From positions 2,046,001 through 2,110,000 of the forward strand of contig NZ_CP126269.1 in assembly GCF_003234445.2 (NCBI RefSeq): a DNA stretch of 64,000 nt, read 5' to 3'. A program made the translations under genes and the position numbers. This document shows, piece after piece, positions 1 to 64,000 of this stretch. Position 1 is the first letter of the stretch; each line of letters opens with the position of its first letter. A model generated the notes under the pieces. It searched no databases and was not told the DNA's origin. It worked only from the letters and a program-made list of their open reading frames with translations. The stretch comes from Curtobacterium sp. MCLR17_036 (GTDB lineage Bacteria; Actinomycetota; Actinomycetes; Actinomycetales; Microbacteriaceae).

Positions 1-684
1 GAGGGTCATCACGACGTCCGGGTCCTCGGCGAGGGCGGCGTCGAGGTCGTGGTGCACGGCGGCACCGAACGGACGCTCCACCGCGGGCAGCAGCGTCGGC
101 GGGGCGACGAAGGTGACCTCGGCGCCGAGCGTGCGGAGGAGCCAGGCGTTGCTCCTGGCCACGCGGCTGTGCAGGACGTCGCCGACGACCGCGACGCGGA
201 CCCCGTCGAGCCCCTGGCCCCGGCTCGCGTCCCCGTGCAGGCGTCGCCGCATCGTGAACGCGTCGAGCAGCGCCTGCGTCGGGTGCTCGTGGGTGCCGTC
301 GCCGGCGTTCACCACCGGCACGTCGATCCAGTCGGCGTCGGCGAGCACCCGAGGGGCGCCGGACGCGCCGTGCCGCATGACGATGCCGTCGATGCCCATC
401 GCGCCGAGGGTCTGCACGGTGTCCTTGAGCGACTCGCCCTTCGAGACGCTCGACCCCTTCGCGGCGAAGTTGATGACGTCGGCGGAGAGGCGCTTCGCGG
501 CGGCCTCGAAGGAGATCCGGGTGCGCGTCGAGTCCTCGAAGAACAGGTTGACGACGGTCTTGCCGCGGAGCGCGGGGAGCTTCCGGACCTCGCGCTGGTT
601 GACCTCCGCCATCTCCTCGGCGACGTCGAGGATGTGCACGGCCTGGTCGCGGCTCAGGTCCGCGGTGGAGAGCAGGTGTCGCAT
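1..684 (-). CDS. pyrB: Aspartate carbamoyltransferase catalytic subunit, 3' end cut by window
   Basis: Condenses carbamoyl phosphate with aspartate in the first committed step of pyrimidine synthesis. The protein begins [14 protein letters not shown] and carries the carbamoyl-phosphate motif [13 protein letters not shown] near residue 50 and the HPTQALLD motif near residue 135. 228 residues are visible of the roughly 310 expected; the C-terminus runs off the left edge. The ATG overlaps the pyrR stop codon by one base (TGATG), so the two are probably translationally coupled. The pyr operon presumably continues leftwards. The opposite strand is open over much of this length but only as a GC-rich shadow. 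Confidence 0.95.
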
Positions 685-1238
685 CACGCCGCCCCCTGCT
701 CGATGACGACCTCGTCGGCGCCGTCGGTCTCGGTCAGGCGGAGCGTGACGCGCTCGTCGGACGCGGTCGGCAGGTTCTTGCCGACGTGGTCGGCGCGGAT
801 CGGCAGCTCGCGGTGTCCGCGGTCGACGAGCACGGCGAGCCGGACGGCGCGCGGCCGGCCGATGCCCTGCAGGGCGTCGAGCGCGGCACGCACCGTGCGG
901 CCGGAGTAGAGCACGTCGTCGACGAGCACGACGACCTTGCCGTCGATCCCGCTCGTCGGGATGGTGGTCCGGTGCGGCGCGCGGCCGATGCCGTGGCCGA
1001 GGTCGTCCCGGTGCATCGTGACGTCGAGGGTGCCGAGGCGCTGGTCGCGCTCCGCCGCCCACTCGGGCTCGATGTCGGCCAGGACCGACGCCAGACGGTC
1101 GGCGAGGACCGCACCCCGGGTCGGGATGCCGAGGAGCACGAGGTCCGAGGCACCGTGGTTGGCCTCGAGGATCTCGTGTGCGATGCGTGTCAGGGCACGC
1201 GTGATGTCGGGTTGCTGCAGGACCGTTCTGGTACCCAC
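684..1238 (-). CDS. pyrR: PyrR, bifunctional pyr operon regulator / uracil phosphoribosyltransferase
   Basis: PyrR binds pyr mRNA in response to UMP/UTP and has weak uracil phosphoribosyltransferase activity. The PRPP-binding signature [19 protein letters not shown] is clear near residue 95, and the N-terminal [16 protein letters not shown] is typical of the family. I chose the GTG at 1238 because GGGGAAGGGGG lies a few bases upstream and because family proteins begin near this point; an ATG at 1271 would add 11 atypical residues. At 184 residues it has normal length. It is first in the operon with pyrB, and in mycobacteria PyrR acts by repressing translation. A candidate binding loop sits just upstream. 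Confidence 0.93.
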
Positions 1239-1254
1239 GTCGACCCCCTTCCCC

Positions 1255-1269
1255 GCCTCACAGGACGGC
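1255..1269 (-). promoter_or_regulatory. Candidate PyrR-binding RNA loop in the pyrR leader
   Basis: On the transcribed strand the leader reads GCCGTCCTGTGAGGC, a small GCC/GGC-closed hairpin whose loop resembles the Bacillus PyrR-binding core CCAGAGAGG (here CCTGTGAGG). It lies immediately before the purine-rich pyrR ribosome-binding site, which would suit translational repression. The likeness is by eye from a short motif. Confidence 0.45.
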
Positions 1270-1295
1270 ATTAAAGGATGCTGACGTGGTCAACC

Positions 1296-1748
1296 CTAGC
1301 GGGACCCGGCGTCCCCTGCGACCGTCCGACCGGACGGTGCACGACCACCGGAGACGGCTCCGAGCACGCCGTTGACGAACCCGGCGGAGTCGTCCGTCGA
1401 CAGCGACTGCGCGAGCTCGACCGCCTCGGCGATCGCGACGGCGTCGGGCACCTCCGGGTTGAACCGGAGCTCCCAGACGCCCATGCGCAGGATGCAGCGG
1501 TCGAGCACCGGCATGCGCGCGATCGACCAGCCCTGGGCGTGGTCGACGATGACGGCGTCGATCTCGTGGCGCGCCTCGTCGACGCCCGTCACGATCTGGC
1601 GTGCGTAGTCCCAGCTCGAGGCGCGCTCGGGCTGGTCGAGGTGGCGGACGGTCTCCGTGGCGAGGACGTCCGCGATGGGCAGCTCACGCACCTCGGCCAC
1701 GTAGAGCATGTCGAGGGCGCGCTTGCGGGCCTTCGAACGAGCACTCAT
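1296..1748 (-). CDS. nusB: Transcription antitermination factor NusB
   Basis: NusB pairs with NusE (S10) at boxA to hold RNA polymerase in antitermination mode on rRNA operons. The 150-residue protein starts MSARSKARKRALDMLYVAE, the usual NusB N-terminus, and contains ILRMGVWEL and VAIAEAVELAQ of the all-helical fold. The start ATG is 11 bases after the efp stop, so the two are cotranscribed. The C-terminal 20 residues are a Gly/Arg/Ser-rich tail that family members vary in. Confidence 0.94.
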   Translation of the reverse strand: MSARSKARKRALDMLYVAEVRELPIADVLATETVRHLDQPERASSWDYARQIVTGVDEARHEIDAVIVDHAQGWSIARMPVLDRCILRMGVWELRFNPEVPDAVAIAEAVELAQSLSTDDSAGFVNGVLGAVSGGRAPSGRTVAGDAGSR

Positions 1749-1759
1749 GCGGTCGGCGC

Positions 1760-2323
1760 CTAGGAGTTGACGCGGCCGAGGAAGCTGCCGTCGCGCGTGT
1801 CGATCTTCACCGTGGTGCCGGACTCCAGGTACAGCGGCACCTGGATGCGGTGGCCGGTCGCGATGATGGTCGCGTCCTTCGTGCCACCGGAGGAGCGGTC
1901 GCCCTGCAGGCCGGGCTCGGTCTCGACCTCGGTCGTGATCGACGTCGGGAGCTCGACGTACAGCGGGTTGCCCTCGTTCATCGCGATGGTGACCATCGCG
2001 GACTCGAGCAGGTAGTTCTTCGCATCGCCGACGACCGTCGCCGAGACCGGGATCTGGTCGTAGGTGTCGGTGTCCATGAACACGTAGGAGTCGCCGTCCT
2101 CGTAGAGGAACTGGTAGTCGCGGCGGTCCACGGTCGCGGTGTCGATCTTCGCGCCGGCGTTGAACGTGCGGTCGACGACCTTGCCGGAGACGACGTTCTT
2201 GAGCTTCGTGCGGACGAACGCGCCGCCCTTGCCGGGCTTGACGTGCTGGAACTCCACGACCGACCACAGCTGGCCGTCGATGATGAGAACGGCGCCGTTC
2301 TTGATGTCAGTGGTACTGGCCAT
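1760..2323 (-). CDS. efp: Translation elongation factor P
   Basis: EF-P binds between the P and E sites and relieves ribosome stalling at proline runs. The 187-residue length is exactly usual, starting [20 protein letters not shown]. The tip loop VKPGKGGAF carries the lysine at the position that is modified in E. coli and B. subtilis; no modification enzyme is encoded in this window. It is upstream of nusB on the same strand. The leader to the candidate -10 box at 2385-2390 is about 55 bases. Confidence 0.96.
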
Positions 2324-2384
2324 GAGTCTTCGGTGTCCCGTTCGGTCGTGTTGTGGAAGGTCTTCGGGCGCTGGGCCCCGGACG

Positions 2385-2390
2385 AGTGTA
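2385..2390 (-). promoter_or_regulatory. Candidate -10 box for efp-nusB
   Basis: On the minus strand the hexamer is TACACT, a good TANNNT match, about 62 bases before the efp ATG. No convincing -35 element is visible. Confidence 0.4.
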
Positions 2391-2420
2391 CCGGACGCCC
2401 GCCCGCCGCCCGTGGCGTCG

Positions 2421-4112
2421 TCAGCGTCGTCGTCGGGCGCGCCACGAGTCGACCGCCGCCCAGCCGAGCAGCACGACGGCCGCTCCCCCGAGCAACGCAC
2501 CGGCCGCCCCGGTCGACAGTGCTGCGGTCGGGCGGGCCGGGAGCGCCAGGTAGACGATCGCCAGGATCCCCGCGCCCGCCCCGAGCAGCACGAGCAGGAC
2601 GCGACGGATCAGCCCGGTCACCGTCTCGCGGTCGCGGCTGTCGGCGAACAGCCGGATGTTCACGGTGAACTTCCCGGTCTCGATCGCCTCGCCGATGCGG
2701 TCGATGCGGCGCGGCAGCCGACGTGCCGCCGACACCACGCCGATGAGCTCCTTCGCCGCCAGGTCGCGCAGCTTCCCCGGACGCAGCTGGTCGGTGAGCT
2801 GCTGGCGGGCGAGCCCCCGCGACTCCTCGAGCAGGTCGAACGACGGTGCGAGCGTGCGGAGCGTCCCCTCGAAGATCGCCAGCGCGCGGGCCGCGGCGAC
2901 GAAGTCCGCCGGGGCCTTCAGCCGGTAGCGCCCGAACACCTCGACCGCGTCGTCGACCGTCTCGACGCCGATCCGCGCGCCGGGGCCGAGCTCGTCGGCG
3001 ACGAAGCGCGCGATGTCGCGTCGGAAGTCGGGCTCGTCGTGCGCGTCGCGCACCGGCGCCATCCGCAGGACCGCGTCGGCGATCCGCGTGGTGTCGTCCT
3101 GCAGGTAGGCGACCAACAGGTCCTGCACCGTGTCCCGGAGACCGGGGTCGAGCCTCCCGACCGAGCCGAAGTCGATCAACGCGGGCCGCCCGTCGGGCAG
3201 CACCAGGACGTTCCCCGGGTGCAGGTCGGCGTGGTACACGCCGTCGAAGACGACCTGCCGCAGGAAGGCGCGGAGGATCGCGCGCATCGGCGCGTCGAGG
3301 TCGCGGTCCGCGCGCTCGGCGCGGATCGCGCTGAGCGTGTCGCCCTCCAGGAACTCCATGACGAGCACGCGTCGGCCGGACAGGTCGGGGTACGGGTCCG
3401 GGAACCGGACCTCGTCGGGGCGGGCGCTGCGGGCCTGGGCGGCGCGGAGCGCGGTGAGGTTCCGCAGCTCCGAGACGAAGTCGACCTGCCGGACGAGGTC
3501 GTCGGCGTACTGCTGCGCGACCTCCTGCACGCCGACCTGCCGCGCCTCGGACGACCACCGGGCCATGAACCGGACCACCCGCAGGGCGATGTCGACGTCC
3601 CGACGCACCGCGGCGTCGATGCCGGGTCGCTGGACCTTCACCGCGACCGCGGTGCCGTCCTGCAACCGGGCCCGGTGCACCTGGGCGATCGACGCGGCGG
3701 CGACCGGCACCGGGTCGAAGGCCGCGAAGACCTGGTCGACCGGGGCGCCCAGTTCCCGCTCGAGCAGCGCGCGCACCTCGTCGACGGGGGCCGCCGTGAC
3801 GTTGCGCTGCAGGTGCGCGAGGCCCTCGGTCCACTCCTCCGGCAGCAGGTCGTCGCGGGTCGACAGCAGCTGCCCCATCTTCACGAACCCGCCGCCGGCC
3901 TCCTCGAGCGCCCGGCGCAGGTGCTCTGCCTGGCCCGCGCGCAGCGCGGACGTCGCGGGGTCGTGCGAGAAGTCGAGACGCCGGAAGGGCAGCAGGTGGT
4001 GCCGCCGGGCGATCGCGAGCAGTTCGGTGAAGCGACGGCCGCGGGCGCGCAGCGTGCCGGCGTCGGTGTCGCGTGGTGCGGAGAGGTCGCTCAGACGGGG
4101 TGGGGTGGGCAC
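2421..4112 (-). CDS. ABC1/UbiB/AarF-family atypical kinase, membrane anchored
   Basis: Members of this family are atypical protein-kinase-like ATPases linked to quinone or isoprenoid lipid handling; the substrate here is unknown. Seen in the sequence: the family KxGQ motif ([16 protein letters not shown], near residue 85), lysine motif [12 protein letters not shown], catalytic loop [15 protein letters not shown], metal motif [10 protein letters not shown], and two C-terminal hydrophobic helices (about residues 500-555). The 563-residue length is typical. The GTG at 4112 is preferred; a CAGAGT hexamer 7 bases before it could be a weak leaderless -10 box, and there is no clear Shine-Dalgarno. 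It stands alone between efp and the aro genes, where relatives often have pepQ or aroQ (recalled, not checked). Confidence 0.85.
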
Positions 4113-4583
4113 GCCTGCCACTCTGCTCCCCGGGGCTGGGGCGGAGCTTCCCGCGCGGTGCGGGTGACGCCGGTCGCTCCGTCCTCCACAGACCGGAGGC
4201 ACGGGCCGGCTCTCCACAGGTCGGGCACCGCGCGCCCCCGGGTCGCGTCGGCCGGGTCAGACTCGGCGCATGGAGACAGCACTGGTCGCGGCGTGCATCG
4301 CCGCCGGAGCGGCGATCGTCGCTGCGATCGTCAGTTGATTCGGGGCGTTCCAGAACCGTCGGACGGCCGATCGTGACCACGCGTGGCGTCGCTTCACGTG
4401 GGCAGTCTCGCCGCACCACGACCGGAGAACATACGACATCTCGACAGCTGTGCTCCGCGAGCTGGAGTCCGTAGCGTGGTGGTCGGAGCGGGACCGTCGG
4501 CTCGCCGGGCGAGCACTCTGGAGACGAGCGATGCCCGACCGGCCGGACTCCGACGACCAGACGCAACAGGAAGGACCACGGTG
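4113..4583. other. Gene-poor stretch of about 470 bases
   Basis: Apart from the tiny ORF at 4270-4338 I see no supported gene here. Two copies of TCCACAG lie within about 30 bases around 4187-4222, and a TACGAC hexamer near 4433 could be a -10 box for the 59-residue gene. Codon-position GC bias is not evident, and base composition is somewhat lower in GC around 4335-4450. Confidence 0.5.
4270..4338 (+). CDS. Possible 22-residue single-helix membrane peptide
   Basis: An ATG-to-TGA frame encodes METALVAACIAAGAAIVAAI plus VS, a pure alanine/isoleucine/valine helix able to span a membrane. A CAGACT hexamer lies 6 bases before the ATG, the same spacing as the leaderless genes elsewhere in the window, although its first base departs from TANNNT. 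No Shine-Dalgarno is visible. It is too short for coding statistics and may be chance. Confidence 0.3.
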   Translation: METALVAACIAAGAAIVAAIVS

Positions 4584-4763
4584 ATGTCGATCCTGCGACC
4601 ACTCCCCGATGCTCCCGACCTCGACGACGACGACGAGGTCCTCTTCGCGTGGGACAACGGCGCCACCCTCGACGAATGGCGGGAAGCACAGCGCACCGGC
4701 GTGGTGACCCTCTCGATGCGCGTGAAGTGGTGGTGGCGCCGCACCCGCCGCGTCCTGCGCTGA
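4584..4763 (+). CDS. Small hypothetical protein, 59 residues
   Basis: Begins MSILRPLPDAPDLDDDDEV and ends with the basic tryptophan-rich run MRVKWWWRRTRRVLR. The start at 4584 follows a strong ribosome-binding site, AGGAAGGACC, about 6 bases upstream; a GTG directly before it is an alternative. An acidic N-terminus and a strongly basic, aromatic C-terminus suggest a membrane-surface or nucleic-acid contact, but I do not recognise a family. It converges on aroB. Confidence 0.6.
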   Translation: MSILRPLPDAPDLDDDDEVLFAWDNGATLDEWREAQRTGVVTLSMRVKWWWRRTRRVLR

Positions 4764-4787
4764 GCCGACCGGCTGGACCCCGACCGG

Positions 4788-5885
4788 CTAGACCCCGACC
4801 TCCTGGTAGGCGGTGAAGAGCAGGTGGTCCTCGGGGCCCTCGAGGGTCGTGGGCTTCCCGACGCCGTCCAGGATGATGAAGCGCAGCATGCCGGCGCGGG
4901 CCTTCTTGTCCCGACGCATCGTCGCGAGCAGCCCCTCCCACCGGCCGAGGCCGTAGGTCGTCGGCAGTTCGAGCGACTCGAGGATCGTCCGGTGGCGGTC
5001 GACGGTCGCGTCGTCCAGGTGCCCGGTCAGGCGGGCGAGTTCCGCAGCGAAGACCATGCCGACCGACACCGCCGCACCGTGGCGCCACTGGTAGCGCTCG
5101 GCGTGCTCGATCGCGTGCCCGAGGGTGTGGCCGTAGTTCAGGACCTCGCGGCGCCCCTGCTCGGTGAAGTCGTCGGTCACGACCTCGGCCTTCAGGGCGA
5201 TGGCGAGCTCGACGACGCGCCGGAACTCCGGCGTCGTCGGGTCCGTCACCCGGGCGACGTCGGCCTCGACGATGTCCAGGATCTCCGGGACCGCGATGAA
5301 CCCGGCCTTCACGATCTCGGCGAAGCCCGTCAGGATCTCGTTGCGGGGCAGCGTCCGGACGAGGTCCAGGTCGACGACCACGGCGCGCGGTGCCGAGAAC
5401 GCCCCGACGAGGTTCTTGCCCTCGTTGGTGTTGATCCCGGTCTTGCCGCCGACGCTCGCGTCGACCATGCCGAGCACGCTCGTCGGGACCCCCACGTACG
5501 GCACGCCGCGCAGCCAGGTGGCGGCGACGAACCCCGCGAGGTCGGTGACCGCGCCGCCGCCGAGCCCGATGACGGCGTCGGTGCGGGTGAAGTCGGACTG
5601 GCCCATGATCTGCCAGCAGAAGGCGGCGACCTCGACGCGCTTGGCGCCCTCGGCGTCCGGCACCTCGGCGATGAGTGCTTCGAGCCCGGCGCCGACCAGG
5701 AGCTCCCGCAGCTCGTTCGCCCGGGCGCCGAGCGTCGGTGCGTGGACGATGAGGACCTTCGCGACCCGGGGTCCCAGGATCGCGGGCAGCGCACCGAGCA
5801 GGCCGGAACCGACGGCCACGGTGTAGCCGTCCGCACCGCCGACGCGGATCTCGGTGGTCCCTGCGGGCAGGATCGGGTCGGTCAC
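4788..5885 (-). CDS. aroB: 3-dehydroquinate synthase
   Basis: Converts DAHP to 3-dehydroquinate using NAD and a divalent metal, the second step of the shikimate pathway. Motifs: GGGAVTDLAGFVAATWLRG (NAD loop, near residue 105), VDASVGGKTGIN, metal ligands in LNYGHTLGHAIEH and the following WRHGAAVSVGM. The 365-residue length is normal. It starts with a GTG that overlaps the aroK stop (GTGA), indicating translational coupling. It is the last gene of the aroC-aroK-aroB run. Confidence 0.97.
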   Translation of the reverse strand: MTDPILPAGTTEIRVGGADGYTVAVGSGLLGALPAILGPRVAKVLIVHAPTLGARANELRELLVGAGLEALIAEVPDAEGAKRVEVAAFCWQIMGQSDFTRTDAVIGLGGGAVTDLAGFVAATWLRGVPYVGVPTSVLGMVDASVGGKTGINTNEGKNLVGAFSAPRAVVVDLDLVRTLPRNEILTGFAEIVKAGFIAVPEILDIVEADVARVTDPTTPEFRRVVELAIALKAEVVTDDFTEQGRREVLNYGHTLGHAIEHAERYQWRHGAAVSVGMVFAAELARLTGHLDDATVDRHRTILESLELPTTYGLGRWEGLLATMRRDKKARAGMLRFIILDGVGKPTTLEGPEDHLLFTAYQEVGV

Positions 5886-6493
5886 GGTGCTCCTTCGGTG
5901 GTGGGGTCGGCGCTCACGCCGGAGGCGGTGCCGCCGCGGTCGTCCCGGTGTCCGTCGCCGCGCAGCCAGGCGACGACCTCGTCGACGACGCGGGACATCG
6001 GACGCCGCGACGTGTCGACGACCACGTGCGCGAGCTCGGCGTAGGTCGCGGCGCGGTCGTCCATGATCGTCTGCCAGGCGTCGATCCCGCCGGACGCCAG
6101 GAGCGGTCGGTCGGAGCCGGCGATGCGGTCGGCGACGGCCTCGGGCGAGACGGTGAGCAGGACGATGCGCGCGCCGACGAGTGCGGAGCGGGTGTCCGCG
6201 TGGGTGACGGCTCCCCCGCCGACGGCGATGACGCCGCCGGTGCGGAGCGCGACCCGGACGGCCTCGGCCTCGAGGGCGCGGAACGCCGGCTCGCCCTGCT
6301 CGGCGAAGATGCCCGGGATCGGACCGTGCTCGCGGACGATCACGCGGTCGGTGTCGGTGAACGGCACGCCGAGCGCCTTCGCGACGCGCTTGCCGACGCT
6401 GGACTTGCCGGCGCCCATCGGACCGATGACGACGACGGGTGCACCGCCGCCGGCAGTGGCACCCGTGCCGGGCGCGGCGCCGTCCGTGGTCAC
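5882..6493 (-). CDS. aroK: Shikimate kinase
   Basis: Phosphorylates shikimate at the 3-position with ATP. Walker A is [15 protein letters not shown] near residue 25; the shikimate-binding residues lie in FTDTDRVI and in [13 protein letters not shown]; the lid arginine region is [10 protein letters not shown]. The GTG start overlaps the aroC stop (GTGA). At 203 residues it is longer than the usual 165-180, with a Gly/Ala-rich leader of about 20 residues and a 20-residue hydrophilic tail, both probably disordered. Confidence 0.96.
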
Positions 6494-7710
6494 TGGGCGT
6501 CGGCCGGTGCCGCCGGCTCCGTCCGACGGGTGCGCAGCGTCTCCGGGATCGAGGCGAGGTACGCGTCGAGGTTGCGCTTCGTCTCGACGACGTTGTCGCC
6601 GCCGAACTTCTCGAGCACGGCGTCGGCGAGCACGAGCGCGACCATGGCCTCGGCGACGACGCCGGCGGCCGGGACCGCGCAGACGTCGGACCGCTGGTGG
6701 TGCGCGGAGGCTTCCTCTCCGGAGGCGACGTCGATGGTGTGCAGCGCGTGCGGCACCGTCGCGATCGGCTTCATGCCCGCCCGGACGCGCAGCACGGTCC
6801 CCGTGGACATGCCGCCCTCGGTGCCGCCGGCGCGGTCGGTCGTGCGGTGGATCTCGCCGTCCTCGCGGTACAGCTCGTCGTGCGCGGCCGATCCGCGGCG
6901 GCCGGCGGTCGCGAAGCCGTCGCCGACCTCGACGCCCTTGATCGCCTGGATGCCCATGATCGCGGCGGCGAGGCGCGCGTCGAGCCGGCGGTCCCACTGC
7001 ACGTGCGAGCCGAGCCCCGGTGGGACGCCGTAGAACAGGACCTCGACGACACCGCCGAGGGTGTCGCCGTCCTTCTTCGCGGCCTCGACCTCGGTCACCA
7101 TGCGGGCGGAGGTCTCGGCGTCGAAGCACCGCAGCTGGTCGTCGTCGAGGCGGTCGACGTCGTCGGGGAGCGGCAGCTCGGTGCCGTCCGGCACGCGGAC
7201 GGTCCCGACCTGCAGCGTGTGCGCGACGGACCGCATGCCGAGCTCGGCCAGGAACGCCTTCGCGACCGCGCCGAGCGCGACCCGCGCCGCGGTCTCGCGG
7301 GCGCTCGCGCGCTCGAGGATCGGGCGGGCCTCGTCGAAACCGTACTTCTGCATGCCCACCAGGTCGGCGTGCCCGGGCCGCGGACGGGTCAGGGGTGCGC
7401 TGCGGCCGCGGGACATCCCCGTCGACTCGACCGGCTCGGGGTTCATGACCTCGACCCACTTCGGCCACTCGGTGTTGCCGATGCGGATCGCGATCGGGCT
7501 GCCGATCGAGTACCCGTGGCGGACGCCGCCGGAGACGTGCAGTTCGTCCTGCTCGAACTTCATGCGCGAGCCGCGGCCGTAGCCGAGCTTGCGTCGTGCG
7601 AGATCGGCGCGGATGGACGCGAACGACACCGGGACACCCGCGGGCAGGCCCTCGAGCATCGCGATCAGTTCGGGTCCGTGGGACTCACCTGCGGTCAACC
7701 AACGAAGCAT
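6490..7710 (-). CDS. aroC: Chorismate synthase
   Basis: Makes chorismate from EPSP using reduced FMN, ending the shikimate pathway. The N-terminus [15 protein letters not shown] is the family signature; [22 protein letters not shown] and the late [11 protein letters not shown] motif are present. Length is 406 residues, normal. The ATG at 7710 is preferred over the one at 7719 because GGAGG lies 9 bases before it. The aroE gene that often sits between mltG and aroC in related genomes is absent here. Confidence 0.97.
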
Positions 7711-7738
7711 GGACACCATCCTCCCACAGCCCCGCACG

Positions 7739-7807
7739 GCGAGACCCCGCAGTACAGCGTGGCGAGACCCCGGAGCACCGGGCGGCGAGACCCCGCAGCA
7801 CCGTGCT
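7739..7807. repeat. Three tandem 23-base units between aroC and mltG
   Basis: Units at 7739-7761, 7762-7784 and 7785-7807 each begin GCGAGACCCC followed by a CAGTAC/GAGCACC/CAGCACC variant. The third unit supplies the left arm of the mltG terminator hairpin, so the array looks like duplicated terminator half-sites. Confidence 0.75.
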
Positions 7808-7817
7808 GCGGGGTCTC
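7787..7817 (-). terminator. Hairpin terminator after mltG
   Basis: A perfect 14-bp stem (GAGACCCCGCAGCA with its complement) closes a CCG loop, 6 bases past the mltG stop. No U-run follows, as is common in high-GC actinobacteria. Confidence 0.75.
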
Positions 7818-7822
7818 GTGCG

Positions 7823-9331
7823 TCACTGGTAGTCGGGGTGGGCGCGGAGCCAGGCCTGGAACTGGTCGACGGCCACGAGGTGCTGGTCGTAGGTGTCCGA
7901 GAACACCGTCTCGCCGGTCTCCAGGTCCACCGTGACGAAGTACAGCCACTTGCCCTGCGCCATGTTCGTGACCGCCTTGATCGCCACGTCACCGGGGTTC
8001 GAGATCGGTGCCGGCGGCAGCCCGCTGTGCTCGTACGTGTTGTACGGGTTCGACGCGTCGCCGCGCTCGTCGTCCGTCGTCGTCACGCGGTGCGTGTTGC
8101 CCGTGCCGTATGCGACCGTGGCGTCGGACTGCAGCGGCATGTCGATGTCGAGCCGGTTCTGGAACACCCGGGCGACCTTCGGGTAGTCGGCAGCGAGGCC
8201 GGCTTCCTTCTGCACGAGCGACGCGAACACGATCGTCCGCTCCTGGTCGGCCTTCCGCACACCGGCGGCGGCAAGGTGCTCCTGCATCGTGTCGACCATC
8301 GCCTGGAAGTACTGCTGCGCGGACCAGCCCGGGTTGATCGGGTACGTGGCGGGGAACAGCCAACCTTCGAGCGTGGTGACGCCGGACGGCAGCCCGTAGG
8401 CCGAGACGTCCTTCGCGGCCGCGGCGACCTCGGTCTTCGTCAGCCCGGCCTTCGACACCATGCCGGCCTCGATGTCGGCCAGTGCCGTGCCCTCGGGGAT
8501 GACGATCGAGGCCTGCACGCGGTTGGAGTCGTCCTGCAGCGCGGCCAGCGCCGACTTGGAGCTCATCTGCTTCTTCATCGCGTACGACCCGGGTTGGAAC
8601 TGGACGTCCGGGGACGCGAGCAGCAGCTTGTAGAAGACCTTCGAGTCCTTCACGACGCCGCTGCGCTGCAGCGTCGCGGCGACGTTCTCGCCGATGTCGC
8701 CCTGCTTGATGGTGATGGTCACCTTGTCCTTGCCGGACCCGGTGTAGTCGTCGGGCTCCTTCGAGCCGCTGAACGCCGAGACGAGCTGCTGCACCTTCGG
8801 CGCGGCGAACGCGTACGCGCTCACCCCGCCGGCGAGCACGATGGCGACGATGACGATGCCCGCGATGAGCGGTCCACGTCGCCGTCCCGGTCGCGGTTCG
8901 CGCGGCGGCCGGGAGGCCCGACCACGTCCGCCACGACCGTCACCACCGGCGCCACCGCGTCCACCGCCCCCGGCGTGGTCGCCGCCGTCGCTCGCGCCGC
9001 CACCGGACGCGGCGACCGACGCAGCCGAGGGGACCTCGCCGGTCAGGAGCGCCTGCACCTCCGGGTGGAGCTCCTCCGGCCGCGATGCGACCGGCGCATC
9101 GGCCGGGGACACCGGCCGGTCGTCGCTCCGCGGGCCGTCGACGGTGTCGCCCTCGTCCCCGCGGACCGTGGCCTCACGCGGGTCGGTGTCCTCGGCGGAG
9201 GACCGGCGAGCACGTTCTGCCTCGAGGGCGCGGGCCTCGCGTCGGGACAGCGGACGGTCGGAGGGGGTCCTCCGCCGATCGGGGTCGTCGCCGGGCGCGA
9301 TGATCGCGTTCCAGTCCAGATCGTCTGTCAA
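7823..9331 (-). CDS. mltG: Endolytic transglycosylase MltG (YceG-like)
   Basis: A membrane-anchored lytic transglycosylase that cuts nascent peptidoglycan and may end glycan-strand growth. Order: long hydrophilic cytoplasmic N-terminus rich in Asp, Arg and Gly (about 1-155), a transmembrane helix near 160-180 ([20 protein letters not shown]), then the YceG fold with the catalytic glutamate in [10 protein letters not shown] and the conserved SDATVAYG and [11 protein letters not shown]. The TTG at 9331 was chosen because GAGGACC precedes it and the product starts TDDLDWNAI; upstream sequence is arginine/serine-rich and non-typical. It lies downstream of ruvX on the same strand. Confidence 0.92.
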
Positions 9332-9422
9332 CGGTCCTCGGTCTCTCGGTCGGGAACTCCACCTGGGTACCGCCGTCGACGGGTGACGGCAGGACAGCCG
9401 GGTGACGGTACGGACAGCCCTG

Positions 9423-9872
9423 TCAGGGAAGCCTGGCGCCCGGAGGGGCACCGGCACGGCGCTCGTGGTCGAGCGCGTGTTGCAGAATGATAACAGCGGC
9501 CGCTTGGTCGATCACGGCTCGGGACTTCTTCGTGTTCCTGCCGGCCTGGTGCAGCCCCCGCTGCGCGGTCACCGTCGACAGGCGTTCGTCGACGAGCCGG
9601 ACCGGTCGGTGGGCGGCGATCCGCGCCGCGAAGTCGCGGGCGTCCGCGGTCGACGGGGTGTCGCCACCGGACATCGACAGCGGCAGCCCGACGACCACCT
9701 CGAGCACGTCGTACTCGTCGGCGATGGCGAGGATGCGACCGAGGTCCGTGTCGTCGTCGCGGCGCACGGTCTCGACCGGCGTCGCCAGCAGGCCGTCGCG
9801 GTCGCACACGGCGACGCCGATCCGGGCGCGCCCGACGTCCACGCCGAGACGACGCCCGGACCGGATCGTCAC
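9423..9872 (-). CDS. ruvX: RuvX/YqgF-family Holliday-junction resolvase-like nuclease
   Basis: An RNase H-fold protein (149 residues) implicated in pre-16S rRNA processing and proposed as a resolvase. Seen: the first metal aspartate in LGVDVGRARIGVAVCD, EVVVGLPLSMSG, the second acid in RLVDERLSTVTA, and the last in IDQAAAVIILQ. It starts 2 bases after the alaS stop and precedes mltG, the standard alaS-ruvX-mltG arrangement. Confidence 0.94.
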   Translation of the reverse strand: MTIRSGRRLGVDVGRARIGVAVCDRDGLLATPVETVRRDDDTDLGRILAIADEYDVLEVVVGLPLSMSGGDTPSTADARDFAARIAAHRPVRLVDERLSTVTAQRGLHQAGRNTKKSRAVIDQAAAVIILQHALDHERRAGAPPGARLP

Positions 9873-9874
9873 GG

Positions 9875-12532
9875 TCAGCCCGCGAGCCGTGCGGTCACGG
9901 CGCGCAGCGCGGCCGGGAGCGCGGCGGCGTCGGTCCCGCCGCCCTGCGCCAGGTCCGGCTTGCCGCCGCCACCGCCGCCGAGCACGCCGGCGGCTTCCTT
10001 GGCGAGCGGGCCGGCCTGGACCCCGGCGGAGCGGGCGGCGTCGTTCGTCGCGACGATGACGATCGGCTTGCCGGACACGACCGCGCCGAGCACGACCACG
10101 GCGGCACCGTCACCGAGCTGGGCCCGGACGCCGGTGGCGAGCGAGCGCAGGTCGTCGCCGGACTGCAGGCCGTCGACGGTCTCGGCCACCACCGTCGTCG
10201 CGCCGATCGTCGTCGCGGTGCGGGCGATCGTGGGGACACGCTGCTGCAGGTTCGCCGACTCGTACTCGGCGATCTTCTTCTGCGCGGTCCGCAGGTCCTC
10301 CATGAGCGACTGCACGCGGGTGGGCAGGTCGGCGCGGGGGGCCTTCAGCGCACTCGAGAGCTGCGACACGATGGTGCGTTCCACCGCGAGGTCGCGGAAG
10401 CCCTCGAGCCCGACGAGGGCCTCGACGCGTCGGTTCGTCGAGCCGACGCTCGACTCCCCCACCAGGTTGACGAGGCCGACCTGGGCGCTCGAGGCGACGT
10501 GCGTGCCACCGCAGAGCTCGCGGGACCACGGGCCGCCGATGTCGACCATGCGGACCTCGGCGCCGTACTTCTCGCCGAAGAGCGCCTGCGCGCCGAGTGC
10601 CTTGGCCTCGTCGATCGGCATGACGCGGGTCGTGACCTCGAGGTCGGTGCGGATCGCGGTGTTCACGACCTCCTCGATCTCGGAGCGGGTCGCAAGCGAG
10701 ACCGGCTGCGACCACGAGAAGTCGAGCCGCATGTAGCCGGACTTGTTGTACGAGCCGGCCTGCAGCGCCTCCGGCCCGAGGATGTCGCGGAGCGCCGCGT
10801 TCACCAGGTGGGTCGCGGAGTGCGCCTGGGTCGCGCCGCGGCGGTACTCGGCGTCGACGACGGTGCTCGCCGCGTCGCCCACGCCGACCTCGCCGGAACG
10901 GACCTGCACGGTGTGGCTCCAGAGTCCGGCGACGGGACGCTGGACGTCGAGGACCTCGAGGTCGAAGCCGTTGCCGACGATCGAGCCCTGGTCGGCGTCC
11001 TGGCCACCGGACTCCGCGTAGAGCGAGGTCTCACCGAGGACGACCTCGGCGATGTCGCCCGCGACCGCGCGGTCGACGCTGACGCCACCGACGATGATGC
11101 CGAGCACGGTCGTCTCGGCCTCGAGCGCGTCGTAGCCGAGGAACACGGTCTCGCCCTGCGCCCGGAACGCGCTGTAGACGCTGAGGTCGGCGATCGCGGT
11201 CTTCTTGCTCTTCGCGTCGGCCTTGGCGCGGGCGCGCTGCTCCGACATGAGGGTCTCGAAGGCGGTGCGGTCGACGTGGACGCCGGCCTCCTCCGCCATC
11301 TCCATCGTCAGGTCGATCGGGAACCCGAAGGTGTCGTGCAGCAGGAACGCGGTGTCGCCGCCGATCGAGGGCGCACCGTCCTGCTTCGCCCGCTCGACCG
11401 CGACGTCGAGGATCGTGGTGCCCTGCGCGAGGGTGCGGAGGAAGGTCTCCTCCTCCGCGTAGGCGATGCGGGCGATCCGGTCGTAGTCCGTGCCGACCTC
11501 CGGGTACGCGTCGCGCATCGCGTCGCGCGATGCCGGGAACAGCTCGGGGAACGTCGCGGTCTCGACGCCGAGCAGGCGCATCGCGCGCACGGTGCGGCGG
11601 AGCAGGCGGCGCAGGATGTAGCCGCGCCCCTCGTTCGACGGGCTGACCCCGTCCGCGATGAGCATGAGCGAGGACCGGACGTGGTCGGCGATCACGCGCA
11701 TCCGGACGTCGTCGTCGTGGTCGGCGCCGTAGCGACGTCCGGAGATCTCGGCGGCACGGTCGAGGACCGGGCGGACCTGGTCGATCTCGTACATGTTGTC
11801 GACGCCCTGCTTGATGAACGCGACGCGCTCGAGGCCCATGCCGGTGTCGATGTTCTTGTTCGGCAGCTCGCCGGTGATCGCGAAGTCGTACTTCGAGCGG
11901 ACGTCGGCGATCTGGTACTGCATGAACACGAGGTTCCAGATCTCGACGTAGCGGTCGTCGTCGGTGGCGGGACCGCCGTCGACGCCGTACTCCGGCCCGC
12001 GGTCGAAGAAGATCTCCGAGCAGGGGCCGGCCGGACCGGGCTGCCCGGTCGACCAGTAGTTCGTGTCCTTGCCGAGGCGCTGGATGCGCTCGTCAGGCAG
12101 CGAGGAGTGCTGCTTCCAGAACGCGATCGCCTCGTCGTCGTCCTCGTACACCGTCACCCAGAGGTCGTCGGCGGAGAAGCCGAGGCCGCCGTCGGACTCG
12201 TCGTTCGTCAGGAACTCCCAGGCGTACTGGATCGCCTGCTCCTTGAAGTAGTCACCGAACGAGAAGTTCCCGTTCATCTGGAAGAACGTGCCGTGCCGCG
12301 GGGTCTTGCCGACCTCTTCGATGTCGTTCGTGCGGATGCACTTCTGCACGCTGGTGGCACGCGGGTACGGAGCGGGGACGAGCCCGGTCAGGTACGGGAT
12401 GAACGGCACCATGCCGGCCACCGTGAACAGGAGCGACGGGTCGTCGGAGACGAGGGACGCGGACGGGACGACGGTGTGGCCGCGGTCACCGAAGTACTGG
12501 AGCCAACGGCGGCGGATCTCTGCGGTCTGCAT
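9875..12532 (-). CDS. alaS: Alanyl-tRNA synthetase
   Basis: Charges tRNA-Ala and edits mischarged Ser and Gly. The 885-residue protein has the class II catalytic core at the N-terminus (starts MQTAEIRRRWLQYFGDRGH), GRGYILRRLLRR in the tRNA-recognition region, the editing-site zinc ligands HSATHLVNA and ELCGGTHV near residues 590 and 690, and a C-terminal glycine-rich C-Ala/DHHA1 domain with a GGGGGGKPDLAQGGG stretch. The ATG at 12532 follows AGGAAG. It heads the alaS-ruvX-mltG operon. Confidence 0.97.
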   Translation of the reverse strand: MQTAEIRRRWLQYFGDRGHTVVPSASLVSDDPSLLFTVAGMVPFIPYLTGLVPAPYPRATSVQKCIRTNDIEEVGKTPRHGTFFQMNGNFSFGDYFKEQAIQYAWEFLTNDESDGGLGFSADDLWVTVYEDDDEAIAFWKQHSSLPDERIQRLGKDTNYWSTGQPGPAGPCSEIFFDRGPEYGVDGGPATDDDRYVEIWNLVFMQYQIADVRSKYDFAITGELPNKNIDTGMGLERVAFIKQGVDNMYEIDQVRPVLDRAAEISGRRYGADHDDDVRMRVIADHVRSSLMLIADGVSPSNEGRGYILRRLLRRTVRAMRLLGVETATFPELFPASRDAMRDAYPEVGTDYDRIARIAYAEEETFLRTLAQGTTILDVAVERAKQDGAPSIGGDTAFLLHDTFGFPIDLTMEMAEEAGVHVDRTAFETLMSEQRARAKADAKSKKTAIADLSVYSAFRAQGETVFLGYDALEAETTVLGIIVGGVSVDRAVAGDIAEVVLGETSLYAESGGQDADQGSIVGNGFDLEVLDVQRPVAGLWSHTVQVRSGEVGVGDAASTVVDAEYRRGATQAHSATHLVNAALRDILGPEALQAGSYNKSGYMRLDFSWSQPVSLATRSEIEEVVNTAIRTDLEVTTRVMPIDEAKALGAQALFGEKYGAEVRMVDIGGPWSRELCGGTHVASSAQVGLVNLVGESSVGSTNRRVEALVGLEGFRDLAVERTIVSQLSSALKAPRADLPTRVQSLMEDLRTAQKKIAEYESANLQQRVPTIARTATTIGATTVVAETVDGLQSGDDLRSLATGVRAQLGDGAAVVVLGAVVSGKPIVIVATNDAARSAGVQAGPLAKEAAGVLGGGGGGKPDLAQGGGTDAAALPAALRAVTARLAG

Positions 12533-12594
12533 GGTGCTTCCTGGGTTCAGGTCGTGGGCGGGAGGAGCGACGGGCCGGCCGGGTGCCGGTCGGC

Positions 12595-12777
12595 TCAGGC
12601 GTCGGTGCGGAGCTCGGCCTCGCGGGACCGGTAGCCGTCGGCGACCGCACCGGTGAAGGCCTTCGTCCGGGCGTCGACCTCGGTGAGGAACCGTGCGCCA
12701 CCGGGGGTCCGGGTGACCTGGTGCGCGACGGCGGCCCCGATGACGACGCCGACGACGACGAAGAACAGCTGCTTCAC
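12595..12777 (-). CDS. Small single-pass membrane protein upstream of alaS
   Basis: 60 residues: MKQLFFVVVGVVIGAAVAHQ gives one N-terminal transmembrane helix, followed by an amphipathic segment ending SREAELRTDA. Small proteins of this layout occur in front of alaS in many actinobacteria (they resemble the DUF6167 type, from memory). The GTG at 12777 follows GGGAGAGG. Function unknown. Confidence 0.8.
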   Translation of the reverse strand: MKQLFFVVVGVVIGAAVAHQVTRTPGGARFLTEVDARTKAFTGAVADGYRSREAELRTDA

Positions 12778-12844
12778 GGTGCCTCTCCCTCTCTGCACCC
12801 GGCGGTGCATGCCGCGACAAGCTTAGCCGTCGGGCCCGGGACGC

Positions 12845-12884
12845 CGAACGGCGGGCCGTCCTCGAGAGGACGACCCGCCGTTCG
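12845..12884 (-). terminator. Hairpin terminator after rpsD
   Basis: A 19-bp stem with one mismatch (left arm CGAACGGCGGGCCGTCCTC) and a 2-base loop, 15 bases beyond the rpsD stop and before the small alaS-linked gene. No U-run. Confidence 0.75.
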
Positions 12885-12899
12885 GGTGCGATCAGGAGA

Positions 12900-13529
12900 T
12901 CAGCGAGCTGCGTAGTACTCGACGACGAGCTGCACTTCGCAGGTCACGGGGACCTCGGCGCGCTTCGGGCGACGCACGAGGCGGGCCTGGAGCTTGTCGA
13001 TCTCGACCTCGAGGTAACCCGGGACCTTCGGCAGGACCTCCTGGTGACCACCGGCAGCGGCGACCTGGAAGGGCTCGAGCGACTCGGAGCGCTGCTTGAC
13101 GTGGATCTGCTGGCCCTCCTTGACGCGGAAGGAGGGGCGGTCGACGAGCTTGCCGTCCACCAGGATGTGGCGGTGCACGATGAGCTGACGGGCCTGCGCG
13201 GTCGTGCGGGCGAAGCCGGCACGGAGCACGAGGGCGTCGAGGCGCTGCTCGAGGAGCTCGACCAGGTTCTCACCGGTCAGGCCCTTCGTCTTGCGGGCCT
13301 CTTCGAAGACGATGCGGAGCTGCTTCTCGCGGATGCCGTACTGGGCGCGCAGACGCTGCTTCTCACGGAGACGGACGGCGTAGTCGCTGTCCGCGCGGCG
13401 ACGGGTGCGACCGTGCTCGCCGGGGCCGTAGGGGCGCTTCTCGAGGTAACGGGCCGCCTTCGGCGTCAGCGGGATGCCGAGCGCGCGCGAGAGGCGGGTC
13501 TTGCTGCGGGTACGTGACTTGGTAGACAC
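12900..13529 (-). CDS. rpsD: 30S ribosomal protein S4
   Basis: A primary 16S rRNA binder that nucleates 30S assembly. 209 residues starting STKSRTRSKTRLSRALGIP; KRPYGPGEHGR, the S4 RNA-binding domain around residues 95-160 with RLDALVLRAGFA, RQLIVHRHILVDG and RPSFRVKEG are all clear. The N-terminal zinc-ribbon cysteines of many S4 proteins are missing, so this is the zinc-free form. The GTG at 13529 follows AAAGGACC. It is monocistronic here, with its own terminator. Confidence 0.97.
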   Translation of the reverse strand: MSTKSRTRSKTRLSRALGIPLTPKAARYLEKRPYGPGEHGRTRRRADSDYAVRLREKQRLRAQYGIREKQLRIVFEEARKTKGLTGENLVELLEQRLDALVLRAGFARTTAQARQLIVHRHILVDGKLVDRPSFRVKEGQQIHVKQRSESLEPFQVAAAGGHQEVLPKVPGYLEVEIDKLQARLVRRPKRAEVPVTCEVQLVVEYYAAR

Positions 13530-13776
13530 AGGGTCCTTTTCTCTGTTCGAACTGGGTGGTCGCGGGCATCGCACGAGTGGTCACGGCCTGGCCGTGCACG
13601 CTCGAACCCGACGACGGGATCCAGAGGGATGAGCCTGTGGGATCGGACGGCTACAGTCCGAACCTCTGTCCGCGTACCACCGGAGTGGCACTCTGTCCTC
13701 GATGCAGCCGAGCCCGAGGACCAGGACGTAGGCCCGTCAACGATAGCAGCATCCGAGCGGGTGCAGAAGCACCGCG
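13530..13776 (-). promoter_or_regulatory. rpsD upstream region
   Basis: About 250 bases between rarA and rpsD must hold the rpsD promoter. A hairpin CACGGC-CTG-GCCGTG sits at 13582-13596, within 70 bases of the start codon. TTGACG (minus strand, 13736-13741) could be a -35 box but no good -10 box follows at the right distance. Whether S4 autoregulates through this leader cannot be told from the sequence. Confidence 0.35.
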
Positions 13777-15147
13777 TCAGTGCCCGCGCGTGATCTTCCG
13801 GAGTCGTTCGAGACGCGGCCCGACCTCGCGCTCGTAGCCGTTCGTGGTCGGCGTGTAGTACTCGGTGCCCTCGAGGGCGTCCGGCAGGTACTGCTGCTCG
13901 GCGACCCCGTGCTCGGCGTCGTGCGAGTAGACGTAGCCCTTGCCGTGGCCGAGCCGCTTCGCCCCGGCGTAGTGCGCGTCACGCAGGTGCATCGGCACGG
14001 TGCCCATGCGCCCGGCCTTGACGTCGGCCATCGCCTGGTTCACACCGTTGTAGGCGGCGTTCGACTTCGGTGCGGTGGCCAGGTAGACCACGGCCTCCGC
14101 CAGCGGGATGCGGCCCTCGGGCATGCCGATGAGCTGCACCGCCTGGGCCGCGGCGACGGCGATGGGCAGCGCCTGCGGGTCGGCCATGCCGATGTCCTCG
14201 GAGGCCGAGATGATGATGCGCCGGGCGATGAACCGCGAGTCCTCGCCCGCCTCGATCATCCGCGCCAGGTAGTGCAGCGCCGCGTCGACGTCGCTCCCCC
14301 GCACCGACTTGATGAACGCGCTGATGACGTCGTAGTGCTCGTCGCCCTGCCGGTCGTACCGGAGCAGCGCGCGGTCGACGGCTGCGGCGACGGTGTCCGC
14401 GTCGACCACGGGGACGGTGTCGTCCTCGTCGTCCTGGGCAGCGGTGGCGGACGCCGCTGCGGCCTCGAGTGCGGTGAGGGCGCGCCGGGCGTCGCCCGAG
14501 GCCAACCGGATGATCGCGCCGCGTGCCTCGTCGCCGAGCACGACGGCGCCGCCGAGCCCGCGCGGGTCCTCGACCGCGCGGTCGACGAGCATGCCGAGGT
14601 CGGCGTCGGTGAGCGGCTTGAGCGTGAGGAGCAGCGAACGGGACAGCAGCGGGGAGATCACCGAGAACGACGGGTTCTCGGTGGTGGCGGCGATGAGGAT
14701 CACCCACCCGTTCTCGACCCCGGGCAGCAGGGCGTCCTGCTGGGCCTTGCTGAAGCGGTGGATCTCGTCGAGGAACAGGACGGTCGTCGACCCGTACAGG
14801 TCGCGGTGGGTGAGGGCCTTCTCCATGACCTCGCGCACGTCCTTCACGCCGGCCGTCACCGCGGACAGCTCGACGAACTCGCGCCCGGACTGCCGTGCGA
14901 TCGCCTGCGCCAGGGTCGTCTTGCCGGTGCCGGGCGGTCCCCAGAGGATCACCGAGACACCGCCGGGGTTCTCACGCGTGCCGGACGCCAGCTGCACGAG
15001 GGGCGACCCGCGCCCGAGCAGGTGCTGCTGCCCGGCGACCTCGTCGAGGCTGGTGGGGCGCATCCGGACCGCGAGCGGGACGGAGCCCTGCGCGAGACCG
15101 GCGCGACCACCCGTCGTGGGGGCACGCATGCCCGAGTCCGCTGCCAT
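13777..15147 (-). CDS. rarA: Replication-associated recombination protein RarA (MgsA)
   Basis: An AAA+ ATPase related to clamp loaders that acts at stalled replication forks. 456 residues. Seen: [17 protein letters not shown], Walker [17 protein letters not shown] near residue 60, Walker [16 protein letters not shown], sensor 1 AATTENPSF, sensor 2 [11 protein letters not shown], and the C-terminal tetramerisation region with [11 protein letters not shown] and AMADVKAG. The ATG at 15147 is chosen because a TACGAT -10 box ends 6 bases before it, implying a leaderless mRNA. Confidence 0.95.
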
Positions 15148-15153
15148 CCTGCA

Positions 15154-15159
15154 ATCGTA
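15154..15159 (-). promoter_or_regulatory. -10 box of leaderless rarA
   Basis: TACGAT on the minus strand, then 6 bases, then the rarA ATG. The RNA would begin at or next to the start codon. Confidence 0.6.
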
Positions 15160-15255
15160 GGCCGGTCCACCGACGCAGGCCGCGCCTCCCGGTCGGGCAG
15201 GGTGACCGTTCGGATACGCTCGTCGCACACTGCGAGGAGAGGGCAGACCAGCACC

Positions 15256-16062
15256 GTGGCACCGAAGAACCCAGCGCGTGACAACCGCGAGGCGCGCGAG
15301 CGCCTGCGCCTCTACCAGGCCCGTCAGGGGCTGCACGAGCGGCAGCGTCGCCGCCGGAAGCGGGACGACCTGCTCGGCGTCGGTGCGCTCGTGCTCGTCG
15401 CCGCGCTCGCCACGGGTTCGCAGCTCGCCTTCGCGGGCACCCAACGGGACGACACCGCCGGGGCGGCGGCCACCGCCACGCCGACGCCGTCGGCCAGCGC
15501 CACCCCGGGCAACACCGGCGACGTGCCGAGCAAGGCGATCGCGAAGGGCGCGACCTGGACGGGCTCGCTGACGCTGAACGGGTCGATCGACCTCGGCATC
15601 GAACTGGACGGCGCGAAGGCCCCGCAGGCCGCGAGCGTCGAGATCTCGTTGATCAAGGAGCAGTTCTACAACGGCACCTCCTGCCACCGGCTCGCCGACA
15701 GCGACGGGCTGCGGTTCCTGCAGTGCGGCTCCGCCAACGGCGACGGCACGGGCGACGCCGGGTTCCAGTACGGGCCGCTCGAGAACGTGCCGAGCGACGG
15801 CGTCTACGACGAGGGCACGATCGCGATCGCACGCTCGAGCTCGCCCTACTCGCAGTCGACCCAGTTCTTCATCGTCTACGGCGACACCACGCTCGACGGC
15901 TCCACCGGCGGCTACACCGTGGTCGGCAAGGTGACGAGCGGCCTGTCCGAGCTGCGGTCCGAGATCGCGGACAAGGGCATCTCCTCGCCCGGCGACGACG
16001 GCACCGGGGAGCCGAAGGTGGCCACCACGATCACCGCGGCGACCATCGCGGAAGAGAAGTAG
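15256..16062 (+). CDS. Membrane-anchored cyclophilin-type peptidyl-prolyl isomerase
   Basis: Cyclophilins interconvert cis and trans X-Pro bonds; this one should act outside the membrane. Order: basic cytoplasmic segment of about 45 residues rich in Arg, a transmembrane helix ([21 protein letters not shown]), an Ala/Thr/Pro linker, then the cyclophilin fold from about residue 95 with [32 protein letters not shown] and [10 protein letters not shown]. The GTG start follows GAGGAGAGGG. It is 268 residues long and divergent from rarA. Confidence 0.9.
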
Positions 16063-16108
16063 TCCACAAGCAGGCACCGGCGGCGGACCGACGACCCCGT
16101 CCGTGCAA

Positions 16109-16114
16109 TAGGCT
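16109..16114 (+). promoter_or_regulatory. Candidate -10 box for the DUF349 gene
   Basis: TAGGCT in the cyclophilin-DUF349 gap, about 60 bases before the GTG start, which has its own ribosome-binding site. No clear -35 box. Confidence 0.4.
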
Positions 16115-16175
16115 GACGACCTGACCGTGCCGACGGGGACGTCGGCGATGCACGACCACGATCGAGGCGAGACCT

Positions 16176-17408
16176 GTGGCATCTGACGAAGCAACGACCT
16201 GGGGGCGGGTCGACGAGAACGGGACCGTGTACGTCCGGTACGACGAGACCGAGCGTGTCGTGGGCGAGTACCCGGACGCCACCCCCGACGAAGCCCTCGC
16301 CTACTTCGCGCGGAAGTACGCCGACCTCGAGGGGCAGGTGAAGATCGCGGAGCAGCGCGTGCAGCGCGGTGCCTCGGCGAACGACGTCGCCCGCACCGTC
16401 GAGCACCTGTCCACCCAGGTGGCAGAGGCCCGCGTCGTCGGCGACCTGAAGTCGCTCGAGACCCGGGTGGCGGCGCTCTCCGAGCAGCTCGGCTCCCTCA
16501 CCCAGGCGCAGGCGCAGCAGGCCCAGCAGGCCCTCGACGACGCCCTGGCGCACCGCACCGCCCTGGTCGAGGAAGCCGAGGCCCTGGCCGCGGTCGACCC
16601 GGCCCGCGCGCAGTGGAAGCAGGTCACGGCGCAGCTCGACGACGTGTTCGCGCGGTGGCAGCAGCACCAGCACGACGGCCCGCGGATCCCCAAGAACGAG
16701 GCCAACGAGCTCTGGAAGCGGTTCCGCGCCGCGCGCTCGACGGTCGACCAGCACCGTCGTGCCTTCTACTCGGAGCTCGACGCGCAGCACCGCGACGCGC
16801 GGTCGCGCAAGCAGGAGCTCGTGCAGCAGGCCGAGGCGCTCGCGCCCCGCGGCTCGGACGCCATCCCCGCGTACCGGCAGCTGCTCGACGAGTGGAAGAA
16901 CGCCGGCCGCGCCGGCAAGCGCCACGACGACACGCTGTGGGCGCGCTTCAAGGCGGCCGGTGACGTGCTGTTCGAGCAGCGCCACGCCGAGAGCGCCGCC
17001 GAGAACGAGGAGTTCTCGGCCAACCTCGAGGCCAAGCAGGCCCTCCTGGTCGAGGCCGAGCCGCTGCTGCAGGCGACCGACCGCGTGTCCGCCCGGAAGA
17101 CCCTGACCGGCATCCAGCGCCAGTGGGACGAGATCGGCAAGGTCCCCCGCGGGGACGTCCGCCGCGTCGAGGACCGCCTGCGTGCCGTCGAGGACCACGT
17201 CCGTGGCCTCGAGGACGCGCACTGGAAGGAGTCGAACCCGGAGCGCAAGGCTCGTCAGACCGGGCTCGCCAGCCAGCTCGAGGACGCCATCGGCAAGCTC
17301 GAGTCCGAACTCGCCGCCGCGCAGGCCACCGGGGACGCCCGCAAGATCAAGGACGCGCAGGAAGCCCTCGACGCCCGCAAGATCTGGCTCGACGCCCTCG
17401 GCGGCTGA
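16176..17408 (+). CDS. DUF349-repeat coiled-coil protein
   Basis: 410 residues, mostly charged helix. Several DUF349-like repeats of about 75 residues are recognisable by their WK.A/LW.RF signature: [19 protein letters not shown] then [31 protein letters not shown], and [20 protein letters not shown]. The N-terminus has a small beta segment, [20 protein letters not shown]. Function of the family is unsettled. It starts GTG after GAGGCGAGACC and ends just before a bidirectional hairpin terminator. Confidence 0.88.
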
Positions 17409-17436
17409 GCCGCGACCCACCAGGGCCCCACGCAGC

Positions 17437-17466
17437 ACGCCCCGCGACCCATCGGTCGCGGGGCGT
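17437..17466. terminator. Bidirectional hairpin terminator between the DUF349 gene and ribF
   Basis: A perfect 13-bp stem (ACGCCCCGCGACC) with a CATC loop, between two converging genes that end at 17408 and 17514. Confidence 0.8.
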
Positions 17467-17513
17467 CCTGCGTAGGTGGGTGGCCCGCCGCGTCGCGGCA
17501 GGCGCCGCCCGGC

Positions 17514-18476
17514 TCAGACCGGCGCGGGCAGCCCGAGCAGCAGGCGGATGTCGAGGTCGTCCTGCCGCATCTGCGCAGCGAGCTCGTCCATCGACGAGAA
17601 CTTGACCATCCCGCGCACGTACGACACGAAGAGCACCGAGATGCGGTCGTCGTACAGGTCGATGTCGACGTCGAGCAGGTGGGCCTCGATCTGCTTCGCG
17701 GGCACGCCCTCGAACGTCGGGTTGTTGCCCACCGACACCGCCGCCGGGTAGACCGTGCCGTCGTGCAGCACGCGCGCTGCGTACACGCCGTCGGCCGGCA
17801 CGAAGCCCTCGCACGCCGGGTCGAGGTTGGCCGTCGGGTAGCCCATCGCGCGACCGCGCTGGTTGCCGTGCACGACGGTGCTGCGGACGGCGTGCTCGCG
17901 GCCGAGCAGCCGCGCGGCCTCGGCGACGCGGCCCTGCCCGAGGAGCTCGCGGATCCACGTCGAGGAGACCCGGCGTTCACCGTCCGGGCGGACGTCGTCC
18001 ACCAGGTCGACGTCGTCGATGAGCTCGACGGTGAAGCCGTGCTGCTCCCCCAGTGCCCGCAGGAGCGTCACGTCGCCGGCGCCCTTCGCGCCGAACCGGA
18101 AGTCGCTGCCGACGAAGACCAGGCGTGCGTGCAAGGTGTCGACGAGGACCTCGGACACGAAGGCCTCTGGAGCCTTGGACTGCAGGGCCTCGTCGAAGCG
18201 GAGCAGCAGCGTGGCGTCGACCCCGGCCTCGGCGAGGAGCTCGCGGCGCTGCGTCGTGCTGGTGAGCGCCGGCGGCACGTGCGGGGGGTCGATGACGTTG
18301 AGCGGGTGCCGGTCGAAGGTCACGACGGTGGACACCAGGCCGTGCTCGCGTGCGGCGCGCTCGAGGTGCGCGATGACCGCACGGTGTCCGACGTGGACGC
18401 CGTCGAACTTGCCGATGGTCACCGCGCTCGGGCCGAAGCCGTCGGCCACGTCGGCCGGGTCGTCGTAGTACTGCAC
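17514..18476 (-). CDS. ribF: Bifunctional riboflavin kinase / FAD synthetase
   Basis: Phosphorylates riboflavin to FMN and adenylylates FMN to FAD. The N-terminal nucleotidyltransferase half has SAVTIGKFDGVHVGHRAVI and VVTFDRHPLNV; SSTWIRELLGQG is the ISSTxIR motif; the C-terminal kinase half starts near residue 185 with HGNQRGRAMGYPTANLDP and NNPTFEG. 320 residues, normal. The GTG at 18476 follows GGAGCC and lies 8 bases after the preceding membrane-protein gene. It closes a truB-led operon. Confidence 0.96.
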   Translation of the reverse strand: MQYYDDPADVADGFGPSAVTIGKFDGVHVGHRAVIAHLERAAREHGLVSTVVTFDRHPLNVIDPPHVPPALTSTTQRRELLAEAGVDATLLLRFDEALQSKAPEAFVSEVLVDTLHARLVFVGSDFRFGAKGAGDVTLLRALGEQHGFTVELIDDVDLVDDVRPDGERRVSSTWIRELLGQGRVAEAARLLGREHAVRSTVVHGNQRGRAMGYPTANLDPACEGFVPADGVYAARVLHDGTVYPAAVSVGNNPTFEGVPAKQIEAHLLDVDIDLYDDRISVLFVSYVRGMVKFSSMDELAAQMRQDDLDIRLLLGLPAPV

Positions 18477-18484
18477 GGGGGCTC

Positions 18485-18928
18485 CTACTCGCTCACCGGG
18501 GCGTCGGCCGACGTCGCGGGCACGCCCGCCGCGGTGCGGTGGTGCTTGCGCAGCCACCAGAGCCCGGCGATCGGCAGGACGAGGGGCGCGAAGGCGTAGC
18601 CCAGGCCGTAGTACGACCAGATGGTGTCGTCGGGGAACAGCTGGCGGTCGACGAGCGACAGGGTGCCGATGACGAGCACCCCGGTCATCTCGAAGCCGAT
18701 GGTCACGCAGGCGATGCGGTACCAGGTGCGTCCGGGGACGATGAGCGCGATCATCGCCACGATGTAGACCACGGCCGCGACGGCGCTCAGCGTGTAGGCG
18801 AACGGCGCGAACGAGAACTTCTCGATGATCTGGACGACGCTCCGACCCGTCGCCGCGAGGGCGAGGATGCCGTAGACGGCGATGAGGACGCGGCCGATGC
18901 CGGTCGCGAGTGAGGATCTGGTCGCCAT
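18485..18928 (-). CDS. Small integral membrane protein, four predicted helices
   Basis: 147 residues with hydrophobic segments near 10-30, 42-65, 73-92 and 110-130, and a hydrophilic tail ending ATSADAPVSE. Short motif RTWYRIACVTIGFEMTGVL is distinctive. Not assigned to a named family by me. The ATG at 18928 is preceded at 7 bases by TAGGAT, so it may be made from a leaderless mRNA as well as by read-through from truB. It sits between truB and ribF, genes often adjacent elsewhere. Confidence 0.8.
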   Translation of the reverse strand: MATRSSLATGIGRVLIAVYGILALAATGRSVVQIIEKFSFAPFAYTLSAVAAVVYIVAMIALIVPGRTWYRIACVTIGFEMTGVLVIGTLSLVDRQLFPDDTIWSYYGLGYAFAPLVLPIAGLWWLRKHHRTAAGVPATSADAPVSE

Positions 18929-18935
18929 TGCACCG

Positions 18936-18941
18936 ATCCTA
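18936..18941 (-). promoter_or_regulatory. -10 box of the 147-residue membrane-protein gene
   Basis: TAGGAT on the minus strand with 7 bases to the ATG; same layout as the other leaderless genes in this window. Confidence 0.5.
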
Positions 18942-18987
18942 CCGACGACCGACGACGCTCCGTACCGCTCCCGGGTGCCGGGCCGGG

Positions 18988-19353
18988 TCAGTTCAGGGCG
19001 AACCAGATCTGGTACATCCGGTAGACCATCACGGCGACCGTGAACGCGCCGGCGCCGAGCACCACGGTGCTCCACTTCGTGCGGTCGACGAGGGCCCACA
19101 CCACGGCGGCCGGCGGCACGAGCAGCACCGACACGGCGTAGACGCCGAACTCCAGGGCGTTCCCCTGCGGCGGGCTGCCGGTCAGCGGCAGCACGAGCGA
19201 GATGACGCCCTGCGCCACGAGCAGCAGCTCGACGAGCACGAGCGAACCGACGGTGTAGTCGTTCGGCTTCCACCCGACGAAGCCGACCACGACCGCGAAG
19301 AGGCCGGCCAGCACCGCGACGACGAGCTGCACCCACATGTACCACTCGATCAC
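18988..19353 (-). CDS. Small integral membrane protein coupled to truB
   Basis: 121 residues, nearly all hydrophobic: four helices starting with WYMWVQLVVAVLAGLFAVVV and ending VMVYRMYQIWFALN. The GTG start overlaps the truB stop codon (GTGA), so translation is coupled to truB. No family recognised; function unknown. The lysines and tryptophans in WKPNDYT and DRTKWSTV mark two loops. Confidence 0.82.
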   Translation of the reverse strand: MIEWYMWVQLVVAVLAGLFAVVVGFVGWKPNDYTVGSLVLVELLLVAQGVISLVLPLTGSPPQGNALEFGVYAVSVLLVPPAAVVWALVDRTKWSTVVLGAGAFTVAVMVYRMYQIWFALN

Positions 19354-20291
19354 GGGCGCGCCTCCGTCGGTGCCGGGAAGTTCGTGATGACCCGCAGCTG
19401 TCCGCGTCGCACCGACACCAGGCCCACCAGGCGGTCGTCCGCGACCGCGACGGCGGCGACGGGTGCGTCCGAGTCGGGGTGGTCGGCGGCCACGCGCTTG
19501 CCGTCGGTCAGGTCCTTCGCCGCGGCGGCGTCGAGCGCCACCGTCGGGAACAGGCGGCGTGCGACGTCGACCGGTCGGGCGAGGGCGGCCCGGACATCGA
19601 CGGCCTCGGACTCGACGTCCACCGCGTCGGCGACGTCGAAGGGGCCGACCGCGGTGCGTCGGAGCGCGGTGAGGTGGGCCCCGGTGCCGAGGGCGGCCCC
19701 GACGTCCCGTGCGAGGGCGCGGACGTAGGTGCCGGACGAGCAGGTGACCACGACGTCGAGGTCGACGACCGCCACGTCGGCTCCGTCGACCGTGACGGTG
19801 TGCTCGGTCCGGGCCGTGACGTCGAAGCGCGACACCGTGACGCTGCGGGAGCGCAGCTCGACCGTCTCGCCCTTGCGTGCCAGGTCGTAGGCGCGTCGGC
19901 CGTCGACCTTGATCGCGCTCACCGTCGACGGCACCTGGTCGATCTGCCCGCGCTGCGCCGCGACGGCCCGTTCGACGGCGCCCTCCGACACGTCGGCGTC
20001 GGCGACCCCGACCGCTGCGGTCGGCGTGCCGTCGGCGTCGTCCGAGTCGGTCGAGACGCCGAGGCGGATGGTCGCCGTGTAGGTCTTGCCGAGCCCGACG
20101 AGGTGCGTCAGCAGCCGCGTCGACGCGCCGACGCCGAGCAGCAGCAGCCCGGTGGCCATCGGGTCGAGGGTGCCCGCGTGGCCGATCTTCTTCAGGCCGA
20201 GCCGCCGGCGTGCGATGGAGACGACGCGGTGGCTGGAGATCCCCTGCGGCTTGTCGACGAGGAGGATGCCGTCCGGCACGGTTTCGAGCAC
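19350..20291 (-). CDS. truB: tRNA pseudouridine(55) synthase
   Basis: Makes pseudouridine 55 in the T-loop of tRNAs. The catalytic aspartate lies in KIGHAGTLDPMATGLLLLG near residue 40; the N-terminal GILLVDKPQGISSHRVVS, KTYTATIRLG, PSTVSAIKVDGRRAYDLAR and SSGTYVRALARDVG motifs are present, with a PUA-like C-terminus. 313 residues. The GTG at 20291 is supported by a TACGCT box ending 6 bases upstream (leaderless); no Shine-Dalgarno is visible. Confidence 0.95.
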   Translation of the reverse strand: MLETVPDGILLVDKPQGISSHRVVSIARRRLGLKKIGHAGTLDPMATGLLLLGVGASTRLLTHLVGLGKTYTATIRLGVSTDSDDADGTPTAAVGVADADVSEGAVERAVAAQRGQIDQVPSTVSAIKVDGRRAYDLARKGETVELRSRSVTVSRFDVTARTEHTVTVDGADVAVVDLDVVVTCSSGTYVRALARDVGAALGTGAHLTALRRTAVGPFDVADAVDVESEAVDVRAALARPVDVARRLFPTVALDAAAAKDLTDGKRVAADHPDSDAPVAAVAVADDRLVGLVSVRRGQLRVITNFPAPTEARP

Positions 20292-20297
20292 CAGAGG

Positions 20298-20303
20298 AGC
20301 GTA
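20298..20303 (-). promoter_or_regulatory. -10 box of leaderless truB
   Basis: TACGCT on the minus strand, 6 bases before the truB GTG. Confidence 0.6.
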
Positions 20304-20313
20304 ACAGCGCCGG

Positions 20314-20760
20314 TCAGCAGGCGTCGTTCCACTCGCGGCGGGGGTGGTCCGGGTCGGTGACGTCGAGCACCGCCGACGCGGCGATCTTGACGTCCGCCCG
20401 GCGTTCGAGCCGACCGGCCTCCTGCTCGACCCAGAGCGACCAGCGCCAGAGGCCGCGGACACCGTGCCCGAGGACGCCCTGCCCGTGCACGACGAGGACG
20501 CCGTCGCCGGCACCGGTGGTGCGGAAGGGGGCGACGAGGTCGGCACGCAGGGTGTCGGCGTCGGTGGAGGGCGCCGCCGCGGCCATCGCGGACACGCCCT
20601 GCTGCTCGAAGCCGGCGACCAGGCCGCGGGCGACCCGCTCGAGGTCGGTGCCGTCCTGTCCGTCGATGCCGATGACGGTCCGGTTCGTGCCGACCTGTGC
20701 GATCACCTCCGACGCGATCGCGGCCATGGTGTCGGTCTCCTGCGGTGCCCAGCGTGCCAT
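20314..20760 (-). CDS. Uridine-kinase-like protein with a degenerate P-loop
   Basis: 148 residues starting MARWAPQETDTMAAIASEVI. The segment TVIGIDGQDGTDLERVARGL has the frame of a uridine/nucleoside-kinase Walker A region, but the GSGKT/S core is replaced by GQDGTDLE, with no lysine. LRADLVAPFRTTGAGDGVLVVHGQG and LWRWSLWVEQEAGRLERRADV follow the same fold plan. It probably does not phosphorylate nucleosides; role unknown. The ATG at 20760 lies 7 bases after a TACGGT box that overlaps the mutY -10 box on the other strand. It is cotranscribed towards truB but has its own start. Confidence 0.75.
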   Translation of the reverse strand: MARWAPQETDTMAAIASEVIAQVGTNRTVIGIDGQDGTDLERVARGLVAGFEQQGVSAMAAAAPSTDADTLRADLVAPFRTTGAGDGVLVVHGQGVLGHGVRGLWRWSLWVEQEAGRLERRADVKIAASAVLDVTDPDHPRREWNDAC

Positions 20761-20767
20761 GACGACC

Positions 20768-20773
20768 ACCGTA
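20768..20773 (-). promoter_or_regulatory. -10 box of the uridine-kinase-like gene
   Basis: TACGGT on the minus strand, 7 bases before the ATG at 20760. It shares two base pairs with the mutY -10 box. Confidence 0.55.
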
Positions 20774-20777
20774 GGCT
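20772..20777 (+). promoter_or_regulatory. -10 box of leaderless mutY
   Basis: TAGGCT, followed by 6 bases and the second in-frame GTG of mutY at 20784. Confidence 0.6.
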
Positions 20778-20783
20778 GTCGTG

Positions 20784-21704
20784 GTGAACGCGAGCAGGGC
20801 CTCCCGACCGGATGTGGACAACGCGAGCGTCCCGGACGTCGCGACCCCGCTGATCACCTGGTTCCGGACTGCCGGACGGGACCTGCCGTGGCGGCGGCCC
20901 GGCTTCCCTGCGTGGGGCACGCTGGTCAGCGAGATCATGCTGCAGCAGACGCAGGTCGCGCGCGTGGTCCCCCGACTGGAGGCGTGGCTCACCCGGTGGC
21001 CGACCCCTGCGGACCTCGCCGCGTCGCCCCCGGCGGACGCGGTGCGTGCCTGGGACCGGCTCGGCTACCCGAGACGCGCGCTCGCGCTGCACGCCGCCGC
21101 CACGGCGATCGCCGAGCGACACGGCAACGTGGTGCCGCGCGACGTCGAGGCGCTGCTCGCGCTGCCGGGCATCGGTGACTACACGGCGCGGGCCGTCGCG
21201 GTCTTCGCGTACGGCGACCGGCACCCCGTCGTCGACGTCAACGTGCGCCGCGTCCTGAAGCGTGCGCTCCTCGGTGAGGGCGACCCCGGGCCCGCGAAGG
21301 CCAAGGTCGACCTGCCGCTCATGGAGTCGGTGCTGCCCGCGGACCGCGACGACGCCGCAGCGACGAACGCCGCGGTGATGGAGCTCGGTGCACTCGTCTG
21401 CGTCGCCCGCGCCCCGGCCTGCGACGCGTGCCCGATCGCGGACCGCTGCGCGTGGCGCGCGGCCGGGTACCCGGAGCACGAGGGGCCCCGGGCGCCGAAG
21501 CAGGCGAGGTTCGCCGGGAGCGACCGGCAGGTGCGCGGCCTCATCATGGCCGAGCTCCGCGCGAGCGACGTCCCGGTCACGCGGTCCGAGATCGAACCGG
21601 TGTGGCCGGACGCCGCCCAGCGGGACCGGGCGCTCGCGTCGTTGGTGCGCGACGGACTCGCCGTCGGCGACGACGCGAGCGGGTACCGGCTGCCGGAGGG
21701 CTGA
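20784..21704 (+). CDS. mutY: A/G-specific adenine DNA glycosylase
   Basis: Removes adenine mispaired with 8-oxoguanine. Seen: the catalytic glutamate region SEIMLQQTQVARVVPR, helix-hairpin-helix LLALPGIGDYTARAVAVFA, catalytic aspartate region VVDVNVRRVLKRAL, and the 4Fe-4S ligands in the C-x6-C-x2-C-x5-C run CVARAPACDACPIADRC. A C-terminal winged-helix-like part replaces the NUDIX-like 8-oxoG domain, as in other short actinobacterial MutY. I start at the GTG at 20784, placed 6 bases after the -10 box; the GTG at 20781 would add one residue. About 306 residues. Confidence 0.94.
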   Translation: MNASRASRPDVDNASVPDVATPLITWFRTAGRDLPWRRPGFPAWGTLVSEIMLQQTQVARVVPRLEAWLTRWPTPADLAASPPADAVRAWDRLGYPRRALALHAAATAIAERHGNVVPRDVEALLALPGIGDYTARAVAVFAYGDRHPVVDVNVRRVLKRALLGEGDPGPAKAKVDLPLMESVLPADRDDAAATNAAVMELGALVCVARAPACDACPIADRCAWRAAGYPEHEGPRAPKQARFAGSDRQVRGLIMAELRASDVPVTRSEIEPVWPDAAQRDRALASLVRDGLAVGDDASGYRLPEG

Positions 21705-21713
21705 CCGGACGGC

Positions 21714-22175
21714 TCAGGCGCGCGCCGCGTCGGCGTCGTCTGCGTCCTCGTCCTCGTCCTCGTCGTGCTTGTACGGGTCGGCGTCGCCGGCGTAGCTCGC
21801 GCCGGCCGCGGCCGCACGCACCTGCTCGTCGCGCACCTGGGCCTGCACGAGCAGGTCCTCCATGTGCGCCGACGTCTCCGGCAGGGCGTCCGCGATGAAC
21901 TCGAGCGACGGCGTGAGCCGCGCCGTGATGTTCTTGCCGACCTCGGACCGGAGCATGCCCGTCGCAGCCTTCAGGGCGGCGGCGGAGTCGGCGCGCTCCT
22001 CGTCCGTGCCGTAGACGGTGTAGAACACCGACGCGTGCTGCAGGTCACCGGTCACCCGGACGTCGGTGATCGTGACGAACCCGAGTCGCGGGTCCCGCAG
22101 GCCCTTGTCGAGTCGACGGGCGACGACTTCCTTGATGCGGTCCGCCATCTTGCGTGCGCGCTGCGGGTCGGCCAT
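21714..22175 (-). CDS. rbfA: 30S ribosome-binding factor A
   Basis: A KH-fold factor for late 30S maturation and cold adaptation. Starts MADPQRARKMADRIKEVVAR; RDPRLGFVTITDVRVTGDLQHA and LTPSLEFIADALPETSAHM are family hallmarks. 153 residues; the last 35 are acidic (Asp/Glu run) and probably disordered. The ATG follows CAGGAGG. It converges on mutY with a 9-base gap and follows infB, separated by a hairpin. Confidence 0.96.
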   Translation of the reverse strand: MADPQRARKMADRIKEVVARRLDKGLRDPRLGFVTITDVRVTGDLQHASVFYTVYGTDEERADSAAALKAATGMLRSEVGKNITARLTPSLEFIADALPETSAHMEDLLVQAQVRDEQVRAAAAGASYAGDADPYKHDEDEDEDADDADAARA

Positions 22176-22215
22176 GGGTGCCTCCTGTGGAGATGTCGTG
22201 CTCTGGAACGGGGTC

Positions 22216-22249
22216 GGGCCCCGGCCTCCCGTGAAGGAAGCCGGGGCCC
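22216..22249 (-). terminator. Hairpin between infB and rbfA
   Basis: A 10-bp GGGCCCCGGC/GCCGGGGCCC stem extended inwards by three pairs. It may be a partial terminator or an RNA-processing site that separates infB and rbfA expression. Confidence 0.6.
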
Positions 22250-22264
22250 AGGGTACTCACGCGA

Positions 22265-25099
22265 TCAGTCGCGCGGCTTCTCGACGAGCTCGGTGGTCTC
22301 GATCTCGTCGCCGATCTGGATGTCGTTGAACTTGCCGAGACCGATACCGGCCTCGAAGTCCGTCCGCACCTCGGTGACGTCGTCCTTGAAGCGACGGAGC
22401 GACTCGATCGCCAGTCCGTCGGCCAGGACCACGCCGTCACGGATGACGCGCGCCTTGGCGTTGCGCGTGATCGTGCCGGAGCGGACGATGACACCCGCGA
22501 TGTTGCCGAACTTCGAGGATCGGAAGACCTCGCGGATCTCGGCGACACCGGACTGGACCTCTTCGTACTCGGGCTTGAGCATGCCCTTGAGGGACTGCTC
22601 GATGTCCTCGAGTGCGTTGTAGATGACCGAGTAGAAGCGCACGTCGATGCCTTCGCGCGCCGCACGCTCGCGGGCCTTGACGTCCGGGCGGACGTTGAAG
22701 CCGACGACGATCGCGTTGTCGATCGTGGCGAGGTCGATGTCCGACTCCGTGATCGCACCGACACCGCGGTGCAGGATCCGGAGCTGGACGCTGTCGTCGA
22801 CCTCGATGTCCAGGAGCGACTGCTCGAGTGCCTCGACGGCACCGGAGACGTCACCCTTGATGATGAGGTTGAGCGAGTCGACCTTGCCCTCTTCGAGCGC
22901 ACGGGTGAAGTCCTCGAGCGAGATGCGCTTGCGGGCCTTGGCCAGCTGGGCGTTGCGCTCGGCGGCTTCACGCTTCTCGGCGATCTGACGTGCCGTGCGG
23001 TCCTCCTCGGTGACGAGGAACGTGTCACCGGCGCGGGGCACCGAGGACAGACCCTGCACCTGGACCGGGCGGCTCGGCGTCGCAGCCTTGACCGCGACAC
23101 CGTTCTCGTCGGTCATCGCACGGACGCGGCCGTAGGCCGTGCCCGCCACGATGGCGTCACCGACGTGCAGCGTGCCGGACTGGATGAGGACGGTCGCCAC
23201 CGCACCGCGGCCCTTGTCGAGCCGGGCTTCGATCGCGACACCGCGGGCGTCCTTGTCGGGGTTCGCACGCAGGTCGAGACCGGCGTCGGCGGTGAGCAGC
23301 ACGGCGTCCAGGAGGTCCTGGATGCCGACGTTCTGGCGAGCCGACACGTCGACGAACATGACGTCGCCGCCGTACTCCTCGGCCACCAGGTTGTACTCGG
23401 TGAGCTGCTGGCGCACCTTGGCCGGGTTCGCGCCTTCCTTGTCGATCTTGTTCACCGCGACCACGATCGGCACACCGGCCGACTGCGCGTGGTTCAGTGC
23501 CTCGATCGTCTGGGGCATGATGCCGTCGTCCGCCGCGACCACGAGGATCGCGATGTCGGTGACCTGCGCACCACGGGCACGCATGGCCGTGAAGGCCTCG
23601 TGACCCGGGGTGTCGATGAACGTGATCGGACGCTCGATGCCCTCGTGCTCGGTGACGATCTGGTACGCACCGATGTGCTGGGTGATGCCACCGGCCTCGC
23701 CCTCGACGACCTTCGAGTTCCGGATCGCGTCGAGCAGGCGGGTCTTGCCGTGGTCGACGTGACCCATGACGGTGACGACCGGGGGACGCTGCTGCAGGAC
23801 GGAGTCGTCCTCGTCGGCGTACTCGGCATCGATGTCGATGTCGAAGCCCTCGAGGAGCTCCTTGTCCTCGTCCTCCGGCGAGACGATCTGGATCTTGTAG
23901 CCCAGTTCCTCGCCGAGGACCTCGAACGTGGCCTCGTCCAGCGACTCGGTCGCGGTCGCCATCTCACCGAGGTGGAACAGCACCGTCACGAGGTTGCCGG
24001 GCATGGCGTCGATCTTGTCCGCGAAGTCCGAGATGCTCGCACCACGACGGAGTCGGACGACCGTGTTGCCGTCGCCGCGAGGGACCTGCACACCGCCGAG
24101 CGACGGTGCCTGCCGCATCTCGTACTCGGCGCGCTTCGTCCGCTTCGACTTGCGGGCACGGCTCTTGCCGCCACCGCGACCGAACGCACCGGCGGTCCCG
24201 CCGCCGGGACCACGGCCACGGCCGCCGCCACCGGAGGGACGCGGGCCGCTGAAGGCCGGACGCGGGAAGCCCCCACCGGCACCGGCACCGGCACCACCCG
24301 GACGACCACCGGGGCCGCCACGGCCGCCGCCCTGGCCCGGGCGCTGCCCGAAGCCGGGGGCACGGTTGCCCTGACCGGGGCCGCCGGGACGCGGAGCGCC
24401 CGGACGGGGGACACCCGGACGCGGCGGAGCCGGACGCGGGATGCCGTTGCCACCACCGGAGCCGGCAGCCGGACGCTGCCCCATGCCCTGGTTCGAGGCG
24501 AACGGGTTGTTGCCGGGACGCGGAGGGCGCGAGCCCATGCCCTGGTTCGACGCGTAGGGGTTGTTGCCCGGACGTGCGCCACCGGGCTTCGGGCCACCCG
24601 GCTTCGGACCGGCGGCGGCGGGCTTCGGGTTGGTGCCCGGCTTGACGGCGTCGGTCTTCGCGGCGTCGTCGTTCGAGGCGGCCGCGGCCTTCTCGGCGCG
24701 GGCCTTCTGCGCAGCCTCGGCCTCGGCCTGTCGCTGGGCGACGGACTTCGGCGCGGCCGGGGTCGGGGCGTCCTCGGCGGGAGCCGCCTGTGCTGCCGGG
24801 GCCTCGGGCTCCGGAGCGCGTGCCGGACGGACCGGACCCGGGCGGGGGCCGCCGGGCTTCGGCGCGCCGGACTTCGGGGCGCTGGTCTTCGCGGGTGCGC
24901 TCGGCGCGGGGGCCGTGGCAGCCGGCTTCGCCGGGGCACCGTCCGCCTGCAGGGCGGCGCGGAGCTTCCGGGCGACGGGGGGCTCGATGCTCGAGCTGGC
25001 ACCCCGGACGAACTCGCCGAGCTCCTTGAGCTTCTCGAGTGCGGTCTTGCTGTCGACGCCGAGTTCGCTTGCGATCTCGTGTACGCGTGGTTTAGCCAC
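22265..25099 (-). CDS. infB: Translation initiation factor IF-2
   Basis: A GTPase that brings fMet-tRNA to the 30S P site and promotes subunit joining. 944 residues. The first ~50 residues ([20 protein letters not shown]) form the IF2-N domain; about 50-390 is a Pro/Gly/Ala/Arg-rich disordered region with [15 protein letters not shown] and [14 protein letters not shown] near-repeats; the G domain has [16 protein letters not shown] (G1), [12 protein letters not shown] (G2), [15 protein letters not shown] (G3) and [11 protein letters not shown] (G4). Start is GTG. Its AAGGAG ribosome-binding site lies inside a hairpin. Confidence 0.97.
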
Positions 25100-25105
25100 T
25101 GTTCT

Positions 25106-25131
25106 CCTTCACGGGTCCCACCCCGTGAAGG
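25106..25131 (-). promoter_or_regulatory. Hairpin burying the infB ribosome-binding site
   Basis: On the transcribed strand a 10-bp stem CCTTCACGGG...CCCGTGAAGG with a 6-base loop has its 3' arm overlapping AAGGAG, the infB Shine-Dalgarno, 7 bases before the GTG. Opening this hairpin would be needed for initiation. Confidence 0.6.
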
Positions 25132-25173
25132 GGCAGGACTCAATGGATGACGGGTCTCATTTCGAGCCGCTCA

Positions 25174-25485
25174 TCAGTTGTCCATAAGCCGTTCAGCCTG
25201 TTCTGTCATGTCCGGGCGCTCGGCCGACTCCTGTGGGAGACCGGCGATGTGGTCGAGCACCGCGGACGTGTCGGGATCGCGATCCAGCCGCAGCGCACGG
25301 CGGAAAGCCCTGCGCTTGACGGCCTGATCGTAGGCATCGACGGTCGGTGTGAGCCATGCTCCCCGGCCCGGCATGACTGCCTTCGGATCCGCCACCACGC
25401 GCCCGTCGCTCAGGGCGACGACTCGGAGGAGGGAGGATCGGGAAGCGCGACGACGACTGCCGATGCACGTTCTGACGGGGTCCAC
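25174..25485 (-). CDS. ylxR: YlxR (DUF448) family RNA-binding protein
   Basis: 103 residues beginning MDPVRTCIGSRRRASRSSLLRVV; the conserved GRGAWLTPTVD and RRAFRRALRL motifs mark DUF448. The usual RTCIGC has serine in place of the second cysteine. YlxR lies between nusA and infB in most bacteria and is thought to bind RNA or DNA; in Bacillus it affects RNase P and transcription. GTG start after AAGGAG. Confidence 0.9.
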   Translation of the reverse strand: MDPVRTCIGSRRRASRSSLLRVVALSDGRVVADPKAVMPGRGAWLTPTVDAYDQAVKRRAFRRALRLDRDPDTSAVLDHIAGLPQESAERPDMTEQAERLMDN

Positions 25486-25552
25486 TCTACTCCTTGCCTC
25501 GGACGTGCGCGATCCGGCGCGCCCTCGGCGTCACGCCGAGGGCGGAATCCGT

Positions 25553-26548
25553 CTAGTCCTCGCCGTCCAGGATCGAGTCCGGCTGGATGTCGATGCGGGC
25601 ACCGGTGAGCTTCGCGGCGAGGCGGGCGTTCTGCCCCTCCTTGCCGATCGCGAGCGACAGCTGGTAGTCCGGCACGAGCGCGCGGACGGCCTTCGTCGAG
25701 GCGTCGAGCACGAACGCGCTCGTCACCTTGGCCGGCGACAGGGCGCTCGCGACGAACGAGGCGAGGTCGGACGACCAGTCGACGATGTCGATCTTCTCGG
25801 CGCCGAGCTCGTTCGTGACGGAGCGGACACGGGCACCGAGCTCACCGATGCACGCGCCCTTCGCGTTCACGCCGGGCTCGTTCGCCTTCACCGCGATCTT
25901 CGTGCGGTGACCGGCCTCACGCGCGAGCGAAGTGATCTCGACGACCCCGGACGCGATCTCCGGGACCTCGAGTGCGAACAGCTTGCGGACGAGACCCGGG
26001 TGCGTGCGGGACACCGTGATCTGCGGGCCCTTGTTGCCGCGGGCGACGCTCGTCACGTACACGCGGATGCGGGAGCCGTGCGTGTAGGACTCCCCCGGCA
26101 CCTGCTCCTCCGGCGGCAGGATCGCCTCGATCGTGCCGAGGTCGACGTGCACCATCTTCGGGTTCGGGCCCTGCTGGACCACACCCGCGACGATGTCGCC
26201 CTCCTTGCCGCGGAACTCGCCGAGGATCTTGTCGTCGCCGATGTCGCGCAGACGCTGGTTGATGACCTGCTTCGCCGCGAACGCCGCGATGCGGCCGAAG
26301 TCGCTCGGCTGGTCGACGGCTTCGCCGATGACGGCGCCCTCGTCGTCGAGCTCGGGGACGTAGACGCTGACCTCGCCGGACTTGCGGTCGAGCTCGACGC
26401 GCGACTGGGCGTGGGCCGGCTCGCCGTTCTCGTCGGCGTGCTTCTGGTAGGCGGTCAGGATGGCAGATTCGATGATCTGGACGAGCTCGTCGAACGGGAT
26501 CTCCCGCTCGCGCTCCATGAGTCGCAGGACTGCGAGATCGATCTTCAC
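25553..26548 (-). CDS. nusA: Transcription termination/antitermination protein NusA
   Basis: Binds RNA polymerase near the RNA exit and modulates pausing, termination and antitermination. 331 residues: N-terminal domain ([17 protein letters not shown]), S1 domain about 110-185 ([22 protein letters not shown]), then KH1 and KH2 ([40 protein letters not shown]). It lacks the acidic C-terminal repeats of E. coli NusA, as in other actinobacteria. The GTG follows GGAGG. It leads the nusA-ylxR-infB-rbfA run; rimP, usually just upstream, is absent. Confidence 0.97.
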
Positions 26549-26628
26549 CGAGGGCCTCCGTATTCAGATGAGTCGCTTCCGCGGGGTGGGACTGCGCAGA
26601 AGTCGGCCACAAGCGTACCCCAGAACCC

Positions 26629-26682
26629 CGGGACGGACGGGAGGCCCGGTGCCAGCTGGCACCGGGCCTCCCGTCCGTCCCG
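26629..26682 (-). terminator. 54-bp perfect palindrome terminating proS
   Basis: Bases 26629-26655 and 26656-26682 are exact reverse complements with no central spacer; the centre is CCAGCTGG. It starts 10 bases past the proS stop. The RNA hairpin would need to open a few central pairs for a loop, leaving a stem of about 25 bp. Confidence 0.85.
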
Positions 26683-26691
26683 TGGTTGCGT

Positions 26692-28443
26692 CTAGATCGC
26701 GCGGACCGCGTCGAGCAGCTCGGCGACCGGGACGTCGCGACGCTCGCCCGTGGCGCGGTCCCAGAGCTCGACGACGCCGTCTGCCGCGCCGCGACCGGCG
26801 ACGACGACGATCGGCATGCCGAGGAGTTCCGCGTCGCGGAGCTTCACGCCGGGCGAGACCTTCGGCCGGTCGTCGTACACGACCTCGAAGCGCTCGCCCT
26901 CGAGCTGCGCGACGATGTCCGTCGCCAGGTCGTAGGCGACCGCGTCCTTGCCGGTGGCGACCACGTGCACGTCGAAGGGCGCGACGTTCTTCGGCCAGAC
27001 CAGGCCCTTGTCGTCGTTGTGCGCCTCGGCGAGGATCGCCAGGATCCGCGTCACGCCGATCCCGTAGGAGCCCATCGTGACCGTGGCGAGCTTGCCGTTC
27101 TCGTCCTGCACCTTGAGGCCGAGCGCCTCGGCGTACTTGCGGCCGAGCTGGAAGACGTGGCCGATCTCCATGCCACGGGCCGTCTCGAGCGGGCCGGACC
27201 CGTCGGGTGCCGGGTCGCCGGCACGGACGTCGGACACCTCGGCGACGCCGTCCGCGACGAAGTCACGACCGGCGACCAGCCCGGAGACGTGCACGCCGCG
27301 CTCGTTGGCGCCCGTGACCCAGGCGGTGCCGTCGACCACGCGCGGGTCGACGAAGTAGCGCAGGCCCGTGGCGCTCTCCGCGCCGAGCACCTGCGGGCCG
27401 ATGTAGCCCTTCACGAGGCCCTTGTGCTTGCGGAAGTCGTCGTCGCCTGCGGCCTCGACCTCGGCGGGGGCGAAGGCCACCTCGGCACGCTTCAGGTCGA
27501 CGTCGCGGTCGCCGGGCAGCCCGACGACCACGACCTCGCGCGTGCCGTCGAGGTGGGTGAGCGCGAGGACGACGTTCTTCAGGGTGTCCGCGGCGGTCCA
27601 CGGCGCGCCTTCGCGCGGGGCGACCGCGTTCGCGTGCTCGACGAGGGAGTCGATCGTCGGGGTGTCCGACGCGGGGAGCAGCACCGGCTCCGGCTGCCCC
27701 TCGATCGGCAGGGCGTCGGGGACCGGGGTGACGTACGCCTCGACGTTCGCCGCGTAGCCGCCCGCGCTGCGGACGAAGGTGTCCTCGCCGACGCCGATCG
27801 GGTGCAGGAACTCCTCGGACTTCGAGCCGCCCATGGCCCCGGCGTCCGCCTTGACGATCACGTACTCGAGGCCGAGCCGGGCGAAGATCTTCTCGTACGC
27901 GTCGCGCATGACCTGGTAGCTGCGCTCGAGGCCCTCGTCGGAGATGTCGAACGAGTACGCGTCCTTCATCGTGAACTCGCGGCCGCGCAGGAGTCCGGCG
28001 CGGGGGCGGGCCTCGTCGCGGTACTTGTCCTGGATCTGGAACAGGGTGACGGGCAGGTCCTTGTACGACGAGTACAGGTCCTTCACCAGGAGCGCGAACA
28101 TCTCCTCGTGCGTCGGCGCGAGCAGGTAGTCGGCGCCCTTGCGGTCCTGCAGGCGGAACATGCCGTCGCCGTACTCGGTCCAGCGGTTCGTCGCCTCGTA
28201 CGGCTCGCGCGGCAGGAGCGCGGGGAGCAGGACCTCCTGCGCGCCGGCCGCCACCATCTCGTCGCGGATGATGCCCTCGATGCGCGCACGGACCCGCAGG
28301 CCGAGCGGCAGCCAGGCGAAGATGCCCGGCGACTGGCGACGGACGTACCCGGCGCGGACGAGCAGCTTGGCGCTCGTCACCTCGGCGTCGGAGGGGTCGT
28401 CGCGGAGGGTACGGAGGAAGAGATGCGAAAGCCGTGTGACCAC
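26692..28443 (-). CDS. proS: Prolyl-tRNA synthetase (bacterial type)
   Basis: Charges tRNA-Pro and hydrolyses Ala-tRNA-Pro in an inserted editing domain. 583 residues: class II core ([60 protein letters not shown]), the editing insert about 230-400, motif 3 in [20 protein letters not shown], and the anticodon-binding domain from about 480. A TAGGCT box ends 6 bases before the GTG and no ribosome-binding site is present, so the mRNA is probably leaderless. It is separated from ispG by the repeat array. Confidence 0.96.
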
Positions 28444-28449
28444 GGGGCA

Positions 28450-28455
28450 AGCCTA
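28450..28455 (-). promoter_or_regulatory. -10 box of leaderless proS
   Basis: TAGGCT on the minus strand, then TTGCCC, then the proS GTG. Confidence 0.6.
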
Positions 28456-28484
28456 GCGGCGACGGGGGGCGTGGTCGTGGCGGT

Positions 28485-28514
28485 GGTCGCGGTCGCGGTC
28501 GCGGTCGCGGTCGT
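28485..28514. repeat. Hexanucleotide (GGTCGC)n tract
   Basis: Four exact GGTCGC units plus one GGTCGT, just upstream of proS and before the first hairpin repeat. Confidence 0.8.
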
Positions 28515-28520
28515 GCCGGC

Positions 28521-28936
28521 CGGCACTTGGTGAGCAGAAGATGTCGAGTGGGCCTGCGCGACCCGACACCTTCTGCTCACGAAGGGGCGCGCAACGCCGG
28601 CGGGAGCGCGTGCCCGTCACCACGGTCGCGCCCATCGGCACTTCGCGAGCAGAAGATGTCGAGTGCGCCCGCGCGACCCGACACCTTCTGCTCACGAAGG
28701 GGCGCGCAGCACCGACGCGGGCGCGTGCTCGACGCCGAGGCGCTGGCCGTCGGCACTCGGTGAGCAGAAGATGTCGGTTGCGCCTGCGCGACCCAACACC
28801 TTCTGCTCACCAAAGGGCGCGCGGCGGCGAAGGTCACCGTGCGCGGCGCCGCGGTCGTGGCCGTCGGCACTTGGTGAGCAGAAGATGTCGAGTGCGCCCG
28901 CGCGACCCGACACCTTCTGCTCACGAAGGGGCGCGC
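28521..28936. repeat. Array of four 72-bp imperfect palindromes, period about 115 bp
   Basis: Cores at 28521-28592, 28636-28707, 28751-28822 and 28865-28936, all in the same orientation, separated by 42-43 bp of loosely related sequence. Each core has inverted arms of about 21 bp around GTGAGCAGAAG...CTTCTGCTCAC and a GC-rich centre. Copies 1 and 4 differ at about two positions; copy 3 is the most diverged. The conserved A/C mismatch in the arms would be a G-U pair in RNA read from the minus strand. The array fills the ispG-proS gap (527 bases), which has no gene. It resembles REPIN-type elements. Confidence 0.9.
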
Positions 28937-28970
28937 GGCCCCGCAGGCGCGGGCGCGCTCGACCCGTGCG

Positions 28971-30125
28971 CTACGGCGCGGTGATGACCTGGGGCGAGCC
29001 GAGTGCGGCCTCGGGGCCCATCTCGGCGGCGATGCGGTTCGCCTCGGCGATCAGGGTCGGGACGATCTCGTGCTCCGGCACGGTCTTGACGACCTCGCCC
29101 TTGACGAAGATCTGGCCCTTGCCGTTGCCGGACGCGACGCCGAGGTCGGCCTCGCGGGCCTCGCCCGGGCCGTTCACGACGCAGCCCATGACGGCGACGC
29201 GCAGCGGCACGGTCATGCCCTCGAGTCCCTTCGTCACGTCGTTCGCGAGCTGGTAGACGTCGACCTGCGCACGGCCGCAGCTCGGGCACGAGACGATCTC
29301 GAGCTTGCGCTCGCGCAGGTTGAGGGACTGCAGGATCTGCAGGCCGACCTTGACCTCCTGCGCGGGGGGCGCGGACAGGGACACGCGGATGGTGTCGCCG
29401 ATGCCCTCGGCGAGCAGGATGCCGAACGCGGTGGCGCTCTTGATCGTGCCCTGGAACTCCGGGCCGGCCTCGGTCACGCCGAGGTGCAGCGGCCAGTCGC
29501 CGGCGGCCGCGAGCTGCCGGTAGGCCTTCACCATGACGATGGGGTCGTTGTGCTTCACCGAGATCTTGAAGTCGTGGAAGTCGTGCTCCTCGAACAACGA
29601 GGCCTCCCACACGGCGGACTCGACGAGCGCCTCGGGCGTCGCCTTGCCGTACTTCTGCAGCAGGCTCGGCTCGAGGGAGCCGGCGTTCACGCCGATGCGC
29701 AGGGACACCCCGGCGTCCTTCGCGGCGCGGGCGATGGCACCGACCTGGTCGTCGAACTTGCGGATGTTGCCGGGGTTGACGCGGACCGCGGCACACCCGG
29801 CGTCGATGGCCTGGAAGACGTACTTCGGCTGGAAGTGGATGTCGGCGATCACCGGGATCTGCGACTTCTTCGCGATGATCGGCAGCGCGTCGGCGTCGTC
29901 CTGGCTCGGCACGGCCACCCGGACGATGTCGCAGCCGGAGGCGGTGAGCTCGGCGATCTGCTGCAGGGTCGCGTTGATGTTCGTCGTGGGGGTCGTGGTC
30001 ATCGACTGGACGGACACGGGCGCGTCGCCGCCGACGAGCACCTTGCCGACCCGGATCTGCCGCGACCTGCGACGGGGGGCGAGAGTTTCGGGCGTCTTGG
30101 GCATACCGAGGTTGACTGCGGGCAC
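28971..30125 (-). CDS. ispG: 4-hydroxy-3-methylbut-2-enyl-diphosphate synthase
   Basis: Reduces MEcPP to HMBPP in the MEP isoprenoid pathway using a 4Fe-4S cluster. The cluster ligands are in [10 protein letters not shown] near residue 280 and [10 protein letters not shown] near 315; [33 protein letters not shown] and GVTEAGPEF are family motifs. 384 residues. The GTG at 30125 lies 6 bases after a TAGAGT box (leaderless); MPKTPETL at 30104 is an alternative start. Its relatives dxr and rseP lie upstream but are separated by two unrelated genes. Confidence 0.97.
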
Positions 30126-30131
30126 GTCAGC

Positions 30132-30137
30132 ACTCTA
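30132..30137 (-). promoter_or_regulatory. -10 box of leaderless ispG
   Basis: TAGAGT on the minus strand, 6 bases before the GTG. Its first three bases are also the TAG stop codon of the isochorismatase gene. Confidence 0.6.
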
Positions 30138-30722
30138 CGCGCTCGCCCTGACGCTCCCCCGCACCACGTCCGCGGCCGCGTCGACGACGGTGATCAGCGG
30201 CGCGTAGAGGCGCATGACGTCGAGTGCCCGGTCGTGGTCGGCGTCGCTCGCGCCGGCGCAGGCGTCCGCCACGACGGTCACCGTCGCGCCGGCGTCCGCC
30301 GCCGCGAGCGCGGTCGACAGGACGCAGCAGTCCGTGGACACGCCCGTCAGCACGAGGTGCGGGTGGTCGCCGACGACGGCCTGGAGGCCCGTCCCCCACT
30401 TGCCGAACGTCGGTTCCGTCACGACGGGGTCGCCCCGGTCCGCAGCGGCCGACGCGAAGGGCTCGGTGAGTGCGTACAGCGGGTCGGCATCCGGGACGAG
30501 GGCGAAGGGCCAGTCGCGGTAGTACGGCACCCACGCACCCTCGGGCTGTGCCGGGGCGACGAACCGGGTGAACACGGTGCGGCCGGTGAACCGCGGCAGC
30601 AGGTGCTCGATCGCGTACCCGGCGTGGTCGTACCGCGGCGTCGCCCACGGGCTCTCGCCCGAGAAGACCTGCTGCATGTCGACGACCACGAGCCAGGCGT
30701 CCTCCGGCACGGTCGTGGTCAC
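30135..30722 (-). CDS. Isochorismatase-family cysteine hydrolase
   Basis: 195 residues. The family triad is visible: Asp in WLVVVDMQQVFSG, Lys in FGKWGTGLQ, and Cys in LTGVSTDCCVLSTALAAAD, preceded by the usual cis-peptide region. Family members hydrolyse amides or vinyl ethers (nicotinamide, carbamates, isochorismate); the coupling by GTGA overlap to an NCS1 nucleobase-type permease suggests a small imported amide, ureide or pyrimidine breakdown product as substrate. That is inference. Confidence 0.88.
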   Translation of the reverse strand: MTTTVPEDAWLVVVDMQQVFSGESPWATPRYDHAGYAIEHLLPRFTGRTVFTRFVAPAQPEGAWVPYYRDWPFALVPDADPLYALTEPFASAAADRGDPVVTEPTFGKWGTGLQAVVGDHPHLVLTGVSTDCCVLSTALAAADAGATVTVVADACAGASDADHDRALDVMRLYAPLITVVDAAADVVRGSVRASA

Positions 30723-32176
30723 CGCTGCGACTCCTGGCGACGCACGGCGCGACGGGCGGTGAGCAGCGTGCCGACGAACCCGACGACGAGCGCGACGAGG
30801 ACGCCGAGGTTCGCGTACGCCCAGGGGCCGCCGCGCCCACCGAGGCCGAACGGGCCGAGCAGGTACCCCTGCCACGACAGCCACACGGGCGACGAGAGCG
30901 TCACGAGTCCCCAGCCCAGCGCCGTGCCGACCAGGACCAGCGCGACGGCGCCCCACCGCACGTCGCCGTAGCGGCCGCGGCGGTCGTCGAGCTCCGCCTC
31001 GGCGTACGCCGTCCGTCGCAGCAGGACGTCGGCGACGAACACGCCCGCCCACGCGGCGACGGGGACCCCGAGCGTGATGAGGAACGCCTGGAACGGCTGC
31101 AGGAAGTCGGTGGCGAAGAAGACGACGTACACCGCGCCGACGACCATGACGACGCCGTCGACCCCGGCGGCGACCGGTCGCGGGATGCGGACGCCCGCGC
31201 TGAGCAGCGCGAGGCCCGACGAGTAGATGTCGAGCACGGCGCCACCGACGATGCCGAGGATCGCCACGACCGCGAAGGGGACGAGGAACCACACCGGCAG
31301 CACGGTGGTGAGCGCTCCGATCGGGTCGGCGCCGATCGCCGCCCGCAGGTCCGGCGACGACCCCGCGAGCACCAGGCCGACCACGACGAGCACCGCCGGG
31401 GCGAGCGCTCCGCCGAACGTCGTCCAGCCGACCACCCCGCGGGTCGAGGCGGTCCGCGGCAGGTAGCGCGAGTAGTCGGCCGCGGCGTTCACCCAGCCGA
31501 GGCCGAACCCGGTCATCACGAGCACGAGCGCCCCGATCACCTGCTGGGCGCTGCCCGAGGGCAGGGCGCCGAGCGCCGCCGTGTCGATCGTCGGCGCCGC
31601 GAGGACCACGTAGAGGACGGTCAGCACGGCCGTGACGACGGTGATCACCGTCTGCAGGCGCATGATGACGTCGAAGCCCGCGACGCCGGCACCGACCACG
31701 AGCGCGGCCACGACGACGAGCGCGACGAGCTTGGTGAGGACCCCGCCGTCCCAGCCGAGCTCGGTGAACACCGTCGAGGTGGCGAGGACCGCCAGGGCCG
31801 CCAGCGCGGTCTCCCACCCGACCGTGAGCACCCAGCTGAGGAACGAGGGCAGGCGGTTGCCACGCACGCCGAACGCCGCGCGGCTCAGCACCATCGTGGG
31901 CGCTGAGCCCCGCTTGCCGGCGATCGCGACGACGCCGCAGAGCAGGAACGAGAACGCGACGCCGACGACGGAGACGACGGTCGCCTGGACGAGCGAGATG
32001 CCGAAGTCGAGCACGAACGACCCGTAGGCGAGGCCGAGCACGGAGACGTTCGCCGCGAACCACGGCCAGAACAGCCCGCGCGGGGTGCCCTTGCGGTCGA
32101 CCTCGGCGATGACGTCGAGGCCCTGCCGTTCGACGGCGCGGACCTCGGGCGTGGGCTTGGCCGGCACGGTGCTCAT
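30719..32176 (-). CDS. NCS1-family nucleobase/cation symporter (purine-cytosine permease type)
   Basis: 485 residues with about 12 transmembrane helices. The N-terminal RGLFWPWFAANVSVLGLAYG and the helix-8 region GWVNAAADYSRYLPR fit the NCS1 family, which imports cytosine, purines, uracil, allantoin, hydantoins or thiamine. Exact substrate not readable. The ATG is preceded at 6 bases by TACGCT, so it has its own leaderless promoter and forms a two-gene unit with the isochorismatase. Confidence 0.9.
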   Translation of the reverse strand: MSTVPAKPTPEVRAVERQGLDVIAEVDRKGTPRGLFWPWFAANVSVLGLAYGSFVLDFGISLVQATVVSVVGVAFSFLLCGVVAIAGKRGSAPTMVLSRAAFGVRGNRLPSFLSWVLTVGWETALAALAVLATSTVFTELGWDGGVLTKLVALVVVAALVVGAGVAGFDVIMRLQTVITVVTAVLTVLYVVLAAPTIDTAALGALPSGSAQQVIGALVLVMTGFGLGWVNAAADYSRYLPRTASTRGVVGWTTFGGALAPAVLVVVGLVLAGSSPDLRAAIGADPIGALTTVLPVWFLVPFAVVAILGIVGGAVLDIYSSGLALLSAGVRIPRPVAAGVDGVVMVVGAVYVVFFATDFLQPFQAFLITLGVPVAAWAGVFVADVLLRRTAYAEAELDDRRGRYGDVRWGAVALVLVGTALGWGLVTLSSPVWLSWQGYLLGPFGLGGRGGPWAYANLGVLVALVVGFVGTLLTARRAVRRQESQR

Positions 32177-32182
32177 GCGCCG

Positions 32183-32188
32183 AGCGTA
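32183..32188 (-). promoter_or_regulatory. -10 box of the leaderless permease gene
   Basis: TACGCT on the minus strand, 6 bases before the ATG, just past the rseP stop. Confidence 0.6.
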
Positions 32189-32200
32189 GTGCGCGGCCGA

Positions 32201-33535
32201 CTACCCGAACAGGTCCACGGGGCGCACGAGGTCGGCGTAGATGAGCAGCGCGCTCATGCCCGCCAGCAGCACCACGACCACCATCGTCAGGGGCATCGTC
32301 TTCGCCAGGTCGATGGGACCGGGGTCGGCCTTGCCGACGAGCGTGAACGCACGTCGCTTGATCGCCTCCCACAGCGCGCCCGCGATGTGTCCGCCGTCGA
32401 GCGGCAGCAGCGGCAACATGTTCAGCACGAACAGGCCGATGTTCAGCGACGCGAGCAGGCCGAGGATCGTGTACGCCTTGTCGACCACCGGGACGCCGCT
32501 CATCGACGAGACCTCGCCGATGGCACGGCCGACACCGACCACGGACACCGGGCTGTCCTGCGAGCGTTCCTGGGCGCCGAACGCCGCGTTCCACACGGCG
32601 ACGAGCCGCTGCGGCAGGTCGATGATGAGGTGCGCCGACGCCGCGATCTGCGCGCCGGTCGCCGGCAGGACCTCGGTCGGCGACTGCCGCACCAGGGACT
32701 GCCCGATGCTGACGCCGACCACGCCGACCTGCTGGGTCTTCGTGGTGCCGTCGGCGTTCTCGACAGCCTTGCCCTCGGCGTCGTACACGTCGCGGGTGGC
32801 CGTCGTCGGCGTGATCTCGAGCGTCTTCCGGGCACCGTCGCGCTCGACGACGACCGTCACCTGCTCACCGGCCGATCGCTGGAACACCTCGGAGACGCGG
32901 GCGATGGTGGGGTCCTGCTCGCCGTTCACCGACAGCACGACGTCACCGGACACGATGCCCGCCTGCTTCGCGGGCGACTCCGCGTCACCCGGGGCGCACT
33001 CGGTGGCCTGGCTGGTGGGCAACACACAGTCGACGCTGGAAGTGAACGTCGTCGTCGGCGCGCCGAACCCGCACAGGAGCACGCCGAACAGCACGATGCC
33101 GATGACGAGGTTCATCGCCGGTCCGGCGACCATCACGATGATGCGCTTCCACGGGGTGAGCCGGTAGAACGCCCGGGAGTCGTCGCCACCCGAGTCCGCG
33201 ATCTGCTCGGCGCTGGCCTGGCGGGCGTCCTGCACGAAGGCGCCGTACATGCCGGTGTTCGTGATCGCGTTCGCCCGGCCCGAGGCACGCGGCTTGAGCA
33301 TGCCGACCATCGAGATGTACCCGCCGAGCAGGATCGGTCGGATGCCGTACTCGGTCTCACCGCGGCGGAAGGACCAGATCGCCTTGCCGAACCCGAGCGA
33401 GTACTGCGTCACCTTGACGTTGAACAGCTTCGCGAAGGACAGGTGCCCCAGCTCGTGGAGCCCGATCGAGACCAGCAGGCCGACGATGAAGACGACCACG
33501 CCGAGGACGAAGAGCAGGACGGATTCGACGGTCAC
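32201..33535 (-). CDS. rseP: RseP/Rip1-type site-2 intramembrane zinc metalloprotease
   Basis: Cleaves transmembrane substrates such as anti-sigma factors inside the membrane. Seen: HELGH zinc motif in the first helix (SIGLHELGHLSFAK), PDZ domain about residues 190-270 (KQAGIVSGDVVLSVNGEQD), and the third zinc ligand in LPLLPLDGGHIAG near residue 385. 444 residues from the GTG at 33535, which lies 6 bases after a TACGCT box and gives the usual short N-terminus MTVESVLLFVLG; an ATG at 33562 would add 9 residues. The dxr-rseP-ispG order of actinobacteria is broken by two genes. Confidence 0.94.
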   Translation of the reverse strand: MTVESVLLFVLGVVVFIVGLLVSIGLHELGHLSFAKLFNVKVTQYSLGFGKAIWSFRRGETEYGIRPILLGGYISMVGMLKPRASGRANAITNTGMYGAFVQDARQASAEQIADSGGDDSRAFYRLTPWKRIIVMVAGPAMNLVIGIVLFGVLLCGFGAPTTTFTSSVDCVLPTSQATECAPGDAESPAKQAGIVSGDVVLSVNGEQDPTIARVSEVFQRSAGEQVTVVVERDGARKTLEITPTTATRDVYDAEGKAVENADGTTKTQQVGVVGVSIGQSLVRQSPTEVLPATGAQIAASAHLIIDLPQRLVAVWNAAFGAQERSQDSPVSVVGVGRAIGEVSSMSGVPVVDKAYTILGLLASLNIGLFVLNMLPLLPLDGGHIAGALWEAIKRRAFTLVGKADPGPIDLAKTMPLTMVVVVLLAGMSALLIYADLVRPVDLFG

Positions 33536-33541
33536 CGGGAA

Positions 33542-33547
33542 AGCGTA
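33542..33547 (-). promoter_or_regulatory. -10 box of leaderless rseP
   Basis: TACGCT on the minus strand, then TTCCCG, then the GTG. Confidence 0.6.
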
Positions 33548-33582
33548 CGGGACCGACCCCATGGCGGAGCCGAGCGCCGTCT

Positions 33583-33606
33583 GGGAGGTGGGACGGGCCT
33601 CCCGTC
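33583..33606 (-). other. Hairpin at the dxr-rseP junction
   Basis: GACGGG-CCT-CCCGTC (33592-33606) within a longer GGGAGG...CCTCCC pairing, overlapping the dxr stop codon. May be an attenuator or processing site ahead of rseP. Confidence 0.4.
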
Positions 33607-34711
33607 AGCGGGCCAGCGCGCGGTCCGCAGCCGTGCGTGCCCACTGCTCCGCCGCGAGCACGCCGTCGAGCGACGGCTCCCCCGCGGTGTGCTCGTCGAC
33701 GATGCGCTCGACGGTGTCGACGATGTCGAGGAAGCCGATGGCACCCGCGTGGAACGCGGCGACCGCCTGCTCGTTCGCGGCGTTGAAGACGGCCGGGAAG
33801 GTCCCGCCGAGCTCGCCGACCCGCTTCGCGAGCGCGACGGCACCGAAGGCGTCCTGGTCGAGCGGCTCGAAGGTCCAGGTGCTCGCGGTCGTCCAGTCGA
33901 GCGGGACGCCGACGCCGGGCACCCGGTCCGGCCATGCCAGCCCGAGTGCGATCGGCAGGCGCATGTCCGGCGGGGACGCCTGGGCGATGGTCGAGCCGTC
34001 GACGAACTCGACCATCGAGTGCACGATCGACTGCGCGTGCACGGTGACGTCGATCCGGTCGTAGGGGACGTCGAAGAGCAGGTGCGCCTCGATGACCTCG
34101 AGGCCCTTGTTCACCAGGGTGGCCGAGTTCGTCGTGACGACGAGTCCCATGTCCCAGGTCGGGTGCGCCAGCGCCTCGGCCGGGGTGACGTCGCGGAGCT
34201 GCTCGCGGGAGCGCCCGCGGAACGGCCCGCCGCTCGCGGTCAGCACGAGCCGGTGCACCTCGGTGTCGGCGCCGGAGCGGAGCGCCTGCGCGATCGCGGA
34301 GTGCTCGCTGTCGACCGGCACGATCTGTCCCGGCGCGGCGGCCTGCTGCACGAGCGGGCCGCCGACGATCAGGCTCTCCTTGTTCGCCAGCGCCAGGGTC
34401 GCTCCGGACTCCAGCGCCGCCAGGGTCGGACCGAGGCCGACCGACCCGGTGATGCCGTTCAGGACGACTTCGGCCTCGACGCTGCGGACGAGCTGCTCCG
34501 CGTCCGCCGCGCCGAACGCGGTGTCCCGGACGCCGAACCGGGCGGCCTGCTCGGCGACGAGCGCACGGTTGCTGCCCGCCGTCAGCCCGACGACCTCGAA
34601 CCGGTCGGGGTTGCGGGCGACGACGTCGAGCGCCTGCGTGCCGATCGAGCCGGTGCTGCCGAGGACGACGATGCGCCTGCGGGCGGGACCGGCGTCGCGG
34701 CGGTCCGTCAC
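33605..34711 (-). CDS. dxr: 1-deoxy-D-xylulose 5-phosphate reductoisomerase
   Basis: Converts DXP to MEP with NADPH, first committed step of the MEP pathway. 368 residues: [17 protein letters not shown] (NADPH), [33 protein letters not shown] and PTWDMG active-site segments. The GTG at 34711 follows AAGGG located inside the end of the FKBP gene, which stops 2 bases upstream. Confidence 0.97.
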
Positions 34712-34713
34712 GG

Positions 34714-35685
34714 TCAGCCCTTGGCGAGGACGTCGACGACGAACACCAGGGTGGCGTTCTTCGGGATGCCCGAGCCCTCCTGCGGGTTCGCGCCGTAGGC
34801 GTCCTCCGGGGTCGCGACGATGAGGACCTGCGAGCCGACCTTCTGGCCGACGAGCCCGGTCACGAAGCCCTTGATGAGCGCCGACTCGGAGACCGTGAAG
34901 GACGCCGGGGTGCCCTTCGACCACGAGGAGTCGAACTCCTTGCCGGTGCTGTAGACGACGCCCTTGTACTGCACGAGCGCGGTGTCGCCGTCTGCGATCG
35001 TCGCGCCGTCGCCCTGCTTGAGGACCTCGACCTCGGTCTTCGACGGGGCCTTCACACCGTCGGGGATGGTGATCTCCGGTTCGCCGGAGGCCTTGTCCTT
35101 CACCGTGGGCAGCTTCGGGTCCTGGTCCTGCGGCGTGCCGTCCGCCTTCGTGGGGACCTGGGCGACGACGTCCGCGACGACGACGATCTCGCCGCCCGTG
35201 TTGAAGCCGAGCGCGGCGGACTGGCCGACGGCCGCCACCCGGTCGCCGACCTTCGAGCAGGCGAGGAGCGCACCGAACCCGGTCCCACCGACCGACAGGA
35301 CCTGGGGGTTGCCCTCGTCGAAGCCGACCGTGCCGAGCTTCTTGGCGTCCTTCGCCTCGTACACCGAGTACGACACCTGGGCGTAGTCGCCCTCGTCGAG
35401 CGCGGCACCCTTGCCGGACTCGAGCTTCGTCGCCTGCGGCGGCGTCGCCGACAGGCCGGCGTCGAACTTCACGATCGGGGCCTTGCCACCCCCGAACTTC
35501 CCGGCGGCGCGGATCGAGTCCGACTCGTCGCCCGGCTTCGGGCAGGCCGTGATCGGCGAGACCGTGGCGCTGGCGGAGGGCGTCGGCGTGGCCGATGACC
35601 CCTCGGATCCGGCGCCGGAGCACGCGGCGAGTCCCAGCACGACGGCGGGGACGATGGCGATCGGGAGCAGGCGGAGTCGCTTCAC
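34714..35685 (-). CDS. FKBP-type peptidyl-prolyl isomerase lipoprotein
   Basis: 323 residues, exported and lipid-anchored: signal peptide [20 protein letters not shown] with lipobox LAAC at about residue 22. A first, degenerate FKBP-like domain spans about 65-180; a second, better-conserved one (about 215-322) has [37 protein letters not shown] and [13 protein letters not shown] start. It directly precedes dxr, a link seen in related genomes. Confidence 0.9.
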
Positions 35686-35691
35686 GGGACC

Positions 35692-36201
35692 CTAGTCTGC
35701 CCCACCGGTCGACGAGTCCGCTGACGACGACGCAGGTCGGACGATCGTCTCGGCCTGGTGGTGGACCGGGAACGCCACCGAACGGGCGATGAAGCACAGG
35801 GCGTTGGCCGTGACGTGGGCGGCCTCGGCGTCCGCCACCCGGTCGGCCTCGAGGATCGTGACCACGGGGTGCAGGGTCGCCTCGGTGAGCTCGCCGGAGC
35901 CGTCCCGGTTGAGCCGCAGCGACGCCGTCGCGGTGTCGCGGTAGTCGACGACCGTGAAGCCCTGCGTGACCGCGACGTGCAGGTAGCTGAGCATGTGGCA
36001 CTGCGCGAGGGCGGCGACGACCATCTCCTCGGGGTTCCAGCGGTCCCGGTCGCCGCGGAACGTCGGGTCCGCCGACCCGGGCACGTCCGGGTGGCCCGCG
36101 GCGGACACGACGTGGTCGCGCCCGAAGTCGCGGTGACCGGACGTGCCGGTGCCGCGGTCGCCGGTCCACCGGACGGAGACCTCGTAGGAGTGGTCGTGCA
36201 C
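35692..36201 (-). CDS. OsmC-family peroxiredoxin-like protein
   Basis: 169 residues. OsmC/Ohr proteins reduce organic hydroperoxides with two cysteines; both are present, in [15 protein letters not shown] and [28 protein letters not shown] is the family signature. The N-terminal region [19 protein letters not shown] resembles the OsmC subgroup rather than Ohr. GTG start with GAGAAGGG upstream. It is 6 bases before the FKBP gene and divergent from the asparaginase gene. Confidence 0.88.
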
Positions 36202-36224
36202 GCGGGACGCCCTTCTCGGTTCGT

Positions 36225-36230
36225 TAGCAT
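36225..36230 (+). promoter_or_regulatory. -10 box of the leaderless asparaginase gene
   Basis: TAGCAT, then GGCGGC, then the ATG at 36237. Confidence 0.6.
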
Positions 36231-36236
36231 GGCGGC

Positions 36237-37229
36237 ATGACGGTGAGCCACGGAGTCCGCACTGATCGCCATCCTCTCACCGCCGAGGGGTCGGTCGAGC
36301 TCGCGGTGCTCGACCGCTCCGGCTTCGACGAGAGCCGCCACGTCGGCGCCGGCGTCGTCGTCGACGCCTCGGGCACGGTCCTCGACTCGGTGGGCGACGC
36401 CACCGCCAGCATCTACCCCCGCTCGACGATGAAGCCGTTCCAGGCGCTCGCCGTGCGCGGCGCCGGCGCGCTGTTCTCCGACGAGGAACTCGTGCTCACC
36501 ACCGCGAGCCACGCCGGCACCGTCGCACACCAGGCGCTCGCCCGGCACATGCTCGAGTCCTTCGACCACGTCGAGGCCGACCTCGGCTGCCCGCCGGACA
36601 TGCCCTTCGACCGCGCGACCGCACGCACCATGGACGGCCCGCGCCGCCTGGCGATGAACTGCTCGGGGAAGCACGCCGGCATGCTCGCCGCGTGCCGGGT
36701 CAACGGATGGGACGAGGCGACCTACCTCGACGTGACCCACCCGATGCAGGAGCGCGTCCGCAGCGTCGTGCAGGAGTACACGCACGAGACCGTCGACGTC
36801 GTCGGGACCGACGGCTGCGGCGCGCCGGTGTTCCCGCTGACGCTCACCGGGCTCGCACGGGGCTTCGCCGGGGTCGTCGCGCGGGCCGACAGCGACTCGG
36901 CGGCGCTCACCGACGCGGTCCTGGCGCACCCGTGGGCCATCGACGGCATCGGCCGGGCGAACACCGTCACGATCGAGCGGCTCGGGGTGCTCGCGAAGCT
37001 CGGCGCCGAGGGCGTCATGGTGATGGGACTGCCCGGCGGTGCTGCGGTGGCCGTGAAGATGCTCGACGGCTCGGCGCGGGCGGGCACGCTCGCCGCGCTG
37101 ACGCTGCTGGAGCGGAACGGCCTCGTCGACGCCGAGGGTGTGGCGGACGTCGTGGCGGCCACCGGCGAGCAGGTGCTCGGCGGCGGCGTGCCGGTCGGCG
37201 CGGTGCGGGTGGGTGCGGGTCTGCGCTGA
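36237..37229 (+). CDS. L-asparaginase, Rhizobium etli type II-like (thermolabile family)
   Basis: Hydrolyses asparagine to aspartate and ammonia. 330 residues. The Ser-x-x-Lys pair of this family is in YPRSTMKPFQALAVRG near residue 63; the cysteine/lysine zinc-site residues known from the R. etli enzymes are in MNCSGKHAGMLAA and GTDGCGAPVFPLTL. TTASHAGTVAHQ is also conserved. It is unrelated to E. coli AnsA/B. The mRNA appears leaderless. It converges on the hypothetical gene at 37282. Confidence 0.88.
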   Translation: MTVSHGVRTDRHPLTAEGSVELAVLDRSGFDESRHVGAGVVVDASGTVLDSVGDATASIYPRSTMKPFQALAVRGAGALFSDEELVLTTASHAGTVAHQALARHMLESFDHVEADLGCPPDMPFDRATARTMDGPRRLAMNCSGKHAGMLAACRVNGWDEATYLDVTHPMQERVRSVVQEYTHETVDVVGTDGCGAPVFPLTLTGLARGFAGVVARADSDSAALTDAVLAHPWAIDGIGRANTVTIERLGVLAKLGAEGVMVMGLPGGAAVAVKMLDGSARAGTLAALTLLERNGLVDAEGVADVVAATGEQVLGGGVPVGAVRVGAGLR

Positions 37230-37281
37230 CGGAACAGCGGCTGCTGACCGTCGGCCGCCACGGACGGGTGCCGCTGCGCGG

Positions 37282-38187
37282 TCACGATGCGGTCGGTGTC
37301 ACCGACGTCCCTGACGTCCCTGACGTCCGCGGGTCCGGGTCCTGGTCCGGGTCCGGGTCCGGGTCCGGTGCGACCGGGAGCACGGGGACGAGCGGTTCCG
37401 CGGCCGGATCGGCCGGGCGACGGCTCGTGCAGCCGTAACGGGAGACGACGACGGCGACGTCCCAGGTCCTCGGCATCGCCCCGAGACCCGGCACGTGCAC
37501 CACCGTGGAGGCCGGGCGTCCGGCGTCGTCGAACCGGACCGCCGCGGCCGTGCCGGGCGGCATCCGACCGACCCGGTCCGTGCTCGTGCCCGAGCTCGAG
37601 CTCGAGCCCGAGCCCGAGCCCGTGCACGGGCGCACGGGCGGGTCCCGATCCGGGTCGCTCCCCCAGCGAACCGTCCGGGCGGGGCCGTGTGGGTCCGCGA
37701 CCTGCTGGTGGCTGCCCTCGGTCCTCGGCGCGACGCCGTCGTCGCCCGCGGCGTGGTCGTCCGCGCCGTCCTCGCCCGCGCCGTCCTCGCCCGCGGCGTG
37801 GTCGTCCGCGGCCGGACCCGCTGCGAGCTGCGCGGCCAGTGCCCGGAACACCGAGTCGGCGACGGCACCGGTCCCGACGACGACCAGGTGCGCCGGGGCT
37901 GGGTGGAGGACGACCGCACCCTCCGGCCGGTGCCCGAGGACGAACCCGGTCGACGCCAGGTCGGCCTGCTCGAGGTGTGGGAGCAGGGGCAGCGGCAGTG
38001 GCTCCCCCGCCTGCTCGGGTTCCGCCGAGGTGGTCGATCGGTGCAGCACGACGTCGAGCACGGCACAGCAGGCCGCCGCCGCCAGCAGCGCCACCCGTCC
38101 ACTCCCCGCCACGGGCCCGAGCAGGCCGGACAGCACCAGCACGACCGCGGTGACGACCAGGACGCAGCGGGCGGTGAACGGGGACAC
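37282..38187 (-). CDS. Hypothetical membrane protein with a degenerate P-loop-like motif and low-complexity tracts
   Basis: 301 residues. Two N-terminal transmembrane helices (CVLVVTAVVLVLSGLLGPVA, VALLAAAACCAVLDVVL), then a domain in which STGFVLGHRPEGAVVLHPA and HLVVVGTGAVADSVFRALAA recall an FtsK/EssC-type strand-loop-helix whose Walker A has become GTGAVADS. Next an Asp/Gly/Ala repeat region, a Gly/Ser run, TWDVAVVVSRYGC, and a DPDPDP tail. DNA shows hexanucleotide repeats (GGTCCG near 37330-37370; CTCGCC-type near 37740-37800). The GTG at 38187 follows GGAG. It ends the FHA-transglutaminase cluster; possibly a decaying FtsK-like protein. Confidence 0.65.
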   Translation of the reverse strand: MSPFTARCVLVVTAVVLVLSGLLGPVAGSGRVALLAAAACCAVLDVVLHRSTTSAEPEQAGEPLPLPLLPHLEQADLASTGFVLGHRPEGAVVLHPAPAHLVVVGTGAVADSVFRALAAQLAAGPAADDHAAGEDGAGEDGADDHAAGDDGVAPRTEGSHQQVADPHGPARTVRWGSDPDRDPPVRPCTGSGSGSSSSSGTSTDRVGRMPPGTAAAVRFDDAGRPASTVVHVPGLGAMPRTWDVAVVVSRYGCTSRRPADPAAEPLVPVLPVAPDPDPDPDQDPDPRTSGTSGTSVTPTAS

Positions 38188-38257
38188 CGCTCCATCCGAG
38201 CACGTCCCCGTCGCAGCCGTGGGCCCTCCGACGGGAACTGTGGACAGCCGGCGCCGA

Positions 38258-40195
38258 CTACTGCACCAGGAAGAACTGCTCCCCGATGTCGACCCGGGCA
38301 CCACGCTCGACCCGGTACCGACGGCCCGGTTCGCACCGACGGATCGAACCGTCGATGTGCCGGACCACGGTCCCGTTACCCGAGAAGCGGTCCGACACCC
38401 AGAGGTCGTCGCCGTCACGACCGAGCTCCAGGTGGATCTTCGACACCGACTTGCCGGGGTCGTGCACGGTCAGCAGGTCGTCGAACCGCTCGCCCGGCTG
38501 CGGGCGGGGCAGGCGGCCGAGCAGCCCCGTGCCGTGCACGCCGAAGCGCTCACCGGTGCTGAAGTGCAGCACGAAGGGGGCCTGGACCGGAGCCTGCCCG
38601 ACGATGCGGGTCTCCTCGACGTCATCACCGAGACCGTCGTCCCCGAGACCGTCTTGCCCGAGGCCGTCGTCGTTCGCGCTGGACACCAGGGACGCCGGGT
38701 CCGGCGTGACCGGCCCGTGCGGGGCGTCGACGGAAGCACCCGGCATCGGCGGGATCGCTCCCGGGGCACCCGGGATCGGGGGCAGCGGCGCGGCGAGCGG
38801 CGCAGCCGACGGTGCCGCGGAGGGCACGGTCGCCGATCCCGGCGGCGTGGTCGCCGGCGCCGAGGGGAAGGCGTCCGGGGACAGGCTCGGGGCGGCGTGC
38901 ACCCCGCGCGGGCGGAGGCGCGGCCCGGAGTCCGCGAACTCGTCGTCCGCCGCGGTCGGGGCGCCGTCCGCTCCGGCGCCGTCGGTGGCGCCGCCGTCGT
39001 CGCTGTCCGCGTCCGCGTCGTCACCGTCCGGGTCGCCGTCGGTGTCTTCCGCACCCCCGCCGGTGGCGTCCGCGGACGCATCGTCGACGACCTCGGCCTC
39101 GTCGTCGGCAGCCCAGTCCGGACGCGCCATCGGCAGTGGGACGACCGGTCCGGTGAAGGCGGCGGTCACGGCCGGGCGGACCGCGCCGCACTCACCGCAG
39201 AAGATGTCGTCGGGCTCGAGCTGGTGTCCGCACACGTGGCAGGTCGTCGTGGCGTGCATGCCCGGGGTGACCAGCGGAGCCGGACGGAGCGGTCGGCGGT
39301 CGACCAGGGGTTCGACGACCGCGGTGTCACCGGGCTGCGGCGGCGACGCGACCGGGCCGTCCGCAGCGGGCACGACGGCGTGGCCCGACTGCGCGTCGCC
39401 GTCGTCCGTCGACTCGGCGGCCGGAGCGGGGACGCGCAGGCCCTCGATGCCGGCACCGTCGGACTGGTCGTCGCCCGGGCCGTGCTCGGCGGATGCTCCG
39501 GCGGCCTCGTCGTCGGCGGGACCGCGGACGGGCGGCACCGGCGGGACGGGCGGCACCGGGGGGACGACGGGGTCGGCGACGACCTCGGGTTCGGCGGCGT
39601 TGCCGCGACCCACCCACCACGAGGGACCGGCCGGCGCGGCCGGCGGTGCGACGTCCGCCGGGGGCGCCCACACCGATGCCGGGACGCCGTGGTCGGCCGC
39701 GGGAGCGTCCGTCGGGGCGGCAGCCGACGCGGGGGGCGCCAGGCGGGTCCGCTCGGGATCGTCGGCGAGGTCCGCGCCGGGGATGGGCTCGGAGTGGTGG
39801 TCGGCGGGGTCCAGCGAGGGCTCGGCGCTCTGCGGGTTCGGCGCACCGCGCTCCGCCAACCCGGAGTCGGCTCCGTGGACGTGCGAGGGTGCCTGCCGGG
39901 GGGCGAAGTCGTCGGGTCGCTGGACGGGGACGGCACCGCTGCCCGGACGGTCGGAGCCGGTCAACCAGGCGCGCGTCGCCGGGTCGAGCGTGGCCTCGGG
40001 GAGCCAGGCGTCGGCGGCGGGGTCGGAGCGGCGGCCGTGCGCGTCGGGCTGCTGCAGCGGTGGCGGCGGTGTCTGTTCAACGGGGGGCTGGGCGACCGGG
40101 CGACGGCTGGCCGCGGCGGTCACCGCGCGGCCGCACTCACCGCAGAAGATCGCCCCGTCCGGGAGCATCGATCCGCAGTGTTCGCATCTGATCAC
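38258..40195 (-). CDS. Zinc-ribbon and FHA-domain protein
   Basis: 645 residues, no transmembrane helix. Two double-CxxC zinc ribbons, CEHCGSMLPDGAIFCGECG at residues 4-22 and CHVCGHQLEPDDIFCGECG near 320, are separated by Pro/Ala/Asp-rich linker including PPVPPVPPVPPV. The C-terminal ~90 residues form an FHA phosphothreonine-binding domain with the key residues visible: LLGRLPRP, KSVSKIHLEL and SGNGTVV. EETRIV just before it is a possible kinase site. GTG start overlapping the previous stop (GTGA). A probable reader of the Ser/Thr kinase at 50999-52411. Confidence 0.87.
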   Translation of the reverse strand: MIRCEHCGSMLPDGAIFCGECGRAVTAAASRRPVAQPPVEQTPPPPLQQPDAHGRRSDPAADAWLPEATLDPATRAWLTGSDRPGSGAVPVQRPDDFAPRQAPSHVHGADSGLAERGAPNPQSAEPSLDPADHHSEPIPGADLADDPERTRLAPPASAAAPTDAPAADHGVPASVWAPPADVAPPAAPAGPSWWVGRGNAAEPEVVADPVVPPVPPVPPVPPVRGPADDEAAGASAEHGPGDDQSDGAGIEGLRVPAPAAESTDDGDAQSGHAVVPAADGPVASPPQPGDTAVVEPLVDRRPLRPAPLVTPGMHATTTCHVCGHQLEPDDIFCGECGAVRPAVTAAFTGPVVPLPMARPDWAADDEAEVVDDASADATGGGAEDTDGDPDGDDADADSDDGGATDGAGADGAPTAADDEFADSGPRLRPRGVHAAPSLSPDAFPSAPATTPPGSATVPSAAPSAAPLAAPLPPIPGAPGAIPPMPGASVDAPHGPVTPDPASLVSSANDDGLGQDGLGDDGLGDDVEETRIVGQAPVQAPFVLHFSTGERFGVHGTGLLGRLPRPQPGERFDDLLTVHDPGKSVSKIHLELGRDGDDLWVSDRFSGNGTVVRHIDGSIRRCEPGRRYRVERGARVDIGEQFFLVQ

Positions 40196-42654
40196 GGGGT
40201 GCCTCTGTCCTCACTCGGCCCTGCACGACGCTCGCCGGGCCTCGGCCCATCGTAGTCGCCGCGTCCCCGAGCACCCTGCCGGGTGCGCCCACGAGGGGGT
40301 CGCCGTCCCCGGAGCGACCGCAGCGAGACGGCGGTGCGGAACCGTTCCCGTCGGTTCCGTCCGGTCCGGAGACTGCCGATCGCGTCGTCCGTCGCCGACC
40401 ACATCCGGTCGGCGACCGACTCGTCGACGTCGCTCGGACCGAAGACCGCGCGGTCGGCGAGGGCGGCGAGGCCGGTCCCGCCGTCGCCGGGAGCGCCCGC
40501 CACCGCTTCGCGTCGCGTCGCCGACCGGGACACGTCGTGCCCGCGGTCGAGCAGCGCGTCGCGGTACTCGTCCCACGCGCCGACGACACGGCCGCGCGGC
40601 GTCGGCGCGCGACGGCGGCGGCGGCGCCGTGCGCGCTTCACGAGCACGATCACCGCGAACGGCAGCAGCACGAGCGCCGCGAGGCCGAGCACGCCGAGCA
40701 CCCACGGCAACGCGGCGAGCAGGATCTGCAGCCACAGCGGCTGCACCGGCGGCGTGTTGCGGTCGGTCTGCGGCGGGGCCTGCTGGTCCTGGTCCTGCTG
40801 GGTGACGGGGGGCGGCGGCACCACCGTCTCCGGCCGGGTCACGGGCTGCGGGGTCTGCTGCTGCTCGTCCGGGATCTCGCGCACGGTCGGGTTCGGGTCG
40901 AGCATGACCCATCCCCACTGCGCGGTGTCCACCTCGATGCGCGCCGTCACGTCCGAGCCGCGGAACGTCGTCGTGCCGCCGCTCGTGCCCGCGTCGCCGC
41001 GGTCGGCCCCGGAGTCGCCGCCGGCGCTGAACCCCATCACGACGCGCGCGGGGAACCCCAGCTCGTCGGCCATCAGCGCCGCGGCGGCGGCGTACTGCTC
41101 CTGGTCACCGATCATCAGCGGCGCGGTGAGGAGCTCCTGGATCCGGTCGGCACCGTGGCCCGAACGACTCATCCGGTCGTCGCCGACCCCGTGGCTGACG
41201 TACCCGTTGCGCTTGAGCGACTGCAGCGCGGCCAGGAGCTTCGCGCCGGGCGCGGTCTCACCGCGGGTCGTCGACTCGACGGTGTCCCGCACGGCCTCCG
41301 GGACGTCCCGGGTCGCCGGCACCGACGCGGTGCCCGGTCGCGCCGCGGCGAGCTGCTCCTGGGTCGGCTGGTCGGGCACCACGGCGGTCAGGTCGTACGA
41401 CGTGCCGTCACCGACCCCGCCCACCACGGCTCCGGTCTGCGTCGACGCGTTGTAGAAGAACGCTCCGCGCTCGGACTCCGCGCCGCGACCGGTGAACTCG
41501 ACCCGCTCGAGGTCGCCCACCGTCGGCAGCCACACGCCGCTGTACCCGTCGACGGTCACGCCGACGCGCACGGTGGTGCCGTCGACCCCGCGCACGTCGA
41601 CCGAGGTCGGCACCCGCTCGAAGGTGCCCGACGCCGACGACCCGTCGGCACCCCCCACCCGGTAGACGACGCCGTCGTACGTGTCGAGGGTGGCGATGCG
41701 CACGAACCCGTCCTCGGGGAGCCCGGTCACCCGCAGCTGCGCGGTGTCCGCGGCGGCCGGCTCCTCGTAGGCCCGGAAACCGCTGAGCGGGCTGACGTGG
41801 TCGCGCGGGTCGAAGGGCTTCACGACGTCGGTCCGCGCCACGGTGCGCCCCACGGTGGGCGGCGCCACGAGACCGAGTCCGGTCGCGACGACCGCAGCGG
41901 CGACGATGGTGCCCGTCCCCACGAGCGCCGGCCGCACGACGGACCGCACGAGCGGGACCCTCGTGCCGATGGTGGTCGCGACGGCCACCGCGCGTCGCGC
42001 GTGGCGGACGGTCAGCGCCCACACCAGGGCGATCCCCACGAGCACCACCGCGGTCAGCACGGACGTGTCGAGACGGGTCGGTCCGACGACCACGCCGACC
42101 GCGAACAGCACCAGTGCCGGGATGCTCGCGAGCTCCGGTCGGGAGGCACGGGTCGCCACGCTCACGGACGTCACCGCCGCCACCAGGAGCGTCACGAAGT
42201 ACGGCACGAGGAGCGCCTCGTACGACCCGACCGGCAGGCTGATGGTCACCAGCTGCTTCCAGCCGAGCGCGACGCCGGCGAAGAGGTCGAGGAGCCCGGG
42301 ACCGGTGGGCAGCAGACCGGCCGCCCGGTCGGGCACCGCGGCCGGCACGCCGGTCAGGGTGAACGCCGCGACGCCGGCGACGGCGACCACCGCAGCGGGC
42401 AGCCGGAAGACGGCGCCGAGCAGGGCGACGAGCGTGCCGGCGACGATCGCGGTGACCGCCGCGGCGACCATCGCCTGGTCGCGGTAGACCGGCCACCAGG
42501 ACGTGCTCGCCACGGCGAGCAGGAGCCAGACGACCAGGGTGCTGCCGGCCAACCGGAGCGGTGCGGCACGGCGGGCGTCCCGGCGGTCGGAACGCCGGGT
42601 GGTGCGCCGTGCGCGCTCCGGCGCGGTCGGCTCGACCACGGGTGCTGCGCTCAT
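40192..42654 (-). CDS. TgpA-like transglutaminase-domain membrane protein, catalytic residues missing
   Basis: 820 residues: about seven N-terminal transmembrane helices (about 30-260), an external region, a transglutaminase-like fold about 470-625, a further helix near 670-695 (LLAALPWVLGVLGLAALVLL), and a basic cytoplasmic tail. The usual catalytic cysteine segment (G-x-C-E-Q-Y/F) reads IGDQEQYAAAAALMADELGF, with Gln for Cys, and the His of HAWVEV reads TARIEVD; the Asp-containing MLDPNP is kept. So it is probably a structural pseudoenzyme. ATG overlaps the DUF58 stop (ATGA); part of MoxR-DUF58-TgpA operon. Confidence 0.88.
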   Translation of the reverse strand: MSAAPVVEPTAPERARRTTRRSDRRDARRAAPLRLAGSTLVVWLLLAVASTSWWPVYRDQAMVAAAVTAIVAGTLVALLGAVFRLPAAVVAVAGVAAFTLTGVPAAVPDRAAGLLPTGPGLLDLFAGVALGWKQLVTISLPVGSYEALLVPYFVTLLVAAVTSVSVATRASRPELASIPALVLFAVGVVVGPTRLDTSVLTAVVLVGIALVWALTVRHARRAVAVATTIGTRVPLVRSVVRPALVGTGTIVAAAVVATGLGLVAPPTVGRTVARTDVVKPFDPRDHVSPLSGFRAYEEPAAADTAQLRVTGLPEDGFVRIATLDTYDGVVYRVGGADGSSASGTFERVPTSVDVRGVDGTTVRVGVTVDGYSGVWLPTVGDLERVEFTGRGAESERGAFFYNASTQTGAVVGGVGDGTSYDLTAVVPDQPTQEQLAAARPGTASVPATRDVPEAVRDTVESTTRGETAPGAKLLAALQSLKRNGYVSHGVGDDRMSRSGHGADRIQELLTAPLMIGDQEQYAAAAALMADELGFPARVVMGFSAGGDSGADRGDAGTSGGTTTFRGSDVTARIEVDTAQWGWVMLDPNPTVREIPDEQQQTPQPVTRPETVVPPPPVTQQDQDQQAPPQTDRNTPPVQPLWLQILLAALPWVLGVLGLAALVLLPFAVIVLVKRARRRRRRRAPTPRGRVVGAWDEYRDALLDRGHDVSRSATRREAVAGAPGDGGTGLAALADRAVFGPSDVDESVADRMWSATDDAIGSLRTGRNRRERFRTAVSLRSLRGRRPPRGRTRQGARGRGDYDGPRPGERRAGPSEDRGTP

Positions 42655-44066
42655 GCGGCCGCTGCCGATCGGTGCAGCGCGTGCCGGAGGTCGTCCAGGT
42701 AGCCGATGGTCATCACCGTCAGGCCGGCGACCCGCAGGAACCGGGGCTGCGCCTCCGGCTCGCAGATCACCGCGACGACCTCGACCCCCACCGGGAAGCG
42801 CGTGGCCGCGAGCCGGAGCGCCGGCAGCCCGACGGTCGACCCAACCACCAGGAAGGCGACCGAGATCCCCTCGGCGTCGTTGCCGACGATCCGCGCGACC
42901 TCGGAGACCGGCAGGCAGGCGTCGGCGAGGCCGACGGACGCGAAGTCGTCGAGCAGGCGCGTCGGCGTGACCGTCGGCAGGGACCGCACCGCGTAGACCG
43001 CGCGCCGTGCGAACTCGGGCGTCCGTTCGGAGACCACGACGGAGACCTCGCGGCCGTCGCGGATCGCCCGTGCGCCGAGCGAGGCGGCGGCGCTGACGGC
43101 GAGCTCGAACTCGTCGTCGTCACCGAACTCGGCGCGCGCCGTGCCCAGTGCGACGACGAGGTGCGAGCGGCGGGTGTCCTCGAACTGGCGCACCATCAGC
43201 GCGCCGGACTTCGCCGTCGACTTCCAGTGGATCGTGCGAGGGTCGTCGCCCGGCATGTACTCGCGGATGGCGTGGAACGCGATGTCCGCCGGCGAGAGGT
43301 CGGTGGTCGCCTGTCCCTCGAGGTCCCGCACCAGACCGGTGCTCGTCGACGGGATCGCGATGGTCCGCGGGTGCACGATGACCTGCTCGCGGGCCGTCCA
43401 GACGACCTCGCGACGGACCAGCCCGACCGGGTCGGCGCGGACGCCGGTCACCGGACCGACGTCGAGCACGCCGCGGCGCAGGGTCGGCACCGGCACCTCG
43501 CGCTCGAACGTGCCCTGCGGGCCGATCGCGGGGACGGCGACGTCGACCAGACCGGAACCGACGGGCACCTCGACGGTCGTCGGCACGGAGGGCAGTCGCG
43601 AGGGGTTCTCCGCGGTGACCACCACGCCAGCGGCGTCGCCGACGGCCACCCGGTGCTGCGGCAGCCGCATCCGGATCACCAGCCGTGACCGGCCGATGAG
43701 CGCGACGGCCGCGACGACCACCAGCACCGCACCGGCGAACCCGACGACCACGATCTCGCGCAGCCCGAACCGGTAGCCCGTCACGAACGCGACGAGCGTG
43801 AGCGCGGCGACCGTCCAGCCGAGCCCGGTGACGACCGACGAGACCTCGCCCCAGGAACGCGTGACGAGCCTCCAGACCGTCGCCCAGGCGCGGACGACGC
43901 CGACGACGGCATCCGCTGCCACGCCCTCGCGGTCCCCGACGATCCGGGACCGGACGTTGGTCATGCCGGCGACCGTCCCCGTGCGCTCGTACGCCGTCGT
44001 CCCGCGACGCGACCGCGTCGAGGACGGGCGGCGCGAGCGCGTGGAGACGGGCCGGCGGTCCGTCAC
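42651..44066 (-). CDS. DUF58 domain protein
   Basis: 471 residues. Two helices near 75-120 (VAALTLVAFVTGYRF, VVVGFAGAVLVVVAAVALIG), then a beta domain and the DUF58 signature EYMPGDDPRTIHWKSTAKSG and LMVRQFEDTRRS near residue 260, followed by a von Willebrand A-like region. DUF58 proteins work with MoxR ATPases in assembly or activation of membrane or periplasmic complexes. The GTG overlaps the moxR stop (GTGA). An N-terminal Arg/Ser-rich tail of about 35 residues is unusual. Confidence 0.9.
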   Translation of the reverse strand: MTDRRPVSTRSRRPSSTRSRRGTTAYERTGTVAGMTNVRSRIVGDREGVAADAVVGVVRAWATVWRLVTRSWGEVSSVVTGLGWTVAALTLVAFVTGYRFGLREIVVVGFAGAVLVVVAAVALIGRSRLVIRMRLPQHRVAVGDAAGVVVTAENPSRLPSVPTTVEVPVGSGLVDVAVPAIGPQGTFEREVPVPTLRRGVLDVGPVTGVRADPVGLVRREVVWTAREQVIVHPRTIAIPSTSTGLVRDLEGQATTDLSPADIAFHAIREYMPGDDPRTIHWKSTAKSGALMVRQFEDTRRSHLVVALGTARAEFGDDDEFELAVSAAASLGARAIRDGREVSVVVSERTPEFARRAVYAVRSLPTVTPTRLLDDFASVGLADACLPVSEVARIVGNDAEGISVAFLVVGSTVGLPALRLAATRFPVGVEVVAVICEPEAQPRFLRVAGLTVMTIGYLDDLRHALHRSAAAA

Positions 44067-45034
44067 GTCGTGACCCGGTCGGCCGGCGGCGGGGTCTCGA
44101 CCAGGAGCTGCGCGATCACGCTCGGCGAGCTGACGCCGTCGAACTCGGCCTCGGCGTCGAGCACGAGCCGGTGCGCGAGCACGGGCACGGCGAGGGCCTT
44201 GACGTCGTCCGGCGTGACGTAGTGACGGCCGTTCAGCGCCGCGAACACCCGGGCGGCCCGGATGAGGCCCATCGCGCCACGCACGCTGACGCCGAGGCGG
44301 ACCTCGCTGGCCGAGCGGGTGGCGTCGACGAGCCGTGCCACGTAGTCGGCGATCACGGCGTCGACGTGCACCGAGCGGGCGAGCGCGGCCATCTCGGTGA
44401 TCGTCGCCGCGGGGACGACGCTCGCGAGCGGCACCGAGGCCGAGGGTGCCGAGGACGTCTCGAGGATCTTCACCGTCGCGGCGTGGTCCGGGTAGCCGAT
44501 CGAGGTCTTCATGAGGAAGCGGTCGAGCTGCGCCTCGGGCAGACGGTACGTGCCGGCCTGCTCGACGGGGTTCTGCGTGGCGATGACCATGAACGGGGCG
44601 GCGAGCCGGTGGTTCACGCCGTCGACGGTGATCGCGGACTCCTCCATCGCCTCGAGCAGGGCGGACTGGGTCTTCGGGCTCGCCCGGTTGATCTCGTCGG
44701 CGAGCACGATGTTCGCGAACACCGGCCCGCGGTGGAAGTCGAACTCCTGGGTGCGCTGGTCGTACACACTGATGCCCGTGATGTCGCCGGGCAGCAGGTC
44801 CGGCGTGAACTGGATCCGGTTCGTCGTGCCCTGCACGCTCTGCGCCATCGCCCGGGCGAGGCTGGTCTTGCCGGTTCCGGGGACGTCCTCGAGCAGCAGG
44901 TGGCCCTCGCTGAGCATCGCCGTGACCGCGAGGCGGATCACGAACGTCTTCCCGAGGAGCACCTGCTCGACGTTGGTCACGATGCGGCCGGCGACGTCGG
45001 CGAACCAGGTGGCCTGCTCCGGGGTCATGCTCAT
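44063..45034 (-). CDS. MoxR-family AAA+ ATPase
   Basis: 323 residues: Walker A LLEDVPGTGKTSLARAMA near residue 50, Walker B VFANIVLADEINRASPKTQ, sensor 1 MVIATQNPVEQAGTYRLPEA, and the helical lid with GVSVRGAMGLIRAARVFA. MoxR ATPases act as chaperones that activate partner proteins, typically with DUF58 and vWA proteins encoded next door, as here. ATG follows GAAGGACC. It starts 85 bases after the giant surface protein ends and is coupled to DUF58. Confidence 0.94.
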   Translation of the reverse strand: MSMTPEQATWFADVAGRIVTNVEQVLLGKTFVIRLAVTAMLSEGHLLLEDVPGTGKTSLARAMAQSVQGTTNRIQFTPDLLPGDITGISVYDQRTQEFDFHRGPVFANIVLADEINRASPKTQSALLEAMEESAITVDGVNHRLAAPFMVIATQNPVEQAGTYRLPEAQLDRFLMKTSIGYPDHAATVKILETSSAPSASVPLASVVPAATITEMAALARSVHVDAVIADYVARLVDATRSASEVRLGVSVRGAMGLIRAARVFAALNGRHYVTPDDVKALAVPVLAHRLVLDAEAEFDGVSSPSVIAQLLVETPPPADRVTT

Positions 45035-45119
45035 GCGGGGTCGGTCCTTCGTTGGTGGCGTGCGGGCGGTGGGGCGGTCGGGCTGGCCGCGGGTCGGGGC
45101 CGCGGGTCAAGGCTGGGGG

Positions 45120-48100
45120 TCAGGGGGCCGCGGGATCGGACGGGACGGGGTCGGACGGGGCGGGCTCGGGGTCGGGCTCCGGTTCGGGTGCCGGCGTGAT
45201 CGGGAACGCCTCCGATGCATCGCCGATGGCCTCGTTCGACCCGTCCGCGAGCGTCAGTGTCGCACGCACCTTCACGGACTTCGCGTACGAGAGCGGGGTC
45301 GGGGTCGCCTCGCCCGCGTTCCATCCCGCAGACCGCGGCAGGGCGGGGACGGTGCCCTCTTCGTCGAGGTACCAGTACGCCGTGAAGTGCACACCGACGC
45401 CGGTACCGCTCGGCCCGGTGACCCCGAGCGGCTGTCCCTCCTGCGCCGAGGTGACGGTCGCGGTCGTGTCGTACGCGGCAGCCGTCCCCGTCCAGGACTG
45501 GTCGTCGCTCGTGCAGAACGAGCTGCCGGGCCCACCGCAGGCGCGGACGAGCAGCTGCACGGCGACGTTGCGCGCACCCGAGCCGGGGACACCGGTCCAC
45601 GTCTCGCCTGGTCGCAACGACACCGTCTGGCCGCCGGTCTCGAGCTGGTAGTGGTGCGCGTCACGGGACGACGCGGTGACGCTGACGTTCCACGTGTTCG
45701 TCCCGACCTTCGTCACGTCGACGCCGGCGCGCCCGGTGGCGGTCGGGCGTTCGTACGTCACCGCGTCTGCGTACGCCACGTTGCAGAAGTAGCCGTTCGA
45801 GACGGTCACCGCGTACCGCGTGGTCCCGGCGCCGACCCCGGAGTCCCGAGCCGGGCTGCTGGTGCCGAGCGAGTTCGACGGCGGCGCCTTGCAGTCGACG
45901 TCGGCGGAGCGGTACGCCGCGTACCGCAGCCCCGATCCCCCGGCGGCGTCCGCCGGACCCCAGGTGACGTTCACCGTCGACCGACCGGACTCGTCCGCCT
46001 GTGCACCGGCCTCGGCCTGCACGTTCGACGGCTTGCCGGGCGTCCCGACCGCCGTGCCCGACCCCGAGCCGGAGTTCCACTGCACCACGGTGCCGTTGCG
46101 GTCCGCGTCGTTGCGCGCGGAGACCGAGACGGAGTACTTCGCACCGCTCTCGGCGCCGGTGAACGAGGTGCTCGTCGCGGTCCCGGTGCGGCGCATCGTG
46201 GACAGGCCCGGCCCCTTGACCGTCACGACGTAGTCGTCGACCGCGCTGCCGCCCTTCGGTGCTGGCACCGGCGTCCATGCGACGTCGAGCTGGTTCGGGG
46301 TGCTCTTGCTCGGTGAGACCGTGATGTTCTTCGGCGGCGCCGGCACGTAGTCGGCGCTCATCGAGACGGACCGCGCCGACGGCTTCGAGTCGCCGATGGC
46401 GTTCGTCGCGACGACCTGGAAGCGGTACGACGCCTTCGGGTCGATCCCGGTCAGCTGGCAGACCGTCGACGTCCCGCAGTTCTTCGTGAGCCCGTTCGTC
46501 CCGACGACGCGGTAGCCCGTGATCGGCGAGTTGTTGCCCTGCGGTGCGGCCCAGGTGAGCGAGAGCTGGCCACCGTCGTACGACCCCGTGCGGGTCGGCG
46601 TGCCGGGGGCGTCGGGGACGTCCTGCACCGAGATCGTGACGTCGCCCCAGACGTACCGGTTCGGGTCGTTCGTCGCGTCTGCGACCTGGTACTGCAGGTG
46701 CGCGTCGACGGGCTTCGCCGTGTCCGAGACACGGACCTGGAGCCGGGAGCGGTCCTCGCTCGGTGTGACGGTCACACCGCTCGGCAGGCCGCCGGACAGA
46801 CCGCGGATGTTCACCACGCGCAGCCGCTGCCCGGGGAACGGGTTGGTCGGCTGGTCGTTCGTCAGGACGTCGATGGTGGTCGTCGCGCCGCGCTTCGTGA
46901 CGGACCGGTCCGCGCCCGGCTGGACGAGCGGTCGGGTCGACCCGACGATGCCGACCGTGACGGTCCCCGCGCGCCCGGCGTTCGCGTCGTCGGTCACGCC
47001 CACCCCGATGGCGGCCGTCGTGTTCTTCTTGGCCGTGTCGGCGACGGCGATGGTCAGCCGCTGCTTCGCGATGCTCGCGGTGACGCCGTCCGCCGGACGC
47101 CCGACGACCGAGTACCGCAGCTCGGGCAGGTCCCGCGGGTACGGGTAGTCGGTGAGCTTCGTCAGGTCGATGGTGCGGCGCTCCCCCGGCTGCATCTCGA
47201 CGGCGGAGCCGGTGAACGCCGGCGGCTGGTTCGACCGGGGCGTCACGGTGATGGGCAGCACGAGGGTCGCGACGCGTCCCTTGCCGCCGTTCGCCGACGA
47301 GCCGTCCGTGACCTCGAACGAGATGGAGGCGTTGCCGTAGTACAGCTTCGACGACGTGAACTGCAGGGTCGACGAGTCGACGACCAGGCGCTGCCCGTTC
47401 GCGTGGGTCGCCTTGACCGTACCGCGGTCGGTGATCGTCGCGGTCTTGCCGTTCGCGGTCACCACGAAGTCGTCGAGCGGGATCCGCACGGTCGCCTCGC
47501 TCTTCACCGTGATCGACCCCGCGCTGCGGTTGATCTGCGGCAGTGCGTCGTCGAAGCCCGGCACGTTGATGAAGCCGTAGGACACGATGTCCGGGTGGTC
47601 GACCCGGGCCACCGAGAACGGGATCACCTGCGAGTCGTCGGTGAGCCGGACGGTGATCCGGTCGTCGTCCGTGGTGCGGGCGGTGTCGCCGTAGCCGTCG
47701 ACCAGCCCCACCCGGAGGTCGGCCGAGGTGCCCTCGGCGAAGAAGACGTTCTCGAGCACGTCGACCGTCACGGTCTGGCGGTGCAGGATGTCCTGCAGGT
47801 CGAGCGTGGTGTCGTCCACCTCGGGTCGCAGCGGCTGGGCGTCCTCGTCCACCGTGACGGTCAGGAACGCCGTGCTCGAACCGCCGCTGCTGTTGGTGAC
47901 CGTGTACAGCACGGCGTAGTCGCCGGACTTCGCCGTCTTCGGCGGGGTCACCCGGATCTGCTGCTTCCGCAGGATCTTCGCCGCGACGTCGTCGGCGGTG
48001 GGCTCCGCCGCGGTGACGGTGAGCTGCCCGCCCTCGGGGTCGGAGTCGTTCTGCATCACCCGGACGGTCACCGACCCGCCGGGACGGATGGTCACGTGGT

Positions 48101-51002
48101 CGGCCTGGGCGACGGGGTTCGACGCCTGCTCGGCGCGCGGCGCGATCCCGACGCGCACGGTTCCGCTCGCACGGGCGCCGAGTGCGTCGACGACCGTGTA
48201 GGTGAACTCGTCGGTGCCGGCCGAGTAGTCACCCGCCTGGTAGGTCAGCGAGTCCTTCGAGACGTCGCTCACCGAGCCCTTGTCCGGGTTGGACCCGACG
48301 CCGACGAGCTGCACCGAGTCGCCGTCCGGGTCGACGCCGTTCAGCGGGATCGACACCCGCACCGAGGACCCCGCGACGACGCGCGCGGTCACCGTCGGCG
48401 GGACCGGCGGGTTGTTCGTGGCGGCGTCGCGCTCGCGGACCGAGATCGAGACGGACGCATCGGCGTGCTGGCCGTCCGGACCGGCGACGCGGTACACGGC
48501 CGTGTAGTTGCCGGGGGTCTTCGGGGCCAGGTAGCGCAGGTGGTCGCCGGAGACGAAGAGCAGACCGCCGTCGCCGGGCACGTTCTGCACCAGGTCCGGC
48601 TCGAGCGTCAGCGGCTCGCCCTCGGGCTGGGTGTCGTTGTCGAGGACGGCGATGTTCGCGACGTCGCCCACCCGGACCGTGCTGCTGTCGGGCTGCGCCA
48701 CCGGCGGCTGGATGCGGTCCGGTCGGGGGATCTCGACGACGGTGATCGTGCCGGTGGACGACGCCAGGCCGTTCGTCTCGGTGTACTCGAAGGACACCGG
48801 CCCGTCGAGCGGCGCCGTCAGGGTGATGCGCACGGTGTGCTGGTCGAGGATGCTCGCCTGCACGCCGCTCGACCGCTGCGGCGCGTCGATGGCGCTCACC
48901 ATGAGCACGCCGCCGGCCGGGTCGATGTCGGTCGCGGTGACGTCGGTGTCCTTCGTCGACAGCGTGTTCACGAACACCGTCTTCGGTGTCGTGATGGGGG
49001 CGGTCGAGGCGTCCGGCGGCGCGAGGATCGTCACCCGCACGATGCCGCTCGACGTCTTCACACCGTCGGTCACCGTGTACTCGAGCTGGTGGTCACCCGC
49101 ACCGGCGCCGAGCACGCGGAAGGTGCCGGCGTCGTAGCTCGGGGTCACCGTCAGACCGGACGCCGAGGACACGCTGGTGAGGGTCACGGTGCCGTTGCCG
49201 CCGCGCACGTGGTCGAGCGGGTCGACGCTGAACGCCTTGCCCGCGTACCCGCTCACCGGGAAGGGGTCGGCGCGGAGCGGCACGCTGCCCTGCTTCGCGA
49301 CCCGCATCGTCGCCGAGCCGCGGCCGTCCGCACGCCCGTCGCTGACGACGACCTGCACCGACCGCTCGCCGGTCCTGCCGCTGTCGTTGCGGTAGTCGAG
49401 CAGGCCGTCCGGCGTGGTCGACGCGTTGTCGCGGTCGGACGCCGTCGCCGACTCGAGGTAGACGGGGTCGCCGTCGGGGTCGACCCAGTCGCCGAGCACG
49501 TTCGTCACGACGTGCCCGTTCTGCACGACGTCCGCCGAGGTGTCGCGCACCTGGCGCGGAGCCTCGTTCTGCGACTCGGGCCGGACGCTGACGCGGACGG
49601 TCGCGGTGTCGGAACCGCCGTTGCCGTCGGTGATCGTGTACTGGAACGACACGGTCCCGGAGGCACGCGACGACAGCGTCACCTGCAGACGTTGGCCGTC
49701 GCCGACGATCGCGACGCGGCCGGCGGAGTCCGAGAGCCGTCCGACCTCGCTCACCACGATCGGGTCGCCGTTCGGGTCGTAGTCGTTGAGCAGGACCGGG
49801 AGGCTCGTGGTGCGTCCCGGACGAGCGCCCAGCTCGTCGTCCACCGCCACCGGCGGCTTCTGGTCCTTGTCGACCTCGGGGTCCTCGTCGGAGACCTGCT
49901 CGCGCTGCTTCTGGTCGTCCTGCTCGACGAGGTCGGACCAGTTGTCGATGAGCTGCCCGCTGCGGTCGATCGCCCACGACCGGCCGCTCGACGGGTCGTT
50001 GGCGACGACCGTCCGACCGTTGTGGAGGATCTGCATCTCGCTCGTCCCACCGGTGCTCGCCAGGCGCTGGAGCGCGCGGCCGTCGCAGGTGTCCACGGCC
50101 TGACCGCCGGCCCACGCGGCGTAGGTGCAGCTGCCGTCGACGTAGGGCCGCGCGGCTCGGCCGGACACGGCCAGCGGCGTGCCGTCGACCCGCCCGGACG
50201 GTGTGACCCGGGCCAGGCCGGCCGTCCCGGCCACCGTGACGTCCGAGCCGGCGTCCGACGACCGCTGCAGCGCCGGGGACGAGCCCACGCGGTCGCCGAG
50301 GTCGACCGCGTCGCCGTCCACCGTCAGGGTGCCGCTCGTGCGGTCGAGCACGGCGAGGTGCGACCCGAAGGCGGCGACCTGGAAGTCGTCGCCGCGACCG
50401 GCGTCGACCTTCCAACGGCGGTCGACGGTCAGGGTCGCACCGATGTCGACGAGCGAGGCGGTGCCGGTCTTCGCCGAGTAGACGGCGACGTGGTCGTCCG
50501 AGGCGTCGAACACGGTGTCGGCGCCGAGCGTCAGGTCGGCCTTGGTGGAGGCGTCGAACTCCTCGAGCTGGTCGGCCGGTGTCGCCCAGAGCTCGCCGGT
50601 CTCGGCGTTGCCGATGACGGCGGTGTCCCCGGCCAGGAAGACCTGTGGCGAACCGGCGGGCAGGGTGACGGCGTCGCCGACCGTGGCGGCCGCGACGTCG
50701 ACCTTCGCGACGGTGCCCTTGGTCTCGTCGACGCTGTAGACGGTGGAGCCGCGTTGCAGGACCGAGAGGTCGTCGCTCGCGGTCTCGACGGCCGTGTTGA
50801 GCTGCAGCACCTGGGTGTTCGCACGACCGACCGCGCCGTACTCGGCCGAGGGCACCCAGACCGTCCCGTCGCCGAGGTCCACGCGCTGCGTGTGGTAGCC
50901 GGTCGAGACGATCGCGGTGCCGGCGACCACGGCGGCGACGAGCACGGACACACCCGTGGTGACGGCGGCCGATCGGTGCTTCGCGAGGAGCGCGCGGATC
51001 AC
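45120..51002 (-). CDS. Giant membrane-anchored Ig-like / fibronectin type III surface protein
   Basis: 1960 residues. One N-terminal transmembrane helix (about 12-32) makes it a type II protein with the rest outside. About 35-365 is a beta-rich, propeller-like region with repeated short strands (VLQLNTAVETASDDLSVLQ, YSAKTGTASLVDIGA). From about 370 to 1450 run roughly ten Ig/cadherin-like domains marked by NDYDPNGDPI, DNDTQPEGEPL, NGVDPDGDSV and QNDSDPEGGQL. Around 1470-1700 are fibronectin type III domains (PDAPGTPTRTG, PPKNITVSPSKS). The C-terminus PEPEPDPEPAPSDPVPSD has no sorting signal. GTG overlaps the kinase stop codon (GTGA). A likely kinase-linked cell-surface adhesin or scaffold. 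Confidence 0.9.
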   Translation of the reverse strand: MIRALLAKHRSAAVTTGVSVLVAAVVAGTAIVSTGYHTQRVDLGDGTVWVPSAEYGAVGRANTQVLQLNTAVETASDDLSVLQRGSTVYSVDETKGTVAKVDVAAATVGDAVTLPAGSPQVFLAGDTAVIGNAETGELWATPADQLEEFDASTKADLTLGADTVFDASDDHVAVYSAKTGTASLVDIGATLTVDRRWKVDAGRGDDFQVAAFGSHLAVLDRTSGTLTVDGDAVDLGDRVGSSPALQRSSDAGSDVTVAGTAGLARVTPSGRVDGTPLAVSGRAARPYVDGSCTYAAWAGGQAVDTCDGRALQRLASTGGTSEMQILHNGRTVVANDPSSGRSWAIDRSGQLIDNWSDLVEQDDQKQREQVSDEDPEVDKDQKPPVAVDDELGARPGRTTSLPVLLNDYDPNGDPIVVSEVGRLSDSAGRVAIVGDGQRLQVTLSSRASGTVSFQYTITDGNGGSDTATVRVSVRPESQNEAPRQVRDTSADVVQNGHVVTNVLGDWVDPDGDPVYLESATASDRDNASTTPDGLLDYRNDSGRTGERSVQVVVSDGRADGRGSATMRVAKQGSVPLRADPFPVSGYAGKAFSVDPLDHVRGGNGTVTLTSVSSASGLTVTPSYDAGTFRVLGAGAGDHQLEYTVTDGVKTSSGIVRVTILAPPDASTAPITTPKTVFVNTLSTKDTDVTATDIDPAGGVLMVSAIDAPQRSSGVQASILDQHTVRITLTAPLDGPVSFEYTETNGLASSTGTITVVEIPRPDRIQPPVAQPDSSTVRVGDVANIAVLDNDTQPEGEPLTLEPDLVQNVPGDGGLLFVSGDHLRYLAPKTPGNYTAVYRVAGPDGQHADASVSISVRERDAATNNPPVPPTVTARVVAGSSVRVSIPLNGVDPDGDSVQLVGVGSNPDKGSVSDVSKDSLTYQAGDYSAGTDEFTYTVVDALGARASGTVRVGIAPRAEQASNPVAQADHVTIRPGGSVTVRVMQNDSDPEGGQLTVTAAEPTADDVAAKILRKQQIRVTPPKTAKSGDYAVLYTVTNSSGGSSTAFLTVTVDEDAQPLRPEVDDTTLDLQDILHRQTVTVDVLENVFFAEGTSADLRVGLVDGYGDTARTTDDDRITVRLTDDSQVIPFSVARVDHPDIVSYGFINVPGFDDALPQINRSAGSITVKSEATVRIPLDDFVVTANGKTATITDRGTVKATHANGQRLVVDSSTLQFTSSKLYYGNASISFEVTDGSSANGGKGRVATLVLPITVTPRSNQPPAFTGSAVEMQPGERRTIDLTKLTDYPYPRDLPELRYSVVGRPADGVTASIAKQRLTIAVADTAKKNTTAAIGVGVTDDANAGRAGTVTVGIVGSTRPLVQPGADRSVTKRGATTTIDVLTNDQPTNPFPGQRLRVVNIRGLSGGLPSGVTVTPSEDRSRLQVRVSDTAKPVDAHLQYQVADATNDPNRYVWGDVTISVQDVPDAPGTPTRTGSYDGGQLSLTWAAPQGNNSPITGYRVVGTNGLTKNCGTSTVCQLTGIDPKASYRFQVVATNAIGDSKPSARSVSMSADYVPAPPKNITVSPSKSTPNQLDVAWTPVPAPKGGSAVDDYVVTVKGPGLSTMRRTGTATSTSFTGAESGAKYSVSVSARNDADRNGTVVQWNSGSGSGTAVGTPGKPSNVQAEAGAQADESGRSTVNVTWGPADAAGGSGLRYAAYRSADVDCKAPPSNSLGTSSPARDSGVGAGTTRYAVTVSNGYFCNVAYADAVTYERPTATGRAGVDVTKVGTNTWNVSVTASSRDAHHYQLETGGQTVSLRPGETWTGVPGSGARNVAVQLLVRACGGPGSSFCTSDDQSWTGTAAAYDTTATVTSAQEGQPLGVTGPSGTGVGVHFTAYWYLDEEGTVPALPRSAGWNAGEATPTPLSYAKSVKVRATLTLADGSNEAIGDASEAFPITPAPEPEPDPEPAPSDPVPSDPAAP

Positions 51003-52411
51003 CCGGCGCTCCCGATCGTCGCGCACTTCTGCGCACTCGCTGCGCCGGTCTTGCCGTCGCGGTTCACGGCGACCGCGATGCACTGCTCCTCGCCACGCTC
51101 CCCCGAGACGACGAACGTCGTGCCGGACTGCTGGCTCGAGGACCCGTTCGACGAGATGACGTACGTGTCACCGGTGCGCAGGCCCGGGTCGGCCCACGAG
51201 AACGAGACCGCACTGGCCGAGGTCGATGCCCGCACGTCGGCCACGACCGGGATCGCCCCGGTGCCGAGACGGCTGACCACGACGACCGTCGCGACGGCGA
51301 GGGCCGCGACGACCACGACGGTGAGCGACGTCGCCCAGAGGAGCGTCGAGCGCGTGCGGCGACGGGTGCGGGTGACGGAACCGGTCCGGTGCACGGTCCC
51401 GACGCTCTGCGCGCCACCGGCGACCATCCCGCCCTGGACCGGACGACGGGTGCGACGCCGACCGCCGACCCGTGCGGGTGCCTGCAGTTGCCGCACCGTC
51501 GTGCGTTCACCGGCGGGCGTCGGCGACGCCACCGCCCACGCCTCGACCGCGACGTCGGCAGGGGTCTGCGGGATCCCGAGCTCGGCCTCGACCTGCTGCA
51601 GGCCGCGGACGAACTCGATGACCGTCGCGGGGCGCGCCTGCGCCTTGCGGGACAGGGCCGTCGCGAGCAGCCGCTCGAGCGACGGCGGCACGTCGGTGCG
51701 TCCCGTCGGCTTGACGCCGCCCTTGTCGATCCGGTGCATCAGGTCGTTCGCGCCGTTCTTGCCGCCGCGGATCTCGAACGGGCTGCGGCCGGCGAGCAAC
51801 GAGTAGACGGTGGCGGCGAGGGAGTAGACCTCGGACTGGATCGTGCCGCGGGACTCGTCGATGAGCACCTCGGGCGCCGACCACGGGATGGACATGCCGA
51901 CCGGTTCGTCGGGGTCGGTCCCGCCGATGGTCGCGGCGATGCCGAAGTCGGACAGCACCGGGTTGCCGTACGCCGTGAGCAGGATGTTCGAGGGCTTGAT
52001 GTCCCGGTGCAGCACACCCTCGCGGTGCGCCGTCTCGAGCGCCGACCCGATGCGGATGCCGATGGACAGGACCTCGGACACCGGGATCGGCTCACGTCGG
52101 TACCGCTCGCTGAGCGAGGACGAGCAGAGCTCCATGACGAGGTACGGGCGGCCGTCCGCGGCCACGCTCGCCTGGAAGACGGTGAGGATCGACGGGTGCG
52201 TGCTGAGCCGGGCCATGAGGTTCGCCTCGGCCTGGAACATCTGCCGCACGCGGTCGTCGACGACCTCGTCGAGGAGCACCTTCACGGCGACCTGTCGGCG
52301 CGGCATGTCCTGCTCGTACAGGAAGACGTCGGCGAAGCCACCGGAGCCGAGCACGTGCACGGGGCTGAAGCCGCCGATGACGGGCGGGTTGGACGGCAGG
52401 CGTCGCGCCAT
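50999..52411 (-). CDS. Transmembrane Ser/Thr protein kinase
   Basis: 470 residues. Kinase domain about 10-275: VLGSGGFADVFLYEQ (glycine loop), VAVKVLLDE (lysine), LHRDIKPSNILLTAYGNPVL (catalytic loop), SDFGIAA, WSAPEVLID. A basic linker leads to a transmembrane helix near 365-385 (TSLTVVVVAALAVATVVVV) and a short extracellular fibronectin-like domain of about 80 residues with two cysteines (EEQCIAVAVN, AQKCATIG). It lacks PASTA repeats. ATG follows GGAGAGGACG. The C-terminal stop overlaps the giant surface protein's start. Confidence 0.93.
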   Translation of the reverse strand: MARRLPSNPPVIGGFSPVHVLGSGGFADVFLYEQDMPRRQVAVKVLLDEVVDDRVRQMFQAEANLMARLSTHPSILTVFQASVAADGRPYLVMELCSSSLSERYRREPIPVSEVLSIGIRIGSALETAHREGVLHRDIKPSNILLTAYGNPVLSDFGIAATIGGTDPDEPVGMSIPWSAPEVLIDESRGTIQSEVYSLAATVYSLLAGRSPFEIRGGKNGANDLMHRIDKGGVKPTGRTDVPPSLERLLATALSRKAQARPATVIEFVRGLQQVEAELGIPQTPADVAVEAWAVASPTPAGERTTVRQLQAPARVGGRRRTRRPVQGGMVAGGAQSVGTVHRTGSVTRTRRRTRSTLLWATSLTVVVVAALAVATVVVVSRLGTGAIPVVADVRASTSASAVSFSWADPGLRTGDTYVISSNGSSSQQSGTTFVVSGERGEEQCIAVAVNRDGKTGAASAQKCATIGSAG

Positions 52412-52463
52412 CGTCCTCTCCTCCCCGGGCCGGGTGGCCGCGTGTCTCGTCGTGGCCCTGCTC

Positions 52464-52469
52464 ATTGTA
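52464..52469 (-). promoter_or_regulatory. -10 box for the kinase operon
   Basis: TACAAT on the minus strand, a near-consensus -10 box, 50-odd bases before the kinase ATG and in the gap after the phosphatase gene. Confidence 0.5.
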
Positions 52470-52542
52470 CGAACCGTTCGTGGACGGGTCGCCGCGCGCC
52501 GGTGGGCCGTGGGCGGGCGCGGTCCCCCAGTTCGGGGGACGG

Positions 52543-53364
52543 TCAGTGCCGGGGCAGCGTGTCCTCGAGGTCACCGTCGTCGGGGGCACCGTCGACCTGC
52601 AGGACGACCACCGTGACGTTGTCGCGTCCCCCGGCGACGACCGCGTCGCCGACCAGGCGCTCCGCGAGCTGCTGCGCGTCGGATTCGCGGGCTGCGATCC
52701 GCGCGATGCCGGCGTCGCCGAGCTCCTTGGTGAGCCCGTCCGAGCACACGATGTAGCGATCGCCGGCCCGCAGCGGGAGCGTCCACCAGTCGGGTGCCGG
52801 CGGTTCGCCGAAGCCCACCGCGCGGGTGATGACGTTGCTGTCGGGGTGTCGTTCGGCGTCCTCGGCGCGGAGCAGACCGGCGTCCACCATCTCCTGCACG
52901 ACCGAGTGGTCGACCGTGACGCGACGGAGCACGCCGCCCTCGATGCGGTAGGTCCGGGAGTCGCCGACGTTGAACACCAGCGCGGCGGGCTGCCCGAGCG
53001 AGGCCACGAGGGCGATGCCGGTGACGGTCGTCCCCGCGCCGATGGCGTTGCCGCCCGCGGCCCGCTCGATGTCGGCGGTCGCCAGGAGCAACGCCCGCTG
53101 GATGCCCTGCCGCGTCGTGAACGGGTCGGTCGTCACCTGCTCGAGGCGCCGCACCACGGCGTCGCTCGCCCGGTCACCGGCCAGGTGACCGCCCATGCCG
53201 TCCGCGACGACGAAGAAGGGGGCACCGACGATGTAGCTGTCCTCGTTGTGGTCACGCCGTCTCCCGACGTCGGTCGAGGCTCCCCACGACAGGGTGAGGG
53301 TGGCGCCGTCGGCACCGGGGACGTCGATGGCGTGCGCAGTGGCTGCTCGGCCGAGTTCGGTCAC
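52543..53364 (-). CDS. PP2C-family Ser/Thr protein phosphatase
   Basis: Reverses Ser/Thr phosphorylation, presumably by the adjacent kinase. 273 residues with the full metal-ligand set: RRRDHNEDSY, FVVADGMGGHLAGDRAS, FNVGDSRTYRI, IVCSDGLTKEL and AGGRDNVTVVVLQV. No membrane helix, so cytoplasmic, unlike PstP of mycobacteria. GTG start 3 bases after the FHA gene stop. Confidence 0.94.
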   Translation of the reverse strand: MTELGRAATAHAIDVPGADGATLTLSWGASTDVGRRRDHNEDSYIVGAPFFVVADGMGGHLAGDRASDAVVRRLEQVTTDPFTTRQGIQRALLLATADIERAAGGNAIGAGTTVTGIALVASLGQPAALVFNVGDSRTYRIEGGVLRRVTVDHSVVQEMVDAGLLRAEDAERHPDSNVITRAVGFGEPPAPDWWTLPLRAGDRYIVCSDGLTKELGDAGIARIAARESDAQQLAERLVGDAVVAGGRDNVTVVVLQVDGAPDDGDLEDTLPRH

Positions 53365-53367
53365 GTG

Positions 53368-54660
53368 TCAGGATCGCTCTCTGGTGGGTCGGGGCGTGCC
53401 GTGTGCTTGCTGATCGGAGGGCCACGGGGGAACCGGAGCGGACCCGTCCGCCGTCGGTGCGACCCGGAGGTACGGCGAGAGGACCTCGATGGCGTTGCCG
53501 TCACCGATCTCGACTACCGTACCCGTCAGCGCGACGATCGACGCACCCGACGGCATGCGGTACGCGGGTGCGCCGGCCGGACGGACGACGGTGCCGTTCG
53601 TCGACCGGAGGTCCTGCACGACGACGGCCTCGCCCTCGGCGTGCAGTCGGACGTGCGACGACGAGACCTGCCCGTGCACGGAGCGCACGGTCACCAGCTC
53701 GGGTTCCGGCCCGCGGGTGATCCGCGGCAGCGACGGCCGTCGTCCGATGACCACGGGGTGGTCGAGGCGGAAGAGCTGGTCGCCGATCCGGATCGACGGC
53801 ACCTTCGCCGTGCGTTCCGTCGGAGCGGACGGGAGGCCCGGTGCGGCTCCGCCGGCGGCGCCCGGTCGCGTGGGTGGTCGGCCCGGGGCGCGGACGACCG
53901 TGGCCTCGGCATCGGTGTCCGCCGCGTCGGTGTCCGTCGCGTCCGTGTCCGTCGCGTCGGTGTCCGTCGCGTCAGTGTCCGTCGCGTTGGTGCCCGTTGC
54001 GTCGCTGTCCGCCGCATCGGGTGCGCCCCGGGCCGGCGCACCGCCGACGCCGAGGCCCGGGACGGGCGGCAGGGGCCGGATGACCGTGTCGCCGAACGGG
54101 TCGTCGTGCGCGTCGGGCGACGCACCGGGCACCGGAGGCAGGCGGCGGACGACCGTGTCCCCGTGCGGGTCGTCGACGCCGTCCGACGCACCGGGTTGCG
54201 GCGGCAGCGGCGGCAGCGGCGGCAGCGCGGACGCCGGTCGGAGGACCGTGTCGCCGAGGGGGTCGCCGTCGACGTCGTCGGACGGGCCGGGCGCCGGTCG
54301 CACATGCGACACCGGCCGGAGGACCGTGTCGCCGAGGGCGTCCCCGTCGACGCCGTCCGAGGAGCCGGACACCGGTCGGAGCCCCAACGCCGGCCGGAGG
54401 ACCGTGTCGCCGAGCACATCGTCATCGACGCCTGCCGACGCCCCGGGCATCGCAGGGACCGAGGGCCCGGGCCGGACGACCGTGTCGTCGACCGCGGCGC
54501 CGTCGTCGGTACGGCCGCGGATGACGGTGTCGTCGAGTGCCGCTGCGACGCGGTCGCTGCTGAGCGCCGCACGGGGTCGCCGGATGACGGTGTCCTCGAT
54601 GTCCTCGAAGCCGTCGTCGTCGTCGCGCAACCGGAGCCCTTCCCAAGTGGTTGCGTCCAC
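53368..54660 (-). CDS. FHA-domain protein with repeated DTVxR motifs
   Basis: 430 residues. The N-terminal ~240 residues are Asp/Pro/Gly-rich and contain eight DTV[I/L/V]R motifs plus one ATVVR, mostly as GDTVLRP or DDTVIR. Residues about 200-260 hold a DTDAT repeat coded by 15-bp tandem repeats. The FHA domain is about 285-385: VVIGRRPSLPR, GQVSSSHVRLH and RSTNGTVVRP carry the phosphothreonine-binding residues. The GTG at 54660 has AGGA about 10 bases upstream. Cotranscribed with the phosphatase. The repeated threonines look like phosphorylation sites. Confidence 0.85.
   Translation of the reverse strand: MDATTWEGLRLRDDDDGFEDIEDTVIRRPRAALSSDRVAAALDDTVIRGRTDDGAAVDDTVVRPGPSVPAMPGASAGVDDDVLGDTVLRPALGLRPVSGSSDGVDGDALGDTVLRPVSHVRPAPGPSDDVDGDPLGDTVLRPASALPPLPPLPPQPGASDGVDDPHGDTVVRRLPPVPGASPDAHDDPFGDTVIRPLPPVPGLGVGGAPARGAPDAADSDATGTNATDTDATDTDATDTDATDTDAADTDAEATVVRAPGRPPTRPGAAGGAAPGLPSAPTERTAKVPSIRIGDQLFRLDHPVVIGRRPSLPRITRGPEPELVTVRSVHGQVSSSHVRLHAEGEAVVVQDLRSTNGTVVRPAGAPAYRMPSGASIVALTGTVVEIGDGNAIEVLSPYLRVAPTADGSAPVPPWPSDQQAHGTPRPTRERS
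53912..54016. repeat. Seven tandem 15-bp units in the FHA gene
   Basis: Units of the form TCGGTGTCCGTCGCG repeat seven times with a few changes, coding (antisense) the TDTDA / DATDT run. Multiple of three, so copy-number change would keep the frame. Confidence 0.85.
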
Positions 54661-54685
54661 CGTAGACGATCCTGTCGACCCCGCA

Positions 54686-55252
54686 TCACCGCGGCGACCA
54701 CGTCGGACGGCTGTCCGCGAGCACCGAACGCAGCACGAGTCCGGCCAGCGCGTCGTCGTCACGGACGTCGAGCGCGTACCGCGCCCGGGTCTCGGCGCGG
54801 GCCGCCGACCCCAGCGCCCAGGCGCACCAGGCTGCGAGGGCCAGCGCACCGGCCGCTCCAGCCGTGCCGTCGGCCGGGCCGTCCTGCACGTGCCAGGTCC
54901 GCCAGGCCTCGACGCACCGGTCCCCCGCCGTCCGCAGACGGGAGCGCGAGGGCCGCGGACCGATCCCGGAGAGCGCCGGCGGTGTGTCGTCGTGGAAGGG
55001 GTCGAAGGCCCGGAGCGTCCGAGGGTCACGCACACCGGGGGCGGCCAGGAAGTCCACCAGGGCCATCCGGGTCGCGAGCGCGCCGCACGCCGTGACGACG
55101 GCCGTCGCCGCGGTCGCACGCAGCGGGCCGTCGCCGGGCGCGACGAGCGCTGCGGCCGCGGCGGGGAGGGTCACCGCAGCCGCGATCTCGCGAGGGAACC
55201 GCACTGCGGAGTCGTGGTCGGATCGAGCCGTGAGAGGGATCATGCACGCCAT
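54686..55252 (-). CDS. Hypothetical protein, distant DUF4192-like C-terminus
   Basis: About 188 residues from the ATG at 55252 (other candidates: GTG 55285 or ATG 55243; none has a good ribosome-binding site, GGGAGG being 16 bases away). A hydrophobic Ala-rich part near 30-75 is followed by a hydrophilic middle and the segment AWCAWALGSAARAETRARYA with DDDALAGLVLRSVLADSRPTW, reminiscent of the C-terminal half of DUF4192 proteins. I am not confident of the family. It precedes the FHA gene on the same strand. Confidence 0.6.
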   Translation of the reverse strand: MACMIPLTARSDHDSAVRFPREIAAAVTLPAAAAALVAPGDGPLRATAATAVVTACGALATRMALVDFLAAPGVRDPRTLRAFDPFHDDTPPALSGIGPRPSRSRLRTAGDRCVEAWRTWHVQDGPADGTAGAAGALALAAWCAWALGSAARAETRARYALDVRDDDALAGLVLRSVLADSRPTWSPR

Positions 55253-55351
55253 CGAAGCGTGATCCGCGCCTCCCGACCGGCCCACCCGGACCGTCTGTGG
55301 ACGGCCGCCACGCTGACGGAGCCTGTGGAGGACCGACCTTGGTGCCCGCCG

Positions 55352-56113
55352 TCAGGCGGCGACGGGCTCCAGGCTCTCGGCGACCAGGTCCCACCCGTCG
55401 GCGCCGCGCTCGAGGACGACCCCGTTGCCGGCAGCCCAGTCGACCAGGTCGTCCATCGACGCGACCGCAGCGGCGGTGCGTCCGAGCAACGCGACGAGAC
55501 GGCCCTTCGCGGTCTTGTTCCAGTGGTTGAGCGCCCGACGCCGACGCGTCCCGTCGACGCTCACGACGCGGGGTGCGACGGCGCCCGGGACCGGACCGAG
55601 CTTGCGGTAGCCCTCCGACCGGAGGTCGAGCACGAGACCGTCACCACGCTGCACGAGTGCACGGCTCGAGGCGGCGGGCCAGTGCGTGGCCAGCCGGAGC
55701 GCGCCCAGGCGCGAGTCGTGCGACAACCGGTACGCGGGGATCCGGTCACCTGCACCGATCGGGCCGAACATCGCGGACTGGACGACCACGTGCTCCGCCC
55801 ACCAGTTCCGAGTGGCCTCGGCTGCGTCGACGGCCCCGAGCGGGTCGTAGAGCACACCGGTGTAGCGCTCGATCGCCGGCATCGTCCCGGAGGTCTCGAG
55901 CTCGAGGTTGCGCAAGCGCTCCCCGACGGACTTCGGGCCGAGCTTCAACGCCGTCCGGGCAGAGGACTCCTCGGAACTGACGGAGCGGGCCGCGGTGATC
56001 ACCGCGGCCCGCTCGCCGATCAGTTCCGGGAAGGACAACGCACGCAGGTCGAGCGTGCGGGTCCGGTCCCCGCCCTCCCGCTTCGTCTCCGAAGGCGGGA
56101 GGAGGACGGTCAG
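55352..56113 (-). CDS. yaaA: YaaA-family peroxide stress protein, apparent CTG start
   Basis: In E. coli YaaA lowers free iron and DNA damage during peroxide stress. Family motifs: TVLLPPSETKREGGD at the N-terminus, IERYTGVLYD, YRLSHDSRLG, LDLRSEGYRKLGP and LNHWNKTAKGR. The conserved N-terminus is in frame but has no upstream ATG, GTG or TTG; the first TTG (56038) would delete LLPPSETK. The CTG at 56113, or the CTG at 56122 that overlaps the atpC stop as CTGA, is the likely start. 253 residues from 56113. It follows atpC directly. Confidence 0.85.
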   Translation of the reverse strand: MTVLLPPSETKREGGDRTRTLDLRALSFPELIGERAAVITAARSVSSEESSARTALKLGPKSVGERLRNLELETSGTMPAIERYTGVLYDPLGAVDAAEATRNWWAEHVVVQSAMFGPIGAGDRIPAYRLSHDSRLGALRLATHWPAASSRALVQRGDGLVLDLRSEGYRKLGPVPGAVAPRVVSVDGTRRRRALNHWNKTAKGRLVALLGRTAAAVASMDDLVDWAAGNGVVLERGADGWDLVAESLEPVAA

Positions 56114-56118
56114 TCCGG

Positions 56119-56382
56119 TCAGGACGCCAGCGCGGCCTGCCGCGCGACGATCGTCACCGTGTCGTGCTCGACCGACAGGAAGCCGTCCTCGGCGTCGACC
56201 GTGACGGTCGACCCGTCGGCCCGCGTGATGCGGACCTGACCCTGCGCCAGGATCGCGAGCATCGGCTCGTGCCCGGCGAGGATGCCGATCTGACCCTCTG
56301 TCGTCCGTGCGACGACCATGGTGGTGTCGCCCGACCAGACCTCGCGGTCGGCCGAGACGACGCTCACGCTGAGACCCGCCAT
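56119..56382 (-). CDS. atpC: ATP synthase epsilon subunit, short form
   Basis: Part of the rotor stalk of F1. Only 87 residues: the N-terminal beta-sandwich (LSVSVVSADREVWSGDTTMV, GQIGILAGHEPMLAILAQG, DGFLSVEHDTVTIVA) is complete, but the C-terminal two-helix domain that inhibits ATP hydrolysis in E. coli is missing. The ATG starts 1 base after the atpD stop region. Short epsilon subunits are known from some actinobacteria. Confidence 0.93.
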   Translation of the reverse strand: MAGLSVSVVSADREVWSGDTTMVVARTTEGQIGILAGHEPMLAILAQGQVRITRADGSTVTVDAEDGFLSVEHDTVTIVARQAALAS

Positions 56383-56383
56383 G

Positions 56384-58788
<2,405 letters not shown>

Positions 58789-60417
58789 CTAGCGACGACC
58801 CTTGACGATCTGCTCCTGGTCGACGTCCTCGGCGTCAGCCGCGTCGAACTGCTCGGAGCCGAGGGTCTTGCCGTCGCTCGTCTGGAAGCTCTTCGAGAAC
58901 TCGTCGATCTGCTTCTCCATCTCGGCGACGGTCTCGTCGCTGAGCTGGTTCGTCTCGCGCAGGGTCGTGAGGACCTCGGAGTTGCGACGCAGGTGGTCGA
59001 GCAGCTCGGACTCGAAGCGGAGCACGTCCGGCACCGGGACGGTGTCGAGCTTGCCGTTCGTGCCGGCCCAGATCGAGACGACCTGCTCCTCGACCGGGTA
59101 CGGCGAGTACTGCGGCTGCTTGAGGAGCTCGGTGAGGCGGGCACCGCGGTCCAGCTGGCGACGCGACGCCTGGTCGAGGTCGGACGCGAACATCGCGAAC
59201 GCCTCGAGCGAGCGGTACTGCGCGAGCTCGAGCTTCAGCGTGCCGGAGACCTTCTTGATCGACTTCACCTGGGCGTCACCACCGACGCGCGACACCGAGA
59301 TGCCCACGTCGACGGCCGGACGCTGGTTCGCGTTGAAGAGGTCCGACTGCAGGAAGATCTGGCCGTCGGTGATGGAGATGACGTTGGTCGGGATGTACGC
59401 CGAGACGTCGTTCGCCTTGGTCTCGATGATCGGGAGACCCGTCATCGAACCGGCGCCGAGCTCGTCGGACAGCTTCGCGCAACGCTCCAGCAGACGGGAG
59501 TGCAGGTAGAAGACGTCACCCGGGTAGGCCTCGCGGCCCGGCGGACGACGCAGGAGGAGCGACACCGCACGGTAGGCCTCGGCCTGCTTGGACAGGTCAT
59601 CGAAGATGATGAGGACGTGCTTGCCCTGGTACATCCAGTGCTGGCCGATGGCCGAGCCGGTGTAGGGGGCGAGGTACTTGAAGCCGGCCGGGTCCGACGC
59701 GGGAGCGGCGACGATCGTCGTGTACTCCATCGCACCGGCGTCCTCGAGCGCGCCCTTGACGGAGGCGATCGTGGAGCCCTTCTGACCGATGGCGACGTAG
59801 ATGCAGCGGACCTGCTTGTTCTCGTCGCCGGACTCCCAGTTGGCCTTCTGGTTGATGATCGTGTCGATCGCGATGGCCGTCTTGCCGGTCTGGCGGTCGC
59901 CGATGATCAGCTGACGCTGACCGCGACCGACGGGGATCATCGCGTCGATGGCCTTGATGCCGGTCTGCAGCGGCTCGTGGACCGACTTGCGGGACATGAC
60001 GCCCGGGGCCTGGAGCTCGAGGGCACGGCGGCCCTCGGCTGCGATCTCGCCGAGACCGTCGATCGGGGCGCCGAGCGGGTCGACGACACGGCCGAGGAAG
60101 CCGTCGCCGACGGGGGCGGAGAGGACCTCGCCGGTGCGGGTGACCTCCATGCCCTCCTCGATGCCGGCGAACTCGCCGAGCACGATGGCGCCGATCTCGT
60201 CTTCGTCGAGGTTCTGCGCGAGGCCGAGCGTGCCGTCCTGGAAGCGGATGAGCTCGTTGGCCATGACGCCGGGGAGGCCCTCGACGTGCGCGATGCCGTC
60301 ACCGGCGTCGGTGACGTGCCCGACCTCGGCCGTGGAGGCCTTCGTCGGCTCGTAGTTCGAGACGAAGTCCTTCAGGGCATCACGGATCTCATCGGGGCTG
60401 ATGGTGATGTCTGCCAT
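58789..60417 (-). CDS. atpA: ATP synthase alpha subunit
   Basis: Non-catalytic nucleotide-binding F1 subunit. 542 residues: P-loop [17 protein letters not shown] near residue 170, [30 protein letters not shown], and [17 protein letters not shown] plus [17 protein letters not shown] start at [12 protein letters not shown]. It has an approximately 30-residue C-terminal acidic tail beyond the usual end. 107 bases separate it from atpH, with a small CTGCCG/CGGCAG hairpin at 60468-60483. Confidence 0.98.
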
Positions 60418-60524
60418 GGGATTTTCCTTGTGGTTTTCCGGGGCCCTTCGGCTCCGAGAGGGTGACGCTGCCGGACTCGGCAGTTCCCGTTGTGGACTTG
60501 GGAGGAGCGGCTTCGACCGTACGC

Positions 60525-61319
60525 CTAGCCGGCGAGCTGGAGCCGGAGCTCCGAGAGCCGCGTGGACACGGTGCCGTCGATGACGTCCCCGCCGATCTGC
60601 ACCCGAACCCCGCCGACGACCGAGGGGTCGACGACCTGGTTGATGCTGATGTCCTTGCCGTAGCGCTCGGCCAGACCGCGCGCGACGCGGGCCGACTGGG
60701 CGGTCGTCAATTCCGTGGCGGTGACCACGGTGGCGACGAGCTTGCCGTTCTGCTCGGCCACGATGCGCGAGGCATCGCGGACCAGTTCGCCGATGCGGCG
60801 GCCACGGGGCTGCTGCACGAGCGCGGAGACGATCGTCACGGTCTGCGGCGAGGCCTTGGACCCGAGGAGACGCTCGACGAGCGCACCCTTCTGGTCCGGG
60901 CTGCCGAGCTTCGTGCCGAGCGCGAGCTCGAGGCCGGCGTCCGAGCGGACGGCGGTCTCGAAGGCGAACAGCTCTGACTCGATGGGCGACTCGGCACCCG
61001 CGGTGGCGGCGACGGCGCGGATGCCCGCGTCCTCGATGCCCGCGAGGAGGTCCTGCTGCGAGGACCAGCGCGAGCCGGCCACCGCGGTCAGCACCGCGCG
61101 CGTCGCGTCCGACTGTCCGGCGAAGACGCGGTCGATGAGGACCTTCTTGCCGGCCGGGTCGGCCGTCGGGTCGGACAGCAGCCCGAGCAGCTGCGGCGCA
61201 CCGGCGATCGCTCGCCCGGAGGCGAGGATCTCGGCACCCGCGGCCAGGTCGGCACTCGGACCGAGGTCCGTCAGCACCGCCCTGGTGGACGCGAGTGCTT
61301 CTCTGGTAGCGCTGCGCAT
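60525..61319 (-). CDS. atpH: ATP synthase delta subunit
   Basis: Peripheral stalk subunit joining F1 to b. 264 residues starting [16 protein letters not shown], longer than the 175-180 of E. coli but close to other actinobacteria; the C-terminal part with [20 protein letters not shown] and [19 protein letters not shown] sequence is the conserved end. Its ATG is 2 bases after the atpF stop. Confidence 0.95.
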
Positions 61320-61321
61320 GC

Positions 61322-61876
61322 TCAGTGCTCCCCCGTCTTCGTGCCCTGCGAGGCCTCGAGGTCGGCGAGGAAGCGATCGACGACGGCGGTCGACTTGGCG
61401 TCGTCCTTGAGGGACTCACCGATCACACCGGACGCGAGGTCCAGCGCGAGGGTGCCGACCTCGGCACGCAGTGCCTGGACGGCGCTCTGCCGCTCGGCCT
61501 CGATCTGCGCCTGGGCGTTCGCCGTGATGCGTGCTGCATCGGCGGACGCCTGCTCGCGGACCTCGTTGCCGATCGCCGTGGCGTCGGCGCGGGCCTGCTC
61601 GCGGATGCGGGATGCCTCGGCACGGGCGTCGGCGAGCTGCTTGTTGTACTCGTCGAGCGCCGCAGCGGCCTGCTGCTGCGCAGCTTCCGCCTTCTTGATG
61701 CCACCTTCGATGGCCTCGGTGCGCTCATCGAGCATCTTCGTGATGCGCGGCGTGACGACACGCCACATCACCAGGAAGATGATGACGAAGGCGAGCGCCG
61801 ACCAAACGACGTCGTACAACGGCGGGATCAGCGGGTTGTGCGTCTCCTCCGCCGCGATGATGAGTGCGTTGTGCAT
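61322..61876 (-). CDS. atpF: ATP synthase b subunit
   Basis: Peripheral stalk of Fo. 184 residues: one N-terminal transmembrane helix ([20 protein letters not shown]), then a long charged coiled coil from about residue 50 ([20 protein letters not shown] and following). ATG 9 bases after the atpE stop. Confidence 0.96.
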
Positions 61877-61885
61877 CGAGGGGCC

Positions 61886-63050
<1,165 letters not shown>

Positions 63051-63124
63051 ATCATGGCACGCGATGGTGGACGTTGTGGAGGCTCGTCCGCTCCGAGCGC
63101 AGGCTCCGGTTGCGGACTCCGAGA

Positions 63125-63130
63125 AGCCTA
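63125..63130 (-). promoter_or_regulatory. Candidate extended -10 box of the atp operon
   Basis: TAGGCT on the minus strand preceded by TGA (an extended -10 TGN), in the gap between the AtpI-like gene and atpB, about 75 bases before the atpB start. Confidence 0.45.
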
Positions 63131-63156
63131 TCAGGTGCGAGAGGCTTCCCGGCTTC

Positions 63157-63678
63157 TCAGTCGCTCGGACCGGACTTCCCAGGCTCCGTGGAGCCGCCCG
63201 ACACCTGTCGCGCGCCGTCCGAGGGGTACCCGCTGTCGCCCGGCAGCGACACCCCGACGGGGATGCGTGCCTTGGCCACGGCGACCACGTCGATGACGAG
63301 GGAGCCGACGACGCCCGCGATGATCACGAATGCGAGCACCGGGAAGTCCACCCAGTCCTGGTTGCGCAGCAGCACGAGCACCACGATGAACACCACGAAC
63401 TTGAGCAACCAGGTGCCCATCACGATGCCGAAGAAGGCGCCCGAGATCATCTGCCCCTTCGAGACCCGCAGCGCCACCAGGACACTGACCGCGGTGAGCC
63501 CGAGGAACACCACGCTCAGCACGGCGCCGAGCAGGCCACCGAGCAGGCCGGGCGTGTCGGCCACGAGCAGGCCGACGACTCCCCCCACCACCGCCAGGGC
63601 GACGGCGAGGACGGCGCCCCACAGGATGATGCGGCGGAACACCGGCCGGACGTGGTCGAGCGCGTTCGGTGCGGTCAC
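63157..63678 (-). CDS. AtpI-like small membrane protein upstream of the atp operon
   Basis: 173 residues with four transmembrane helices, the first in ILWGAVLAVALAVVGGVVGL and the last in PVLAFVIIAGVVGSLVIDVV. It occupies the place of ATP synthase protein I, thought to help c-ring assembly. The GTG start overlaps the stop of the upstream transferase gene (GTGA). Similarity to AtpI is by position and layout. Confidence 0.75.
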   Translation of the reverse strand: MTAPNALDHVRPVFRRIILWGAVLAVALAVVGGVVGLLVADTPGLLGGLLGAVLSVVFLGLTAVSVLVALRVSKGQMISGAFFGIVMGTWLLKFVVFIVVLVLLRNQDWVDFPVLAFVIIAGVVGSLVIDVVAVAKARIPVGVSLPGDSGYPSDGARQVSGGSTEPGKSGPSD

Positions 63679-64000
63679 GTGATGTCTCCAGGGATCGTGC
63701 GGTCGTTGGCTGCCCGGTCGAGCGGGTCGAGGGCGGGGTCCACCACGGCGGCGGAACGGTTGGCGGTCTGGGCGGCGATCTCGGTGCGCTTCCGGCCGAG
63801 CGGCGCGAAGGTGGCCACGGCGCACACCGTGAAGCCGACGGCGACGAAGGTGACGACCCAGTACCAGTCGAGGAACAGGAACAGCAGGCAGCCGAAGGCC
63901 ACGGTGGCCGTCCACGCGTAGAAGATCAGCACCGCGTGGAAGTGCGAGTGCCCCATGTCGAGCAGGCGGTGGTGCAGGTGCTTCCGGTCAGCCGAGAACG
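63675..64000 (-). CDS. WecA/TagO-type undecaprenyl-phosphate GlcNAc-1-phosphate transferase, 5' end cut by window
   Basis: The visible 108 residues are the C-terminus: FSADRKHLHHRLLDMGHSHF matches the conserved ADR.HLHHRLL loop of the MraY/WecA family, followed by two transmembrane helices (VLIFYAWTATVAFGCLLFLF, LDWYWVVTFVAVGF) and a hydrophilic tail. An internal ATG at 63956 is not the start; the frame continues to the window edge. In mycobacteria wecA precedes the atp operon in the same way. Transfers GlcNAc-1-phosphate to a polyprenyl phosphate carrier for wall glycan synthesis. Confidence 0.85.
   Translation of the reverse strand, partial: FSADRKHLHHRLLDMGHSHFHAVLIFYAWTATVAFGCLLFLFLDWYWVVTFVAVGFTVCAVATFAPLGRKRTEIAAQTANRSAAVVDPALDPLDRAANDRTIPGDIT

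What the first reader, a model, noticed from the sequence alone, without database searches (positions are those of the whole stretch)
28521..28936. REPIN-like array of four 72-bp palindromic cores between ispG and proS
Four 72-bp cores at a strikingly regular 114-115 bp spacing, all in one orientation, fill an intergenic region. Each core is an inverted repeat of about 21 bp around GTGAGCAGAAG with a conserved GC-rich centre; cores are near-identical while the 42-43 bp between them are loosely related. A recurring A/C mismatch in the arms becomes a G-U pair in minus-strand RNA, suggesting selection on RNA structure in the ispG 3' region, or alternatively a mobile REPIN family that amplified in tandem.
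Basis: partly seen in the sequence, partly recalled or inferred. Interest (0 to 1): 0.75.

Follow-up and report, generated by a model that had tools for sequence, protein, structure and literature searches.

The report
Genome-wide hairpin repeats at gene ends
The four near-identical hairpins after the ispG gene belong to a large family of fixed-length palindromes scattered through Curtobacterium genomes, mostly where two genes end facing each other; no REPIN-type transposase was found with them, and they seem to be kept by selection, probably as two-way gene-end barriers, though that function is untested.

Summary
The array is real: four copies of a 63-bp palindrome, spaced 115, 115 and 114 bp, between ispG and proS. 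A fixed-spacing two-arm pattern matches 118 places in the 3.64-Mb genome, against 0 for the reversed control; I examined 104 copies in 59 clusters. Relatives occur in 45 of 60 genomes of the genus, nine of them with only 1-4 hits, and look-alikes in three other Microbacteriaceae genera.

It fails tested REPIN features: no Y1 (RAYT-type) transposase in any of 60 genus genomes, no GTAG/CGTC tag, arms that barely fold alone. Evidence on movement is mixed.

Two arm blocks (GTGAGCAG, GTCGGGT) are nearly invariant, while the 11-nt loop varies freely in sequence but hardly in length (278 of 281 arm pairs). Between two related genomes the arm blocks change about 4.4 times more slowly than flanks (4/300 vs 99/1706 sites). 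Clusters favour convergent genes (35 of 58 vs 26 of 153 gaps). Best reading: a REP-class family, without RAYT, under selection, inferred to be a two-way 3'-end barrier, tandemly amplified here.

The parts
28524..28586 (.). palindrome copy 1 (outer stem, GTGAGCAG block, variable 5 bp, GTCG block, 11-nt loop, mirrored arm)
28639..28701 (.). palindrome copy 2
28754..28816 (.). palindrome copy 3 (least like the first, 70% over the tandem unit)
28868..28930 (.). palindrome copy 4, 40 bp after the ispG stop codon
28508..28966 (.). tandem unit of 115/114 bp (palindrome plus about 52 bp of flank), copies 2-4 being 85, 70 and 78% identical to the first
28971..30125 (-). ispG (gcpE), upstream gene whose 3' end faces the array
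26692..28443 (-). proS-type aminoacyl-tRNA synthetase gene, downstream; a CTAGGCT motif lies just before its GTG start and in 29 of 29 relatives' gaps (promoter reading is inference)

Best explanation
The array is a local tandem amplification of one member of a Curtobacterium family of dispersed 63-bp palindromes, belonging to the broad class of repetitive extragenic palindromes but without a RAYT. The family is old and largely inherited in place. Two arm blocks in inverted repeat at fixed spacing are under purifying selection, and the loop sequence is free. The most likely role is a bidirectional 3'-end element: the extruded or transcribed hairpin, possibly bound by a factor reading the arm blocks, ends or blocks transcription, or protects mRNA 3' ends, on both sides of a convergent gene pair. 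Here it would insulate the proS promoter from ispG read-through. Arrays arise by local duplication of palindrome plus flank. Shown: dispersal, geometry, slow arms, covariation, gene context, retention at orthologous sites. Inferred: the 3'-end function, the promoter and any binding factor.
For: 118 matches in the own genome vs 0 for the reversed pattern. Convergent context in 35 of 58 own clusters vs 26 of 153 gaps in long stretches (p about 4e-9); other genomes 99 of 183 (p about 1e-12); divergent context depleted (4 of 58 and 12 of 183 vs 37 of 153). Arm blocks A+B 4/300 substitutions vs flanks 99/1706 and loop 8/110 in 10 G001/G033 pairs. Arm spacing exact in 278 of 281 pairs although loop identity between loci is 0.40 against 0.37 expected from composition. 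Four of the five variable columns pair at 75-84% Watson-Crick vs 34-51% expected over 306 distinct copies. Two-sided Watson-Crick replacements at orthologous sites (5 over 17 pairs). A similar architecture in another genus (G149): 6 of 7 copies between convergent genes, for one no left gene was called.
Against: There is no U-tract: no terminator call at the array (that scan allows loops of 3-8 only) and 0 of 552 element tails have 5 T in 8. The ispG-proS gap is only 28-60 bp in 9 of 29 relatives, and only 2 of 29 carry the family there, so it is not required. G-U is not favoured over A.C on the transcribed strand across the genus, which speaks against selection on the RNA hairpin alone. In the 17 pairs one-sided changes between Watson-Crick and mismatch (20) outnumber the 5 two-sided ones, so broken pairs are tolerated. 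No expression data were available. The gene calls behind the context counts are home-made.
Confidence: 0.53

Rival explanations
1. Selfish or relic mobile palindromes (MITE-like, mobilised by an unidentified non-Y1 enzyme) with no host function. Arm identity is kept by gene conversion between copies and by template switching within the palindrome; the 3'-end location only reflects where insertions are tolerated.
For: Eight cluster pairs of the own genome share at least 10 of 11 loop bases, against a mean of 1.9 (maximum 7) in 60 permutations; one of them is this array with the cluster at 1,578,638. The permutation ignores position preferences in the loop, so part of the excess may be compositional. 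Multi-base two-arm switches with a nearly unchanged loop fit template switching, a mechanism described in PMC8794818 (outline, abstract and opening of the introduction seen). Mixed copies carry arms of two subtypes (e.g. 489362, 1435918).
Against: The only exact loop match between own-genome loci is a segmental duplication; the identical pair seen in G033 also lies in a 694-bp duplication. No clean empty site or target duplication in the two G001/G033 differences that I aligned. Slow arms with a loop at the flank rate. Conversion of arms only, at fixed length, is hard to explain without selection.
Confidence: 0.27
2. Binding site for an unknown Microbacteriaceae DNA-binding protein (dimer or tetramer across the fixed 38-bp arm spacing), acting as a roadblock between converging RNA polymerases or as a nucleoid-organising site.
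For: Fixed spacing with a free loop; nearly invariant blocks in both arms; no consistent RNA-strand bias; GCAG..GTCG blocks and the same spacing recur in other genera; multi-copy arrays lie further from dnaA than singles (median 1.25 vs 0.59 Mb, p = 0.004).
Against: The variable stem columns covary, which a DNA-bound dimer alone does not need. A second fixed-length hairpin family with unrelated arms sits in similar places. No candidate protein was identified or sought.
Confidence: 0.15
3. True REPINs mobilised by a RAYT, as proposed by the first reader.
For: High copy number, intergenic palindromes, and ordered tandem clusters including flanks, as described for REPIN clusters in PMC3116915 (passages seen).
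Against: No Y1 transposase match in any of 60 genus genomes (the profile rings in 5 of 14 control genomes, E. coli among them). No GTAG/CGTC tag. The arms are not REPs that fold on their own.
Confidence: 0.04
4. One-off tandem duplication with no wider family.
For: The spacers between the palindromes are alike only within this array as far as compared.
Against: 118 matches in the genome and relatives in 45 of 60 genus genomes.
Confidence: 0.01

Closest known systems
Repetitive extragenic palindromes (GTAG and CGTC REP superfamilies; PMC3733652: abstract, passages and sections 15-16 seen)
   Same: High copy, extragenic, palindromic, mostly at 3' ends between convergent or co-directional genes, compensatory stem changes, clusters with flanks reiterated in tandem; CGTC REPs also lack a dedicated transposase.
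   Different: Stem about 26 bp rather than 6-13 bp, no unpaired GTAG/CGTC tag, constant 11-nt loop of free sequence, and found in an actinobacterial genus (the word Actinobacteria does not occur in that paper's main text).
REPINs of Pseudomonas (PMC3116915, passages seen)
   Same: Dispersed hairpin units, tandem clusters of near-identical units with flanks, less conserved centre.
   Different: REPINs are pairs of inverted REPs tied to a RAYT; here each arm is not a REP and no Y1 transposase was found.
Bidirectional intrinsic terminators (PMC5381666, abstract seen)
   Same: Hairpins at gene ends with compensatory changes.
   Different: No U-tract (0 of 552 tails); the arm sequence is conserved across unrelated loci; fixed total length; no consistent G-U preference on the transcribed strand.
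Curtobacterium family B hairpin GACGGGAGGC-N20-GCCTCCCGTC (found here)
   Same: Dispersed, convergent 3' ends, fixed length (74 of 80 paired arms at distance 30; 41 of 121 left arms unpaired), covarying stem.
   Different: Unrelated arm sequence and almost no loop.

Membership tests
REPIN/RAYT system | RAYT (Y1 HUH transposase, PF01797) in the genome | tested here: not met
   0 in own genome (E<=1, 10 of 14 controls ring); 0 of 60 genus genomes (E<=0.001, 5 of 14 controls ring)
REPIN/RAYT system | two inverted REPs, each a palindrome, per unit | tested here: not met
   four single-arm strings fold at 0 to -3.2 kcal/mol; whole unit -34 to -49
REPIN/RAYT system | signs of recent movement (identical copies at different loci, empty sites) | tested here: inconclusive
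   one exact loop match, a segmental duplication; 8 cluster pairs at 10 or more of 11 loop bases vs 1.9 permuted; no clean empty site in the two cases aligned
REP (GTAG/CGTC) superfamilies | unpaired GTAG or CGTC tag at one end | tested here: not met
   alignment A1 of 70 copies shows no such end motif
REP class in the broad sense | many copies, extragenic, palindromic, 3'-end location | tested here: met
   118 matches; 58 of 59 own clusters outside called genes, 35 convergent
Intrinsic terminator | GC-rich hairpin followed by a U-tract | tested here: not met
   0 of 552 element tails have 5 T in 8; 0 sites at 26500-29100 in a scan limited to loops of 3-8
Rho-independent or roadblock 3'-end barrier | causes 3' ends or stops read-through in vivo | not testable with these tools
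   no RNA data available
Known RNA family (Rfam) | match over the gathering score | tested here: not met
   13 hits at 26400-29200 up to E = 1, none reaching its gathering score

The most novel reading that the evidence does not exclude
The palindromes are fixed-geometry landing sites for an unidentified Microbacteriaceae factor that reads GTGAGCAG/GTCGGGT in inverted repeat and makes a two-way transcription barrier between converging genes: a dedicated bacterial roadblock terminator, dosed by tandem copy number.
Probability: 0.15. Interest if true: 0.75.

Novelty: new variant of a known kind. Interest (0 to 1): 0.45.

Why it matters
It is a large palindrome family in an actinobacterial genus, not described in the open-licence papers I searched, that persists without the transposase thought to drive REPs and REPINs. 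Free loops beside slow arms at orthologous sites make it a good system for separating selfish spread, template-switch repair and host selection. It also makes the question of how convergent genes are insulated in GC-rich actinobacteria testable, since the genome studied holds about a hundred natural replicates.

Tried and rejected
REPIN reading: rejected for lack of Y1 transposase, tag and REP-like arms. RNA-strand selection from the A/C-to-G-U argument: tested genus-wide and not supported. Empty-site or target-duplication search between two related genomes: no clean case. One gap had unrelated sequence in place of the element; in the other the partner held a long unrelated insert. Phage origin: the Curtobacterium-type pattern has 0 hits in viral contigs and the generic pattern 2 (not followed up). 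Rfam: nothing reached a gathering score. ORFs inside the array as genes: no Pfam match for the two tested.

The control shows a modest excess of near matches, so I lowered the best explanation from 0.55 to 0.53 and raised the mobile rival from 0.25 to 0.27.

First backgrounds for gene context came from gaps next to elements, which is biased against convergent gaps. I replaced them with gaps of the window and ten 20-kb stretches. The first ortholog counts (17 hand-chosen pairs; both directions) contain pattern-chosen partners or the same pairs twice. The 10-pair one-direction count is the one to use; it leaves out four copies of one array locus and pairs whose flanks did not both map.

To be read with care: 118 counts matches with up to 3 mismatches. 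Many loci behind the spacing count were brought in by fixed-spacing patterns; in the loci fetched after the single-arm search (20 loci and the window) 45 of 45 arm pairs within 15-60 bp had one spacing.

Full report
WHAT IS THERE. The window holds four copies of a palindrome between ispG and proS, both genes on the minus strand. GAGCAG starts at 28532, 28647, 28762 and 28876. In register the unit is 63 bp: outer stem, GTGAGCAG, five variable positions, GTCGGGT (GTCGAGT or GTCGGTT here), an 11-nt loop, and the mirrored arm. The tandem unit, palindrome plus about 52 bp, is 115/115/114 bp; copies 2-4 are 85, 70 and 78% identical to the first. As minus-strand RNA the copies fold at -39 to -49 kcal/mol (z -7.6 to -9.4); as plus-strand RNA at -34 to -36 (z -5.4 to -6.9). 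The last palindrome ends 40 bp after the ispG stop. A CTAGGCT motif just before the proS GTG is present in 29 of 29 relatives' gaps; that it is a promoter is my inference.

A GENOME-WIDE FAMILY. In the own genome (one contig, 3,635,022 bases) the arm word with one mismatch has 62 forward and 50 reverse hits against 3 and 1 for the reversed control. A fixed-spacing two-arm pattern (up to 3 mismatches) has 118 matches, control 0. I examined 104 copies in 59 clusters: 103 at up to 3 mismatches and one at 4. With a longer consensus the first 70 copies are cleanly separated from background (0-5 mismatches, then none until 10). With the looser pattern, counts fall from 13 at one mismatch to 1 at two and 0 at three before the background rises. 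Seventeen clusters are arrays of 2-5 copies; periods range from 91 to 282 bp and differ between arrays, although 112-116 bp recurs in several. Arrays therefore seem to form by local duplication with flank, as described for ordered REPIN clusters in PMC3116915 (passages). Arrays lie further from dnaA (at base 427) than single copies: median 1.25 vs 0.59 Mb, p = 0.004.

DISTRIBUTION. A covariance model from 70 copies finds matches in 45 of 60 genomes of the genus, own included: 36 with 10 or more hits (capped at 83, both strands counted) and nine with 1-4. Outside the genus, the shortened exact pattern hits 3 of 117 genomes of the family (two genera), with no control hit in the 120 genomes searched. 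At order level it hits only the own genome among 198, that is 0 of 184 genomes of other families. With up to 3 mismatches a third genus (G149) has seven copies of a GGAGCAGAGATGGTCG-type palindrome with the same spacing. Six of those seven lie between convergent genes as called with a Curtobacterium codon model; for one no left gene was called. Many genomes have one or two control hits, so its single hits mean nothing.

ANATOMY. Over 306 distinct 63-mers the arm blocks are almost invariant. Four of the five variable columns and some outer columns pair more often than independence predicts (column 14: 78% vs 51%; 16: 84% vs 50%; 17: 75% vs 34%; 18: 84% vs 44%). The pair count on the 70-copy alignment agrees in part: cells paired 85.5% vs 82.7% in shuffles (0 of 500 as high), cells changed on both sides 90 vs 67.5 (1 of 500), but the number of pairs with two-sided changes (10 vs 10.1) and of further pair types (34 vs 34) does not exceed shuffles. 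Between 53 own-genome cluster representatives mean pairwise identity is 0.97 for GTGAGCAG, 0.89 for GTCGGGT, 0.53 for the variable columns, 0.51 for the outer stem and 0.40 for the loop, the last against 0.37 expected from composition. Eight cluster pairs still share at least 10 of 11 loop bases (permuted mean 1.9, 0 of 60 runs as many), among them this array and the cluster at 1,578,638; some old copying between loci is therefore possible. Of 281 exact arm pairs within 120 bp, 278 have the same spacing, two differ by one base, and one is a mispairing across neighbours (279 of 282 before merging strands); 23 of 305 left arms had no exact partner. Many of these loci were brought in by fixed-spacing patterns, but after the single-arm search 45 of 45 pairs also had one spacing.

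INHERITANCE AND CONSTRAINT. Of 28 G001 elements tested against G033, 13 are present at the orthologous place, 4 absent or rearranged, and 11 undecided, mostly because the matching G033 region was not fetched; in the other direction 8, 5 and 16 of 29 (two of the nine 'absent' cases are elements of 95-97% identity with an indel). In 10 unique pairs the substitutions are: block A 1/160, block B 3/140, variable 9/100, loop 8/110, outer 7/117, flank at 10-100 bp 99/1706. Blocks A+B against flank gives p = 0.0005, against loop p = 0.004. Against simple retention: one site has unrelated sequence instead of the element, at another the partner carries a long insert, and two sites appear to hold elements of another subtype with another loop (581258 and 3645337 in G001). 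In 17 hand-chosen pairs there are 5 two-sided Watson-Crick replacements but 20 one-sided changes between Watson-Crick and mismatch. The clearest switch is AGAGG/CCTCT in G001 and G033 but AATGG/CCATT in G005, with one loop base changed. This fits selection on pairing, and equally template switching, a mechanism described in PMC8794818 (outline, abstract and opening of the introduction).

GENE CONTEXT. With a home-made codon-usage gene caller, own-genome clusters are 35 convergent, 19 co-directional, 4 divergent and 1 inside a called gene. Clusters in other loci fetched by then are 99 convergent, 72 co-directional and 12 divergent, with 9 left out (2 in genes, 7 without both neighbours). The fairer background, all gaps over 40 bp in the window and ten 20-kb stretches, is 26 convergent and 37 divergent of 153. 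Convergent enrichment: p about 4e-9 (own) and 1e-12 (others). The median distance from a stop codon is 52 bp (own) and 33 bp (others) in convergent pairs. At ispG-proS itself only 2 of 29 relatives carry the family (G016 two variant copies, G031 one), and 9 of 29 gaps are 60 bp or shorter.

MECHANISM. The 3'-end location, two-sided symmetry and constraint point to a bidirectional 3'-end element. It is not a textbook intrinsic terminator: 0 of 552 tails have a T-run. If only the RNA hairpin mattered, G-U should beat A.C on the transcribed strand; it does in the own genome (40 vs 23, array copies not independent) but not elsewhere (65 vs 77). Constant spacing around a free loop and nearly invariant blocks suggest that something reads the arms in a fixed geometry. 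I therefore favour a hairpin or bound-factor barrier (inferred) and keep a DNA-bound roadblock as the novel case. A second, unrelated, equally fixed-length hairpin family at convergent ends (74 of 80 paired arms at one distance, 15 of 19 convergent in own loci) favours a general 3'-end role over a special factor.

RELATION TO WHAT IS KNOWN. REPs in the sense of PMC3733652 (abstract, passages, sections 15-16) share the 3'-end location, compensatory stem changes and clustering, and the CGTC group also lacks a transposase. They have 6-13 bp stems and a GTAG or CGTC tag, absent here. REPIN membership fails on transposase, tag and arm structure; movement is undecided. My searches for such a family in Curtobacterium, Microbacteriaceae or Actinobacteria (open-licence papers only, judged from titles and abstract starts; one search listed 20 of 31) found none; subscription papers were not searched.

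Noticed in passing
window 26624-26687: Nearly perfect palindrome with 32-nt arms between nusA and proS (family B, GACGGGAGGC...GCCTCCCGTC). In the fetched own loci there are 20 such hairpins, 15 of the 19 with two called neighbours in convergent gaps; over all loci 74 of 80 paired arms have the same spacing.
   Followed up: partly
ispG-proS gap in relatives (L061-L090): The same gap varies from 28 to 900 bp in 29 genus genomes (a 30th contig ends inside it); several longer gaps hold other palindromes, including CTCGCACGGTGCGAG-type repeats.
   Followed up: no
G000:C1 3241331 and 3329433 (L060, L267): Identical loop and right flank but different left flank: a segmental duplication whose left breakpoint falls in the palindrome arm.
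   Followed up: no
G000:C1 2384946-2385383 (L054): Family B hairpins interleave with family A palindromes in one array, so the duplicated unit carries both.
   Followed up: no
G033 197479 and 279455 (L229, L230): Two identical copies 82 kb apart; they lie in a 694-bp stretch of 93.5% identity, so a larger duplication rather than movement of the palindrome alone.
   Followed up: partly
window 30135-32594 (-): 819-aa ORF with a C-terminal isochorismatase domain only; the rest is unassigned and may be an over-long reading frame.
   Followed up: no
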